Positions 1-56,232 of a stretch of 56,232 nucleotides of DNA are shown in pieces (the first letter of the stretch is position 1; the number at the start of each line of letters is the position of its first letter). Under the pieces are notes generated by a model. It made no database searches. It saw nothing but the letters and a program-made list of their open reading frames with translations, and was not told the origin of the DNA. The stretch is from the NCBI GenBank assembly GCA_002683575.1, contig NYTP01000125.1:1-56232 (forward strand), given 5' to 3'. A program made the translations under genes and the position numbers. Source of the stretch: Bermanella sp. GTDB lineage: Bacteria; Pseudomonadota; Gammaproteobacteria; Pseudomonadales; Oceanobacteraceae.

Positions 1-54
1 CACGTTGAAGATGTGTCTGCGATCGCTGACTACGAAGAACCAATTGTTCACTAA
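1..54 (+). CDS. C-terminal end of an unidentified CDS (partial)
   Basis: The first frame is open from base 1 to a TAA at 52-54 and encodes 17 residues ending in DYEEPIVH. It is followed by a strong terminator, so it is probably the true 3' end of a plus-strand gene that begins outside the window. It converges on lexA. In pseudomonads topA and fad genes lie on this side of lexA, but the tail is too short for me to assign a family. Confidence 0.55.
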   Translation, partial: HVEDVSAIADYEEPIVH

Positions 55-97
55 GCTTGTATCAACCAGGCTATATCCACTTATTTAACGGGTGGAT

Positions 98-130
98 AAA
101 AAAACGCTGCACATGTGCAGCGTTTTTTTT
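98..130. terminator. Bidirectional intrinsic terminator
   Basis: A perfect inverted repeat centred between 113 and 114 (core ACGCTGCACA/TGTGCAGCGT) is flanked by an A run on the left and a T run on the right. It can therefore stop the upstream plus-strand CDS and also the minus-strand lexA transcript. Confidence 0.85.
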
Positions 131-150
131 TGCCTTAAGCCTTAGACAGC

Positions 151-753
151 TTAGTGAAGATGCTGACGAATCACGCCTACGTAAAGGCCTTCAATGTCGA
201 AGGGTTCGTTTTGTAGGTCAACCACAATCGGTTCAAAGTCTTCATTTTCAGGCAGCAGCTGGACAATATTTTTATCTTGCTGAAAGCGCTTAACGGTCAC
301 TTCTTCGCCTACGCGGGCAACGATAACCTGGCCATTACGGGCTTGGTTGGTTTTGTGAACGGCAATCAGGTCGCCATCCATGATGCCGATGTCTTTCATA
401 CTTTCACCTTTTACCTCCAGTAAAAAGTCGGCGCCGGGTTTGAAAAACTCACGGGGTAATTCCACGTAACGCTCTACGTGCTCTTGCGCTAGGATGGGTT
501 CACCTGCGGCTACGCGGCCAATAAGTGGGATACCGCTTTGGTCTTCTGCCAAGCGAATGCCACGGCTAGCACCAGGTGTCATCTCGATTGCGCCTTTACG
601 AGCAAGGGCTTTTAAGTGCTCTTCAGCGGCATTGGGGCTTTTAAAACCCAATTGTTTAGCGATTTCTGCACGGGTAGGGGGAAAGCCGGTAGTTTCGATG
701 GAATGCTTAATTAAATTCAATACTTCTTGCTGGCGAGCGGTAAGTTTGATCAT
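151..753 (-). CDS. lexA: SOS repressor LexA
   Basis: This 200-residue protein is the repressor of the DNA-damage (SOS) regulon. It self-cleaves when bound to RecA filaments. Residues 1-68 are the winged-helix DNA-binding domain ([12 protein letters not shown], then [24 protein letters not shown]). The scissile Ala83-Gly84 bond lies in RVAAGEPI. The catalytic dyad is Ser118 (in VKGESMKD) and Lys155 (in EEVTVKRF). Length and motifs are those of a full-size gammaproteobacterial LexA. Two SOS boxes sit 14-46 bp upstream, which implies autorepression. No sulA-like gene follows; the gene runs into the terminator at 98-130. Confidence 0.98.
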
Positions 754-766
754 TATGGCTTCTTAT

Positions 767-782
767 CTGTTTTTATATACAT
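767..782 (-). promoter_or_regulatory. LexA (SOS) box 1
   Basis: The plus-strand sequence CTGT-TTTTATAT-ACAT fits CTGT-N8-ACAG with one mismatch. It is the operator nearer the lexA start, between the -10 element and the ATG, so it should block lexA transcription. Confidence 0.85.
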
Positions 783-783
783 G

Positions 784-799
784 TTGTGATTATATACAG
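784..799 (-). promoter_or_regulatory. LexA (SOS) box 2
   Basis: The plus-strand sequence TTGT-GATTATAT-ACAG is a second near-consensus SOS box (one mismatch in the left arm). It overlaps the predicted -10 element of lexA. Paired boxes in front of lexA are also known in E. coli. Confidence 0.85.
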
Positions 800-816
800 T
801 ACTGGGTATCTGTAAA
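789..816 (-). promoter_or_regulatory. lexA promoter (-35 TTTACA, -10 TATAAT)
   Basis: Reading the minus strand, TTTACA (816-811) is followed after 16 bp by TATAAT (794-789). This is a near-consensus sigma70 promoter with SOS box 2 over the -10 element and SOS box 1 just downstream. Confidence 0.7.
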
Positions 817-870
817 GCTTTAGACTGTTTTGCGCTAAAGGCTTGACCTTGTTCGACAATGTCTTTAAGT

Positions 871-902
871 TTGACGCCGCGTCAAAAAATGACGTTGCGT
901 CA
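871..902. promoter_or_regulatory. Twin palindromic operator of the TetR regulator
   Basis: Two near-identical palindromes lie side by side: TTGACG-CCG-CGTCAA at 871-885 and TGACG-TTG-CGTCA at 890-902, with centres 18 bp apart. They end about 20 bp before the start of the TetR gene at 924. The dyad symmetry, same-face spacing and position are what is expected of an autoregulatory TetR operator binding two dimers. A weak -35-like TTGACC lies just upstream at 843-848. Confidence 0.75.
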
Positions 903-923
903 AAAAATAATAAAAAGTGACCT

Positions 924-1628
924 ATGCAATCTGACCAACCCAATGCCTTAAGTCGTAAAGAACACTTACGACTAGAACGTGAGGAACTGATCCTGCGCGT
1001 GGCTTTGTCGTTGCTGAAAGAGTCAGGCTTGAACGGCTTAACCATGCAGGCGATTGCCAACCTGACGGAATATTCCAAAGGCACTATCTATCAACACTTC
1101 ACCTGTAAAGAAGATGTACTCGCTAAGTTGGTTATTCGCTGTGGTCAGCGTTTAATTGCTTTGATTGATCTTGCCCTTGATAACAGCGAGGGTTTACGCC
1201 ACAAGGTGGTGATGGTGAGCTGGGCGTTTTTCATTAATGCGGAGCTTGAATCGGAAACCGCCGGTTTGGTTTCCATGGTGAAGTCACCTGAGTTTCAGAC
1301 CAAGATCAGTGAGTCGCAACAAAAAGCCATTTCGGTCATCGACCAATCCATATTGTCACGGGTGATTGGTTTATTTACCCAGCAAAGTGATATCAGTGCA
1401 GACAAGGTGAAAGTGGGTGCATTTGGTTGGTGGGCCATGAAGTGGGGCGTGCAAGACGTGCTGGTGAATGACTGGGAGATGTCTCGCTTGGGTTTTGATG
1501 ACCCTAAACGCTATTTTTTTGAATCGCTGCACGTTTTTCTAGATGGGCTGGGCGTACAACGTGATTCGATTAGTCATGATTTTGAAACGGTTCAGGCGCA
1601 CGCTAAACAGATTTTTCAAAACCATTAA
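924..1628 (+). CDS. TetR/AcrR-family regulator of the RND export operon
   Basis: The product is a 234-residue one-component regulator. The N-terminal TetR helix-turn-helix spans about residues 18-66 (GLTMQAIANLTEYSKGTIYQH, then FTCKEDVLAKLV). The C-terminal all-helical ligand and dimer domain is diverged, as usual in the family, so the inducer cannot be read. The gene is 49 bp upstream of the RND transporter on the same strand and probably begins the operon running to 6027. The paired palindromes at 871-902 are the likely binding sites. The start is the first ATG in a long frame; the ribosome-binding site is weak. Confidence 0.85.
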   Translation: MQSDQPNALSRKEHLRLEREELILRVALSLLKESGLNGLTMQAIANLTEYSKGTIYQHFTCKEDVLAKLVIRCGQRLIALIDLALDNSEGLRHKVVMVSWAFFINAELESETAGLVSMVKSPEFQTKISESQQKAISVIDQSILSRVIGLFTQQSDISADKVKVGAFGWWAMKWGVQDVLVNDWEMSRLGFDDPKRYFFESLHVFLDGLGVQRDSISHDFETVQAHAKQIFQNH

Positions 1629-1677
1629 AACAATAACTATAAAAATAAAAAACCGTATATAAATATAAGGAAATCAC

Positions 1678-3996
1678 ATGATAGAAAGAATCACCTGGTG
1701 GCTGGTACGCCACCCATGGGCGGTGGTGATTGCCACCTTGTTCTTGGTTGTAGCAACGGGCTACGGGGCGAAAAATATCAAACTCAATGCCGATTACCGC
1801 GCATTTTTTAGTAACGATAACCCGTACTTGCAAGCCTTTGAAAACCTTCAGGATCAATACAACAAGGTTGATAATATCTTGATTGCCATGGTGCCTAAAG
1901 ATGGCGAAGTGTTTAATACGCGCATCTTAACCTTGGTTGAAGAGCTTACCGAAGAGTCTTGGCAGGTGCCTTACAGTCGTCGTGTGGATTCGATTTCAAA
2001 CTTCCAGCATACCTATGCAGAAGAAGACGACATGATCGTTGAAAGTCTATTTGAATATTCAGCCGATTTAAGCGAAGAAGAGATTCAAGCGAAAAAAGCC
2101 GTCGCCCTTAAAGACCCTGTATTAGCGGGTAATTTAATTGCGTATGACGGTAAAGCCACGGGCGTGAATATCACCATTAATTTACCGGGTATTAATCAGG
2201 CGGCCGAAGTACCTGAAGTAGTGGGGTTTGTGCGCGAAATGGTGGCTAAGTATGAAGAAGCTTACCCAGAAGTGGGCTTTTATCTAACCGGCGTAACCAT
2301 GACGAATAATGCGTTCCCAGAGGCGAGTGCGCAGGATATTAAAGAACTCTATCCGATCATGATTTTACTGATTCTTGTGCTGCTGTTTTTCTCTTTGAAG
2401 GGTATGTGGGGTACTTTGGCCACGTTTAGCATTGTGGTTTTCTCTAGCACAATTGCCATGGGTTTATTTGGCTGGCCTGGGCCTGAAGTGACACCGACGA
2501 CCTTATCGGCACCTGTGATGATTATGACACTGGCCATTGCCGATTGTATTCATATTTTAATGAGTTATTACCATGGTATCGCTAAGGGTGAGTCGAAACC
2601 GGCGGCCATGGTTGAAAGTATTCGTATTAACTTTCAGCCTGTTTTATTAACCAGTGTGACCACGGCCATCGGCTTTTTAACGTTGAACTTTTCAGATGCG
2701 CCTCCGTTTCATGATTTAGGCAATATTGTATGCATTGGTGTGTTGGCTGCATTTTTATTGGCCATCTTCTTTTTGCCAGCTTTGATGATGTTACTGCCTT
2801 CTAAGAAGGTGTCTGAATCATTTGGTGAAAACACCAAGATGCAAAAATTATCAGAGTTTGTGATTAAGCATTTCCGCCCGTTATTGGTCAGCTTTTCAGT
2901 GATCATTGTGGTTTTGATTGCACTGATTCCATTAAACGAATTGGATGACAATACCATTGAGTATTTTGACTGGAGCATTAAGTTCCGTAGTGACAGTGAG
3001 ATGATCGCCGATAAATTAACCGGTGTGCAAAGTATGAACTACTCCTTAAAAGCCGATGGCGAAATGGGTGTGGTGGATCCTGCGTATTTAAATACCATTG
3101 ATGCGTTTGCGGATTTCTTACGTTCGCAGCCAGAAGTGCGCCACGTAGGAACCTTTAGTGATGTGATGAAACGCCTTAATAAAAATATGAATGGCGATGA
3201 CGAATCCTACTATAAAGTACCGAATGATCGTCAATTGGCGGCGCAATATATGTTGTTATATGAACTGTCTTTGCCTTACGGTTTGGATTTAACCAATCAG
3301 GTGAATGGCAATAAGTCCGCCACGCGTATGTCGGTACAGATTGATAAAATCACCGCGCAAGAAATTATCGCCTTGGATAATCGTGCCGTTGCTTGGTTAG
3401 AAGAAAACGCCCCGCAATATATGGTTACCGAAGGTGCCAGTACCGCGGTAATGTTTGCACACATTACCGAACGTAATATCAAAAGTATGATTGGTGGTGT
3501 TGTGGGCGCGTTATTCCTGATCTCATTCATTATTATGATTGCCATTAAATCAGTGAAGTTGGGCTTTATTAGTTTGATTCCTAACTTGGTGCCCGCGGGT
3601 ATGGCGTTTGGTTTATGGGCTGTATTTGATGGCATGGTGGGCTTGGGTTTATCGGTTGTTATGGGGGTGACTCTGGGTATTGTGGTGGATGATACCGTTC
3701 ACTTTATGACGAAATATGTGCGTGCAAAACGAGAGTTAAACTTAAAAACAGAAGCGGCTATTGAGTATGCCTTCCACACAGTAGGGGTGGCGTTAACGGC
3801 GACCACCATCGTGTTGTGTGCAGGCTTCCTAGTGCTGGCACTATCGCCATTTGCCATTAATACTCACATGGGCATTATGAGTGCGTTGACCATCGGGTTG
3901 GCGTTAATTGTGGATTTCTTTTTCTTACCTCCATTGTTATTGCAACTGGATAAAAATAAAAACGAGACGGATCAATCAAAAGGAGCAACGTCATGA
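1678..3996 (+). CDS. RND/MMPL-family inner-membrane transporter
   Basis: This 772-residue proton-driven exporter has a duplicated architecture. A first membrane segment (about 13-33) is followed by a periplasmic loop to about 225. A block of membrane helices runs to about 380, a second start helix lies near 400-425, and after a second periplasmic loop there is a final helical block at about 610-755. The paired helix-4-type motifs TLAIADCIHILMSYYHG and VTLGIVVDDTVHFMTKY carry the Asp residues expected for proton relay in MMPL/sterol-sensing-type RND proteins. It lacks the size of AcrB-type drug pumps (about 1050 residues) and has no adaptor protein beside it, so hydrophobic or lipid cargo is more likely than drug efflux (inference). 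AAGGA at 1668-1672 supports the start. The 3' end overlaps the next gene by 4 bp. Confidence 0.88.
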   Translation: MIERITWWLVRHPWAVVIATLFLVVATGYGAKNIKLNADYRAFFSNDNPYLQAFENLQDQYNKVDNILIAMVPKDGEVFNTRILTLVEELTEESWQVPYSRRVDSISNFQHTYAEEDDMIVESLFEYSADLSEEEIQAKKAVALKDPVLAGNLIAYDGKATGVNITINLPGINQAAEVPEVVGFVREMVAKYEEAYPEVGFYLTGVTMTNNAFPEASAQDIKELYPIMILLILVLLFFSLKGMWGTLATFSIVVFSSTIAMGLFGWPGPEVTPTTLSAPVMIMTLAIADCIHILMSYYHGIAKGESKPAAMVESIRINFQPVLLTSVTTAIGFLTLNFSDAPPFHDLGNIVCIGVLAAFLLAIFFLPALMMLLPSKKVSESFGENTKMQKLSEFVIKHFRPLLVSFSVIIVVLIALIPLNELDDNTIEYFDWSIKFRSDSEMIADKLTGVQSMNYSLKADGEMGVVDPAYLNTIDAFADFLRSQPEVRHVGTFSDVMKRLNKNMNGDDESYYKVPNDRQLAAQYMLLYELSLPYGLDLTNQVNGNKSATRMSVQIDKITAQEIIALDNRAVAWLEENAPQYMVTEGASTAVMFAHITERNIKSMIGGVVGALFLISFIIMIAIKSVKLGFISLIPNLVPAGMAFGLWAVFDGMVGLGLSVVMGVTLGIVVDDTVHFMTKYVRAKRELNLKTEAAIEYAFHTVGVALTATTIVLCAGFLVLALSPFAINTHMGIMSALTIGLALIVDFFFLPPLLLQLDKNKNETDQSKGATS

Positions 3997-4778
3997 TCAA
4001 GACTATGTTAATCGCTGCGCTGTTTGCGCTGGGAAGTGTAACGGCTATCGCACAAACATCACAAGAAAAGGGTTTGGCCATTGCGGTTGAAGCAGATAAA
4101 CGTGGTGAAGGCTTTGGTGACTCCCAGGTTGAATTGAAAATGGTGCTGGTTGATAGCAAGGGCACAGAAGCGCCTCGTGACATGCGAGTAAAAAGCTTAG
4201 AAGGCGTAGGTGAAGAAGGTGATAAATCGCTTATGATCTTTGATACACCCATCGATCAGAAAGGGGTTGCTATGCTGACTTATACGCACAAAGATAAGTC
4301 AGATGATCAGTGGTTGTACTTACCTGCCCTTAAGCGTGTGAAGAAAATCTCAAGTAAAAATAAATCGGGCCCATTTGTCGGCAGTGAATTTGCGTTTGAA
4401 GACATCAGTTCACAAGAAGTTGAAAAATACACCTATAACTATTTGCGTGATGAAACCTTCGATGGCAAAGATTGCTTTGTGGTTGAGCGTTTTCCTACCG
4501 ATAAATACTCAGGTTATACCAAGCAGGTGGCTTGGATTGATAAAGCCGAGTATCGCGCCCTTAAAATTGAGTTTTATGATCGCAAGAAAAGCTTATTAAA
4601 AACGTTAGAAAACAAAGATTACAAGTTGTACCTTGATAAGTTTTGGCGCCCTGCGTTAAGTGTGATGCAAAATCACCAAACCAAAAAAGGCACACGTCTA
4701 GAATATAAAGGCTACGAATTCCAAGTAGGTTTAAAAGACCGTGAGTTCACTAAAAATAGCTTAAAACGAGCTAAATGA
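3993..4778 (+). CDS. LolA-like periplasmic protein (outer membrane lipoprotein-sorting family)
   Basis: This 261-residue exported protein has a signal peptide (MIKTMLIAALFALGSVTAIA). The mature part resembles the LolA-like beta-baglet family (Pfam LolA_like type) that accompanies MMPL transporters. Typical family stretches are DQWLYLPALKRVKKIS, GSEFAFEDISSQ, WIDKAEYRALKIEFYD and FWRPALSVMQNH. LolA folds carry acyl chains in a hydrophobic half-barrel, so this protein may ferry a lipid-like substrate between the RND pump and the downstream barrel (inference). The start overlaps the end of the transporter gene by 4 bp, which suggests translational coupling. Confidence 0.85.
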   Translation: MIKTMLIAALFALGSVTAIAQTSQEKGLAIAVEADKRGEGFGDSQVELKMVLVDSKGTEAPRDMRVKSLEGVGEEGDKSLMIFDTPIDQKGVAMLTYTHKDKSDDQWLYLPALKRVKKISSKNKSGPFVGSEFAFEDISSQEVEKYTYNYLRDETFDGKDCFVVERFPTDKYSGYTKQVAWIDKAEYRALKIEFYDRKKSLLKTLENKDYKLYLDKFWRPALSVMQNHQTKKGTRLEYKGYEFQVGLKDREFTKNSLKRAK

Positions 4779-4779
4779 T

Positions 4780-6027
4780 ATGACGCGCTTTTCAATATTT
4801 TGTGCACTTTTATTGACGGGCGCTTTGAGTCAGGCTGAGGTCAGTATGACGTCTCAGCTTGATTACGAAGTGACAGGGTATTTTGCCGATAGTCAGCTAT
4901 CAGCAAACGATACCCGTGTTAATAACTCATTGGCGTTTCGTACTGAGCTGTACACTGAGTTAGAAGGTGATCAGTCCATTACCTTTAAACCGTTTTTCCG
5001 CTTAGATGAAAACGATGATGAGCGTACCCATTTTGATGTTCGCGAATTGATGTGGCATAAGTTGGCAGATGAATACGAACTCAAAGCCGGTATTGGTAAG
5101 GTATTTTGGGGGGTGACTGAATCGCAACATCTTGTTGACATTATTAACCAAACCGATGGCGTTGAAAGCATAGATGGTGAAGAAAAGCTGGGCCAACCTA
5201 TGGTTCAACTTATGCTTGAGCGTGATTGGGGCAACCTTGATGTATTTGTATTGCCTTATCATCGCGAGCGTACCTTTATTGGTGAAGACGGTCGCCTTGG
5301 GCCAGGGCAGAAATACGCGGATGGCGTGTATGAAAGCGCTGATGAAGAGAACCACATAGACTTAGCGGCACGTTTTTATACCTACATTGATGAGTTTGAA
5401 TACGCGGTTTCGGTGTTTCATGGTACCAGCCGTGAAGCGGCTTTAGGTTTTGATGCGACCACCAACGAAGTGGTGCCGTATTATGCGCAGATCACGCAGT
5501 TGGGCCTTGAGATGCAATACCTCAATGAAGGTTGGGCATGGAAGTTTGAAGGGATATTGCGAGATGGCGTACCCAAAAACACAATGTTTACGATGGCAGG
5601 TGAGTTGCCGGTATTTTATGATGGAGTTAGCTTAACTGTAGCCGATGACGATCAGTACTTTGCCAGCACAGCCGGTTTTGAATATACCCAGGTGGGTATT
5701 TTAGATACACGGATTGATTTGGGCTGGGTGGTTGAGCACCTGTATGACTCGCGTCAGGACGAAGCCAGCGCCTCGGCATTTGAGCATGATATTTTATTCG
5801 CCACACGCTGGGCGGCAAACGATGCGGCGTCTTCTACTTTATTGGCTGGTGTGTTGGTCGACTATGAGTATGAAGACTATAGTTTGAGCATTGAGGGGGA
5901 TACGCGTATTTTGAACAATATGATCGTCTCTTTGGAAGCCCGAGTGTTTGCACCTAAAGAGGAAAATCCTTTATGGGCAGCCCGTGACGAGGATTTCATT
6001 AAGCTCACATTATCCTATTATTTGTAG
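4780..6027 (+). CDS. Outer-membrane beta-barrel protein of the RND cluster
   Basis: The protein has 415 residues with a signal peptide cut after about residue 19 (LTGALSQA). The mature part is made of alternating amphipathic strands (for example LAFRTELYTELEG, YELKAGIGKVFWG, YTQVGILDTRIDLGWV), is rich in Asp/Glu and aromatic residues, and ends in FIKLTLSYYL. A terminal aromatic/hydrophobic strand is typical of BAM-inserted barrels. It resembles the porin-like/DUF1302-type partners often encoded beside MMPL and LolA-like proteins, but I cannot name a substrate. The ATG lies 1 bp after the previous stop, so expression is likely coupled. A strong terminator follows. Confidence 0.78.
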   Translation: MTRFSIFCALLLTGALSQAEVSMTSQLDYEVTGYFADSQLSANDTRVNNSLAFRTELYTELEGDQSITFKPFFRLDENDDERTHFDVRELMWHKLADEYELKAGIGKVFWGVTESQHLVDIINQTDGVESIDGEEKLGQPMVQLMLERDWGNLDVFVLPYHRERTFIGEDGRLGPGQKYADGVYESADEENHIDLAARFYTYIDEFEYAVSVFHGTSREAALGFDATTNEVVPYYAQITQLGLEMQYLNEGWAWKFEGILRDGVPKNTMFTMAGELPVFYDGVSLTVADDDQYFASTAGFEYTQVGILDTRIDLGWVVEHLYDSRQDEASASAFEHDILFATRWAANDAASSTLLAGVLVDYEYEDYSLSIEGDTRILNNMIVSLEARVFAPKEENPLWAARDEDFIKLTLSYYL

Positions 6028-6053
6028 ATAGCGGTTTTGTAAGACCTTTCTAG

Positions 6054-6074
6054 CGGGCTCTTTGAGCCCGTTTT
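6054..6074 (+). terminator. Terminator of the TetR-RND operon
   Basis: A perfect 7-bp stem CGGGCTC/GAGCCCG with a TTT loop is followed by TTTT, 26 bp after the stop of the beta-barrel gene. Confidence 0.85.
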
Positions 6075-6135
6075 ATTAGCCGTGTTATAGATTATTGGCC
6101 TGTGTGTTTAAAATGTCTTACGGTGTCTAGTTTGC

Positions 6136-6164
6136 TTGACATGATTTTGAGTTAAACGTATGTT
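6136..6164 (+). promoter_or_regulatory. psrA promoter (-35 TTGACA, -10 TATGTT)
   Basis: A consensus TTGACA (6136-6141) lies 17 bp before TATGTT (6159-6164). Transcription would start close to the operator at 6166-6179 and the ATG at 6194. Confidence 0.75.
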
Positions 6165-6165
6165 T

Positions 6166-6179
6166 CAAACAGTTGTTTG
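6166..6179. promoter_or_regulatory. Putative PsrA operator
   Basis: The palindrome CAAAC-AGTT-GTTTG matches the form I recall for PsrA sites (G/CAAAC-N2-4-GTTTG/C). It starts 2 bp after the -10 element of psrA, ideal for autorepression. Confidence 0.75.
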
Positions 6180-6193
6180 TTTGGGTTTATACC

Positions 6194-6826
6194 ATGGCAC
6201 AGGTTGATACGGTTACACGGATTTTAGACGCGGCAGAAGAGTTGTTCGCAGAGCATGGCTTTGCGGAAACGTCGCTACGTACCATTACCACCCGAGCAGA
6301 TGTGAATCTGGCTGCGGTTAATTACCATTTTGGTTCAAAAAAGGCCCTGATTCAGGCGGTCTTTGTTCGCTTTCTTGGCCCATTTTATAAGTTGGTTGAG
6401 TCCAGCTTAGACGCCCACGAAAAAGCCCACCCAGACACCATTCTTTCTATTGAAGATATTCTTCGCTTTGTTGCCCGTGCAATGGCCAGTGTGACACAGG
6501 GTGACCGTAATCGTTTGGCGATTTTTATGCGCCTTTTAGGTCTGGCTTATAATCAAGGGCAGGGGCATTTACGTAAATTCTTACAGTCTGAGTACCGCAG
6601 CTTATTTAAACGGGTTATGGCGCTGATTACTAAGGCTACGCCAGACCTTCAACCGGTTGAGCGTTTTTGGCGCTTCCACTTCATGTTGGGTTCGGCTGCT
6701 TTTACATTATCAAGTATGGAAAACTTACGGGCCATTGTTGAGCATGACTTTGATACTAAATGCACAGAAGAAGACGTAGTTGGCTATCTTCTGCCTTTCC
6801 TTGCCGCGGGTATTCGGGCAAAGTAA
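6194..6826 (+). CDS. psrA: Fatty-acid-responsive TetR regulator PsrA
   Basis: The 210-residue TetR regulator starts MAQVDTVTRILDAAEELFAE. Its helix-turn-helix is very close to the Pseudomonas PsrA sequence as I remember it (FAETSLRTIT, VNLAAVNYHFGSKKALIQ). In pseudomonads PsrA senses long-chain fatty acids and controls beta-oxidation genes and rpoS; that role is carried over by homology. The frame extends upstream to a TTG at 6173, but that codon lies inside the operator and has no ribosome-binding site, so the ATG at 6194 is chosen. Its position between lexA and nagZ matches the Pseudomonas order. Confidence 0.88.
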   Translation: MAQVDTVTRILDAAEELFAEHGFAETSLRTITTRADVNLAAVNYHFGSKKALIQAVFVRFLGPFYKLVESSLDAHEKAHPDTILSIEDILRFVARAMASVTQGDRNRLAIFMRLLGLAYNQGQGHLRKFLQSEYRSLFKRVMALITKATPDLQPVERFWRFHFMLGSAAFTLSSMENLRAIVEHDFDTKCTEEDVVGYLLPFLAAGIRAK

Positions 6827-6842
6827 GCCCTAAAGAATATCA

Positions 6843-7334
6843 GTGAGCATCATCGTGCGACATTTGCACATTTCAATCAGTGAACAAACCCTATCTGCAT
6901 TCGAAGATCAACAAAAGGTCTTCGAATTTTCTGTGTCTAGCGCTCTAAATGGCACCGGCTGCCAAGAAGGCTCGGGCAAAACGCCATTAGGGGCCCATTA
7001 CATTCGCGCAAAAATTGGTCGTGATTTACCCATTAATTCGGTGTTTGTCGGTAGGCGTGCCACCGGCGAAATTTATTCACCGTCTTTAGCTCAGGATTAC
7101 CCTAAACGAGATTGGATTTTGTCTCGTATTCTTTGGTTGTGCGGCAAGCAGGTGGGTGTAAACCGATTGGGCCATGTGGATTCTATGGCTCGTTATATTT
7201 ATATTCACGGCACGCCAGACAGTGAACCTATGGGTGTACCAAAAAGTCATGGTTGTATACGTATGCGCAATACTGATGTTATTGAATTATTTAATTGGGT
7301 GCCTGCGGGTTGCCCAGTGTTAATCGAGGTTTAA
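6843..7334 (+). CDS. YkuD-family (L,D-transpeptidase fold) enzyme without signal peptide
   Basis: This 163-residue YkuD-domain protein has the active-site block HGT (122-124) and SHGCIRM with catalytic Cys138. Periplasmic L,D-transpeptidases carry a signal peptide; this one starts MSIIVRHLHISISEQTL and goes straight into the domain, so it is probably cytoplasmic. Signal-less YkuD proteins of the Acinetobacter ElsL type are reported to act as cytosolic L,D-carboxypeptidases in peptidoglycan recycling. The direct abutment with nagZ (TAA then GTG, no gap) supports such a role here (inference). The start codon is GTG. Enzyme specificity is not provable from the sequence. Confidence 0.85.
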   Translation: MSIIVRHLHISISEQTLSAFEDQQKVFEFSVSSALNGTGCQEGSGKTPLGAHYIRAKIGRDLPINSVFVGRRATGEIYSPSLAQDYPKRDWILSRILWLCGKQVGVNRLGHVDSMARYIYIHGTPDSEPMGVPKSHGCIRMRNTDVIELFNWVPAGCPVLIEV

Positions 7335-8327
7335 GTGCAAGTTACCTTAATTACGGATATCCAAGGTCAGAGTCTCCTTGAAGAAGAAAAAACCTGGCTT
7401 AATCATGCTTTTTTAGGCGGCATTATTTTATTTACTCGTCACTTTAAAAGTCGTGAACAATTGATCGCATTAATTCGTGAGATTAAATCCATTAATCCAG
7501 ATTTATTGATCACAGTGGACCATGAAGGTGGTCGCGTGCAGCGTTTCCGCGAAGGCTTTACTCAGGTGCCTGCCATGGGTAAGTTGGGTGTCTTGTATGA
7601 AACGGATCCCGAAAAAGCCAAACAGCTGGCAACAGCCGCTGCAATCGTATTGGCGTATGAGCTGCAAGAAGTGGGTGTTGATTTAACCTACGCACCGGTT
7701 TTGGATATGGATTATCAACGTAATACCGTTATTGGCGATCGTGCTTTTGCCGGTGATCAGCAAACCATAAACGTGCTGGCTACTTGCTTTATGCAGGGCC
7801 TTAAAGAAATGAACTTTCCGGTGGTTGCGAAACATTTTCCTGGCCATGGTTGGGTGAATCTTGATAGCCATGTGGCTTGTCCGGTGGATGAGCGCTCCTT
7901 TGCTGATATTGAAAAGCAAGATTTACAGCCGTTTAAGCAACTCTTGCCTTCCATTGATTGGATGATGCCGGCCCATGTAGTCTATGAAAAAGTAGACAGC
8001 GAGCCTGCGGGATTCTCTCAGATTTGGTTGCAGAAAATTTTACGCGGTCAGTTAGGCTTTAAGGGGCGAATTGTCAGTGATGACTTAAGCATGGCCGGCG
8101 CTGCGGTGAAAGGGGATTACAAAGCAAGAGCTCAAGCCGCCATGAAGGCAGGGTGTGATGTGTTACTGGCCTGTAATCATGCTGAAGCTCCGCTTGAGAT
8201 ATTAACCGCACTTGAGACGTTAAGTGCAACACCGTTTGATTTAACAAATTACAAGCCTGCTTTAACACTAAGCGAGCATAAGCAAGCCTACATGAGTGCC
8301 TTGGCATTATTGGCAGAATTGGAGTAA
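7335..8327 (+). CDS. nagZ: Beta-N-acetylhexosaminidase NagZ
   Basis: This 330-residue cytosolic GH3 enzyme removes GlcNAc from anhydromuropeptides during peptidoglycan recycling. Visible motifs are VDHEGGRVQRF near residues 61-71, the signature KHFPGHGWVNLDSH at about 166-179 with the catalytic Asp-His pair, and the nucleophile Asp in VSDDLSMAGA near 249. The family usually has VDQEGG; here the Gln is His, not a known catalytic position. It starts with GTG immediately after the preceding stop, so it is translated with the YkuD gene. Confidence 0.96.
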   Translation: MQVTLITDIQGQSLLEEEKTWLNHAFLGGIILFTRHFKSREQLIALIREIKSINPDLLITVDHEGGRVQRFREGFTQVPAMGKLGVLYETDPEKAKQLATAAAIVLAYELQEVGVDLTYAPVLDMDYQRNTVIGDRAFAGDQQTINVLATCFMQGLKEMNFPVVAKHFPGHGWVNLDSHVACPVDERSFADIEKQDLQPFKQLLPSIDWMMPAHVVYEKVDSEPAGFSQIWLQKILRGQLGFKGRIVSDDLSMAGAAVKGDYKARAQAAMKAGCDVLLACNHAEAPLEILTALETLSATPFDLTNYKPALTLSEHKQAYMSALALLAELE

Positions 8328-8329
8328 AC

Positions 8330-9547
8330 ATGTTTGATATAGGGCATATTTTAACATTATTAGAAACTTGGTGGGTGCAAGCGACATTGGGCTTTGTGGT
8401 GGGTGTACTGACCTACTTTGTAGCCAAATATATGGTGGCGAAGTTAAAGGTTAAGGCCAGTCGTACACGTAACCTATTTGATGATGCGGTCGTCGGTGCG
8501 CTGGAAACCCCTCTATATTATTCCATTTTACTGTGCACCATTGTTTACGTTTTGTTTGTTGTACAAGGTCAGTTTAATACGAAGTTATTGCCTAAGCTTG
8601 ACCACTTATATGTGGTGGCCTCATCGGTTTTATTTGCTTGGTTTGTCATGCGTATTATACGTATTCGTGAAAATCAAATTTTAAAAGGCAGTATTGAAAC
8701 CAAGGCCGATAAAACCACCATCAGTGCCATTTTTAAATTACTGCGCATCAGTGTCATTATCATTACGTGTTTGGTTGTGTTTCAGACACTGGGTTTATCC
8801 ATTAGCGGTATTATTGCGTTTGGTGGTGTGGGTGGTGCAGCCGTTGCATTTGCCGCAAAAGATTTACTGGCCAACTTTTTTGGTGGCTTGATGGTGTATT
8901 TAGATAAGCCGTTTGCAGTAGGTGATTGGGTGCGAAGCCCAGATCAAAACATAGAAGGCACGGTTGAAAATATTGGTTGGCGCGTAACACGCATTCGCAC
9001 ATTTGATCAGCGCCCATTGTATGTGCCTAATTCGGTGTTTACTCAAATCAGTATTGAAAACCCATCACGTATGAGTCATCGACGTATCTACGAAACCATT
9101 GGTGTGCGTTATCAAGACTTTGCTCAGGTAGAAGCCATTTGTGATCAAGTGGAAGCCTATTTAAAAGCCAGCGAATACATAGACGAAAACCAAACGCTTA
9201 TGGTGAACTTCAATAGTTTTGCAGACTCTTCTTTAGAATTTTTCATATATTGCTTTACCCATACGACTCATTGGCAGACTTTCCATAGCATTAAGCAAAA
9301 AGTGTTGTTTAAAGTTGGGCAAATTATTGAAAACGAAGGGGCTCAGATTGCGTTCCCAAGTCGAAGTCTTTACGTTGAAAGCAACGTGCCTATTGAAAAT
9401 AAAGTGAGCAGTCAAACTAGGCAAACAAGTAAAACAGATAAAGTGCCTGAGGCTGTTGACTCAAAAGCAGCTCGCCCAAAGGGAAAGAACTTGGGTAAAT
9501 ATGGTCCAGATAGTGATGCGGGCCAAGGTGGCGACAGTGATAGTTAG
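8330..9547 (+). CDS. MscS-family mechanosensitive channel
   Basis: The 405-residue membrane protein has four predicted helices in the first 190 residues. The pore-lining helix shows the MscS glycine/alanine pattern GGVGGAAVAFAAKDLLANFF, followed by GGLMVYLDKPFAVGDWV at the start of the cytoplasmic beta domain. The vestibule runs to about 350. The last 50 residues are a charged, low-complexity tail (from KVSSQTRQTSK to GQGGDSDS). It should release solutes on hypo-osmotic shock. The ATG lies 2 bp after the nagZ stop, so it is part of the same operon. Confidence 0.93.
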   Translation: MFDIGHILTLLETWWVQATLGFVVGVLTYFVAKYMVAKLKVKASRTRNLFDDAVVGALETPLYYSILLCTIVYVLFVVQGQFNTKLLPKLDHLYVVASSVLFAWFVMRIIRIRENQILKGSIETKADKTTISAIFKLLRISVIIITCLVVFQTLGLSISGIIAFGGVGGAAVAFAAKDLLANFFGGLMVYLDKPFAVGDWVRSPDQNIEGTVENIGWRVTRIRTFDQRPLYVPNSVFTQISIENPSRMSHRRIYETIGVRYQDFAQVEAICDQVEAYLKASEYIDENQTLMVNFNSFADSSLEFFIYCFTHTTHWQTFHSIKQKVLFKVGQIIENEGAQIAFPSRSLYVESNVPIENKVSSQTRQTSKTDKVPEAVDSKAARPKGKNLGKYGPDSDAGQGGDSDS

Positions 9548-9561
9548 GTTTAGGAAATTCT

Positions 9562-10323
9562 ATGAGTAATGCATCAAGCCTTACTGCCATTATTGGTGGC
9601 ACAGGTTTAAATGAATACCCTAGCTTACTAATTAGCCATGAAAAGGTGGTAACAACGGACCTAGGTGCAACCAGTGCACCCTTGGTGTTCGGTGAGTTAA
9701 TGGGGCAGTCTGTGGTTTTTTTAGCGCGCCACGGTCATCCCCATAAGTTGCCACCGCATAAGGTGAATTATCGAGCCAATATGCTGGCTTTAAAACAAGC
9801 GGGTGTGAGTGAGATTATTGCCGTGAACGCGGTGGGCGGGATCAGTGAAAATATGGCCCCGGAGGCCATTTGTATTCCTGATCAAATTATTGACTACACC
9901 CATGGACGCGAGGATACATTTTTTGATGGTATTTACCGCCCATTGGATCATGTGGATTTCACTTACCCTTATGATCAAGATTTAGCGGCTCAGTTATCGT
10001 TTGCCGCTGAATCAAAAAATATCATCACGCAAAAAACAGGGGTCTATGGCGCCACCCAAGGGCCGCGTTTAGAAACCATTGCTGAGATTAATCGTCTAGA
10101 AAAAGATGGGTGTGATGTTGTGGGGATGACGGGCATGCCTGAGGCGGTACTCGCTCGTGAACTAGAGCTACCTTACGCTTGTTTGGCTTTGGTTGTGAAC
10201 CGTGCAGCGGGCAAGAGTGATCGTGTCATCACCATGGATGATATTCGAAGTAGTCTGGAAGTGGGTATGCATAAAATACACGCCATTATTGCGGGGTATT
10301 TGGCGAGCAAAGATAACGGATAA
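9562..10323 (+). CDS. mtnP: S-methyl-5'-thioinosine phosphorylase (PNP/MTAP family)
   Basis: The product has 253 residues. Motifs of the methylthioadenosine phosphorylase family are visible: IIGGTGLNEYP at the phosphate site, HGHPHKLPPHKVNYRANM, TQGPRLETIAE, and the purine and ribose region DVVGMTGMPEAVLARELELP. The equivalent gene next to nagZ in P. aeruginosa (PA3004) is an S-methyl-5'-thioinosine phosphorylase, so that specificity is preferred over MTA itself, by synteny and not proof. The role is salvage of the nucleoside by-product of polyamine and quorum-signal synthesis. It is last in the psrA-nagZ cluster and is followed by a strong terminator. Confidence 0.88.
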   Translation: MSNASSLTAIIGGTGLNEYPSLLISHEKVVTTDLGATSAPLVFGELMGQSVVFLARHGHPHKLPPHKVNYRANMLALKQAGVSEIIAVNAVGGISENMAPEAICIPDQIIDYTHGREDTFFDGIYRPLDHVDFTYPYDQDLAAQLSFAAESKNIITQKTGVYGATQGPRLETIAEINRLEKDGCDVVGMTGMPEAVLARELELPYACLALVVNRAAGKSDRVITMDDIRSSLEVGMHKIHAIIAGYLASKDNG

Positions 10324-10345
10324 TCTTTTACCTATTATCATCCCT

Positions 10346-10383
10346 ACAAAACCCCTTTTTGATGATTCAAAAAGGGGTTTTGT
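10346..10383. terminator. Bidirectional terminator between mtnP and csiV
   Basis: A perfect 15-bp stem (ACAAAACCCCTTTTT / AAAAAGGGGTTTTGT) encloses a loop of 8 bases, between convergent genes. T runs lie at the 3' side of the stem on either strand. Confidence 0.85.
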
Positions 10384-10385
10384 GT

Positions 10386-11108
10386 TTATAGGCGTACGTT
10401 GAGTGCGGAGTCTACAGCAGGCTGGCCATCATTTAGTGGCGCACTGTCTTCTTTGATTTCTAGAGGGTGCTCAACAGGAAGAATACGCACGATGGCACCG
10501 ACCAGAGGGTGATCAATGTAATGCACTTCTTTGCTGCGCATGCGGCGACTTTCTTGAAAGCTAATTAAATCAGATGCGCTGTTGGCGTTATTGGGAATAA
10601 ACTGCAAATCAATTTTGCTGTGTAAATAACGCGACACATGCAAATAAAATAGCCCCTTTAACTTAGCTGACCCTAGCTCTTGTAACGAGCTTTCAATGTA
10701 TATGGGCAGGCTGTGTTTTTGATCGTAAACGGGTTGCTGCCACTGGGCGTTGTAAAGGATCGGCTGATTAACAGGGTCTAATTTGGACATGGTCTCGGCC
10801 CAGTCATCATCGATGGTTTGCTCAGTAAATGCTCGGTTGTTAGCGTTTTCATGGTGAAACGCCAGTGTTGCGTTCATGCCTGAATTGGCCAGTGTGAAAG
10901 GCTTATTGGTTTTTAGCTCAACGATGTCGGCCATGTCCAAAGGCAGGGCGGTGAAGGTAAAGGATTCATCAAGCCGAGTGTCGGGCTTTTGTTGAAACAG
11001 TGTTAGATTAACTTGATACCAGCGGGCTTCTTTAACCGGTGCTTCGGTTTCTGCCCAGGTAAAAGCACTGCTAAGAAAAGTCAGTATGATTAATAAGCGA
11101 GCTGTCAT
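10386..11108 (-). CDS. csiV: CsiV-family periplasmic protein
   Basis: This 240-residue protein has a signal peptide (MTARLLIILTFLSSAFTWA). The mature N-terminus WYQVNLTLFQQ matches the (W)YxVELIVF-type strand of the CsiV family. The C-terminus has the family pattern RRMRSKEVHYIDHPLVGAIVRI. In Vibrio cholerae CsiV is a periplasmic peptidoglycan-binding protein important for envelope integrity; that role is carried over by family. It lies directly downstream of mfd and overlaps its stop by 4 bp, an arrangement I recall from other gammaproteobacteria. Confidence 0.82.
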   Translation of the reverse strand: MTARLLIILTFLSSAFTWAETEAPVKEARWYQVNLTLFQQKPDTRLDESFTFTALPLDMADIVELKTNKPFTLANSGMNATLAFHHENANNRAFTEQTIDDDWAETMSKLDPVNQPILYNAQWQQPVYDQKHSLPIYIESSLQELGSAKLKGLFYLHVSRYLHSKIDLQFIPNNANSASDLISFQESRRMRSKEVHYIDHPLVGAIVRILPVEHPLEIKEDSAPLNDGQPAVDSALNVRL

Positions 11109-14100
11109 GGTGTACCTGGTTGCGAAAGTAAATCGATTACGTGATCAATGGTGCTAAAGCGTGTTTTTGCATCCGGCATATCAAAGATGAATTTAAAAGC
11201 GTTGGAGCCATCAAGCTTATAGCTGGCTGGTTTGGTTTGAACCAAGCGAACCATGGTGTAAGGGTCGATGGTGGTTTGTGCACCAAATTCCATGCGGCCC
11301 TGACTGTCTCCCGCATCTAACTTCACTATGCCCAGTGATGCAAGTTTGAATTTTAATTCTGTGACTTGGAAAAGGTATTTCACTTGTTGCGGCAATAAAC
11401 CAAAGCGGTCAATCATCTCAACTTGCAAATCCCGTAACTCGCCTTCATTTTTTGCCCCAGCGATGCGTTTGTATAGAATCAAACGATTATGCACGTCGGG
11501 TAAGTAGTCTTCGGGGATCAGTGCAGGAATGCGCAGGTTAATTTCAGCTTGTTGCTCGGTAGGGTCATCAAGGCTTAGTTCGCGGCCTTCTTTGATGGCT
11601 TCAACGGCTCGGTCGAGCAGTTCCATGTACAGGCTAAAACCAACGTTTTGAATGTGACCACTTTGTTCTTCACCGAGCAGTTCACCGGCACCACGAATTT
11701 CTAAATCGTGGGTGGCCAGCATAAAGCCCGCGCCTAAATCTTGTGCATTGGTAATGGCATCGAGGCGTTTTTCTGCATCTTTCGATACTTTCTTCTCTTG
11801 TGGCGCGAGCAAGTAGGCATACGCTTGGTGGTGGCTTCGACCCACACGACCACGTAATTGGTGCAGCTGAGCCAAACCAAATTTATCTGCGCGCTCAATG
11901 ATGATGGTGTTGGCGTTGGGAATATCGATACCGGTTTCGATGATGGTGGTGCACATCAAGACATTAAAGCGCTTGTGATAGAAGTCGCTCATGACCGACT
12001 CCAGTTGGCGCTCGGACATTTGGCCATGAGCCACGCCAATGCGCGCTTCTGGAATCAGTTTGGCTAAATCTTCAGCGGCTTTATCAATGGTTTTGACTTC
12101 ATTGTGTAAGAAATAAACCTGTCCGCCACGTAAAATCTCACGCAGTACGGCTTCTTTTATTAGGTGTTCGTCCCAGATTTTCACAAAGGTTTTGACGGCC
12201 AAGCGGCGCGCTGGCGGTGTTGCTATGATGGATAAATCGCGCACACCGGACATGGCCATGTTGAGTGTTCTTGGAATCGGCGTAGCTGTCATGGTGAGAA
12301 TGTCGATCTCAGCCCGAAGCGCTTTTACTTTTTCTTTTTGTTGCACACCAAAGCGGTGTTCTTCATCGATAATAAGTAAGCCAAGGTTTTTAAATTTCAC
12401 GTCGCCTTGCAGTAGTTTGTGAGTGCCAATAACGATATCGGCACTGCCATCTTCAAGCATGGTCAGGGATTTAGATTTAGCTTGACCTGTTTTAAATCGC
12501 GATAGGCTTTCAACTCGTATAGGCCAGTCAGCAAAACGATCACGAAACGTCTCATAATGTTGTTGTGCCAGTAGGGTGGTCGGAACCAATACCGCAACCT
12601 GCATACCATTTTGAATGGCAATAAATGCGGCCCTTAGGGCCACCTCTGTTTTACCAAAACCCACATCGCCGCACACCAAGCGGTCCATCGGGTTGGCGCG
12701 CATCATGTCGGTGATGACGGCGTTGATGGCACTTTTTTGGTCGACGGTTTCCTCAAATGGGAAGTCGGATTTAAATATGTCGTAGTCATCACGGGGAAAC
12801 TTACAACTGGTTCCTGGCTTGGCTTCTCGCTTAGCGTAGATCTCGAGCAACTCAGCGGCGGTATCACGAATTTTTTCAAGGGCTTTGCGGCGCTGGGCGG
12901 ACCATTTCTCGGTGCCCAGTTTGTGCATAGGTGCAAGGTCTGTATCGGCACCACTGTAGCGGCTAATAAGATGAAGTGATGAAACCGGTACGTAAAGTTT
13001 GGCTTGGTCGGCGTATTCAAGCATGACAAATTCAGTGGCGTCACCATCGACCTCAATGGTTTGCATGCCCCGATATCGACCCACGCCATGATCAATGTGC
13101 ACAACCGCAGCGCCCATGGTGAGCTCGGTTAGGTTGCGAATGACGTTTTCGCTTTGATCTTTTTCTTGCTTTTGGCGGCGGCTTTGGCGAATGCGCTCAC
13201 CGAATAACGCATTTTCGCTAATTAACCAAGCGTTTAACTGTTGACTGTAAAAGCTGTCTTCAATAGGCGCGGTGGTAATGGCAAATTCAAATTCATGTTC
13301 GATTAAGTCGTGCCATGAGTCGATAATTTGAGGGCTGATATTAATCCGCTCAAGCAGTTCAAGTAATGCCTCACGACGACCCGCGCTTTCGACGCAAAAC
13401 ACCACGGCTTCGTTATTTTCCATTAGGAATGATTCTAGGGCCGCTAATGGATTGTCGTGTTTGTGATTAACTTGCAAAGACGGCAGGGCAGGTAACGCAA
13501 AATTGAAGTGGCCCGCTTGTTCTTTGATGTTCTCAGGGAAGGTTTTAATACGCCCATAGAGCTTAAATTGAGCAAACGTTTGGTTGTCGTTTAAGTATAT
13601 TTCGTTAGGCGGCAGCACGGGGTGACGAATATCGTGACGACGTTCTTCATAACGATGCTCGATGTCTTTCCAGTTGTGTTGAAGGCCTTTCTCTAAATCT
13701 TGATTAAAGATAAGTTGACAAGACTGGGGCAGGTAATCAAATAAAGTGGCGGTTTCTTCAAAAAATAAGGGTAGATAATATTCGATACCCCCTGGTGCAA
13801 TTTGCTTGGTTACATCCGTATAAAGAGGTGATTCTTTTGGGTCGCACTCAAAGAAATCAAACCAGCGATGTTTGAATGTTCGTATGCCGCTTTTATCTAG
13901 TGGCACTTCTTTTGCTGGTAATAACTGGATGCTTTCTGTGGTTTCGGTTGAGCGCTGGGTTTCGGCATTGAACCAGCGAATGCTATCCACCTCGTCATCA
14001 AATAATTCAATACGAAAGGGTTGGTCGGAACCCATGGGGAAAATATCTAAAATAGCACCACGAATACAAAACTCACCGTGTTCAAATACGCTGTCTACGG

Positions 14101-14548
14101 CTTGGTAGCCAGCGGAGACAAGATTTAATTTCAGTTGGTCTAGGTCTAACGTGTCGCCGACCTTCACTGTAAAGCTGTGGCCCAGAATGTAATTAACCGG
14201 CGGTAGTTTCAGTTGCAATGACAGGGCTGGAATAACCAGAACGCTATTTTTTGCCTGCGGCAGTTTAACCAGGGTGCTTAAGCGCTCACTGATGATGTCC
14301 TGGTGAGGTGAGAAATAGTCGTAAGGAAGGGTTTCCCAGTCAGGAAGGTTGAAAACTTCTCCTTCAAAAAAGTAGCGGATTTCTTCTGTTAGTCGTTGGC
14401 TGTCGCTACTGTTATTGGCGACGACGACGGTTAACCCTGAATATTGGCTGGCACTGGTGGCAATGGCATGAGCAAGGTGAGTGCCTTGTATGTTGCCCCA
14501 AGATAACATATCGCCAGATTTGCTTGGCAAAGGAGGGTTGGCCGCCAT
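11105..14548 (-). CDS. mfd: Transcription-repair coupling factor Mfd
   Basis: This 1147-residue ATP-dependent translocase removes RNA polymerase stalled at lesions and recruits UvrA. The N-terminal UvrB-like region (about 1-350) contains NLPDWETLPYDYFSPHQDII. The RNA-polymerase-interaction domain begins near VVHIDHGVGRYRGM. The motor shows Walker A CGDVGFGKTEVAL, DEEH in IIDEEHRFGV, TATPIPRTLNMA and the helicase block QLRGRVGRSHHQAYAYLL. The C-terminal TRCF domain is complete. Length is the family norm. It is co-oriented with csiV. Confidence 0.98.
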   Translation of the reverse strand: MAANPPLPSKSGDMLSWGNIQGTHLAHAIATSASQYSGLTVVVANNSSDSQRLTEEIRYFFEGEVFNLPDWETLPYDYFSPHQDIISERLSTLVKLPQAKNSVLVIPALSLQLKLPPVNYILGHSFTVKVGDTLDLDQLKLNLVSAGYQAVDSVFEHGEFCIRGAILDIFPMGSDQPFRIELFDDEVDSIRWFNAETQRSTETTESIQLLPAKEVPLDKSGIRTFKHRWFDFFECDPKESPLYTDVTKQIAPGGIEYYLPLFFEETATLFDYLPQSCQLIFNQDLEKGLQHNWKDIEHRYEERRHDIRHPVLPPNEIYLNDNQTFAQFKLYGRIKTFPENIKEQAGHFNFALPALPSLQVNHKHDNPLAALESFLMENNEAVVFCVESAGRREALLELLERINISPQIIDSWHDLIEHEFEFAITTAPIEDSFYSQQLNAWLISENALFGERIRQSRRQKQEKDQSENVIRNLTELTMGAAVVHIDHGVGRYRGMQTIEVDGDATEFVMLEYADQAKLYVPVSSLHLISRYSGADTDLAPMHKLGTEKWSAQRRKALEKIRDTAAELLEIYAKREAKPGTSCKFPRDDYDIFKSDFPFEETVDQKSAINAVITDMMRANPMDRLVCGDVGFGKTEVALRAAFIAIQNGMQVAVLVPTTLLAQQHYETFRDRFADWPIRVESLSRFKTGQAKSKSLTMLEDGSADIVIGTHKLLQGDVKFKNLGLLIIDEEHRFGVQQKEKVKALRAEIDILTMTATPIPRTLNMAMSGVRDLSIIATPPARRLAVKTFVKIWDEHLIKEAVLREILRGGQVYFLHNEVKTIDKAAEDLAKLIPEARIGVAHGQMSERQLESVMSDFYHKRFNVLMCTTIIETGIDIPNANTIIIERADKFGLAQLHQLRGRVGRSHHQAYAYLLAPQEKKVSKDAEKRLDAITNAQDLGAGFMLATHDLEIRGAGELLGEEQSGHIQNVGFSLYMELLDRAVEAIKEGRELSLDDPTEQQAEINLRIPALIPEDYLPDVHNRLILYKRIAGAKNEGELRDLQVEMIDRFGLLPQQVKYLFQVTELKFKLASLGIVKLDAGDSQGRMEFGAQTTIDPYTMVRLVQTKPASYKLDGSNAFKFIFDMPDAKTRFSTIDHVIDLLSQPGTP

Positions 14549-14758
14549 GACTGTCCTAATGAGCTATTTTTTAAGAGGCGCTAGTGTACTCAATGCACTC
14601 GTGGCTGTTAAGGCTTGTTGGTTACGGTTTGGATTTTAGTTTCAAATTAATGATCATATCTTACGGCATCATAGTGTGTTTGAGACGGCGGATGTTTATG
14701 GTTTGTTTATATGATGATCAGCTTTATAGCTGGAAGGCATTTAAAGCGTCTATAGTCA

Positions 14759-14787
14759 TTGAGATTGCAAATCTTTGTGGGCATAAT
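14759..14787 (+). promoter_or_regulatory. Predicted promoter of the GAPDH gene
   Basis: TTGAGA (14759-14764) is separated by 17 bp from CATAAT (14782-14787), 40 bp before the GTG start at 14827. It lies in the 278-bp mfd/GAPDH divergent gap, which otherwise shows no gene. The gap is open in the GAPDH frame up to 14584, but that stretch reads like random sequence. Confidence 0.55.
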
Positions 14788-14826
14788 ATCGCACAATTTT
14801 TTGGCCTAATTATCGAGGGTGTATCC

Positions 14827-16278
14827 GTGAGTCAAGATGTTCGTGAAGCCAGCTTGTCTGATTGGACGTTGCGTGAAGAAACCGCAGAATCCATGATCCC
14901 ATTAATTGGTGGTTTGTACCGTAAGAACAACGTTGTGTTGTCTGTGTACGGCCGTCCTATTATCAATCGTTCTGTGATTGATATTTTAAAAGCCCACCGT
15001 TTTGTTCGTCAGGTTGAAAAAGAAGCGTTATCTGTTCAAGAGACTTGTCCTGTTATCACCATCCTTAAAGAAATGGATGTTAAGAACTGCCATATCGATA
15101 TCGGTAAAATGGCGGTTAACTTCCGTAATGATGGCAATGGCGCTTCTTTAGAAGAATTTGTTAAAGCTCAGCTGGCTCAGCTAACGGCTGAAAAAGGCGA
15201 TGAGCAAGAAGGTAAAGACGTTGTGCTATACGGCTTCGGTCGTATCGGACGTTTGCTTGCTCGCATCATGGTTGAGAAAGCCGGTGGTGGTAAAGGCATG
15301 CGTTTACGTGCGATTGTTGTGCGTAAGGGTAAGGGCGACGACCTAGTTAAGCGCGCCAGCTTGTTGCGTCGTGATTCTATTCACGGCTCTTTCAAAGGCA
15401 CGATCCAAGTTGATGAAGAAAACAGTGCGTTAATTGTTAACGGCACTTACATCAATATTATCTATGCCGGAAACCCTTCTGAGATCGATTACACGCAGTA
15501 CGGTATTAACGATGCATTATTGATTGATAACACCGGTGTTTGGCGTGATGCGGATGGCCTTGGGCAGCATGCAGCTTGTAACGGTATCTCACGCGTATTG
15601 CTAACTGCACCTGGTAAAGGCGATATCAAGAACATCGTATTCGGCGTCAACGACGGTGATATGAAAGCAGAAGACACGATCTTGTCAGCGGCCTCTTGTA
15701 CGACTAATGCGATTACACCTGTACTTAAAGCCCTTAATGACGAGTATGGCGTAGATTGCGGCCACGTTGAAACGGTTCATTCATACACCAATGACCAAAA
15801 CTTGATCGATAACTACCACAGTGGTGATCGTCGTGGTCGTGCTGCGGCTCTAAACATGGTTATCACCGAAACGGGTGCAGCCAGTGCCGTTGCTAAGGCG
15901 CTTCCTGAGCTGAAAGGTAAGCTAACGGGCAACGCGATTCGCGTGCCTACGCCAAACGTATCTATGGCGATCTTGTCTCTTACACTTAATAAAGAAGTGT
16001 CTCGTGAAGACTTAAATGCTTACTTGCGTGATGCATCATTGCATTCACCTTTGCAAAAGCAAATTGACTACATTGCCAGCCCTGAAGTGGTATCGAGTGA
16101 TTTTGTTGGTAACCGTTGTGCCGGTATCGTCGATGGTGAAGCCACAATTGTGAGCAAAAACCGCGTAAACGTTTATGTTTGGTATGACAATGAATATGGC
16201 TATAGCTGCCAGGTTGTTCGCATTGCAGAGCAACTATGCGGTGTAAACTACCCAGCTTATCCGCTGGTTAGCCAGTAA
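14827..16278 (+). CDS. gap: Long-form glyceraldehyde-3-phosphate dehydrogenase
   Basis: The product has 483 residues. An N-terminal region of about 130 residues precedes the Rossmann fold (VVLYGFGRIGRLLARIMVEK). The catalytic block is SAASCTTNAITPVLKAL with the nucleophile Cys, and the C-terminal NAD/substrate residues include WYDNEYGYSCQVV. Standard GAPDH has about 335 residues; a long type of about 480 residues with this extension sits next to mfd in Pseudomonas (PA3001). The frame reaches back to 14584, but GTG at 14827 follows GAGG (14815-14818) and a promoter lies inside the upstream part, so GTG is chosen. Its role in glycolysis or gluconeogenesis is by family. Confidence 0.88.
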   Translation: MSQDVREASLSDWTLREETAESMIPLIGGLYRKNNVVLSVYGRPIINRSVIDILKAHRFVRQVEKEALSVQETCPVITILKEMDVKNCHIDIGKMAVNFRNDGNGASLEEFVKAQLAQLTAEKGDEQEGKDVVLYGFGRIGRLLARIMVEKAGGGKGMRLRAIVVRKGKGDDLVKRASLLRRDSIHGSFKGTIQVDEENSALIVNGTYINIIYAGNPSEIDYTQYGINDALLIDNTGVWRDADGLGQHAACNGISRVLLTAPGKGDIKNIVFGVNDGDMKAEDTILSAASCTTNAITPVLKALNDEYGVDCGHVETVHSYTNDQNLIDNYHSGDRRGRAAALNMVITETGAASAVAKALPELKGKLTGNAIRVPTPNVSMAILSLTLNKEVSREDLNAYLRDASLHSPLQKQIDYIASPEVVSSDFVGNRCAGIVDGEATIVSKNRVNVYVWYDNEYGYSCQVVRIAEQLCGVNYPAYPLVSQ

Positions 16279-16285
16279 AAAAAGA

Positions 16286-16312
16286 GCCGCTGTTTAAGAC
16301 AGCGGCTTTTTT
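16286..16312 (+). terminator. Terminator of the GAPDH gene
   Basis: The stem GCCGCTGT/ACAGCGGC with a 5-nt loop is followed by six T, a few bases after the stop codon. Confidence 0.88.
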
Positions 16313-16392
16313 GTGTGACCATAAATGCGCATTGTAGGTGACTATGTCTATACTTATTCCCAATTGCTTTGAGAATATTGCTTAGTTATAGC

Positions 16393-16421
16393 TAGTCAGC
16401 TATTGGTCAGATGATTATACT
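16393..16421 (+). promoter_or_regulatory. Possible nqr operon promoter
   Basis: TAGTCA (16393-16398), a 17-bp spacer and TATACT (16416-16421) lie about 120 bp upstream of nqrA. Agreement with consensus is moderate. The remaining leader to 16540 is A-rich and shows no clear structure. Confidence 0.3.
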
Positions 16422-16540
16422 GGCAAACAGAAAAATAGAGCGTTTACTCGGCTCTTAACTGGTTGAATAATAAGCAAAAAAGCAGCGCTAAGCAGCGCAA
16501 ATGAAAAGATTTTTTTCAAAACTGTGATTAGGCAAGGCAT

Positions 16541-17872
16541 ATGATTAATATCAAGAAAGGTCTTGATCTGCCAATTGCTGGGAAGCCGGAGCAAAACATT
16601 ACCCAAGGTAATGCGGTTTCTCGAGTAGCATTGGTAGGTTACGACTATGTGGGTATGAAGCCTACCATGCTTGTGCAGGTAGGTGACAAGGTCAAAAAAG
16701 GGCAGCTGGTCTTTACTGACAAAAAAAATGAAGGGGTGAAGTATACGGCCCCTGCCTCAGGTACGGTTGTTGAAATCAACCGTGGCAAGCGTCGAGTATT
16801 TGAGTCGCTTGTAATTGAGGTTGAAGGTAATGAAGAAGAAACCTTCAATAGTTTCAGTGCAAATGAACTTGCTGGTTTAAGTCGTGAGCAAGTTGAGTCT
16901 CAGTTAATTGACTCAGGTATGTGGACGGCAATTCGTACTCGCCCTTTTTCTAAGGCGCCAGCGCCAGGCAGTGAGCCGAGTTCAATTTTTGTATCCACAT
17001 TGGATACAAACCCATTAGCGGCTGATCCTGCTGTGGTGATTGCTGAGCAGCAAGAAGCGTTTGCAAATGGTTTGGCTGTTTTATCATGCCTAACTAAGAA
17101 AATGTTTGTAACTAAGGTGCCTGCTGTAACACTTCCTGCAGGTAAAGCGCAGGTGATCGATGTTACTGGGCCTCACCCAGCTGGTTTGGTGGGCACACAT
17201 ATTCACGAATTAGACCCAGTAAGTGCGTCTAAAACGGTATGGCATGTGGGTTACCAGGATGTAATCGCGATTGGTCAGCTATTTACGGATGGCAAATTGA
17301 ATACAAACCGAGTGGTTGCGCTTGCAGGACCGCAGGTGTCTAAGCCTCGTTTGGTTCGTACTCAGCTTGGTGCATCGCTTAATGAGTTGACGGCAAACGA
17401 ACTTGAAGCTGGTGAAAATCGCGTTATCTCTGGTTCTGTTTTTGGTGGTCGCACAGCGGATGGCCCACTAGCGTTTTTAGGTCGCTTTGCAACACAGGTA
17501 TCGGTGTTAGCAGAAGGTCGCGAGCGTCACTTATTGCATTATTTACGTGCAGGTGTTGAGCGTCACTCGGTTAAAAATATTTATTTATCTAAATTGCTAC
17601 CTAAAAAGCTATTTAATTTCACGACCTCTACCAATGGTAGTGAGCGTGCGATGGTACCAGTGGGTGCTTACGAAAAAATTATGCCGCTGGACATTCTTCC
17701 AACTCAATTGCTACGAGCATTGATTGTTGAAGATATGGATTCAGCGATTAGTTTGGGTGCCCTTGAACTGGATGAAGAAGACTTGGCCCTTTGTACTTAT
17801 GTTTGCTCTGGTAAATATGAGTATGGTCCAATTTTACGCGGCAACCTTGAGCGTATTGAGAAAGAGGCATAA
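16541..17872 (+). CDS. nqrA: Na+-translocating NADH:quinone reductase subunit A
   Basis: This 443-residue peripheral subunit, without membrane helices, is implicated in quinone interaction in the six-subunit Na+-pumping NADH dehydrogenase. The N-terminus [18 protein letters not shown] is the family hallmark, followed by a biotinyl-lipoyl-like segment ([31 protein letters not shown]) and the SLBB-type region. It is first in the tightly packed nqrABCDEF operon; only 2 bp separate it from nqrB. Confidence 0.97.
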
Positions 17873-17874
17873 TC

Positions 17875-19083
17875 ATGGGATTAAAATCGTATATAGAAAG
17901 CCTCGAACCGCATTTCACTAAAGGCGGTAAATTCGAGAAGATGTACCCATTGTATGAAGCGATTGATACGGGTTTATATTCCCCGCCATCAGTTACTAAT
18001 AATACAGCTCACGTTCGTGATGGCATTGACCTGAAACGCATCATGATCACTGTTTGGTTGTGTTGTTTCCCTGCTATGTTTTTTGGCATGTGGAACCTGG
18101 GTTTCCAAGCGAATAATGCGCTAGATACCATGGGCTTGGCCGGAATTGAAGGCTGGCGTGGTGCTATTATCTCTACGGTTGCGGGTTATGACGCTAGCAG
18201 CATTTGGGATAACTTAATTTTTGGTGCGACCTACTTTCTACCCATTTATGCGGTGACGTTTATTGTTGGCGGTTTCTGGGAAGTATTGTTTGCAACCATT
18301 CGTGGCCATGAAGTAAACGAAGGTTTCTTTGTAACGTCTATTCTGTTTGCACTTATTTGCCCACCGGATATTCCGTTATGGCAGGTTGCGCTAGGTATCA
18401 GTTTTGGTGTGGTTATTGGTAAAGAGATTTTTGGCGGTACTGGCAAAAACTTCTTAAACCCTGCACTAACAGGTCGTGCGTTCCTTTTCTTCGCTTACCC
18501 AGCTCAAATCTCTGGTGATGCTGTATGGACCGCGGTAGATGGTTTCTCTGGTGCAACGCCTCTTGGCCTTGCGGCTCTTGGCGGTGTTGGCGAGATCATT
18601 GGCAGTGGCTTAACTTGGTTTGATGCCTTCTCTGGTACGATTCAGGGTTCCATCGGTGAAACCAGTACCATTGCAATCTTGCTAGGTGGTTCTGTTTTAC
18701 TTGTTATGGGAATTGCTTCTTGGCGCATTGTAGCTGGTGTGATGATCGGCATGGTGTCACTTTCTACGCTACTTAACTTTATTGGCTCTGATACAAACGC
18801 CATGTTTGCGATGCCTTGGTATTGGCACTTAGTGGTAGGTGGTTTTGCCTTTGGTATGATCTTTATGGCTACCGACCCTGTGTCTTCATCTATGACCAAT
18901 AAAGGTAAATTCTTTTTTGGTGCCTTGATTGGTGTAATGGTTGTACTGATTCGTGTAATTAACCCGGCCTTCCCTGAAGGCATGATGTTAGCGATTTTAT
19001 TTTCAAACTTGTTTGCACCACTAATTGACCATTTTGTAGTTCAAGCAAATATTAAGCGGAGGGTGGCTCGCAATGTCGGCTAA
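17875..19083 (+). CDS. nqrB: Na+-NQR subunit B (covalent FMN)
   Basis: This 402-residue multispanning subunit forms the core of the Na+ channel. The flavinylation motif Dxx(S/T)GAT is present as DGFSGAT at about 222-228, so Thr228 should carry FMN attached by ApbE, whose gene is at 27572. The N-terminal extension DIDLKRIM-like segment before helix 1 and many Gly-rich helices match the family. The last 11 bp overlap nqrC. Confidence 0.97.
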
Positions 19084-19879
19084 AAACGATAGCATTCAAA
19101 AAACCATCATGGTTGCGGTACTGCTATGCCTTGTGTGTTCCATCATCGTAGCGGGTGCAGCGGTTTCATTGAAACCGATTCAAGTGAAAAACAAACTTGA
19201 AGATAAAAAGAAAAATATTCTAGCTGCGGCTGGTTTATTAGTGGCTGATAAATCCATTGCTGAGCAATTCAAGCAAGTTACAACGCGCATTGTTAACCTG
19301 GAAACAGGTCAGTATGCCGATGAAGCTGAGCTAGAAAAGCTAGCACAAGCCGGTTACCCGGTCGCCACGTTTGATCAAAAGAAGCTAGCAAAAGATCCTA
19401 AATTCAGCGAGAAATTATCTGGCAGTGAAGATCCTGCTAGCATCAAACGCCAAGCAGATTATGCGGCTGTTTATCTTGTTGAAAAAGAAGGTGAAGTTGA
19501 TCGTATCATCCTACCAGTTCATGGTTATGGCTTATGGTCAACGCTGTATGGTTTTGTTGCCTTACAAGGTAATGCTGAAACTATTGCAGGGCTTGGATTT
19601 TACTCTCATGCGGAAACGCCTGGATTGGGTGGTGAAATTGACAACCCTTCTTGGAAAGCCATGTGGGAAGGAAAAGAAGTTTATGATGATGCCGGTAAAG
19701 TCGCTATTGACGTGATCAAAGGTAAAGTTGACCCAGCTTCTCCAAAAGCAGATAACCAGATCGACGGCTTATCGGGTGCAACACTGACCAGTAAAGGTGT
19801 TTCTAATTTGGTGCAATTTTGGTTGGGTGAGCAAGGTTTTGCAGCTTACCTAGCAGGCTTTAAAGGGCAGGGGGTTTAA
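19073..19879 (+). CDS. nqrC: Na+-NQR subunit C (covalent FMN)
   Basis: The 268-residue protein has one N-terminal membrane helix (about 11-32) and a periplasmic FMN-binding domain. DGLSGAT at about 231-237 is the ApbE target motif, giving Thr237 as the flavinylated residue. Other family segments are [15 protein letters not shown] and [12 protein letters not shown]. It overlaps nqrB by 11 bp and is 1 bp from nqrD. Confidence 0.97.
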
Positions 19880-19880
19880 T

Positions 19881-20546
19881 ATGTCGACATCTGTTAAAAA
19901 AGTATTAACTCAGCCGCTACTGCTTAATAACCCAATTGCAGTACAGATTCTGGGTGTGTGTTCTGCATTAGCAGTAACAACAAGTCTAAATGTAACCTTG
20001 GTCATGTGTATGGCTTTGATCTCGGTTACTGCGTGTTCGAATTTCGCGATCTCGTTAATTCGTAACCATATTCCGGGTAATATTCGTATTATCGTGCAAA
20101 TGACCATTATTGCGTCATTGGTAATCGTGGTAGACCAGGTTCTAAAAGCTTATGCCTATGAAATTAGTAAGCAGCTCTCAGTATTCGTTGGTCTGATTAT
20201 TACTAACTGTATCGTAATGGGTCGTGCTGAAGCATTTGCTATGAAGAACCCTCCTGGTCTGAGTTTCTTGGATGGTATTGGTAATGGTCTTGGTTACAGT
20301 GTTGTATTGATTTTTGTTGCTGTTTTCCGTGAGCTACTTGGTTCCGGTTCTTTATTCGGCTTTGAAATCTTACCACTTGTAACGAACGGCGGCTGGTACT
20401 ACAGCAATGGATTATTGCTTCTACCACCAAGTGCATTCTTTATTATTGGTTTATTTATTTGGGCATCTCGTACGCTAATTCCTTCTCAGGTTGAAGCGGC
20501 TGACTTTAAGATCCAACCCAATACTGAAACATCAGGGGCCCACTAA
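19881..20546 (+). CDS. nqrD: Na+-NQR subunit D
   Basis: The 221-residue integral membrane subunit has six predicted helices and is homologous to NqrE and RnfA/RnfE. The conserved half-channel segment around [18 protein letters not shown] contains the Cys that, with NqrE, holds the intramembrane iron centre. The stop overlaps the nqrE start by 1 base. Confidence 0.96.
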
Positions 20547-21154
20547 TGGAACATTATCTATCTCTATTTGTGAAAGCCGTATTTGTTGAGAATATGGCAT
20601 TAGCCTTTTTCTTAGGTATGTGTACCTTTTTGGCTATATCTAAAAAAATCCAAACTGCGATTGGTTTGGGTGTCGCAGTAATCGTTGTTTTGGCGATTAC
20701 TGTACCGGTGAATAACCTTATTTATACTTACTTGCTAAAAGAAGGTGCGCTGGCTTGGGCTGGTTTCCCTAATGTGGATTTAAGCTTCCTAGGCTTATTA
20801 AGCTACATTGGTGTGATCGCGGCCATTGTTCAAATTCTTGAAATGTTTTTGGATAAATACGTGCCTGCCTTGTATAACGCTTTGGGTGTGTTCTTACCTT
20901 TAATTACCGTGAACTGCGCCATTATGGGTGCATCATTATTCATGGTTGAGCGTGATTACCAATTTGGTGAGTCAGTAGTATACGGTATTGGTGCGGGTGT
21001 CGGCTGGGCGTTAGCGATTACAGCACTTGCAGGTATTCGTGAAAAACTTAAATACAGTGATGTGCCAAAAGGTCTAGAAGGCTTGGGTATTACCTTTATG
21101 ACGGTAGGCCTAATGTCTCTTGGCTTTATGTCATTCTCCGGCGTATCTCTATAA
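20546..21154 (+). CDS. nqrE: Na+-NQR subunit E
   Basis: The 202-residue membrane subunit is paralogous and inverted in topology relative to NqrD. The segment [20 protein letters not shown] contains the conserved Cys and Asn-Cys motif for the NqrD/E iron site. Six helices are evident. It is followed after 15 bp by nqrF with a GGACGGTGA leader. Confidence 0.96.
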
Positions 21155-21169
21155 GGACGGTGACAGAAT

Positions 21170-22405
21170 ATGGGTGAATATACAGAAATTATTTTAGGTG
21201 TATTTATGTTCACGGCCATGGTTCTTGCCTTGGTTGCTGTGATCTTAAGTGCGCGTGCTAAATTAGTAAGCTCTGGTGAAGTGACCATCGAAATCAATGG
21301 TGATCCGGAAAAAACCATCAAAGCAGCGGCGGGTGATAAGTTACTTCAAACCCTAGCAAACAATGGTGTGTTTTTATCATCAGCTTGTGGCGGTGGTGGT
21401 ACCTGCGCGCAGTGTAAATGTTTGGTGACAGAGGGTGGCGGTTCTATGCTGCCAACTGAAGAGTCACATTTCACAAAACGTGATGCCCGCGAAGGCTGGC
21501 GTTTGTCTTGTCAGGTGCCTGTTAAGCAGGATATGAAAGTAGAAGTTGAAGATGAAGTGTTTGGTGTTAAAAAGTGGGAATGTACGGTTGAGTCTAACCC
21601 TAACGTTGCCACTTTCATCAAAGAGCTGACGCTTAAGCTGCCTGAAGGCGAGAACGTAGATTTCCGTGCAGGCGGTTATGTACAGCTTGAGTCTCCACCG
21701 TTTGAAATCAACTTCTCTGATTTTGATATTGAAGAAGAATACCGTGGTGACTGGGAACACTTTAAGTTCTTTGATCTTAAGACGGTAAGCAAAGAAAACG
21801 TTATCCGTGCTTACTCTATGGCTAACTACCCAGAAGAGCGCGGTGTGGTTAAGTTCAATATCCGTATTGCAACACCACCTCCTGGCACTCAGGGTATTAA
21901 CCCAGGCATTATGTCGAGCTATGTGTTCAATATGAAACCTGGTGATAAAGTTACTGTTTACGGTCCATTTGGTGAGTTCTTTGCTAAAGACACTGATGCC
22001 GAAATGGTGTTCATTGGTGGTGGTGCTGGTATGGCACCAATGCGCTCTCACATCTTTGATCAGCTTAAGCGTCTTAAGTCTTCTCGTAAGATTAGCTTCT
22101 GGTATGGTGCGCGTTCATTACGTGAATTGTTCTATGATGATGAATATAACGCATTGGCTGCTGAGTTCCCGAATTTTAACTGGCATGTTGCTATGTCGGA
22201 CCCTCAGCCTGAAGACAACTGGGATGGTTTGACGGGCTTTATTCACAATGTATTGTTTGAACAATACTTGCGTGATCACCCAGCACCAGAAGATTGTGAG
22301 TACTACATGTGTGGGCCTCCAATCATGAACCAATCTGTAATCAACATGTTGTTAGATATGGGTGTTGAGCCTGAAAACATCATGCTTGATGACTTTGGTG
22401 GCTAG
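21170..22405 (+). CDS. nqrF: Na+-NQR subunit F (NADH dehydrogenase, 2Fe-2S/FAD)
   Basis: The 411-residue entry subunit for NADH electrons has one N-terminal helix (5-27) and a plant-type ferredoxin domain with ligands Cys73, Cys79, Cys82 ([10 protein letters not shown]) and Cys114. The FAD domain has RAYSMANYP, and the NADH domain has [14 protein letters not shown] and [13 protein letters not shown]. All cofactor motifs are intact. It is last in the nqr operon and is followed by a strong terminator. Confidence 0.98.
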
Positions 22406-22421
22406 TTTTTAGTGATCAATT

Positions 22422-22456
22422 AAAGCCCATAAGACTATGTTTTATGGGCTTTTTTT
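22422..22456 (+). terminator. Terminator of the nqr operon
   Basis: The 11-bp stem AAAGCCCATAA/TTATGGGCTTT with a 9-nt loop is followed by T residues. It lies just before the start of the yjbQ-type gene. Confidence 0.85.
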
Positions 22457-22478
22457 ATGTGGGTACAAGAGGAAATAT

Positions 22479-22895
22479 ATGTGGCAGCAGAAAGAAATTA
22501 TTTTATCGCCAAAGCCCTATGGGTTTCACCTCATTACCAAGGAAGTTATCGCTGAGCTACCTGAGATTAAAAATATAGAGGCTGGTCTTTTACATATTTT
22601 GATTCAACATACTTCCGCTGGTTTGACGCTCAATGAAAATGCAGATTCAACGGTTAGGTCTGATTTTAAGCGCTTTATTTATGATCTAGTGTTTAAAGAA
22701 AACGGCTATTTTGAGCATATTGATGAAGGCGATGACGATATGCCAGCTCATATAAAAAGCAGTTTGATCGGGGCTCAACTCTCACTTCCCATTTCTAATG
22801 GACGTTTGCAACTGGGTGTTTGGCAGGGAATTTACTTGGGGGAGTTTCGAAAAAGGGCAGGTAATAGGCGTTTGTTCATCACGATACAGTCTTAG
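22479..22895 (+). CDS. YjbQ-family protein (UPF0047)
   Basis: This 138-residue small barrel protein has family motifs HTSAGLTLNENAD (His and Asp), DMPAHIKSSLIG and LGVWQGIYLGEFR. YjbQ proteins have a weak thiamine-phosphate synthase activity in vitro; the physiological role is unsettled. The frame opens at 22437 inside the nqr terminator, but ATG 22479 has GAGGA a few bases upstream and begins the conserved domain, so it is chosen. It is probably a separate transcript from nqr. Confidence 0.85.
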   Translation: MWQQKEIILSPKPYGFHLITKEVIAELPEIKNIEAGLLHILIQHTSAGLTLNENADSTVRSDFKRFIYDLVFKENGYFEHIDEGDDDMPAHIKSSLIGAQLSLPISNGRLQLGVWQGIYLGEFRKRAGNRRLFITIQS

Positions 22896-23036
22896 TTCAG
22901 AGGGTAAGTACTGCTGATCTAATGCTTTAGTATGTGATTTAGGTCTAATTTTTACTATAAAGCGCAAAGATTGATTGAAAAATAACCTATATGGGTTACT
23001 ACTTATATATACATGCATTGGTATATATTTTGAAAA

Positions 23037-23426
23037 ATGAACATGAAAGCGGTTAAGCCACAATTTGCTAGCCCGTATTTAAAGGTCGAGGCAACGGCCT
23101 TAGAAGGTTCGGGCACATATGCTCTAGCGGGTAATCACATTACACCTAGAGGTGTTTGTGTGAATTGTAATGAGGAAGAAATCACTTCATTACACGGTAG
23201 CAGTAATTTCGAAACTCAGCCTAAGTTTCCCATTTTGCTTATTTCCTTAGACCTAGGCTTTCGCTCTGGGGAGGTTGTGCAGCTAGAGACTCAAGCGCAA
23301 ATTCAAAGTATTCGCAGAGTATCTCAGCAAGAATTCGAAGTATACATGAGCTTCAATGATATGGTGCAAGATGGCTACCGCCATATAGCGCGCTATATTG
23401 TTGATCGTGATGGTGATACTGAATAG
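23037..23426 (+). CDS. Uncharacterised 129-residue protein (possible PilZ-like barrel)
   Basis: I do not recognise this protein. It has no signal peptide or membrane helix. Alternating hydrophobic strands (FPILLISLDLGFRSGEVVQLE, then AQIQSIRRV) followed by YRHIARYIVDRDGD give a pattern loosely like a PilZ or other small beta barrel, without the RxxxR and D/NxSxxG signature that would confirm c-di-GMP binding. The last 34 bp overlap tail-to-tail with yigZ, so there is no terminator between them. Codon use looks ordinary. The ribosome-binding site is weak. Confidence 0.6.
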   Translation: MNMKAVKPQFASPYLKVEATALEGSGTYALAGNHITPRGVCVNCNEEEITSLHGSSNFETQPKFPILLISLDLGFRSGEVVQLETQAQIQSIRRVSQQEFEVYMSFNDMVQDGYRHIARYIVDRDGDTE

Positions 23427-23989
23427 GGTAGTGCAAGTGAGGCGTCTTTTGGCACCTGCACCTCAAGTGTTACTTGGTGAGTGTAATACACGTTTGTTAC
23501 GCTGCCACCCACATCTTTAATGGCCTTTCTTATTTGTGCTTCCTGGGCGAATTCCAGTACTAATTGGCAAGTTTGCATTTCTATATAGTCTTTCAATGCT
23601 AGTGCATTGATCGCTTCTTTTGCGGCGTCTGAATAGGCCCGTGCAAGTCCCCCAGTACCAAGTTTTGTTCCACCGAAATATCGTACGATCACAACTGTAA
23701 TCTCACCAATATTGTTGTGTTTTAGATGTGAGAAAATTGGCATTCCAGCTGTGCCGCTAGGTTCATTATCATCAGAGAAACCATATTGATTACTGTTCCA
23801 AGGGGCGCCAGCTATAAACCCATAGCAGTGATGCCCTGCGTCTGGGTATTTCTCTTTAAGGGATTGCAAGAAAGCTTTAGCTGATTCCGTGCCCATAGTG
23901 CGTGCAGCAAATCCGAGAAAACGGCTGCGCTTTACTTCGAGCTCAATTTGGCTTGCATCAGCGGGAACTTGATAACTAGCCATGGGCAC
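23393..23989 (-). CDS. yigZ: YigZ/IMPACT-family protein
   Basis: The protein has 198 residues. The IMPACT N-terminal domain is clear: KRSRFLGFAARTMG, HHCYGFIAGAP, SDDNEPSGTAGMPI and VVIVRYFGGTKLGTGGLARAY. The C-terminal DUF1949-type ferredoxin-like domain follows. Members are thought to act around ribosomes or translation; the bacterial function is unclear. The start overlaps the end of rlmG by 14 bp, suggesting co-transcription from the rlmG side. Confidence 0.93.
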   Translation of the reverse strand: MPMASYQVPADASQIELEVKRSRFLGFAARTMGTESAKAFLQSLKEKYPDAGHHCYGFIAGAPWNSNQYGFSDDNEPSGTAGMPIFSHLKHNNIGEITVVIVRYFGGTKLGTGGLARAYSDAAKEAINALALKDYIEMQTCQLVLEFAQEAQIRKAIKDVGGSVTNVYYTHQVTLEVQVPKDASLALPYSVSPSRSTI

Positions 23990-25067
23990 TTAATAAAACA
24001 AATTTTGTATTCGAGGCGATCTGCTCGACGTGTTTAAAATATTTTTTGAGTGTTTGGTGATATTGAAGGTGACGATTACCCACCACAATTAATTTGCCTT
24101 CAGGTTCTAATGCGGCTTTGCTTTGCTTAAATAATCGTTTAGCTATGTGGTCTCCCACCGTATGTGCCTCATGGAATGGTGGGTTACACAATATTAAATC
24201 GTACTGCTTATCTTCGTTTTTTAATCCGTCATCCCAAAAGTAATTTGCTTCAGATACTAATGGGTTTAATGGCCATGATGCTTTAGAGCTTTCAATGGCC
24301 ATAAATGATTCATCGTAAAAATCTGTAGTGCTGTTTTTATGAGTCAGTGCGTATTTTATTCCTAGAATACCGCTACCGCAGCACAGGTCTGCTACTTTAT
24401 TAGCCTTAGGCAGTTTATCTAGATGATCCAAAAAGAATTCCGCACCCGTATCGAGTTTGTCTCTACCAAACACATTTGCATGACTTAAAAGATGTACGCC
24501 ATAAAATGTATTCTTTTTTGGGTAGGGGTTAGGGGTAGCATTATTTAATGTGAGCTCGAATACGGTAGATTTTTTAACGAAGGGCAGACGATTAACTTCA
24601 CCAAATTTTTGTAATAGGTTAAGTATTGTTTTTGGTAAATGCTTCATCATGCCGCCAAGAAGCACTTTATTAATACCCAGGGTGATGCATTGGTTGATTT
24701 GAAACTCTAAAAAACTCGTATTCTTTGGGATTTTCATAACAGCTAATGCGCTGTCTGTACTTACATTAATTGAGTCGCAAATATTGCCATTTAGCGTCAA
24801 TGCATTCTTTTTAAGATTAAGTTCCAGTGACTGCTTGGCGCAGGCGCTATCGGAAGACCATGTATCGATTTGATTGTATAAAGCACAGCCTAGGGCGCCA
24901 AACTGATCATTAAGAACAAGCAGTTTATTGGAAGGATAGTGCGTATTGATTGTATCTATAAGGTATTCATCTGCGGCATCCCAAGCCCGTAATGGTTGCT
25001 TGGGATGTGCGCCTGGACGAAACAAATCGAGCGTCTTATTAGCGCAGTGGAGCTGATCTTGCTGCAT
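23976..25067 (-). CDS. rlmG: 23S rRNA (guanine-N2)-methyltransferase RlmG
   Basis: The 363-residue SAM-dependent methyltransferase belongs to the RlmG/RsmC group, which has a duplicated Rossmann architecture. The N-terminal half is a degenerate copy. The C-terminal half has the SAM motif KVADLCCGSGILGIKYA and the catalytic ILCNPPFHEAHTVGD, then IVVGNRHLQYHQTLKKYF and SNTKFVLLSA. The last two are very close to RlmG (G1835 methylation of 23S rRNA) rather than RsmC. It begins an apparent two-gene unit with yigZ. Confidence 0.88.
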   Translation of the reverse strand: MQQDQLHCANKTLDLFRPGAHPKQPLRAWDAADEYLIDTINTHYPSNKLLVLNDQFGALGCALYNQIDTWSSDSACAKQSLELNLKKNALTLNGNICDSINVSTDSALAVMKIPKNTSFLEFQINQCITLGINKVLLGGMMKHLPKTILNLLQKFGEVNRLPFVKKSTVFELTLNNATPNPYPKKNTFYGVHLLSHANVFGRDKLDTGAEFFLDHLDKLPKANKVADLCCGSGILGIKYALTHKNSTTDFYDESFMAIESSKASWPLNPLVSEANYFWDDGLKNEDKQYDLILCNPPFHEAHTVGDHIAKRLFKQSKAALEPEGKLIVVGNRHLQYHQTLKKYFKHVEQIASNTKFVLLSAHG

Positions 25068-25083
25068 ATTTTAGTGGGTATTC

Positions 25084-25455
25084 TTAGAATATGTTGTTGT
25101 TTGTAGGTTGTTCTAATTGATCCCAAAGATCGTCTGCTTGTTCTTTAGGTGTTTCTACCGTTTTAGGCTGCATAGGGGTAATCAGTTCTTTTTTGGTTTT
25201 TTGTGCTTTCGCTTCAGCAACCACAGCGTCGTTTACGATGGATTTAGCTGGTTTGTTTGAATGCTGTTTTTCAACTAGGTTGTTTTCATCTACAAACTGT
25301 TGGTAAACAGAGCGCTGACGAGTTGGTTTAAACGGCTTAGCTGCTTTTTGCTTTGCTTTGCGCTGTTTATTTTCTAATTTAGTGCGTTCCTTTGAGCCGG
25401 TTTTAACCCCGCCAGTTACGCGCTTAAGTGAGCGTGATTTTTTTACTCGAGACAT
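25084..25455 (-). CDS. Small basic protein, YihI-like N-terminus
   Basis: This 123-residue, very Lys/Arg-rich protein (MSRVKKSRSLKRVTGGVK, then KQRKAKQKAAKPFKP) has an acidic, Gln/Pro-rich tail (DDLWDQLEQPTNNNIF). The start and charge distribution recall the Der-GTPase activator YihI (MSR-KK-RK opening), but the similarity is weak and compositional. Another option is an uncharacterised ribosome-associated factor. An upstream in-frame GTG exists at 25464. ATG 25455 is preferred because AGGTGA lies 5 nt before it. It is close upstream of rlmG and may be co-transcribed. Confidence 0.6.
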   Translation of the reverse strand: MSRVKKSRSLKRVTGGVKTGSKERTKLENKQRKAKQKAAKPFKPTRQRSVYQQFVDENNLVEKQHSNKPAKSIVNDAVVAEAKAQKTKKELITPMQPKTVETPKEQADDLWDQLEQPTNNNIF

Positions 25456-25574
25456 GTTCTTCACCTATAAATATTCGGCGCATCATAGCACATGCCATAT
25501 GGTAAATGAATTGCTTATTAATTGTACAGGTTGTCTTGTCATAACCTGATACAATGCGGCCTTTTGGGGGATCA

Positions 25575-26525
25575 ATGGGCTATTTTGAAGCATTAGAATA
25601 TACCCTTTCCGTGACGGGGCCTGTCTTTATTATCGTCTTTGTGGGTTTGTACCTTAAGCGCAAGGGTCATATTGATAGTCCTTTTGTATCCCAGGCTTCT
25701 TCCTTGGTCTTTAATATCTGCTTGCCGCTGCTTATTTTCCTATCAATGATTGATAATGATTTGCATTTGCCTGATCATCTGCCTCTCGTTTGGTTTTGTA
25801 TGGCGGCTGCAGTAATTACGTTTAGTGTCTTCTGGTGGTTATCAGCTTTATGGGTGCCTCATGAAGATAGAGGCGTGGCGGTTCAGGGCGCTTTTCGAAG
25901 TAATTTAGGTATTGTTGGTATTGCTTTATGTGCTAAAGCATTTGGTGGAGAGGGTTTGGCCATTGGGGCTGTTATACTGGCAGTTGTGACCCCTGTTTTT
26001 AATATCTTGTCTGTATATGCACTTAATCGTAGTTTGCACCAAGGGCGGTCAGTGCCTTGGCTGAAGACATTAAAGGATATTGCCCGCAACCCCTTGATTA
26101 TTGCTATTTTTCTAGGCTTTCTCAGTGCTTGGCTGGATTTCAAACTGCCAAAAGTCATGTATGATGCTGGTCAGTATTTAGCCCGTATGACATTGCCATT
26201 GGCTTTAATCGCTATTGGTGGGTCTTTGAGTTTAAGAGAGCTTAAGCATACCAGTTCGCTATCGGCTCAAGCTGTATTTGCTAAATTGGTGGTTGTGCCA
26301 ATAGCCGTCGGCTTGGCCGCATATTGGTTCGGCTTTGGTGGCGTTGAGATCGGTTGTATTATCTTAATGTTCGCAAGCCCAACTGCAGCAGCCAGCTTCG
26401 TTATGGTACGAGCCATGGGTGGTAACCATGTTTTGGCGTCGAATATCATTGCTATGAGTACGTTATTATCGGCGTTGTCGATTAGTTTATTATTGTATCT
26501 GGCTAAGGTCTTAGCCTGGATTTAA
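25575..26525 (+). CDS. AEC-family (auxin efflux carrier-like) transporter
   Basis: The 316-residue protein has about ten hydrophobic helices in two halves of five. Family features include FVGLYLKRKGHID near the first loop, VFNICLPLLIFLSM, FRSNLGIVGIALCAKAFGG, LPLALIAIGGSLSLRE and the C-terminal SPTAAASFVMVRAMGGN. Bacterial AEC proteins export small carboxylates or amino acids; the substrate here cannot be read. GGGGG four bases before ATG 25575 decides the start over an earlier ATG at 25554. It lies divergently from the basic protein gene. Confidence 0.88.
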   Translation: MGYFEALEYTLSVTGPVFIIVFVGLYLKRKGHIDSPFVSQASSLVFNICLPLLIFLSMIDNDLHLPDHLPLVWFCMAAAVITFSVFWWLSALWVPHEDRGVAVQGAFRSNLGIVGIALCAKAFGGEGLAIGAVILAVVTPVFNILSVYALNRSLHQGRSVPWLKTLKDIARNPLIIAIFLGFLSAWLDFKLPKVMYDAGQYLARMTLPLALIAIGGSLSLRELKHTSSLSAQAVFAKLVVVPIAVGLAAYWFGFGGVEIGCIILMFASPTAAASFVMVRAMGGNHVLASNIIAMSTLLSALSISLLLYLAKVLAWI

Positions 26526-26544
26526 CACAGCGGTAAATAGGGAT

Positions 26545-27477
26545 ATGAATCAAAATTTAAAGCCCACTGTTTATATTTGCGCAGACCCAAAAGATTCTTT
26601 GGATATCTTGTATACGGTTAATCGCGTTGTATTGCAATTGGGTGGCTTGCCGGTCAGCCTCAACTATTCAGTGGGTGCAGGTGAATACGATTGGGCACTG
26701 GTACGAAAAACCATTGATCAATCTGATCTTGTTATCTTACTTGTGGGGGACACCTACGGTGCGCTTTCGGATAGTGGTGAAAGCTTTATTCACCGTGAGG
26801 CTGTATATGCAAAAAGTCAGCATAAAAAATTAGTCGCATTACTGAAAAATACCGAGCTAAAAGGTATGGATTCTCAAGATGTTAAGCGCCTTCGCTCTCT
26901 TCACCGTTTTACTATGTCAGGTATTTTTAAATACTGGAATCACAAAGAAGATTTACTGTTAATTGCACGCCAAGTACTGCGCGATCTACTCAAACCGCAA
27001 TTAGGTTTGGTTGATTCTAATAAGGCACTTGAGCCAGACACCTCGTTACACCTTCATGATGCTCTCACCGACACGCTATTTGCAATGGATAGCTATCCCA
27101 TGCGCTTTACCGGTAAGGTGTTTGCACATGGTAACTGTCATGAAGTAACGAGCAATGTATTGCTCACTTGGGATATGGCATTTTTGAATATTGGATCAAT
27201 GATGACCTCACCAGTGACAGAGGATCGTATGCGATCTGCCCTTGAAGATTATGTAGAAGATAATTACCGGGATAGCTTTATGGATGCGATTAAGGATTCT
27301 CATGCTTTGTCAGGTGTACGTTGTAATGATATCGAGTTTCAGCGTCTTAAGGCTTACCTCAAAGGTGCTGGCGTCATTGAAAACGTAGCAAAAGAAAGAA
27401 CGGGTTTAAAAAGTTACTGGCAATTGACCCAAACGGGTGAAAACCGGTTACATAAACTCCTCGTCCCCAATCAGTAA
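26545..27477 (+). CDS. DUF4062 (TIR-like Rossmann) protein
   Basis: The 310-residue cytosolic protein has an N-terminal 110-residue domain with the DUF4062 pattern: PTVYICADPKDSLDILYTV, VRKTIDQSDLVILLVGDTYG, and SFIHREAVYAKSQHKKLVAL. This nucleotide-binding, TIR/TIR-like fold occurs in signalling and some defence proteins. The middle is unassigned. The last 60 residues (LKAYLKGAGVIENV, SYWQLTQTGENRLHKLL) look like a winged helix. No defence partner is next to it. It lies 19 bp after the AEC gene, probably co-transcribed. Confidence 0.75.
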   Translation: MNQNLKPTVYICADPKDSLDILYTVNRVVLQLGGLPVSLNYSVGAGEYDWALVRKTIDQSDLVILLVGDTYGALSDSGESFIHREAVYAKSQHKKLVALLKNTELKGMDSQDVKRLRSLHRFTMSGIFKYWNHKEDLLLIARQVLRDLLKPQLGLVDSNKALEPDTSLHLHDALTDTLFAMDSYPMRFTGKVFAHGNCHEVTSNVLLTWDMAFLNIGSMMTSPVTEDRMRSALEDYVEDNYRDSFMDAIKDSHALSGVRCNDIEFQRLKAYLKGAGVIENVAKERTGLKSYWQLTQTGENRLHKLLVPNQ

Positions 27478-27571
27478 GTATTGGCTGAACAGTGAATTAC
27501 CCATCGTCTATGGATGTTGCGTGGAGGCTCATGCTGATATCCGATATACTGCGTCCTTTTTAAGGATCTGT

Positions 27572-28570
27572 ATGAAGTTTGTTGTCCTTCTATTATTAAT
27601 CAGTCAGCTTGTCGCCTGTTCTAGTCAGGTAAGTACCATTGATAAGATTCATGGTTACACAATGGGCACCAGTTACAGCGCCCAGTGGTCTTCTATTTCA
27701 TCTCTTGACTCCCAGCAAGCGCAAAGTGATATTGACGATATTCTATTGATGATTAATCAGCAGATGTCGACCTATCAATCAGACAGCGAGTTGAGTTTGT
27801 TTAATCAAGCTGAGCCGCCTGTTTCTCATAAAATTAGCCCTGAATTACGCGAAGTATTAGAACTTTCGTTTGCCCTAAATGATCTTACTCAAGGCTATTT
27901 TGATATTTCAGTGGGGCCAGTGGTGAACTTATGGGGTTTTGGGCCTGATAAAATGCCTAATAAATTACCAAGCCCAGATCAAACAGCTCAGGCGAAAGCG
28001 TCTATTGGCCTGGATGTGGTTACATTAAATGGCACTCAAATAAGCAAGTCTCAGCAGAGATACTTAGATTTATCCGCCATCGCCAAAGGTTATGCCGTGG
28101 ACAAGGTAGCTGATTACTTAGAAAGTAAAGGCGCCCAAGCTTATCTAGTAGAAATAGGTGGTGAGATGCGTGCTAAAGGCACTAAATCACCTAATAAACC
28201 TTGGCGTGTTGCCGTTGAGAAACCCGATGAGAACCTGCGCCAGGTGCAGAAAATCATAGCTATGAAGGATGGTGCTATGGCGACTTCCGGTGATTATCGC
28301 AACTATTTCGAGATGGACGGGCAGCAATATAGCCACACAATTGATCCTTTTACCGCAAATCCGGTTAAGCATACACTTGCTTCTGTTACGATTATTGATG
28401 ATAAATGTGCCCGTGCCGATGCGCTTGCCACTGCTATGCTTGTAATGGGGGCCAAAAAAGCCAAGGCCTTTGCCTTAGAGCATGATATAAAAGCGTATTT
28501 GATTGAACGTAGCCCTCAAGGCTTTAATGAATATTCAACGCCGGCGTTTATCCGCTGGCAAACACAGTGA
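27572..28570 (+). CDS. apbE: FAD:protein FMN transferase ApbE
   Basis: This 332-residue lipoprotein has the signal MKFVVLLLLISQLVACSSQ with lipobox LVAC. It transfers FMN from FAD to Thr in NqrB and NqrC. Motifs are GYTMGTSYSAQW, LDLSAIAKGYAVDKVADYL, YLVEIGGEMRAKG, KDGAMATSGDYRNYF and YSHTIDPFTANPVKH. The last carries the metal-binding region. The frame extends upstream to 27437 over the end of the previous gene, but AAGGA at 27562-27566 and the signal peptide fix ATG 27572. nqrM follows after 9 bp, so these are the NQR maturation genes. Confidence 0.96.
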   Translation: MKFVVLLLLISQLVACSSQVSTIDKIHGYTMGTSYSAQWSSISSLDSQQAQSDIDDILLMINQQMSTYQSDSELSLFNQAEPPVSHKISPELREVLELSFALNDLTQGYFDISVGPVVNLWGFGPDKMPNKLPSPDQTAQAKASIGLDVVTLNGTQISKSQQRYLDLSAIAKGYAVDKVADYLESKGAQAYLVEIGGEMRAKGTKSPNKPWRVAVEKPDENLRQVQKIIAMKDGAMATSGDYRNYFEMDGQQYSHTIDPFTANPVKHTLASVTIIDDKCARADALATAMLVMGAKKAKAFALEHDIKAYLIERSPQGFNEYSTPAFIRWQTQ

Positions 28571-28579
28571 GGTTTCCCC

Positions 28580-28813
28580 ATGGAAATGATTTTGGTTGTC
28601 TTTGTTTTCATGTTGCTTGTCATTGTACTAATGGCAGTTGGCGTTTTGTTTGGGCAGAAGCCGATTAGTGGCTCATGTGGTGGAATGAGTGCTATCGGTA
28701 TGGAAACCGCTTGTGATGTATGCGGCGGTGATAAGCAAAAATGTGATACTGAAAAGAAAAAAGTAGCAGGCAGTGTGCAGGCTGATTTGGCCTACGATGC
28801 CAGCAAAAAATAA
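28580..28813 (+). CDS. nqrM: Na+-NQR maturation protein NqrM
   Basis: The 77-residue protein has one N-terminal membrane helix (2-25) and four conserved cysteines in SGSCGGM and ACDVCGGDKQKC. This is the DUF539 family required to deliver or insert iron at the NqrD/NqrE cysteine centre. It lies directly after apbE and 20 bp before sthA. Confidence 0.95.
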   Translation: MEMILVVFVFMLLVIVLMAVGVLFGQKPISGSCGGMSAIGMETACDVCGGDKQKCDTEKKKVAGSVQADLAYDASKK

Positions 28814-28833
28814 TACGGATAAGGAGTGTGTGA

Positions 28834-30228
28834 ATGGCTGATTACCATTATGACGTCATTGTATTAGGAACAGGACCCTCTGGTGAGGGCGCTGCAATGA
28901 ATGCAGCAAAAAAAGGTAAAAAAGTAGCAGTGGTTGAAGAGGCCCCTGTGGTGGGTGGGCACTGTACTCATTACGGCACAATTCCGTCTAAAGCCTTGCG
29001 TCATTCGGTTAAACAGATCATCTCATATAACACGAACCCTATGTTCCGTGATATTGGTGAGCCTCGTTGGTTTAGTTTTCCTCGAGTTCTTAAAACTGCT
29101 GAGCGAGTTATCGCTAAGCAGGTCAAGCTTCGTACAGAATTCTATAGTCGTAACCGTGTCCACTTGTATCATGGACATGGTAGTTTTGTAGATAGTCATA
29201 CTATCGAGATCACCGACGGCCCTGCATCGAGCACACGTTTACATGCAGAGCAAATTGTTCTCGCCACTGGCTCTAGTCCGTTTCGCCCTGATGGTGTTGA
29301 TTTCCACCATGAACGTGTCTACGACTCCGATACGATTTTGAAGCTTGAGCATACCCCTAGAACCATGATTATTTATGGTGCAGGCGTTATCGGCTCTGAA
29401 TATGCCTCTATCTTTAGTGGTTTGGGCGTGAAAGTAGATTTGATTAACCCGGGCGAGCGTTTGTTGCCGTTCTTGGATGATGAGATCTCCGATGCCCTGA
29501 GTTACCATTTGCGCGACACGGGTGTTTTGATTCGACACAATGAATTATTCGACTCAGTTGATACAGATGATAATAGTGTAACGATGCACTTTAAGTCAGG
29601 TAAGCAGATCAAAGCAGATGCTCTTCTATGGGCGGCTGGTCGAAATGGTAATACACGTAATATGGGGCTTGAGCATGTTGGGATTGAACCCAATAGCCGA
29701 GGCCAATTAGATGTTGATGAAAACTATAAGACCACTGCAGAGCATGTCTATGCTGTGGGTGATGTAGTAGGTTGGCCTAGCCTTGCCAGTGCAGCTTATG
29801 ACCAAGGTCGAAGCGCAGCTGCTCACCTTGCAGGTGATGATGATTACTGGTTTGTAAGTGATGTACCAACGGGGATTTATACGATTCCTGAGATCAGTTC
29901 TGTCGGAAAGACCGAGCGTGAGCTGACCAATGAAAAAGTCCCTTATGAAGTGGGGCAGGCGTTTTTGAAAAGTATTGCCCGTGCGCAAATTACCGGTGAA
30001 AGCGTGGGTATGCTTAAAATCCTGTTCCATCGCGATACATTGGAGATCTTGGGTATTCACTGCTTTGGTGACCAAGCATCTGAGATCATTCACATTGGTC
30101 AAGCGATTATGAAACAAGAGGGAGCTGGAAATACGGTGAGTTACTTTGTTAATAATACATTTAACTACCCAACCATGGCTGAAGCCTATCGGATTGCGGC
30201 TCTAAATGGTTTGAATCGATTGTCTTAG
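28834..30228 (+). CDS. sthA: Soluble pyridine nucleotide transhydrogenase
   Basis: The 464-residue flavoprotein of the disulfide-reductase superfamily moves hydride between NADPH and NAD+. The FAD site is [20 protein letters not shown]. The redox-motif position reads [17 protein letters not shown], with only one Cys of the usual pair, the hallmark of SthA. The NAD(P) site is [19 protein letters not shown], and the dimer domain ends with [23 protein letters not shown] precedes the start. It is probably in the apbE-nqrM transcript and ends at a terminator. Confidence 0.96.
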
Positions 30229-30249
30229 TTTTGTGTTTGTTTTTAAAAA

Positions 30250-30271
30250 GCGGGCTGAGCCCGCTTTTTTT
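30250..30271 (+). terminator. Terminator of the apbE-nqrM-sthA unit
   Basis: The stem GCGGGC/GCCCGC with a TGA loop is followed by seven T and preceded by an A run. Confidence 0.88.
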
Positions 30272-30434
30272 ATGTCTGATTGTTTGTGTTTTAGACTGTG
30301 TTGGATTTCCTGTTTTCGGTTTTGGTACTTTGCGCACATTTATGTGTCTGTAAAATATTCATAACTGGTACTTTATGCTTAAATGTTATTTAAACTGAAT
30401 TTAGTTGTAGTTTTGATAATAAGAAGTGTATTCC

Positions 30435-31622
30435 ATGGCGTTGATTAAGTATTTACAAATTCTAGCGAAGCATGATGGATCTGATTTGTATTTAAGTACG
30501 GGCGCACCGCCCAGTGCTAAATTCCAAGGAACATTAAAGCCTTTGGGCAAAGAGCCCCTTAAACCAGGTCAAATTGCTCAATTGATTGAGTCTGTTATGG
30601 ATGATGACCAAAAGAAGGAGTTTGAACAAGAGCTCGAATTAAACATGGCCATCAGCTTACCGACCGGTGGACGTTTTCGTTTAAACATGTTCCGTCAGCG
30701 TAATGAAGTTTCCTTAGTGGCGCGTAATATTGTGACTGACATTCCTCGTTTTGATGATCTTGGCTTACCGCAAGTATTAAAAAAAGTGATTTTAGCTAAG
30801 CGCGGCCTTATCTTGTTTGTGGGGGGCACCGGTTCGGGTAAATCTACCTCTCTTGCTTCTCTAATTGATCACCGGAATACCAATGTGCCTGGGCATATTA
30901 TTACCATAGAAGATCCCATTGAATTTGTTCACACCCATAAGCGTTCGATTATTAATCAGCGAGAAGTTGGGGTGGACACTAAAAGCTTTAAAGCGGCCCT
31001 AAAAAATACCCTTCGCCAAGCGCCTGATGTAATTTTGATTGGTGAGATCCGCGATCAAGAAACCATGGAGCACGCATTAGCATTTGCTGAAACTGGGCAT
31101 TTAGCCATCTCAACACTTCATGCCAATAATGCAAACCAAGCACTGGATAGGATTATTAATTTCTTTCCCGAAGAGCGTCATAAACAGCTACTGCAAGACC
31201 TTGGCTTAAATTTACAAGCGATAGTTTCTCAGCGCCTTGTGCCGACTGTTGACGGTAAGCGGGTGGCGGCGGTTGAGGTGTTATTGGGTAATAAAACTAT
31301 TCAGGACCTAGTATTTAAAGGCGATACCGATGGCATAAAAGAAATTATGTCCAAGTCAGAAAACCTAGGTATGCAGACATTCGATGCGGCCCTATTTAAG
31401 CTTTTTGAAGCCGGAAAAATTTCATTAGAAGAGGCTTTAAAAAATGCTGACTCTGAAAATAATCTGCGTTTAAGAATCAAACTGGCGGACGGTAGTGATT
31501 CGGAAGAAGATAGTGGGTTATCAGGTTTGTCTTTGCAAAAAACACCGGATGAACTGGCAAGTGAGAATCGAGCGCAGCAAGAAGAAAAAGAATTAGAAAT
31601 GCTTATGGCAAAAACGGGCTGA
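30435..31622 (+). CDS. pilU: PilT/PilU-family pilus retraction ATPase (PilU type)
   Basis: This 395-residue hexameric ATPase powers type IV pilus retraction. Walker A is GGTGSGKST (130-138), the Asp box ITIEDPIEF, Walker B DVILIGEIRD and the His box HLAISTLHANNANQALDRI. Segments SDLYLSTGAPPSAKFQG and LVPTVDGKRVAAVEVLL align better with PilU than PilT, and a charged C-terminal tail of about 45 residues is present. No pilT is adjacent, so it must work with a PilT elsewhere. The ATG at 30435 is preferred over a TTG-type start at 30426. The 206-bp upstream gap shows only AT-rich promoter-like sequence. Confidence 0.9.
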   Translation: MALIKYLQILAKHDGSDLYLSTGAPPSAKFQGTLKPLGKEPLKPGQIAQLIESVMDDDQKKEFEQELELNMAISLPTGGRFRLNMFRQRNEVSLVARNIVTDIPRFDDLGLPQVLKKVILAKRGLILFVGGTGSGKSTSLASLIDHRNTNVPGHIITIEDPIEFVHTHKRSIINQREVGVDTKSFKAALKNTLRQAPDVILIGEIRDQETMEHALAFAETGHLAISTLHANNANQALDRIINFFPEERHKQLLQDLGLNLQAIVSQRLVPTVDGKRVAAVEVLLGNKTIQDLVFKGDTDGIKEIMSKSENLGMQTFDAALFKLFEAGKISLEEALKNADSENNLRLRIKLADGSDSEEDSGLSGLSLQKTPDELASENRAQQEEKELEMLMAKTG

Positions 31623-31631
31623 CGCTAATAC

Positions 31632-31658
31632 AAAAAAGCCACCTATATGGTGGCTTTT
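31632..31658. terminator. Bidirectional terminator after pilU
   Basis: The 10-bp stem AAAAGCCACC/GGTGGCTTTT has a 5-nt loop. It lies between pilU and the converging minus-strand gene ending at 31668, with T runs on both strands. Confidence 0.85.
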
Positions 31659-31667
31659 AATGGATGG

Positions 31668-32243
31668 CTATTTAACGAGCTTTAGTACTTTTGCGCTCAT
31701 GCTCTTGCCATAATAAGCAAGGCCAAATTTATTAAGATAATCTTCTCGGTTAAGTTCCATGGCATTCGTTTGAATGTCATCCAAGTCAAATGGCACACCC
31801 TTCGCCTTGTAAATCTCTTCTAAGTAACCCATGTATGGGTGCAGGTCCATCAGCATGACCACCGCACCCACATCGGGTTTAACCCCTGCATTGAGTGTCT
31901 CGTCAAGGGTTATCTCAATGACCTCAGGTGTTTCGTCATTACCCGTGTGAACTTTACGAGCGCGTACTTTTTGAGTCGCCCAGTAATAAGCTAACTGCTT
32001 ACTTTGCGTTAGAAAAATTGGCTCTTTTCGTTCTGTGTAAGTATTGCCTATGGTGGCCATGGCCTTCTTAGTAGCCTGGTTAATTTCGTTATCGCCAGAG
32101 CGTTTAAGGCCTTGCTCTAAGATTTGCTTGGTTAAACCAGAGGAGGTGCCGTGATACCAAGTATTGCTGGTTGTAAAGCCCGCATCGGTTAATAAAGCTT
32201 CAGCGTCTTGTAGGTGTTCTGGGGTGTCTATGTTCGTCGTCAT
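31668..32243 (-). CDS. Uncharacterised protein with possible ADP-ribosyltransferase-like fold
   Basis: The 191-residue protein has no signal peptide or membrane helix. An N-terminal segment TWYHGTSSGLTKQILEQGLK (29-48) is followed by EPIFLTQSKQLAYYWATQK (74-92) and a VIEITLDE strand. This order (YHGTS, then IL-xx-GL, then YLT/FLT-xxxxxA-xYA) resembles the NAD-binding core of the ART/KptA superfamily. No family name comes to mind, and the catalytic Glu is not obvious. The start ATG 32243 has GGAG 5 nt upstream; the frame opens earlier at a TTG. It is a separate unit, 145 bp from the DUF1499 gene. Confidence 0.65.
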   Translation of the reverse strand: MTTNIDTPEHLQDAEALLTDAGFTTSNTWYHGTSSGLTKQILEQGLKRSGDNEINQATKKAMATIGNTYTERKEPIFLTQSKQLAYYWATQKVRARKVHTGNDETPEVIEITLDETLNAGVKPDVGAVVMLMDLHPYMGYLEEIYKAKGVPFDLDDIQTNAMELNREDYLNKFGLAYYGKSMSAKVLKLVK

Positions 32244-32388
32244 ACTTACTCCAATCAGCAAGGCCTAAGATAATCAGGTGCCAAGGTCAAATTGCGCGGC
32301 ATTATACCAAAGTTAAAGCCAATTGTTATGTGCTAACGCAACCGGATCACGCAAATCAGTTCTTGGGGCTTAGCGATGGGTGACCTCC

Positions 32389-32829
32389 TTACTTTTTGAG
32401 CTGATCGCGAATAGACTCAAGGCGATCCCGGTTCACCCCTAGATCGCTGTATCCCAAGCGTGAGGCAGATCGCATATGAATACGCGTGTCTTGCAGTATA
32501 AATTCTACATCATCAACGAAGCCCCAGAATGCAGAAGTATACTCGGCGCGAATATACCTAGGTGTGCTTTTGGTGATTTGGGCATTATTTGATTCTAGGA
32601 TGAGCTGAGTGAGCTGTTGATGTTTATTCTCAATAGAGTCACTTGAGACTATAGGAGCGATAAAATGACTGTTATCGCTAGCCTCGTAACTGGAGACACA
32701 ATTGGGGGCGCTTGGGCAGGCAGCCAGTGGTTGGGTTTCAGAGCCTAATGACTTTGGTGGCTGACCAGAGCAGGCGCTCAGTAAAGACGCAATGCTTAGG
32801 GTGAAAACAAGCTTTGTAAAAGAAGGCAT
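32389..32829 (-). CDS. DUF1499 lipoprotein
   Basis: This 146-residue lipoprotein has the signal MPSFTKLVFTLSIASLLSACSG with lipobox LSAC. The DUF1499 core is very clear: CPSAPNCVSS, HFIAPIV, PRYIRAEYTSAFWGFVDDVE and SASRLGYSDLGVNRDRLESI. The function of the family is unknown. The gene is 65 bp downstream of the sirtuin gene on the same strand. Confidence 0.9.
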   Translation of the reverse strand: MPSFTKLVFTLSIASLLSACSGQPPKSLGSETQPLAACPSAPNCVSSYEASDNSHFIAPIVSSDSIENKHQQLTQLILESNNAQITKSTPRYIRAEYTSAFWGFVDDVEFILQDTRIHMRSASRLGYSDLGVNRDRLESIRDQLKK

Positions 32830-32894
32830 AGGAGCACCTAGTGAGTGACGTTTAACGGATTAAACCGTGTCGGATTGAAAGAGGCAAATGCTAA

Positions 32895-33611
32895 TTAGCC
32901 ATATCGCTGAATGTATTGTGAGGCGGTTGCCTTAATGTAGCGGACATTCTTATAAGGCAAAATGACGGGATCTGGATCAACGACTTCCACTTCTATCTGG
33001 TTTTGCATCGCGATATCCAAAGCGATATTGGTAATGTTGACACTAAATGATGTACCCATGAAAACCATTTTATCCGCTTGTTTCATTCTTTGCTGTGCGT
33101 CATCCATCTGGTATAGATTTGTGTAGTATTCATCAAATAATAATACCAAGGGTTTATAGCTTTCATTTAGCTGGGGCCGGTCTTTGATATTGAATTGTTC
33201 AAGCAGCGAGGACTTTAATTCTTGCTCGTTAATTTTATCCCAAGGTGCATCTATGATGTCTACTTGATCACCTTGTTCATGAAATAAAGTGACTTTATCC
33301 AATCTTCCATGAATGGCAATGTAGTCCGTATTACCGGCTTTGCCATCGAGCCCATCTATGTTTTGTGTGATTAAGTTTTTATCGGCTAAAAAATAATGAA
33401 CCTCATTTGGCCCATGGTCACGATAGCGTGCAAAGCGTTGGTAGTACCAAGCTAAAAACTCACCCGGTTGACGTTGATACATGCTGCGGGTTGCCATTTC
33501 CATTGGTGTATAATTTTCGCTGCCTATTGTCCAGAAACCATCCTGTGCGCGAAAAGTAGGGATGCCACTTTCTGCACTGACCCCTGCACCGGTTATATAG
33601 AGCGTGTTCAT
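32895..33611 (-). CDS. Sir2-family protein lacking the zinc cysteines
   Basis: The 238-residue protein has an intact NAD site: GAGVSAESGIPTFR (8-21), TQNIDGLDGKAG (82-93), catalytic His101 in IAIHGRLD, and GTSFSVN (186-192). Typical bacterial CobB has four Cys forming a zinc ribbon just after the catalytic His. Here the whole protein contains no cysteine, and the ribbon region reads KVTLFHEQGDQVDIIDAPW. It could be a deacylase stabilised without zinc or an NAD-consuming enzyme of other specificity. The start overlaps the upstream glycerophosphodiesterase stop by 4 bp, so they form one operon. Confidence 0.88.
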   Translation of the reverse strand: MNTLYITGAGVSAESGIPTFRAQDGFWTIGSENYTPMEMATRSMYQRQPGEFLAWYYQRFARYRDHGPNEVHYFLADKNLITQNIDGLDGKAGNTDYIAIHGRLDKVTLFHEQGDQVDIIDAPWDKINEQELKSSLLEQFNIKDRPQLNESYKPLVLLFDEYYTNLYQMDDAQQRMKQADKMVFMGTSFSVNITNIALDIAMQNQIEVEVVDPDPVILPYKNVRYIKATASQYIQRYG

Positions 33612-34327
33612 GCTGGTTTATCTTGATTAGCTAATGCGGTAATGACTTCTCTGGCCGCTTGAGGGTAATCACTGATAATGCTGTCTGCTTTATAGCGGTA
33701 TAGGCGAGTCATATCATCAGCGTCATTCACGGTCCAAATGCTCACGTTTAAGCCTTTTCTCTGAGCTTTTGCGATATAACTTTGCCGAGCTAAGCTCTTG
33801 TTTAAACATAGGTGAGTGCATTGCAAAGCTAATGCAGTGCGCAGGCCATTTGGTAGAGGCCACTCTTGTACGTAACCCCTTGCTATGTGGGGTAGGGTGC
33901 GTTTAAACGCGCGTAAAATGCCGGTATGTTTTGACGTGATCACGACTTTTTCTTCAAGTTGAAATCGTTCTATTAAGTGCGCCATAGGTTGCAAGAAACC
34001 AGGGTTTGTTGACTGGGTTTTAATTTCAAATTGCCAGTGCACAACGTTTGGACAAGCGGCCACTACTTGCTCTAAGGTTGGGATACCCTGTTGTGTGCCT
34101 TTTAATGTGGTGACACCTAATATTTGTGCACTACTTTTACTGACACTTAGGTGGCTATCTGCAAGTCGTTTTAATTTCTCATCATGAACGACCATTAATT
34201 GGCCGTCACTACTTAAGCGCACGTCCAGTTCAAAGCGATCGATTCCTTGGCTGGCTGCCAATTGAAAACCCGCTAAGCTGTTTTCCATGGCGACCCCTTT
34301 GGCGCCACGATGACCATAAATTTTCAT
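33608..34327 (-). CDS. Glycerophosphodiester phosphodiesterase
   Basis: The 239-residue GDPD TIM barrel has KIYGHRGAKGVAMENSLAGF, with catalytic His and metal Glu, then RFELDVRLSSDGQLMVVHDEKLKRL, HWQFEIKTQ and the late NVSIWTVNDADDMTRLYRY. It hydrolyses glycerophosphodiesters to glycerol-3-phosphate. There is no signal peptide, so it is cytosolic (UgpQ-like). The frame extends to 34396 over the end of the Tus-like gene. ATG 34327 begins the domain, leaves a 16-bp gap from the Tus-like stop and is preferred. It lies between the Tus-like and sirtuin genes and is co-transcribed with at least the latter. Confidence 0.9.
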   Translation of the reverse strand: MKIYGHRGAKGVAMENSLAGFQLAASQGIDRFELDVRLSSDGQLMVVHDEKLKRLADSHLSVSKSSAQILGVTTLKGTQQGIPTLEQVVAACPNVVHWQFEIKTQSTNPGFLQPMAHLIERFQLEEKVVITSKHTGILRAFKRTLPHIARGYVQEWPLPNGLRTALALQCTHLCLNKSLARQSYIAKAQRKGLNVSIWTVNDADDMTRLYRYKADSIISDYPQAAREVITALANQDKPA

Positions 34328-34343
34328 AGCTTCTCTAATCATA

Positions 34344-35207
34344 TTATTGATTATATCGGTGCACGCGAATGCTTGGTAAAAATGGCGTATCTTCAATTTT
34401 ACGGTCGCTGCGTACGGCTCTTTGTCGCGTTTGTGGTGGCTCTATTTCTGGCTCATTATGTTGAGGTAATATTTTCTCTTTATGAGATTTAAATAAAATA
34501 GGCAGTGAAATATTCATGGCTTGACGAGCCGGTACTTTACCGTCTTCAAAAAATAAATTGGCACGCATAGTGGGTGCTAGGTTCTGGACTTTAGCCAACG
34601 GCGTATTGCTGGCTAATAGACCAACGGCTTTCAATTGGGCCTGGATATGTGGGCTCGCTGTATCTAATCGGGTGAGGGCGTCATAAGCTTGTTGAACGCT
34701 CACTTTTTGAATGCTGCGGCCCGAGTGATACCAGTTAAATCCAATTCTTACCGGTGTGCGATCCGTTACTGTGATGGTCCGCCATGTTTGCTTAAGGTGA
34801 AGGCGGCTCAGTCCAGAAAAATGGAGCTGTTCTTGTAATGATGAATGGCGTCTTGCCAGTTGGCCCTTTAATTCGAGCCATTGTTGTTTGTTAGTCTTTT
34901 GCAGTGTTTGCACTATTTGTTTAAATGCATCTTTAAGTTCGTTTACTTTGTCGGCCAGTTCCAGTGTAGATTGATTCACCGCAATGAAACCAAAACAACT
35001 TCGTGTTTCACGTCCGTCTTGACCATCTTGGTACCAGAAGTCCATAAACATATTACAGGCCTTATCGATAGCTTGAACCCCTTGTGATACTTCTTGCGCA
35101 CACAGCGGTAGCCAAATACCTTCATGGCTGGCTCGAATGCTTTTACAAAGCTCACCGGAGGTAATAACTAATTTATCGAATGTCTCTATTAGATCCGCTG
35201 AATCCAT
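34344..35207 (-). CDS. tus: Tus-family replication terminus site-binding protein
   Basis: This 287-residue basic protein aligns by eye with E. coli Tus (309 residues) at several places: LHLKQTWRTITVTDRTPVRI (136-155; Tus has [20 protein letters not shown]), followed by GFNW and a downstream helix ending LTRL; then RANLFFEDGKVPARQAMNIS (215-234; Tus [20 protein letters not shown]); and a C-terminal PFLPSIRVHRY (Tus LRLIIPRLHLY). Tus binds Ter sites and blocks replication forks from one side. I did not find a convincing Ter site nearby. It is first of the minus-strand set that continues with the glycerophosphodiesterase and sirtuin. Confidence 0.75.
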   Translation of the reverse strand: MDSADLIETFDKLVITSGELCKSIRASHEGIWLPLCAQEVSQGVQAIDKACNMFMDFWYQDGQDGRETRSCFGFIAVNQSTLELADKVNELKDAFKQIVQTLQKTNKQQWLELKGQLARRHSSLQEQLHFSGLSRLHLKQTWRTITVTDRTPVRIGFNWYHSGRSIQKVSVQQAYDALTRLDTASPHIQAQLKAVGLLASNTPLAKVQNLAPTMRANLFFEDGKVPARQAMNISLPILFKSHKEKILPQHNEPEIEPPQTRQRAVRSDRKIEDTPFLPSIRVHRYNQ

Positions 35208-35344
35208 TTTTATACCGTTATCTTTTTTTGCATAATAACGTGTAGATGGCGTTTTGTGTAGGCTGTTGTGTATTCATTGAAGACTTGAGTGTGCTGCATA
35301 TATTTAGCATGGTATGAAAATATGACATTTGAATGACGATATCC

Positions 35345-36082
35345 TCATAAAAAAGACATGCCTGATAACAATAATCGTAGAGCTAAGATGGTTAGAAGCC
35401 ATTTAAATAAGAACGCAAAGCGCTCAGCAGCTATTTTGTGCCGAATATGCGTACCTATGAATGACCCAATAACGGCAGCAAGGCTTAATGCTACTAGAGC
35501 ATTTACGTGTTGCCATAAACCCACTCCCAGTGCGTACAGTAATATAACTTTAATAATATGACTGGTGGTCATGATTACGGCATTACTGGCGACAATGCTG
35601 TCTTTTGCTAAACCTTTTGAGAAAAGTAATGCGCTGGTGAGTGGCCCCGTTGCGTCGAGTAATAATCCTAAAGCACCTTGAAATAAACCGCTGATGAAAA
35701 GCATGCCAGGTATGTTTGCGCGAATAGAGATACCACCACGCCAGGTAACCAATAAAATATATGCACCAATGACAGATTGCATCCATTGCCAATTAGATCG
35801 CGGTAGTATGAGGGAAATGGCAATAGCGCCTAAGAGAGTACCCAATAAAATGGGGTTTATTATCCTCCACTTAATATTAGGAAGTGCAAGGGCAGCGCGG
35901 CTACTATTGCTAAATATCTGAACAACACCGTGGAGAGCAATTAACAGGGGGAGGTCAAAATAAATAGACAGTAATGCAAATAACATAATACCACCCCCTT
36001 GTCCTAAAACCGCTGCAAAGCCACTTGTAAAGAGTGTTGCAAAGCTCAGTAGAAAGAGTTCAGGGGCAGATAGACTAGTCAC
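35345..36082 (-). CDS. TauE/SafE-family membrane transporter
   Basis: The 245-residue protein has about eight hydrophobic segments. The family pattern FTSGFAAVLGQGGGIMLFALL opens the first half, and the second half repeats it as FISGLFQGALGLLLDATGPL. Members move sulfite, sulfonates or other small anions across the inner membrane; the substrate is not evident. Its start overlaps the end of the broken hydrolase gene by 8 bp, so they were probably co-transcribed. Confidence 0.88.
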   Translation of the reverse strand: MTSLSAPELFLLSFATLFTSGFAAVLGQGGGIMLFALLSIYFDLPLLIALHGVVQIFSNSSRAALALPNIKWRIINPILLGTLLGAIAISLILPRSNWQWMQSVIGAYILLVTWRGGISIRANIPGMLFISGLFQGALGLLLDATGPLTSALLFSKGLAKDSIVASNAVIMTTSHIIKVILLYALGVGLWQHVNALVALSLAAVIGSFIGTHIRHKIAAERFAFLFKWLLTILALRLLLSGMSFL

Positions 36083-36986
36083 CTTGTTGAATAATCCATT
36101 TCGTTATAGATGGGACTAATTTGTCACCATTTTGTACCCAGTTAAAATGATCGATACTGTGTATTTGCATTTCCAGGGCGCTGGTACGAATGTGAGTCTT
36201 TTTTGCACGTGAAAGCTTATCTAATAACTTGACTGTGCTGCTATGTGGGGTGTATCTGTCACCATCAAAGCTAAAGGCAAGTATGGCGGTCTTCATTTGT
36301 GTTAAATACCCATCAAGTGATTTGTAACCATTTGCCTGTTTTATCCTATAGCGACCCGTACGAACGTTGTAAGCATAATCGCGAGTAAGTTGGCGTGCCT
36401 CACGGACTCTTAAGCCCTGTTTTTTATAAGACAAATAGCCAGTGAAGTAACTCATTAGGGATAAAAGCTGAGAGGCGCAGTAAGTGCGCAATTTGTGATG
36501 GAATGCGTTGTAGTGAGATGTGCCAGCGGCAACTAATATAATACCTTGGATGACGTTTGGGTTTAGTGCGCTAAAACACACGCTTAGCTGGCCACCGAGG
36601 CTATGACCCATTAAAAAAATCGGACTGCGTGGGAAGTGCTTTTTTACTTCCGTTATGGATGCTGGCCAATCTTGTTCCAGCATTTCTTGATATCCGAAGT
36701 TATTAAACCAAGATGGTTTTTTCTACTGAGGCCCATTTCCCCTTAAATCGGTACATGCAAAGTGAAAACCTTGCTCGTTAAAGTGACTCGCAAGCTGAGT
36801 GTAATGAGAAGCGTGAACACCCATGGCGGGAAAGCATAAGATAACAGGTGATGTGTCAGGACTGTGATGGGTGCGGAATAACTGTAACTGGTGGGGACAG
36901 TTGTCATTGCTATGAAATTGAACAGTGTTCACCATAGCGGCTTGGTAAGGTGGTGGTATGGGTTCCGTATTACTGCTTCTTTTCAT
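36075..36986 (-). pseudogene. Alpha/beta hydrolase interrupted by one in-frame amber codon
   Basis: Two open segments (36986-36723 and 36722-36075) are in the same reading frame and separated only by a TAG at 36725-36723. Together they make a complete alpha/beta hydrolase of about 303 codons. The N-terminal part holds the oxyanion loop ILCFPAMGVHASHY and TDLRGNGPQ; after the stop come KKPSWFNNFGYQEMLEQDWP, nucleophile GHSLGGQ, acid Asp in SFDGDRYTPHSS and His in SIDHFNW. All catalytic residues are kept, so the break is recent, a sequencing error or a readthrough site. Start ATG 36986 has GGAG upstream. Confidence 0.8.
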
Positions 36987-37126
36987 GTGTTGCTCCGTTA
37001 ATAATATTTGCCCCAAAAAGAGGCGCTTACACTTGAACTTTGATAGTAGCTTAATCCACCCACGTCAGCAAAATTGATTAACTGCTTTGATAACCTATCC
37101 TCATATAAGGGAAGAAGGAGTTGGTT

Positions 37127-38755
37127 ATGAAATGGTCAGATCTCGGTTTAGCGAAGAAATTAAGACTGCCAATTGCGACAGTCGGCATTTTATTGCTCAT
37201 TTTGTCTGTTTTACAAATCACAGATATGGAGCGGATCTCAAAAGAGTTTTCTCACATTAATGAGGAATATATTCCAGGCATTGAGCTGGTTTTAAATGCT
37301 GATAGAGACCTCTATCAAGCGCAGATTGCAGAGCGCAGTATCGCTTTAGGCCTCACAGAGGAGCGCTTCTTCAAAATGCATGAAGAAAATATTCAGCAGG
37401 TTGAAGCTCGACTTAAAAAAATTACAAATCTTAATATATCAAAAAGCATCATTGCCGATGCTAAACAATTTTTAGTGACATTTAATGAGTGGCGCCCAAA
37501 GACAGAGGGTCTAGTTAAGCAAGTGAAAGATCAGCGTATCTCTATTAAAGAAGCAACCCAAATAAGTACAAATGATTTAGATAGTGCCTTTGAATTCATG
37601 CGAGATAAGCTTGACTTAATAGGCGAGCAATTAGGTGCTCAAGCTGCAGCGTTACAGCTGCATACCGTTGAAACGAAACAGCAGGCCATGTCGAAGACCT
37701 TTGTTTTGGTCCTTGTGGCGATATTGATTACGGTTTGTGTTGCGGTGTTCTTCCCTAGAATGATTATTGGTCCGCTCAATCATCTATCTCAATCATTAGA
37801 TGAACTTGCTAGTGGCAAAGGCGATTTAACAAAACGTATGCCGCGATTTGGGAATGATGAGATAGGCCGCCTTAGCCACAGTTTTAATCGTTTTTTGTCT
37901 GGGATGCAGTCGTTGATGAAGCGAATTCAGGTTGTTGCATTAGAAGTAAACAGCGCCAGTGGTCAGTTGCAAGAAGGTGCTCAAGATAGCTTGACCAACA
38001 GTGAGCATTACGCAAGGTCTATGGAAATGGTGTCCACGGCGAATCATGAAATGGGATTGGCTATTCAAGAGGTTTCTACCAATACGCAGCAGGTCTCTGA
38101 AGAAGCCAAGCATTCTGATCAGACAGCTAAGCAAGTATCAAAAGATTTTCATCGAGCCATGCAGGAAATCGAATTATTGGCTGACAATGTAATGAAATCT
38201 GGCCTTGTTATTCAAGAAATTGTGAGTGAAACAACTAATATCGCCTCAGTATTGGATGTGATTAAGGGTATTGCTGAGCAAACAAACCTATTGGCTTTAA
38301 ATGCTGCAATTGAAGCGGCTCGTGCTGGGGAGCAAGGTCGAGGTTTTGCGGTGGTTGCGGACGAGGTGAGAACTTTAGCGAGTAAAACACAGCAATCCAC
38401 TGGTGATATTAATAATATGATTGAAAACTTAAGGGATGGTGTAAATAAAGCTGTAGAGTCTATGAAAGAAGGGGAAGAGCGCGCCACAAGTACAGTTGAA
38501 TATGCAAAGAAATCAGAGGAGAACTTGTCTCATATATCATCATCCTTGGTCAGCATCAGTGACCGAATACTGCAGGTGGCATCCGCCATTGAAGAGCAAA
38601 CTTCAGTGATTGATGAAATAAATTCCAACTTAAACGGTGTTAATGAATTAAGCAAAAACGCGCAAGAAAACACAAAATTAATTGATACCGCTGTAAAGGG
38701 GTTAAATCAGCAATCAAAAAGTTTAACGGATCAAGTTTCAAATTTCGTACTTTAA
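37127..38755 (+). CDS. Methyl-accepting chemotaxis protein
   Basis: The 542-residue chemoreceptor has TM1 at about 11-29, a four-helix-bundle-type periplasmic domain to about 188, TM2 at about 190-210, and HAMP at about 212-265 ([20 protein letters not shown]). The cytoplasmic signalling domain has the hairpin tip [20 protein letters not shown], then [12 protein letters not shown]. No C-terminal CheR-tethering pentapeptide is present. AAGGAG precedes ATG 37127. It is followed at once by a periplasmic binding protein gene, suggesting the two form a ligand-sensing pair. Confidence 0.93.
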
Positions 38756-38756
38756 T

Positions 38757-39539
38757 ATGATCTCTTATCTTAAATTATTTTTTAATTCTATTTCATATTT
38801 GATGATGGTTTTTATCAGTTTAATGTTGCCTATTTTGCAAGTTCAGGCTTCTTCTAAGGCAATTACTATTTTCGAATACCATCAATTTCCTCCGATGGTT
38901 GTGAGTAAAGATAAAGAAGTGGGGTTGAGTTATGGTTTCGCTCGTTACCTGACAAAGAAAAGTAAGGGACAATATGAATTTGAAATAAATGTTACTTCTA
39001 TGCAGCGGCTTCAGTCATTACTGGTGAGCGATCAACCAGCGGTGGTATTGTTTGTTAATCCAGTTTGGTTTGATGACACCAAAATGGAGCGATTTTTATG
39101 GACAGATGTGGTTCTTACACTAAAAGATGAACTTGTTTCAAAAAAGATGCGGCCACTTGAATTGAATGATGAATCAAGCTATGCGGGTAGGGTAATAGGC
39201 GGTATAGATGGTTATACCTATCCAATGTTAGATAAATTAGTGTCTGAGAATAAAGCCCATCGTGTAAATTTTAATAACGACTTAGAAGGTTTAAGGCGAC
39301 TAAATGAAAGCGATGACCTTGATGCTTTGATTGTAAATGAAGGGCCGCTTAAATTTTACAGTGATCTACTTGGTCTTAAAAAGAACCTATATATTTCTAA
39401 ACAGCCAAGTGGGGTTTATCCCGTTCGAATATTATTAACAAATGATTTGATTGACGTGCATGCCTTTCTTAAAGAAGTATTGGTTGATATCGAAAGCGAT
39501 AAGGATTGGTTGAATTTAAAAGCGCTATACCTACCCTAA
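38757..39539 (+). CDS. Periplasmic solute-binding protein (SBP family 3-like)
   Basis: The 260-residue protein has a long hydrophobic signal or anchor (LMMVFISLMLPILQVQAS). The mature part begins ITIFEYHQFPPMV and has the two-lobe pattern of amino-acid-type binding proteins: GLSYGFARYLTKKS, WTDVVLTLKDELVS, RVIGGIDGYTYP and LDALIVNEG. No ABC transporter genes are nearby. It begins 1 bp after the chemoreceptor stop, so it likely serves signalling. The ligand is unknown. Confidence 0.78.
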   Translation: MISYLKLFFNSISYLMMVFISLMLPILQVQASSKAITIFEYHQFPPMVVSKDKEVGLSYGFARYLTKKSKGQYEFEINVTSMQRLQSLLVSDQPAVVLFVNPVWFDDTKMERFLWTDVVLTLKDELVSKKMRPLELNDESSYAGRVIGGIDGYTYPMLDKLVSENKAHRVNFNNDLEGLRRLNESDDLDALIVNEGPLKFYSDLLGLKKNLYISKQPSGVYPVRILLTNDLIDVHAFLKEVLVDIESDKDWLNLKALYLP

Positions 39540-39551
39540 GAGTACTTAGGG
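39534..39551. terminator. Weak hairpin between convergent genes
   Basis: CCCTAAG/CTTAGGG with an AGTA loop overlaps the stop of the binding-protein gene and faces the converging acyl-CoA synthetase gene. There is no good T run, so termination is doubtful. Confidence 0.35.
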
Positions 39552-39565
39552 CAGGTGTTTGTTAG

Positions 39566-41383
39566 TTAGAATTGGAATATACCTTGTTTAATCTTTTGAT
39601 TAAGATGGCTGTCTATCTTTTGATAGTGTGTGTTGCCTGGCAATAAAACAAAAACAGGCTCATTAAATGTTTCATAGTCAAAACCATCCGCTTTTAATGT
39701 GCCTTTTTTATATTTGAATGTCCCGGTGATTTCTTGTTGTGGGCGAATACGAATAAAAATAGGCACTGCATAATTAGGCAATTTATTCTTAACGTGTTCG
39801 GTGAATGTTTTAGTATCGAACTGCTCAATAGGTGTGCTCAATGTAATAGCAGCCATACCTGCGCGACCATCGGTGTTGGGTATTTGCACGCCATACACCA
39901 CTGAGTGCTCGATTTGTGGAAATTGGTTGGCAACTTCTTCTACTTCTGTTGTTGCAACATTCTCACCTTTCCAGCGAAATGTATCACCCAGACGGTCAAT
40001 AAATGCCACGTGCTTATAACCTTGTTTTTGAACTAAGTCACCACTATTAAAATACTTATCTCCGGCCTTGAATACATTATTTAGCACCTTTGAACGGTTA
40101 GCTTGAGTATTTGTATAGCCTTCGTATGGGCTTCGTTCAGTGACTTCTGCTATGAGCAAGCCGGTCTCGCCTTTTGTCACTGGTATCATGAACCCGTCGC
40201 TATTTAAAACCGGAGTATCTTGCTCGATATCATATTCAATTACCTCAAAACTCATTGGGCAATAACCTGCCGTCATATCGAGATTTAAGCTATTAACGAA
40301 TGCAATATTGCATTCGCTAGCGCCATATAACTCCATAATCTGAGGCACATTAAATCGGTGTTTGAATTTCATCCAGATGTCAGGACGTAGTCCATTGCCA
40401 CCCATGACACGAACACTGTGATTGCGATCGTTTTCTTTTGCTGGTTGATTCAATAGATATCGGCATAGCTCGCCAATATAACAAAAAGCAGTCACACCAT
40501 AATGACGGCAGTCATCCCAAAATCGAGATGCGCTAAACTTGCGGGCTAGCACCATGGTTGCGCCAGCACCTACGATACTGCCCCAGGAAACGGTTAACGC
40601 ATTATTGTGATACAAGGGTAAGCAGACATAAAACACGTCGTCTTTTCTTATTCTGAAAGCCGACAGACCAAATGCGCCCATGGCTTTTATCCATCTGAAG
40701 TGAGTCAGAATCGAGGCTTTGGGCAAACCTGTGGTGCCGGAGGTGAAAATGTAATAGGCAGTTTGCTTCATTTGTATAGATTGTGTGCTGGCGAGATTAT
40801 CCGATGACGCGTGTTTACAAGCACTGGCAATATCAATGAAATCCTGCGGGGCAGGGTTCGATGTATTATCGGCCATATAAAATTGATTAAAATTGGCCGC
40901 CTTATTTATCTGTGAGCTAACGTCATTATAGGCTTGAATACATTCTTCACCGATTATGACGGACTGCGGGGTAACCGTTGTAAGGCTGTGAAGCAGTACT
41001 TCATCCCGTTGTGTAGTATTAATCATACTAACGATGGCACCAAGTTTGGTGATAGCCAAGACACAAGCAAGGGTTTCAGGGCGATTTTCCATCATTAGTG
41101 CGACAACATCACCACTTTTTATACCAGTATCATCAAGATAGTGAGCAATACGGTTACTCCACTGGTTGAATTGCTGGTAACTGTACTGTTTGTCTTCATA
41201 ACGTAAAAAACATTGATCAGGGTGTTGAGATGCCCGAATCTCAAACATTCGACCTAAAGACTGATATTTATCGGGTTTTGCCGTAGCAAGGTGGTATAGA
41301 CCCTTAAGAATGCGTCCAATATCTGGCAAGATACGCAGGGTGCCAGAAAAAACATTCAAGCCGGTGACGGATTTGGGTTGCAT
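39566..41383 (-). CDS. Long-chain acyl-CoA synthetase (FATP-like)
   Basis: This 605-residue AMP-forming enzyme activates fatty acids. Motifs are the ATP-binding YIFTSGTTGLPKAS (about 211-224), LPLYHNNALTVSWGS, IMELYGASECN and the hinge and lid motif LGDTFRWKGENVATTEVE. The latter pattern is of the very-long-chain/FATP branch rather than FadD. The C-terminal Lys region is FKYKKGTLKADGFD. An alternative ATG at 41404 lacks a ribosome-binding site; ATG 41383 has GAGG 9 nt upstream and is preferred. Together with PsrA and the thioesterase it points to fatty-acid use. No PsrA box is visible before it. Confidence 0.9.
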   Translation of the reverse strand: MQPKSVTGLNVFSGTLRILPDIGRILKGLYHLATAKPDKYQSLGRMFEIRASQHPDQCFLRYEDKQYSYQQFNQWSNRIAHYLDDTGIKSGDVVALMMENRPETLACVLAITKLGAIVSMINTTQRDEVLLHSLTTVTPQSVIIGEECIQAYNDVSSQINKAANFNQFYMADNTSNPAPQDFIDIASACKHASSDNLASTQSIQMKQTAYYIFTSGTTGLPKASILTHFRWIKAMGAFGLSAFRIRKDDVFYVCLPLYHNNALTVSWGSIVGAGATMVLARKFSASRFWDDCRHYGVTAFCYIGELCRYLLNQPAKENDRNHSVRVMGGNGLRPDIWMKFKHRFNVPQIMELYGASECNIAFVNSLNLDMTAGYCPMSFEVIEYDIEQDTPVLNSDGFMIPVTKGETGLLIAEVTERSPYEGYTNTQANRSKVLNNVFKAGDKYFNSGDLVQKQGYKHVAFIDRLGDTFRWKGENVATTEVEEVANQFPQIEHSVVYGVQIPNTDGRAGMAAITLSTPIEQFDTKTFTEHVKNKLPNYAVPIFIRIRPQQEITGTFKYKKGTLKADGFDYETFNEPVFVLLPGNTHYQKIDSHLNQKIKQGIFQF

Positions 41384-41517
41384 AAAGGGGTGCCTCGTAA
41401 GCATTTTTATTATTGTTTGCTTTTGATGGCTGGCAGCAATGAACTACTATACGTATCCTTAATTGAAATGAAAAACGACCAATACTGCCAATTTGGTTTG
41501 AGAGGTAGATAAATACA

Positions 41518-42291
41518 ATGTTGATGCTCGTATCACCAGCTAAAACGCTGGATTATGAAACACCGTTACCCTTTGATGAATTTACTCAGCCAGAGCTTTT
41601 GGATCAATCACAATTACTCATGGATGAATTAGTGGACTTGACACCAAAAGATGTCGCCACCTTGATGAAACTCAGCGATAAACTTTCAATGTTAAACGTC
41701 AATCGCTTTCAGCATTGGGCGACACCTTTTACCCCTGACAATGCTCGACCTGCCATGTATGCATTTAAAGGGGATGTGTACACGGGATTAGATGCCTACT
41801 CGCTTAAAAAAGCAGACGTTAATTTTGCACAAAAACACTTGCGCATGCTTTCGGGTTTGTATGGCTTATTAAAGCCTTTAGACTTAATGCAGCCTTATCG
41901 TCTTGAAATGGGGACTAAATTTAGTAATCAAAGAGGGGCGAACTTGTATGAGTTTTGGGGTGACCGCATTACACAGAAAATAAACGAAGAAGCGGCAGCT
42001 AAAGATGTGGTTTTAAATTTGGCATCAAATGAATACTTTAAGGCCGTGAAAACGAAACAGCTTAAGGGCCGGGTTATTACACCAGTTTTTAAAGATGAAA
42101 AAAATGGCCAATATAAAATTATTAGCTTTTATGCAAAAAAAGCCCGAGGTTTGATGGCCGCATTTGTAATTAAAAATCGAATAAAAGATGTTCAAGATAT
42201 CAGAAAATTCGATGTTAGCGGTTATAAATTCAGCCCAGAGCAATCAAATGAAAAAGAATGGGTGTTTATGCGCAGCGAGCAAAATGCGTGA
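41518..42291 (+). CDS. yaaA: Peroxide stress protein YaaA (DUF328)
   Basis: The 257-residue protein starts [18 protein letters not shown], the family signature, and has [41 protein letters not shown] (read in parts) and [10 protein letters not shown], with [14 protein letters not shown] near the end. In E. coli YaaA limits free iron during hydrogen peroxide stress. GAGG lies before the ATG. It is followed by the YajG-like gene after 28 bp. Confidence 0.95.
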
Positions 42292-42319
42292 ACTTTAAAA
42301 TTAAAAAAGGAGTATATAT

Positions 42320-42877
42320 ATGAAATTAATGTTAAGCGCTATAGCTGCTTTGTTGCTGGTTGGTTGTGCAGTCGGTCCGCAGTCCCTTAAAGTTTCTCCT
42401 CAATTGAGTTTTGAGCAATTAAATGGTGTTAAGGTACCTGTTGAATTAGTGGTAAAAGATAATCGTGAGAATACAGACCTACTAGGTTATCGTAATGCTA
42501 AAAATCAAGGGCCTATTAGCTTCGAACAGGCGTTGGCAAAATCGATTGGTGAGTCATTGCAGAACGCGATGTTAGCTCAAGATATTAATATGATTAAAGG
42601 CCCAGAGCCTCTGTCTAAGTTAGAAGTAAGTATCGAGAAGCTGCGCTATTTTTCACCTGATGAAAACTGGGTAAGCCATATTCAGCTTGAAGGTGAAATA
42701 GTGGTCACCATAAGTCGTTCTGGCTCTAGTTTAACAAAACGATTTGCGGCTAATCGTGCCCAAGATGTAGCAACTGCACCAACAGCAGAGTTCAATGAAA
42801 ATTACCTTAACGCCATGTTATCTGAATTGTTTAATAAAGCCTTGAACGATAAAGAAGTGGTTAACTTCCTTAAATAG
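42320..42877 (+). CDS. YajG-family lipoprotein
   Basis: This 185-residue lipoprotein has the signal MKLMLSAIAALLLVGCAVG with lipobox LVGC. The mature part has LKVSPQLSFEQLNGVKVPVE, VVKDNRENTDLLGYRN and SIGESLQNAMLAQ, which match the general pattern of YajG lipoproteins. Its molecular role is unknown. AAAGGAG precedes the ATG. Confidence 0.75.
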   Translation: MKLMLSAIAALLLVGCAVGPQSLKVSPQLSFEQLNGVKVPVELVVKDNRENTDLLGYRNAKNQGPISFEQALAKSIGESLQNAMLAQDINMIKGPEPLSKLEVSIEKLRYFSPDENWVSHIQLEGEIVVTISRSGSSLTKRFAANRAQDVATAPTAEFNENYLNAMLSELFNKALNDKEVVNFLK

Positions 42878-42885
42878 AGAACTGT

Positions 42886-43596
42886 ATGCAAGATGAATTT
42901 ATTCTAAATCACGTGGTTTGGAATTATGTAGCGTTTGTGGTGTTCGTATGTGTTTGGGTGGGATATAGCTATTTTGCTAAATACATGGCTAAAAGAACCC
43001 ATTGCTTGGCATCTGTTTTAGATTTACATCGTGTTTCTTGGATGGAGCGCATGATGTTAAGAGAAAACAGAATAGGTGATGCGGCTTTACTTGCAAATCT
43101 TGAGCGAAATGTAAATTTCATGGCGTCCACAACCGTCATCATTGTAGCGGCTGTCCTTACTGCTTTGACCTCGGCCTCGAAGTGGGTGATGCTTGAAAGC
43201 GTTGGCTCCGATTTTAATCATTATAAGCTGGGCTTGTTGCTCTTTATAATGGTTTATGCGTTTTTTAGTTTTACCTGGTCTTTGCGTCAATATGGTTTTG
43301 GTAGTGTGCTAGTCGGTGCAGCACCTATGCCTGATCAGGATCAATTTAATGCCCGTCAAAGAAAAGAGTATGCTTATTCAACGGGTAAAATTTTAGATCA
43401 AGCAGGTCATGCATTTAACTATGGGCTGCGTGCTTATTATTTTGCGATGGCCACGCTGGCTTGGTTTATTCATCCTGTTTTGTTCATGCTGGCGACTTTT
43501 TTGGTTGTCAGCGTGCTTTATCGACGTGAGTTTTCTTCTAAGGCTTTAAAACTACTGGTCATGGATGCGGATATTCTGGAAGGGAAAATTCGCTAG
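42886..43596 (+). CDS. DUF599 membrane protein
   Basis: The 236-residue protein has four or five hydrophobic helices (about 12-32, 76-98, 108-128, 180-215). Family segments are WMERMMLRENRIGDAALLANLERN and STTVIIVAAVLTAL, plus FSFTWSLRQYGFGSVLVGAAP. DUF599 proteins are of unknown function. It starts 8 bp after the lipoprotein gene and ends at a terminator, closing the yaaA unit. Confidence 0.85.
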   Translation: MQDEFILNHVVWNYVAFVVFVCVWVGYSYFAKYMAKRTHCLASVLDLHRVSWMERMMLRENRIGDAALLANLERNVNFMASTTVIIVAAVLTALTSASKWVMLESVGSDFNHYKLGLLLFIMVYAFFSFTWSLRQYGFGSVLVGAAPMPDQDQFNARQRKEYAYSTGKILDQAGHAFNYGLRAYYFAMATLAWFIHPVLFMLATFLVVSVLYRREFSSKALKLLVMDADILEGKIR

Positions 43597-43621
43597 CACA
43601 GATAGTGTGTTGAACAAACAT

Positions 43622-43650
43622 AAAAAAACCACGCATGGCGTGGTTTTTTT
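43622..43650. terminator. Bidirectional terminator between DUF599 gene and prc
   Basis: A 13-bp stem (AAAAAAACCACGC/GCGTGGTTTTTTT) with an ATG loop lies between convergent genes. Confidence 0.88.
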
Positions 43651-43667
43651 ATGCGAAACGTTTTCTG

Positions 43668-45722
43668 TTATTTCTTGGTTAAAGCATTACCTAATTGAGT
43701 GTTGATGAAGTCTACCAATATCTCCCCACCTTCAACGAGTAACGCATCCTCGGTTACATCTTTTTTGTTAGGATCTGAGTCCTCGTCTGTATCATCCTCA
43801 AGCTTCTCTAAGATTTTAAGGCCTTTTGCCTTACGGCGTTTATTCTCAAGCGCTAAGCGTCTTGCTTCGGTTTCAAGACGTTCTTTTTCTCGAGTGTCGA
43901 TATTCAAAGAGATAGTCGTGTCATTACGCAGTTCTTTTAAAAATTCTACCTGTTCATTTAGGTATTCAAAATCGGGATTGTTCTCGATGCGTTTAAAGTG
44001 TGATTTTTCAAGCCCTGGGACGACATTTGTAAGACTGTGTTGTGGTTTGAATTTTGATGCATCAATTTTATCCCAAGGAAGGGCTTCTTCTAATGCGCTC
44101 TCGCCGATTTTTTCAATATCATAGATTTCAGGGTAGCTGATATCAGGAATCACCCCTCTGTGCTGAGTGCTCTCACCACTTACGCGGTAAAACTTAGCAT
44201 TAGTCACTTTCATTTGACCACGAAATAGTGGGATTAATGTCTGTACCGTACCTTTACCAAAAGTCTGACTGCCGACAATCAAGCCTCGGCCATAATCTTG
44301 TATTGCGCCTGCAAAGATTTCAGATGCACTCGCACTTAATCGATTCGTTAGAACTACTAGTGGACCATCGTAAAGTACAGAAGGGTCCTGGTCGGCTAAT
44401 ACCTGAGTGTGGCCAAAGCTGTAGTGAACTTGAACCGTGGGTCCTTGCGGAATAAATAAACCAACGAGGTTGTTCACTTCCGCCAGAGAGCCTCCACCAT
44501 TATTTCTTAAGTCAATAATCAGCCCATCAATGTTGTCGCCTTTGAGCTTACTAATTAATTTGCTGACATCACGCGTGGTACTGCGAAAATTAGGGTCATT
44601 TTTGTTTTTGGCTTCAAAATCTGCATAGAAAGCAGGGATATCAATAATGCCCAGTTTATAGGCTTTATCTTCACGTTTAATTTCGATGGTTTCACTCGAT
44701 GCTGCTCTATCTTCCAGCTTTACTTCATCCCGAACGATGGATATGGTCCGATGAGTTTCGGTTTGCCCACTACCAGAAATAATATCTAAGCGAACGGTGC
44801 TGTCTTTTGGCCCACGTATAAGGTCGACTACTTCGTCTAAGCGCCAGCCGATCACGTCAACCATCTCTTCTTTGTCTTGGGCAACGCCGACAATCTTATC
44901 ACTGGGTTTCAGCTGAGCCGCTTTTGCAGCAGGGCCACCCGGTACCAGGCGCTCCACGATGGTGTTTTCATTTTCACTGCGTAACACAGCGCCAATACCC
45001 TGAAGCGATAGGCTCATATTGATATTAAAGTTTTCGCTGTTTCGTGGTGACATGTATTGCGTATGAGGATCAAACGTATAGGTCAATGCGTTCATATAAG
45101 ACTGGAAAGCATCTTCAGAATTGATTTGTATGATTCGGTTTAATTGGCTCTCGTACCGGCGCTCCAATAACTCGATAATGTCTTTGTCTTCTTTGCCTGC
45201 AAGCTTGAGGTTTAAAACCGTATTCTTGATGCGTTTACGCCATAGTTGATCTAGGTCTTCGCTAGACTTGGCCCAAGGTGACTTTTCGCGGTCAAGCTCA
45301 AGTGTCTCGTCTTTTTTGAAATCAAATTGTTTGATGCCCCCTTTGAGTAAAGCGAGTGCGTAATCTAAGCGTTCAATTGCGCGCTGTTCATATCGGTTGT
45401 AAATGGTAAATGCAGGCTTAAGATCGTTGGTTTTAATGGCGTCATCAAGCTTGTTACGGTACTTTTCGAACTGCTCAATGTCTGACTGAGTAAAGTAGGA
45501 GCGGGTGTTATCTAGAATATCCAAATACCGTGTGTAGACCTTTTCAGAAAACTCATTGTTGAGGTACTTTCGTGAATAATGGTGTTGGTATAGGTGGTGA
45601 ACCACAGCGCGATTGGTTAAAGCGTGTTCAGCCTCTGGCTTTAAAACGGGGACTTCAGTTGCACTTGCTTGTACTAAAAACGAACAAAAAACCGTACTGA
45701 GTATTATAAGATGACGCAACAT
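43668..45722 (-). CDS. prc: Tail-specific (C-terminal processing) protease Prc
   Basis: The 684-residue periplasmic serine protease has a signal peptide (MLRHLIILSTVFCSFLVQASA). An N-terminal helical domain is followed by a PDZ domain (LQGIGAVLRSENENTIVERL, GGPAAKAAQLKPSDKIVGV). The S41 protease core has LIIDLRNNGGGSL, nucleophile Ser in NRLSASASEIFAGAIQDY and Lys in GSQTFGKGTVQTL. A C-terminal charged extension follows (KRRKAKGLKILEKLEDDTDE). Prc trims C-termini and regulates peptidoglycan hydrolases. The frame continues to 45752; ATG 45722 gives the best signal peptide. Confidence 0.94.
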   Translation of the reverse strand: MLRHLIILSTVFCSFLVQASATEVPVLKPEAEHALTNRAVVHHLYQHHYSRKYLNNEFSEKVYTRYLDILDNTRSYFTQSDIEQFEKYRNKLDDAIKTNDLKPAFTIYNRYEQRAIERLDYALALLKGGIKQFDFKKDETLELDREKSPWAKSSEDLDQLWRKRIKNTVLNLKLAGKEDKDIIELLERRYESQLNRIIQINSEDAFQSYMNALTYTFDPHTQYMSPRNSENFNINMSLSLQGIGAVLRSENENTIVERLVPGGPAAKAAQLKPSDKIVGVAQDKEEMVDVIGWRLDEVVDLIRGPKDSTVRLDIISGSGQTETHRTISIVRDEVKLEDRAASSETIEIKREDKAYKLGIIDIPAFYADFEAKNKNDPNFRSTTRDVSKLISKLKGDNIDGLIIDLRNNGGGSLAEVNNLVGLFIPQGPTVQVHYSFGHTQVLADQDPSVLYDGPLVVLTNRLSASASEIFAGAIQDYGRGLIVGSQTFGKGTVQTLIPLFRGQMKVTNAKFYRVSGESTQHRGVIPDISYPEIYDIEKIGESALEEALPWDKIDASKFKPQHSLTNVVPGLEKSHFKRIENNPDFEYLNEQVEFLKELRNDTTISLNIDTREKERLETEARRLALENKRRKAKGLKILEKLEDDTDEDSDPNKKDVTEDALLVEGGEILVDFINTQLGNALTKK

Positions 45723-45878
45723 TAACGTTATATTCCTTATTGGATGATGCACTCAAGTTAGATAACAGGCTTATGCCTATTTATAGCACTTAACCTGATT
45801 TAATGTGTGCTTTGGCCCAATGTTTCTAAAAATAATGGCATAATAACTTATGCACCCATAACTTTCATGTGAAAAGCC

Positions 45879-46286
45879 ATGCGTATTCGACTTGAAATTC
45901 CCAAAACAGTTCTATTTTCAATGGAAATAACGGTTCGTGTCACCGATATTAATTATGCTGGGCACTTAGGTAATGATCGGTTACTTGTGTATGCGCAAGA
46001 ATGCAGGAGCGCTTGGTTTGCTTCTCTGGACTTCCATGAGCTGGATATAGAGGGATGCAATACCGTTATGGCAGATGCGGCCTTACAGTATGTTAACGAG
46101 GCGTTTGCGTTTGATCAGGCCTCTATTTATTTGTATATGGGGGATATTCATAAATATGGCTTCGACCTCTATTATGAGGTTAAGCGCGGTGATACCGATA
46201 TATGCAAGATGAAAACAGCCATTTTATTTCAAAAAGAAGGGGCGCTTGTGGCGCCACCCGCAGAATTGATGCAGCATTTGAAGTAG
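45879..46286 (+). CDS. Acyl-CoA thioesterase (hot-dog fold, 4HBT type)
   Basis: The 135-residue protein has the 4HBT motif VTDINYAGHLGNDRLLVYAQE, in which the usual D-xx-GH-xxN catalytic arrangement is DINYAGHLGND, followed by strands of the hot-dog fold. It probably hydrolyses acyl-CoA; the acyl preference is not readable. Upstream is prc, divergent. It ends at a terminator. Confidence 0.85.
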   Translation: MRIRLEIPKTVLFSMEITVRVTDINYAGHLGNDRLLVYAQECRSAWFASLDFHELDIEGCNTVMADAALQYVNEAFAFDQASIYLYMGDIHKYGFDLYYEVKRGDTDICKMKTAILFQKEGALVAPPAELMQHLK

Positions 46287-46316
46287 TGGAATTAAAAAGA
46301 AAAGCTTAAATATTAT

Positions 46317-46353
46317 AAAAGCCCAATACTCATATAGAGTATTGGGCTTTTTT
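46317..46353. terminator. Bidirectional terminator between thioesterase and carboxylase genes
   Basis: The 11-bp stem GCCCAATACTC/GAGTATTGGGC with a 5-nt loop is flanked by AAAA and TTTTTT, between convergent genes. Confidence 0.88.
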
Positions 46354-46358
46354 GGTTG

Positions 46359-49300
46359 CTAATGTTGCACGGGGCTAATAACAAACAATAGGTCACCTTG
46401 GTTTACTTGTTGTCCCTCGGCATTGTGGATGCGTACAACTTTATACTGAGCGTCTGGATCATAAAGTGTATTGCTTTGGGTGTTGAATGATTTTAAATTC
46501 AACGGACTAAACATCTTCATGGCTTCCATTAAGCACAGGGTTTTCGTCACTGAGATCGTATCACCTTCTTTTACATAAGGTGGTTCAGTTGGTGAGGGTG
46601 CACTGTAAAAAATGGAGCTAGCCGGTGCCAATACTTTTAATTCGTTAGAGCCCTCAATGCGAAGATTATCAAGCGTCATGCTTTGCTTGCTATCACCTGC
46701 ACTGGTTGCGATATCTTTTATCAATGCGTCTTTATCAATACGGCTTAAGAAGTTCGGTAAGTAACCCGTATCGTAATCGCCATTTACAAATACATCGTCA
46801 CTCAGAATGCGTTTTAATAGCGGGATGTTTGTGCTGACACCTTGAATAATGGTGTTATCCAAGTATTTTTTCAATTTGTTGATCGTATCGTTACGGTCTT
46901 TGCCGTAACAGATGACCTGTACCACCATGCTGTCATAGAAAGGGGTAACTTCTTTTCCGCTCTCTATGGATTTTAATAAGTGCACATTTTTATCTTCTGG
47001 TAATTCAAAGCGCGTAATTTTTCCAGCATTGGGAATGAACTGTATCTCATCCCCCTGAAGGGTCGCTTTCTCTGCATTAATACGCAATTCCATAGCATAG
47101 CCTTTCGGCTTGTACTTGATGTCAGCAATGCTTTCGCCGCTTGCGATTTTAAACTGTAAACCCATGATATCAGTATTTGTAACCAGTTCCGTTACCGGAT
47201 GTTCAACCTGCAGGCGTGTGTTCATTTCCATAAAATAGACATCATTAGCATCTAGGTTATAAATAAACTCAACGGTACCTGCGCCAAAATAATCAACCGC
47301 ATCGGCTAATTTTTCGGCGTAATCATAAACCTTGTCTTCTAGGTTTTTAGGCAGCATGGTTGAACCAGATTCTTCAATGATTTTTTGGTTGTTACGTTGC
47401 ACCGAGCAGTCACGTAAACCGAGTACGCGGGTGTTACCATGACTATCACGTAAAATTTGCACTTCGATATGACGTAATGAGGTGACAAATTTTTCTAAAT
47501 ACACATCACCATTACCAAACGCGCTGCGCGCTTCGGTTGAGATTTGATGAAAAAGCTCATGAATAGTGGATGGCTCATGAACCACTTGAATGCCTTTACC
47601 ACCGCCACCATGTACGGCTTTAAGTAAGACAGGGTAACCAATTTCATCGGCCACCTTTGCTGCCATCGCTGATGTGGTCACGATGCCATGAGAGCCAGGT
47701 ACTACAGGCACCCCTGAGCTGATAGCAGTATTGATTGCATTGGACTTATTGCCCATGGTTTCCATGGAGGACACGCTAGGACCTATGAAGTTAATATCAT
47801 GATTGCCACAAAAAGCGGCAAACTGAGAACTTTCTGATAAGAAGCCAATACCTGGGTGCAGTGAATCGACTTTTTCAAGTTCGGCAATACGAATTACACT
47901 TTGTGCATTTAGATAGCTTTCATCTGGTGTATTACCACCGATACAAACAAGACGACCTTTTGCATTTAAATTATCGGCAGCGGTGCTGTTCATGTCTGGG
48001 TCGGATTGGACGAGTACTACATCAATTTTATTCTCTTGCGCTTTGCGAACCAATTTTTCAGCGGTACAGCCACGAGCATGGATCAGAACTTTTTTAACTG
48101 GGCGGAAAAGCTTTTCTTTATTTTGATTGGTGACCTCTTTTGCTTTTACCTTGCCTGGGGTCACATAACCTCTAAGAATACGCGCCAGTACTTCATCAAC
48201 GGTTTTACGTGCAATTGGAATAGCTGGGTCTATTTCCCGCAGCTGGCTATCCAGTTCTTCCACAAAAGGGTGTTTAACTAAGTCGGCCATTGACTGACGA
48301 TTGAGTGATAAATAGTTGGATAGGGTGGCTGTTGATGGTAAATAAGAAGGCACAACAATTTGGCCAGCAAAGGGCATGTTTGTACCAGAGAAGTAGAATG
48401 TTTGGACCATAGGGTGCGTAACGAAGCTGGCTTGTGCACCGCCCGTGCAATCGCCATAGCCGAATACCACAATCGGTAAATCATTGTCACGAACAAAGCG
48501 TGTAATGCGATCGTTTACCACAGACATAGAGAATAATGCGGACGCACCTTCTTTGGTTTGCATGCCCCCTGAACTGACAAAGCAAATAACGGGGTAGTTG
48601 TGGCGGGCGCATTCAACTAATAACTTACAAAACTTCTCAGCACTGGCCATATCAAATGCGCCGGCTTGAAAATCGAGATTTGATATAAGTGTCCCTACAC
48701 GACGACTTTCATCGCCAATTTGTATGGTGCCAAAACCAGTGATTACGCCACAAGGTGTTATCTCTTCTGTAAGCGCTTTTTCAATGGCGCTTCTGAATCC
48801 TGGAAACTGTACTGGATCAGCGGTCATAAGATGGTCATTGATTTCTTCGAAATCATTAAAGAATCGATCCACAAATGCTTGGCTTGGGGTGGTGCGTTGT
48901 TTTTTTACATCGTCTAATACATCTTGAATCAGTAAATCAAAGTACGCGATGGTAAGACGATTCCAAAAATCTTTTTTACGCCCAATGCTATAAGGATTTA
49001 TTCGACCATTATAGTTGCCACCATCTTTTGACTCATAAAACTCGGCAAGCAATTTATCAAAGAAAAATGTAACGATAACAAAAAGCGTATCGCTTAAGCG
49101 TGGGAAGCTGTGCTTTTTCCACTCTTCTACTTGAATTAAAAACGCGCCACGTTGGCTGGACTCTACAAAGTACTTAAACCAGTTGGCGAACTCTTCCTTG
49201 TGGTTTTCAGCAATGCTTAAGTTGTTTGTATATTCCAAACCTTGGTTTAATAAATTATTCACCGCTGTATAAGATAGGCTATGGGTTTCCTTTGCTTCTT

Positions 49301-51227
49301 TCGCAATGGTGCCTAAATTACGTATGACGTAATCATAAAGTGCGCCGAACATGATTAAATTTTGACTAATACTGATGAATTCAGTGCGTAAGTCATCCAG
49401 TAATATAGCGTCTAGCACGGTCGCATCTTTACTGGATTTGACGCTGGACTCTTCTGACTTAATACGAATATAAGGGGCCAGGGCATCTTCTAAAACACGT
49501 CGATTTGCTTCTAGTGAACCACTTGCCACGCTATTGAGTAATTGTTGCGTAGTTTGGCTGAGGTTAATGCCTTCAATGACTTCTTTTGGCATTTTTTCAG
49601 ATTTAATGATGCAGTTTAATGCTTCTGTTAAACCTGTAATCAATGCTTCATTTGAGCCTTCTTTCGTAAAGTTTGCTAATAATGCTTGAGTATCATAATT
49701 CAGGCTTTTCTGAATAAATTTAGCCAAATCATGATCATTGGTTTTAATGAAATGAATAATAGCCTTGGTATCAACTAAATCATCTTGTGTTAGTAGGAAT
49801 CGACTTTGTTGAAAGTCTTCTAAGTAGTCAATGAGCTCTGCAAAATTAACGACTGCATCGGACTTCCAGCGATTGAATAAATACAAGCCAAGAGAGAAAC
49901 TGAAATCCTGCTTTGCTTTGATGTAATTATCTTCAGGTTCACCGAAAAATAACTTAGAAATTGAGCCGCGATCTTCATCTCGACTTTCTAACTTTTGAAT
50001 GTAGTTTTTCCAAAGTTTATTTAGGTCTTCGTCGTAACGAATCTTATCTGGGGCTTGAAGCCATTTTTGGAATTTTTTACGTTTTTCACCTTCTAAGCGC
50101 TCATTTAATTTGCCGGTTGGCACTTCTACTTCTGCTAGTCGACTGTAATGGCCTGTAGTGGTGGAAGAAATACGTTTTCTGAGTGTCAGGTATCGCATAT
50201 AACGATATGTCATACGAAATAGGTTGTGATGTTCAGACGGGCTCGAGGCAAGGTTTAAGCTGGAACCTTTTTCTAATGCTACTAGCTTATTTGATGGGTT
50301 GAGATAGCGCTCAACACTGCGCAAGTAATGATCCATTAAATAGGGGTTTTCACGAGCGAAATTCTCAGCGCCGGTTTCAATGCTTAGAATACTGGTGGTG
50401 ATCGCATCAGATAGGTTTTGCAGCTGATCAATTCGATCGCCCGGAGCGTAGTCGATGATGCCGTCGATAACATTGCGTAATTGCAGCTCATAAGCGGAGA
50501 CACCCACATATTTTGCGCATTCTTGCCATGATAGGTTGTATTTACGTGCAATACTGGCAAGGCCCTGTGGTTGGATGGTATTAAAAATACCATCACGTAC
50601 CGACAATAATATATTGGTTGAAGCAAGTGGAATAGCACCACCGGAATAACCCGCTCCCAGAATAATGCCTACAGTCGGGACATCTATATTGGACATTTCG
50701 GAAATTAAGCGTGAAATGCTGTGGGCTTGATTGTCTAGGTTGGCTTGTTCACTGGCATCGGCTCCTGGGGTGTCGATTAAGGTCACAACAGGGGTGATGT
50801 GTCTGGCAAATTGTCGTAACGCCTTTACTGCCTGTTGGTGGTGTTCGGGTAACCATGCACCGTTGCGCTCAGAGCGGTTTTGCCCGATGAATCCTACACG
50901 GCGAAACTGGTTGTTAAAATCCAGTTCAACTTCAGCTACATAAAGTGGGCCAAATTCTTGTTCGGTAATAAAGCGAGTGGTTAATTTGTGTACCAGTTGC
51001 TTTGCATTTAAACGTTGACTGGATTCGCTGGGGGAGACCACTTCTTGAATGTAACCATCGATATCCAACGCTTTTAATTGGGCACTTTTATCATCAACTT
51101 GTTCTTGGCTTAATAAGCCTTGGACCATGCCTTCTGCATGACTGTCCTTCTGCGAAGGAAACAGTGAGAAATCTTGACTGAGTTTTTCTGCTATTTGAAA
51201 TAGCTGATCGGTATCAAACTGCGACAT
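46359..51227 (-). CDS. Giant single-chain biotin-dependent acyl-CoA carboxylase
   Basis: The 1622-residue protein carries all functions of a biotin carboxylase system. Order: CT-alpha/AccA-like about 71-326 (TLIDTPGADASEQANLDNQA, ILGAGYSGGAIPLA); helical unassigned region about 336-810; CT-beta/AccD-like about 811-1026 (GTLISNLDFQAGAFDMASAE, ICFVSSGGMQTKEGASAL, GDCTGGAQASF); biotin carboxylase about 1044-1496 (HPGIGFLSES, KAVHGGGGKGIQVV, EMNTRLQVEHPVTE); BCCP about 1526-1622 with EAMKM and biotinyl Lys1571. The CT halves are in reverse order relative to usual beta-alpha. Acyl substrate is unknown. A GTG start at 51239 is possible; neither start has a clear ribosome-binding site. It appears monocistronic, between a terminator and a 205-bp divergent gap. 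Confidence 0.9.
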   Translation of the reverse strand: MSQFDTDQLFQIAEKLSQDFSLFPSQKDSHAEGMVQGLLSQEQVDDKSAQLKALDIDGYIQEVVSPSESSQRLNAKQLVHKLTTRFITEQEFGPLYVAEVELDFNNQFRRVGFIGQNRSERNGAWLPEHHQQAVKALRQFARHITPVVTLIDTPGADASEQANLDNQAHSISRLISEMSNIDVPTVGIILGAGYSGGAIPLASTNILLSVRDGIFNTIQPQGLASIARKYNLSWQECAKYVGVSAYELQLRNVIDGIIDYAPGDRIDQLQNLSDAITTSILSIETGAENFARENPYLMDHYLRSVERYLNPSNKLVALEKGSSLNLASSPSEHHNLFRMTYRYMRYLTLRKRISSTTTGHYSRLAEVEVPTGKLNERLEGEKRKKFQKWLQAPDKIRYDEDLNKLWKNYIQKLESRDEDRGSISKLFFGEPEDNYIKAKQDFSFSLGLYLFNRWKSDAVVNFAELIDYLEDFQQSRFLLTQDDLVDTKAIIHFIKTNDHDLAKFIQKSLNYDTQALLANFTKEGSNEALITGLTEALNCIIKSEKMPKEVIEGINLSQTTQQLLNSVASGSLEANRRVLEDALAPYIRIKSEESSVKSSKDATVLDAILLDDLRTEFISISQNLIMFGALYDYVIRNLGTIAKEAKETHSLSYTAVNNLLNQGLEYTNNLSIAENHKEEFANWFKYFVESSQRGAFLIQVEEWKKHSFPRLSDTLFVIVTFFFDKLLAEFYESKDGGNYNGRINPYSIGRKKDFWNRLTIAYFDLLIQDVLDDVKKQRTTPSQAFVDRFFNDFEEINDHLMTADPVQFPGFRSAIEKALTEEITPCGVITGFGTIQIGDESRRVGTLISNLDFQAGAFDMASAEKFCKLLVECARHNYPVICFVSSGGMQTKEGASALFSMSVVNDRITRFVRDNDLPIVVFGYGDCTGGAQASFVTHPMVQTFYFSGTNMPFAGQIVVPSYLPSTATLSNYLSLNRQSMADLVKHPFVEELDSQLREIDPAIPIARKTVDEVLARILRGYVTPGKVKAKEVTNQNKEKLFRPVKKVLIHARGCTAEKLVRKAQENKIDVVLVQSDPDMNSTAADNLNAKGRLVCIGGNTPDESYLNAQSVIRIAELEKVDSLHPGIGFLSESSQFAAFCGNHDINFIGPSVSSMETMGNKSNAINTAISSGVPVVPGSHGIVTTSAMAAKVADEIGYPVLLKAVHGGGGKGIQVVHEPSTIHELFHQISTEARSAFGNGDVYLEKFVTSLRHIEVQILRDSHGNTRVLGLRDCSVQRNNQKIIEESGSTMLPKNLEDKVYDYAEKLADAVDYFGAGTVEFIYNLDANDVYFMEMNTRLQVEHPVTELVTNTDIMGLQFKIASGESIADIKYKPKGYAMELRINAEKATLQGDEIQFIPNAGKITRFELPEDKNVHLLKSIESGKEVTPFYDSMVVQVICYGKDRNDTINKLKKYLDNTIIQGVSTNIPLLKRILSDDVFVNGDYDTGYLPNFLSRIDKDALIKDIATSAGDSKQSMTLDNLRIEGSNELKVLAPASSIFYSAPSPTEPPYVKEGDTISVTKTLCLMEAMKMFSPLNLKSFNTQSNTLYDPDAQYKVVRIHNAEGQQVNQGDLLFVISPVQH

Positions 51228-51432
51228 AACTATTGGCACTTTTAATTATTAATGGTGAAGCTGGCTGGTGTTCAAAGCCAATATGCACTGCTTTATAACA
51301 GACATTTTATAAGAATACAGCCATCATACGGGGATTCTTGAATTGCGTCATATAATCTGTTTTATCTAACCAAAACCGAGGTTTATCCTGTGTCTTATCA
51401 GGTCTATAATAGCCGAAAATAGAGGGCCCCCT

Positions 51433-51690
51433 ATGGATTTAGCCGAAATTCGACGTAATAATGCAGCTGCTCTAATGCTTGAAAATGCACTAGACGAACT
51501 GTCTTTTGCTCTTTGTTTAGGCAAAGATGAAACACAGATTGCTGCATTGATGTCACCTAACAGTAAAAAACTCATACCTGATGCACTCGCTCGCTTGATG
51601 GAGCAGACCTTCAGCAAGCCCAAATTATGGTTGGATCAAGCCGATGGTGACTCTCAGGGCCAAGGCCCCAGTTTCGATTTATTTGGTTGA
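51433..51690 (+). CDS. Small Xre-like DNA-binding protein
   Basis: The 85-residue protein has the pattern IRRNNAAALMLENALDELSF, then ALCLGKDETQIAALMSPNSK and ALARLMEQTFSKPKLWLDQ. It follows the Xre form in which an R-N-xx-L helix, a LA-LG turn and a final ARxxE-xx-KPxxWLD segment surround the helix-turn-helix. It is divergent from the family in the recognition helix. It starts after an AGAGGG leader, divergent from the carboxylase gene (205-bp gap; a TATAAT at 51405-51410 may be its -10). It could regulate its neighbour (inference). Confidence 0.65.
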   Translation: MDLAEIRRNNAAALMLENALDELSFALCLGKDETQIAALMSPNSKKLIPDALARLMEQTFSKPKLWLDQADGDSQGQGPSFDLFG

Positions 51691-51714
51691 TTAAAACAGC
51701 GGGTACCATATATA

Positions 51715-51742
51715 AAAAAGCCCAGCATCAGCTGGGCTTTTT
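51715..51742. terminator. Terminator after the Xre-like gene
   Basis: The 12-bp stem AAAAAGCCCAGC/GCTGGGCTTTTT has an ATCA loop, between convergent genes. Confidence 0.88.
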
Positions 51743-51785
51743 GTTGCAACAACGAGACTTTACGTAATGTCTGGGTTAATTTGCT

Positions 51786-52448
51786 TTATGGGTTCTTTGG
51801 AAACAGCAGGTTGAAAATAATTTGTGCGTTATTGCTTTCGACGTTGATCGAATTATCACCTGATGAGTAAATGCCACTCTGTATCTCGCCCCCTGTGTTT
51901 GGAATAATGAATTGGAACCCAGAGTTCGTAATTGTTTGTTGTCCTTGAAGCGGGTCACCAGAGGTTTGTCCGGCAAACGTGCTTAAATATTGCCCCATGT
52001 GTTCAGGGGTGATTTGTGTATCAGACGGCAGGCCAAGCCCCTCACGAACAATATTTTGTGCATAGGCTTGTTGTGCTTGGGCGGCTGGGTTCAGCTGCGG
52101 AGCAATAAATACCTGGGTGCTATTGCTTTGCTCAAGCTGACGCAGTTGTTGTTGTGCCTGAAGCTGGGTGGAGTTTTGATCAAATTGCGTTTGTTGTGTG
52201 GCTTGCTGGTCAAGCTCACGAACGGTGTCCACTTCACTGACAACCGGTTGGCCTGCGCTCACCTTATATTGTGCATTTGGCTTGAGTGCCGGTTTTGGAG
52301 ATATGTTCTTTTGTTTCACCATGATAGAGCCATCAAGGATATAGGCTTCTGTCATTTCTGTGTTGCTCAGTTCTTCAACTTCTGCCTGAGCTTGAGTGCC
52401 GCTAAATAATACCATCGAGCCAATTAGGAATAGATGCAAACGTTTCAT
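51786..52448 (-). CDS. Uncharacterised exported Gln-rich protein
   Basis: The 220-residue protein has a signal peptide (MKRLHLFLIGSMVLFSGTQAQA). The central part is Gln-rich and low-complexity (QQATQQTQFDQNSTQLQAQQ). The C-terminal 60 residues look like a short beta domain (FQFIIPNTGGEIQSGIYSSG, then NINVES-like strands and IIFNLLFP). I do not recognise it. A start at ATG 52448 is set by AAGGAG just upstream; the frame opens at 52463. Envelope location is inferred from the signal. It stands alone, between convergent and co-directional genes with no operon partner. Confidence 0.75.
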   Translation of the reverse strand: MKRLHLFLIGSMVLFSGTQAQAEVEELSNTEMTEAYILDGSIMVKQKNISPKPALKPNAQYKVSAGQPVVSEVDTVRELDQQATQQTQFDQNSTQLQAQQQLRQLEQSNSTQVFIAPQLNPAAQAQQAYAQNIVREGLGLPSDTQITPEHMGQYLSTFAGQTSGDPLQGQQTITNSGFQFIIPNTGGEIQSGIYSSGDNSINVESNNAQIIFNLLFPKNP

Positions 52449-52539
52449 ATTAAGCTCCTTCATTTATACCTATACCTTAGCTTACTGGCCCGACTTTACT
52501 AGAGTATCTTAGAATACTTCCAGTGTGTTGTAGGGCGAA

Positions 52540-53430
52540 TCAATCTAAAAACCGAGTGTTTAGCCCATTATAAGCATCGATACGGCGATCACGGAAATAT
52601 GGCCAGATACGTCTGATTTGTTCTGTTTTATCAAGGTCAATGTCAGCTTCAACCAAGCATGCGTCCTGGTGATCAGCGAGCGCTAAAAACTCCCCTTGTT
52701 GACCGGTAATAAACGAGTGCCCCCAGAATTGAATGCCACTACTTTGGCCACTAGGGTCTGCTTCATGGCCAACGCGGTTAATGGCAATAACGGGTAAGTT
52801 ATTGGCGATGCTGTGCCCACGTTGAACACCTATCCACGCGTCTTTTTGGCGCGTTTGTTCATCTATAGTGTCAGCTTTATCCCAGCCAATAGCGGTGGGG
52901 TATATGAGTATCTCAGCTCCCTTGAGGGCCATTATACGGGCACCTTCAGGGTACCACTGGTCCCAACATACCATGACACCAAGCTTGCCAATACTGGTTT
53001 GTATTGGCTCAAAGCCATCTGGGTCTCCTGGGGTGAAATAATATTTTTCGTAAAACCCTGGATCATCTGGAATGTGCATTTTGCGGTAAAACCCAGCAAG
53101 GCTTCCGTCGCGATCAAAAACCAAAGCGGTATTGTGATAGATGCCTGGTGCTCTGCGTTCAAAAATTGAACCCACAATTACCGCATTAGCCTGTTTTGCT
53201 TGTTCACTTAAAAACGCAGCGGTTGGGCCATCTAAAGGCTCAGCCAAATCAAACTTATTTGGCTCTTGAGTTTGGCAAAAATAATCCGTGGCATGCAGCT
53301 CTTGAAGTACGATTAGGTCAGCCTTTTTTGCGGACGCTTGCTCTATTAGTTCTTGAGTCGTTTTTAATGATACGGTTTTTTCAGTGGAGCACGCTTGCTG
53401 AATGCCAATAACATGAACAGAGTGTGACAT
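52540..53430 (-). CDS. aguB: N-carbamoylputrescine amidase
   Basis: The 296-residue nitrilase-family enzyme converts N-carbamoylputrescine to putrescine, CO2 and ammonia. The catalytic triad is Glu in IVLQELHATDYFC, Lys in GFYRKMHIPDDPGF and Cys in GVMVCWDQWYPEGARI. The frame extends upstream to 53514 inside aguA, but ATG 53430 overlaps the aguA stop by 1 base (TAATG) and begins the domain (MSHSVHVIGIQQACS), so it is chosen. It follows aguA in one operon. Confidence 0.96.
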   Translation of the reverse strand: MSHSVHVIGIQQACSTEKTVSLKTTQELIEQASAKKADLIVLQELHATDYFCQTQEPNKFDLAEPLDGPTAAFLSEQAKQANAVIVGSIFERRAPGIYHNTALVFDRDGSLAGFYRKMHIPDDPGFYEKYYFTPGDPDGFEPIQTSIGKLGVMVCWDQWYPEGARIMALKGAEILIYPTAIGWDKADTIDEQTRQKDAWIGVQRGHSIANNLPVIAINRVGHEADPSGQSSGIQFWGHSFITGQQGEFLALADHQDACLVEADIDLDKTEQIRRIWPYFRDRRIDAYNGLNTRFLD

Positions 53431-54467
53431 TAATTTACTTCCAGTTGTTCTGCCGTGGGTATTTGCATAGTGAGGCAGTGAAGACTGCCATACTGACGAA
53501 TAACGGTGGCGCAATTGATTGGTATGATCTTATGGTTAGGCAGTGCGCGAGTTAAAACTTTAATGGCCTGCGCATCTTGTTCAACACCGTATACCGGCAG
53601 CAGTAAAGCCCCATTAATAAATAGAAAATTGGCATAGGTCGCTGGTAGGCGCTGGTTATCCTGTTTTTCGTAAATAGCGCTGGGCCATGGGAGCTCTACT
53701 AAAGTAAAGGGCTGATTCAGGGTGTTGGTCAGTTGAGACAGTTCAGCTTTCATGGCTTGCAGCTCATCAAAGTGTTCGTCTTGTTTATCGTCGCATCCTT
53801 GAAAGATGATTTGATTATTGGGCGCAAATCGAGCCAGTGTGTCGATATGTGCATCCGTGTCATCCCCTAAAAGATCACCATGCCTAAGCCATAATATTTT
53901 TTCACTGCCCAGTGCATCCTTTAAGTAGGTTTCTATTTGGGCTTGATTCAACGATGCGTTTCGATTGGTGTTTAATAAACACTTTCGAGTGGTGAGTAGG
54001 CATCCTTGACCATCACTCTCTATGCTGCCGCCTTCTAAAATGAAATTATGATTTTCATAGGTGTGGGCGGTATAGGCGTGCTGTTGAAATAATTGATCGC
54101 TGATCTGGTTGTCGTAAGTAGCATCAAATTTACCGCCCCAGCCATTAAAAATATAATCTTCGATGACGAGTTTTTTATTTTCAAAAACGCCAATAGGGCC
54201 ATGGTCTCGCGCCCAGGTATCATCGCTTTTACAAATATAAAAGCGGCACTGAAAAGGTTGCTTGGTAAGTTTTGGGGAAAGTTCGTTTGCGGTTTGCTCA
54301 TCGGGAATACTAAGAATGACATCTTCGTATTGCGTGATGATATTGATCATCTCGATGAATAAAGACTGAATGTCAGGCAGTATCCAGTTCCAGTCGGTCT
54401 CTTTGTGGGGCCAGGTGAGCTGAATGGCTTGTTGCGGATGCCATTCAGCAGGGAAATATCGAGTCAT
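53430..54467 (-). CDS. aguA: Agmatine deiminase
   Basis: The 345-residue enzyme converts agmatine to N-carbamoylputrescine, the step before AguB. The N-terminus has FPAEWHPQQAIQLTWPHKETDW, read in two parts, then DDTWARDHGPIG, NFILEGGSIESDGQG, GDDTDAHIDTLARF and the catalytic Cys in QYGSLHCLTMQIP. All guanidino-modifying-enzyme residues are visible. It is first in the aguAB pair, giving a putrescine route from arginine-derived agmatine. Confidence 0.97.
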   Translation of the reverse strand: MTRYFPAEWHPQQAIQLTWPHKETDWNWILPDIQSLFIEMINIITQYEDVILSIPDEQTANELSPKLTKQPFQCRFYICKSDDTWARDHGPIGVFENKKLVIEDYIFNGWGGKFDATYDNQISDQLFQQHAYTAHTYENHNFILEGGSIESDGQGCLLTTRKCLLNTNRNASLNQAQIETYLKDALGSEKILWLRHGDLLGDDTDAHIDTLARFAPNNQIIFQGCDDKQDEHFDELQAMKAELSQLTNTLNQPFTLVELPWPSAIYEKQDNQRLPATYANFLFINGALLLPVYGVEQDAQAIKVLTRALPNHKIIPINCATVIRQYGSLHCLTMQIPTAEQLEVN

Positions 54468-54485
54468 TAAGGTAATCTATTGTAA

Positions 54486-54842
54486 TCAGTTTGAACGACT
54501 GACAGTGTGGATGACAGAGTTTGATTCAAAATACACGCTGAACTCAGGGTAATCCCAGCGAGTAATTGGAGGCTTGCCCTTGGTAGGGTGGACCTTGATG
54601 GCCTTGCCGTATTTAGCTTCTACCTGCTTCATACTTGCGCCGCGTTTTGGGCCCGCTTTATGTTTTTCGATTTCTTTAGCAGAAAGCGGTACGAGTACCT
54701 CTGAAACCTCTGTGCGCTCTTCAATAATTGGTTCATCTGAAGCATGTGTAAAACTGGAATAAAAAGCCAAAGCCAGTGTTAGGGTCAGGCAAGTACCTGC
54801 GAATTGCGTTAACGATTTCATAATACTAACCATTATGTCCAT
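54486..54842 (-). CDS. Small exported protein of unknown function
   Basis: The 118-residue protein (118 if begun at 54842; ATGs at 54833 and 54821 are also possible) has a signal peptide (MKSLTQFAGTCLTLTLALAF then SSFTHA). The mature domain PKRGASMKQVEAKYGKAIKV, KGKPPITRWDYPEFSVYFE and VIHTVSRSN is common to small periplasmic proteins in many gammaproteobacteria, with a BamE/SmpA-like GxSMxxVExxxG opening. Its function is not known. It lies 18 bp before aguA on the same strand, so may be co-transcribed. Confidence 0.7.
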   Translation of the reverse strand: MDIMVSIMKSLTQFAGTCLTLTLALAFYSSFTHASDEPIIEERTEVSEVLVPLSAKEIEKHKAGPKRGASMKQVEAKYGKAIKVHPTKGKPPITRWDYPEFSVYFESNSVIHTVSRSN

Positions 54843-54939
54843 TTATCCTTTGATTTTAGCGCCAAAAGCGCCATAAGACCATTTCAATTGTGCAGTGAAT
54901 TCTTTAGTCTTACGTTTTATTTTGTGGTTGTAATAGTGA

Positions 54940-56184
54940 ATGCTTAAAACATTGCCCATTCTCATTGGATTACGGTATACCGGTGCCAAACGACGTAATC
55001 ATTTTATTTCTTTTATATCTGCAATTTCTATGGCGGGTTTAACGTTAGGCGTTGCTGTTTTAATCCTTGTTCTTTCGGTTATGAATGGGTTTGACCGTGA
55101 GCTTCGTCAACGTATTTTAGGCATGGTGCCTCACGCGGCGCTTTATGCAAAGGATGGCTTGAAAGATTGGCAGGCTTTAGCGAATGATGTGACCTCAAAG
55201 CCCGGAATAGTAGGTGTTGCTCCCTTTGTTAACATACAAGGCATGATGAGTCATAAAGGGCGAGTTCAAGGTGTTATGGTCAATGGTATTGAGCCCCAGT
55301 GGGAAAGAAAAGTGTCAATTCTGCCTGACTTTATTACTCAGGGTGAATTCGATTCTCTGGCCCCTGGCGAGTATCACATTATTCTAGGTGACTTATTGGC
55401 GAGAAAATTGGGTGTTGGCTTAGGTGAAAAAGTCACTTTAATCATGCCTGAAGCCAGCTTAACCCCTGCCGGTGTGATGCCTCGCTTAAAGCGTTTTACA
55501 GTGAGCGGAGTGTTTTCTGTTGGTGCCGAACTTGACGCAAATTTCGCTTATATACACATGAAGGACGCTGCAAAAATGGCGCGCATGAAGTATCCAGCGC
55601 AGGGTTTGCGTTTGAAGACACAGGACTTATTTGAAGCCCCGCGTATTGCTTGGAACTTAACCTTTGATTTGGATGCCAGTATTACAAGCAGTGACTGGAC
55701 TCGTACACACGGAAATTTATTCCAAGCCATTCAAATGGAAAAAACTATGATTGGCTTGTTGCTGCTGATTATTGTCGCCGTGGCCGCGTTTAATATTGTC
55801 TCCACCTTGGTGATGGTTGTGACCGATAAACAAGGTGATATCGCTATTCTTAGAACATTAGGCATGTCACCTAGCAGTATTATGGCGGTGTTCATGGTGC
55901 AGGGCTCTATTATTGGTGTCGTGGGAATTTTATTAGGTACCGGCCTAGGTATTGTTTTAGCGTTAACCGTTACCGATATTATTGCCGGCATCGAGCATTT
56001 ACTGGGCGTTCAATTTTTAAACGCCAATGTATATTTTATTAGTTATTTACCTTCGCAATTAAAATGGTTTGACGTGGTAGTGGTCACCAGTAGTGGTTTG
56101 TTAATGAGCTTTTTTGCGACCTTGTATCCTGCTTATCGGGCATCAAAAGTTAAACCGGCGGAGGCGTTACGCTATGACATCTAA
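54940..56184 (+). CDS. lolC: Lipoprotein-releasing ABC transporter permease LolC/LolE
   Basis: The 414-residue inner-membrane permease extracts lipoproteins for LolA. It has an N-terminal helix after LRYTGAKRRNHFISFISAIS, a periplasmic MacB-type domain, then FtsX-type helices (about 270-300, 315-350, 375-405) with VVTDKQGDIAILRTLGMSPS, and ends FATLYPAYRASKVKPAEALRY. The stop overlaps the lolD start by 11 bp. The order lolC-lolD agrees with Pseudomonas PA2988-PA2987. Confidence 0.95.
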   Translation: MLKTLPILIGLRYTGAKRRNHFISFISAISMAGLTLGVAVLILVLSVMNGFDRELRQRILGMVPHAALYAKDGLKDWQALANDVTSKPGIVGVAPFVNIQGMMSHKGRVQGVMVNGIEPQWERKVSILPDFITQGEFDSLAPGEYHIILGDLLARKLGVGLGEKVTLIMPEASLTPAGVMPRLKRFTVSGVFSVGAELDANFAYIHMKDAAKMARMKYPAQGLRLKTQDLFEAPRIAWNLTFDLDASITSSDWTRTHGNLFQAIQMEKTMIGLLLLIIVAVAAFNIVSTLVMVVTDKQGDIAILRTLGMSPSSIMAVFMVQGSIIGVVGILLGTGLGIVLALTVTDIIAGIEHLLGVQFLNANVYFISYLPSQLKWFDVVVVTSSGLLMSFFATLYPAYRASKVKPAEALRYDI

Positions 56185-56232
56185 TACGACGGTTTTACGT
56201 TGCGAGCAGCTTGTTAAAGAGTATCAAGTGGG
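56174..56232 (+). CDS. lolD: LolD, lipoprotein-releasing ABC ATPase (5' part)
   Basis: The gene starts at ATG 56174 inside lolC and runs out of the window. The first residues are MTSNTTVLRCEQLVKEYQV, the usual opening of LolD before the Walker A motif. Partner ATPase of LolC. Confidence 0.88.
   Translation, partial: MTSNTTVLRCEQLVKEYQV

Follow-up and report, generated by a model that had tools for sequence, protein, structure and literature searches.

The window analysed here, 56,232 nucleotides of a Bermanella sp. contig, encodes on its minus strand a protein of 1622 residues that is very probably a single-chain acetyl-CoA carboxylase (ACC) of the AccS (AccADCB) family. The assignment follows from the domain order, the conserved key residues, full-length homology with a solved holoenzyme, and the lack of split accA and accD genes over cut-off in most of the carrier genomes searched. 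The gene and its parts are as follows.

46359..51227, minus strand: accS/accADCB gene, 1622 aa, matching 9kkm_A at E=0; alternative GTG start at 51239
50388..50867, minus strand: AccA-like (alpha) carboxyltransferase (CT) half, core residues 121-280 (Pfam ACCA), with Gly-Gly 196-197
49803..50360, minus strand: helical linker, first shared part, residues ~290-475, helices in the models and alignable to 9kkm
49428..49802, minus strand: extra helical segment, residues 476-600, fast evolving, with a 10-residue counterpart in 9kkm
48828..49427, minus strand: helical linker, second shared part, residues 601-800, placed by the 9kkm alignment and VIA-align
48138..48827, minus strand: AccD-like (beta) CT half, residues ~801-1030, TIGR00515 at 792-937, with Gly-Gly 929-930
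46743..48098, minus strand: biotin carboxylase (BC) domain, residues 1044-1495; the 9KKM counterpart of Glu1342 is the mutated Glu1238
46362..46652, minus strand: biotin carboxyl carrier (BCCP) domain, residues ~1526-1622, with predicted biotinyl Lys1571 within EAMKM

A single stop-free frame spans 46359-51227 on the minus strand; a plus-strand frame over the same stretch was rejected as full of stops. With the ATG start at 51227 the product has 1622 residues, and with the GTG start given in the list of open reading frames (46359-51239) it has 1626. The alignments of five relatives (L027, L028, L036, L044, and L046) begin at residue 1 of the ATG-start version. In GTDB genomes, a scan turned up 182 stretches that encode a relative, possibly with other biotin enzymes among them. 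The family analysis rests on the best 80 of these, whose best-segment identity to the window protein is 50-90%. In 67 of the 80, a frame of 1500 aa or more runs without interruption and aligns along the chain, which excludes a chance origin; an assembly artefact was likewise rejected, because relatives align along the whole chain.

Pfam places ACCA at 121-280, the N, ATP, and C domains of BC at 1044-1490, and Biotin_lipoyl at 1533-1576. In NCBIfam, the CT halves match AccA and AccD profiles and the BC part matches AccC profiles; accD (TIGR00515) matches residues 792-937 at 44 bits, far below its cut-off of 317. Conservation was assessed in an alignment of 73 rows, consisting of the window protein (P0001), 67 of the best 80 loci, and five further loci (L022-L026). 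The remaining 13 of these best loci dropped out because their frames were shorter than 1500 aa, contained X, or were not among the frames found. Both Gly-Gly pairs, 196-197 in the A half and 929-930 in the D half, are identical in all 73 sequences, as are the BC residues E1334, N1336, R1338, E1342, and R1382. The biotin lysine is conserved in 71 of the 73 rows; the other two have gaps and are probably L077 and L079, where the match reaches the contig end. We assign oxyanion-hole and catalytic roles to the CT and BC residues on the assumption that they act as in the E. coli and S. aureus enzymes. By eye, the BCCP appears to keep what we take to be an ACC-type thumb. The zinc ribbon, presumably a feature of heteromeric AccD, was not seen in the window protein: the accD profile match begins at position 71, and no cysteine occurs between 539 and 826.

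These data bear out several claims of the first-pass annotation. Translation and the Pfam and NCBIfam profiles confirm one 1622-residue frame with AccA-like, unassigned helical, AccD-like, BC, and BCCP parts in that order, and the profile positions agree with its reading of an alpha CT half ahead of the beta half in a single-chain biotin-dependent carboxylase. Its view that every part has intact motifs is upheld by the conservation of the BC, CT, and biotinylation residues across the alignment. It also placed EAMKM at the C-terminus; the motif is present, at 1568-1572, but lies about 50 residues before the end.

Which solved enzyme does the protein resemble? A sequence search of the PDB returned 9kkm_A, "Acetyl-CoA carboxylase multifunctional enzyme AccADCB", 1517 residues, with E=0 and 1841 bits; the alignment covers residues 6-475 and 601-1621 of the window protein, linker included. 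Entry 9KKM, released 2025-11-19, is titled as a cryo-EM holoenzyme dimer of the E1238A mutant from Shewanella oneidensis, and 9w4a has the same sequence. Glu1238 of 9KKM aligns with Glu1342, in the BC motif QVEHP. The window protein and the S. oneidensis AccS/AccADCB (SO_0840; 9KKM, 9W4A) share the order A, helical linker, D, BC, BCCP, and the same key residues save Glu1342, which is an engineered Ala in 9KKM. The window protein is 105 residues longer, through the extra linker segment 476-600. No open-access paper on 9KKM or 9W4A was found in a literature search that included S. oneidensis ACC cryo-EM from 2025 on.

Published genetics support AccS as the acetyl-CoA carboxylase of S. oneidensis, as far as the available sections of PMC11602165 and PMC4793157 go. 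In the former, the gene is named accS and the domain order of the S. oneidensis protein is described as unlike that of eukaryotic ACC. The same sections report that accS is activated by the LysR-type regulator AccR, that low AccS leads to slow growth, and that an accR mutant, which has little AccS, regains growth with E. coli accA, accD, and accBC together; AccS is seen as a biotinylated band of ~170 kDa. The accessible part of PMC4793157 sets E. coli AccA, AccB, AccC, and AccD beside AccS (SO_0840, 1517 aa), and states that no AccABCD homologues are found in S. oneidensis, where AccS takes their place, apart from an extra AccB in Table 2. An excerpt of PMC9803151 names accADCB in a Berkiella gene list, where it carries no description.

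How does AccS relate to other carboxylases? The CT halves and BC of the window protein match the profiles of the heteromeric bacterial enzyme (E. coli AccA, AccD, AccC, and AccB), and the alpha half of its model aligns with S. aureus AccA (2f9i_C) at Z 26.8 over 240 residues and 2.2 A. However, heteromeric ACC consists of four chains and has no linker, whereas the window protein is one chain of 1622 residues. 4RCN, which we take to be a single-chain long-chain acyl-CoA carboxylase, is also one bacterial chain with BC, BCCP, and CT, presumably in a different order and with a fused beta-alpha CT; 4rcn_B aligns with the alpha half of the model at Z 18.1 over 202 residues and 3.4 A. In eukaryotic ACC, the beta half precedes the alpha half. 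The eukaryotic order is BC, BCCP, CT, whereas in the window protein the CT halves stand before BC and BCCP. What the two share is a single chain with a large non-catalytic central region, as described for the eukaryotic enzyme in the available part of PMC4833862.

Two single-chain AlphaFold2 models were made from an input alignment of 46 sequences (the window protein and 45 of the 67 relatives, chosen below 88% identity), one of residues 290-812 (mean pLDDT 78.8) and one of residues 1-1035 (79.9). In both, ~290-790 is mostly helices. VIA-align matches 284 residues of the linker model to 9kkm with Z 28.9, 2.6 A, and 45% identity; the runner-up chain reaches Z 4.5. The 1-1035 model matches 9kkm at Z 50.6 (870 residues, 2.9 A, 51% identity); the 50 matches listed for it are filled by the A half, and AccD-only chains are not among them. 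Foldseek also ranks 9kkm first for the linker model (E 2.2e-17), and the TM of 0.49 and rmsd of 14.4 over 509 columns imply that the parts of the model are either placed differently from those of the solved chain or poorly modelled. No eukaryotic ACC was noticed as a relative of the linker among the 50 matches listed per program (Foldseek, VIA-align). Judged by these models, the helical insert is a known part, the central region of the solved enzyme 9KKM, except for residues 476-600. The first-pass annotation was thus right that a large helical region lies between the alpha and beta halves, and mistaken in calling it unknown.

The reaction scheme is established for biotin-dependent carboxylases. 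The BC domain, with ATP and bicarbonate, would add a carboxyl group to the biotin carried by Lys1571 in the C-terminal BCCP, which would swing to the carboxyltransferase formed by the AccA-like and AccD-like parts; there the carboxyl group would pass to acetyl-CoA, giving malonyl-CoA for fatty acid synthesis. Between the C-terminus of the A half and the N-terminus of the D half, the helical linker would act as both structural spacer and scaffold, connecting the two and positioning CT relative to BC. We infer for this organism the reaction itself, the dimer state, the scaffold role of the linker, and any sharing of work with the split enzyme. The first-pass annotation doubted that the enzyme is specific for acetyl-CoA, but this is the likely substrate, judging by the AccA and AccD profile matches, the ACC-type look of the thumb, and the many carriers without split accA and accD.

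Is the single chain the only such enzyme in the cells that carry it? In 17 of the 22 carrier genomes searched, neither accA nor accD scores over its family cut-off, which is not quite the same as absence, as the control genomes pass in 7 of 14 cases for accA and 6 of 14 for accD. Completeness figures exist for six of the 22; five of these six are at least 90% complete, and four of the five are without accA and accD. Sub-cut-off accA matches in the 17 genomes do not exceed 84.5 bits, and every genome has its best one within the accS frame. For accD, the best sub-cut-off match lies outside the accS frame in G374 (56 bits) and G375 (67 bits). The latter (G375:C9:11375-11908) belongs to a 370-residue frame; neither accA nor accD is over cut-off in that genome. 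Eight of the 22 carriers have accC over cut-off, three of them borderline (626.3-627.4 bits, the cut-off being 626.5) and perhaps subunits of other carboxylases. BCCP is over cut-off in six carriers, of which one, G374, is without accA and accD and in this resembles S. oneidensis with its spare AccB, as given in the accessible part of PMC4793157. In an even class sample, 6 of 369 genomes, among them that of the window, are carriers (match E 1e-150 or better), and accA is over cut-off in 348 of the 369. It is missing over cut-off from 4 of the 6 carriers versus 17 of the 363 others (Fisher p = 1.1e-4, ignoring kinship; three of the four accA-less carriers are of one genus). The lack of split accA and accD over cut-off in the 17 genomes speaks for a housekeeping role of the single chain there, and it is probably their only such enzyme.

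In the other five carriers, both accA and accD are over cut-off. The window's genome is among these, and the question of whether it also has split genes is answered by all four, accA, accD, accB, and accC, scoring over family cut-offs. This differs from S. oneidensis, which the available text of PMC4793157 reports to be without AccABCD homologues apart from the spare AccB. Thus, in this genome the single chain could act on a different acyl-CoA or under other conditions. Carried further, this becomes the reading that the split enzyme is the housekeeping ACC in the window's genome and the single chain works in a side pathway or on a different acyl-CoA. The coexistence of both forms is consistent with it, as is one genome that retains split accA and accD, where accS (L104, 6848-15432) is followed directly by a short-chain dehydrogenase and a thiolase gene, with a further dehydrogenase upstream and three short-chain dehydrogenase genes in all; this cluster may be a side-pathway operon. 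However, the window AccS has the same conserved key residues as carriers without another accA or accD, and the neighbours that it keeps in L036, L044, and L046 give no pointer to a side pathway. We consider this reading unlikely, and an acetyl-CoA carboxylase of the AccS family is preferred.

The window gene is flanked by a 4HBT-type thioesterase gene, with a tail-specific protease beyond, and by the gene for a 225-residue protein (51786-52463, minus strand) that has no Pfam match and is present in 5 of 85 loci. At 52540-54467, also on the minus strand, a carbon-nitrogen hydrolase gene adjoins a PAD_porph gene; we take the two to be an agmatine deiminase pair of a putrescine pathway. Ten window neighbours were searched for by tblastn (E 1e-8) in 85 loci (L022-L106), one stretch each, and the counts are lower bounds, as locus lengths vary. 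Each recurs in at least 1 to 10 of the 85, mostly in near relatives, and neither an operon common to the family nor a gene common to all 85 loci was found among the ten. Several recur by accS in L027, L036, L044, and L046; the tail-specific protease, DUF599, and FtsX-like genes are those kept in the last three. YaaA and Lipoprotein_16 are also near accS in loci titled Thalassolituus and Oleispira, and in Thalassolituus maritimus (L083) a beta-ketoacyl synthase gene lies directly upstream. According to the available part of PMC11602165, accR is divergent from accS in Shewanella, and the LysR-type gene divergent from accS in Motilimonas (L090) matches that report; neither of the adjacent window genes tested is LysR-like.

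What is the extra segment? The 9kkm alignment jumps from 475 to 601 in the window protein and from 485 to 496 in the solved chain, which has 10 residues there. At this place 57 of the 73 aligned sequences have 104-130 residues and 16 have fewer than 15, and neither set is a single clade in a midpoint-rooted FastTree. The scatter of long and short forms over the tree suggests that the segment was gained or lost more than once. Median identity to the window protein is 22% at 476-600 (56 of 72 relatives counted), against 45% in the flanking linker, 63-65% in AccA, AccD, and BC, and 54% at the BCCP end. The segment may be a distinct regulatory or assembly module, so that the long form works unlike the solved short form. 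Its presence in 57 sequences and absence from 16, across clades, is consistent with this, but 22% identity is what would be expected of an unconstrained spacer, no obvious motif stood out in the segment, and the module reading is possible rather than probable. The only solved sequence found (9KKM, 9W4A) is of the short form. Still more doubtful is the combined proposal that a long form beside a complete split enzyme marks a functionally separate AccS in which the segment controls assembly or activity; if true, the cell would run two acetyl-CoA carboxylases under different control.

The proposal of the first-pass annotation, a distinct new architecture with an unrecognised function, can claim that the linker (290-790) or the whole chain is covered by no Pfam family (9 hits) and by none of the best 25 of 41 NCBIfam hits, but it is refuted as to the architecture and vanishingly improbable as to the function, because the order is that of a family with a name and a characterised representative, the S. 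oneidensis AccS, already solved and genetically studied (9KKM, and PMC11602165 and PMC4793157 in the sections available).

AccS is more widely spread than the range given in the accessible text of PMC11602165. Among the best 80 relatives, eight are titled outside Gammaproteobacteria: by their record titles, L098, L100, L103, and L104 are Desulfuromonadales or Desulfuromonadaceae, L094 (on a 1.9 Mb contig) Lentisphaeria, L105 Kiritimatiellae, L092 Verrucomicrobia, and L099 Planctomycetota. All eight are metagenome-derived by title, and mis-binning is possible, least so for L094.

The architecture is thus that of a family already named and solved. What is new here is modest: a long variant with a fast-evolving segment at 476-600, carriers whose titles lie outside Gammaproteobacteria, and redundancy with the split enzyme in the window's genome. 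AccS combines in a single chain the parts needed for the committed step of fatty acid synthesis, and seems to replace the split carboxyltransferase genes in 17 of the 22 carriers searched. Carriers with both forms, together with the long form, are useful for asking how the fused and the split enzyme come to take each other's place.
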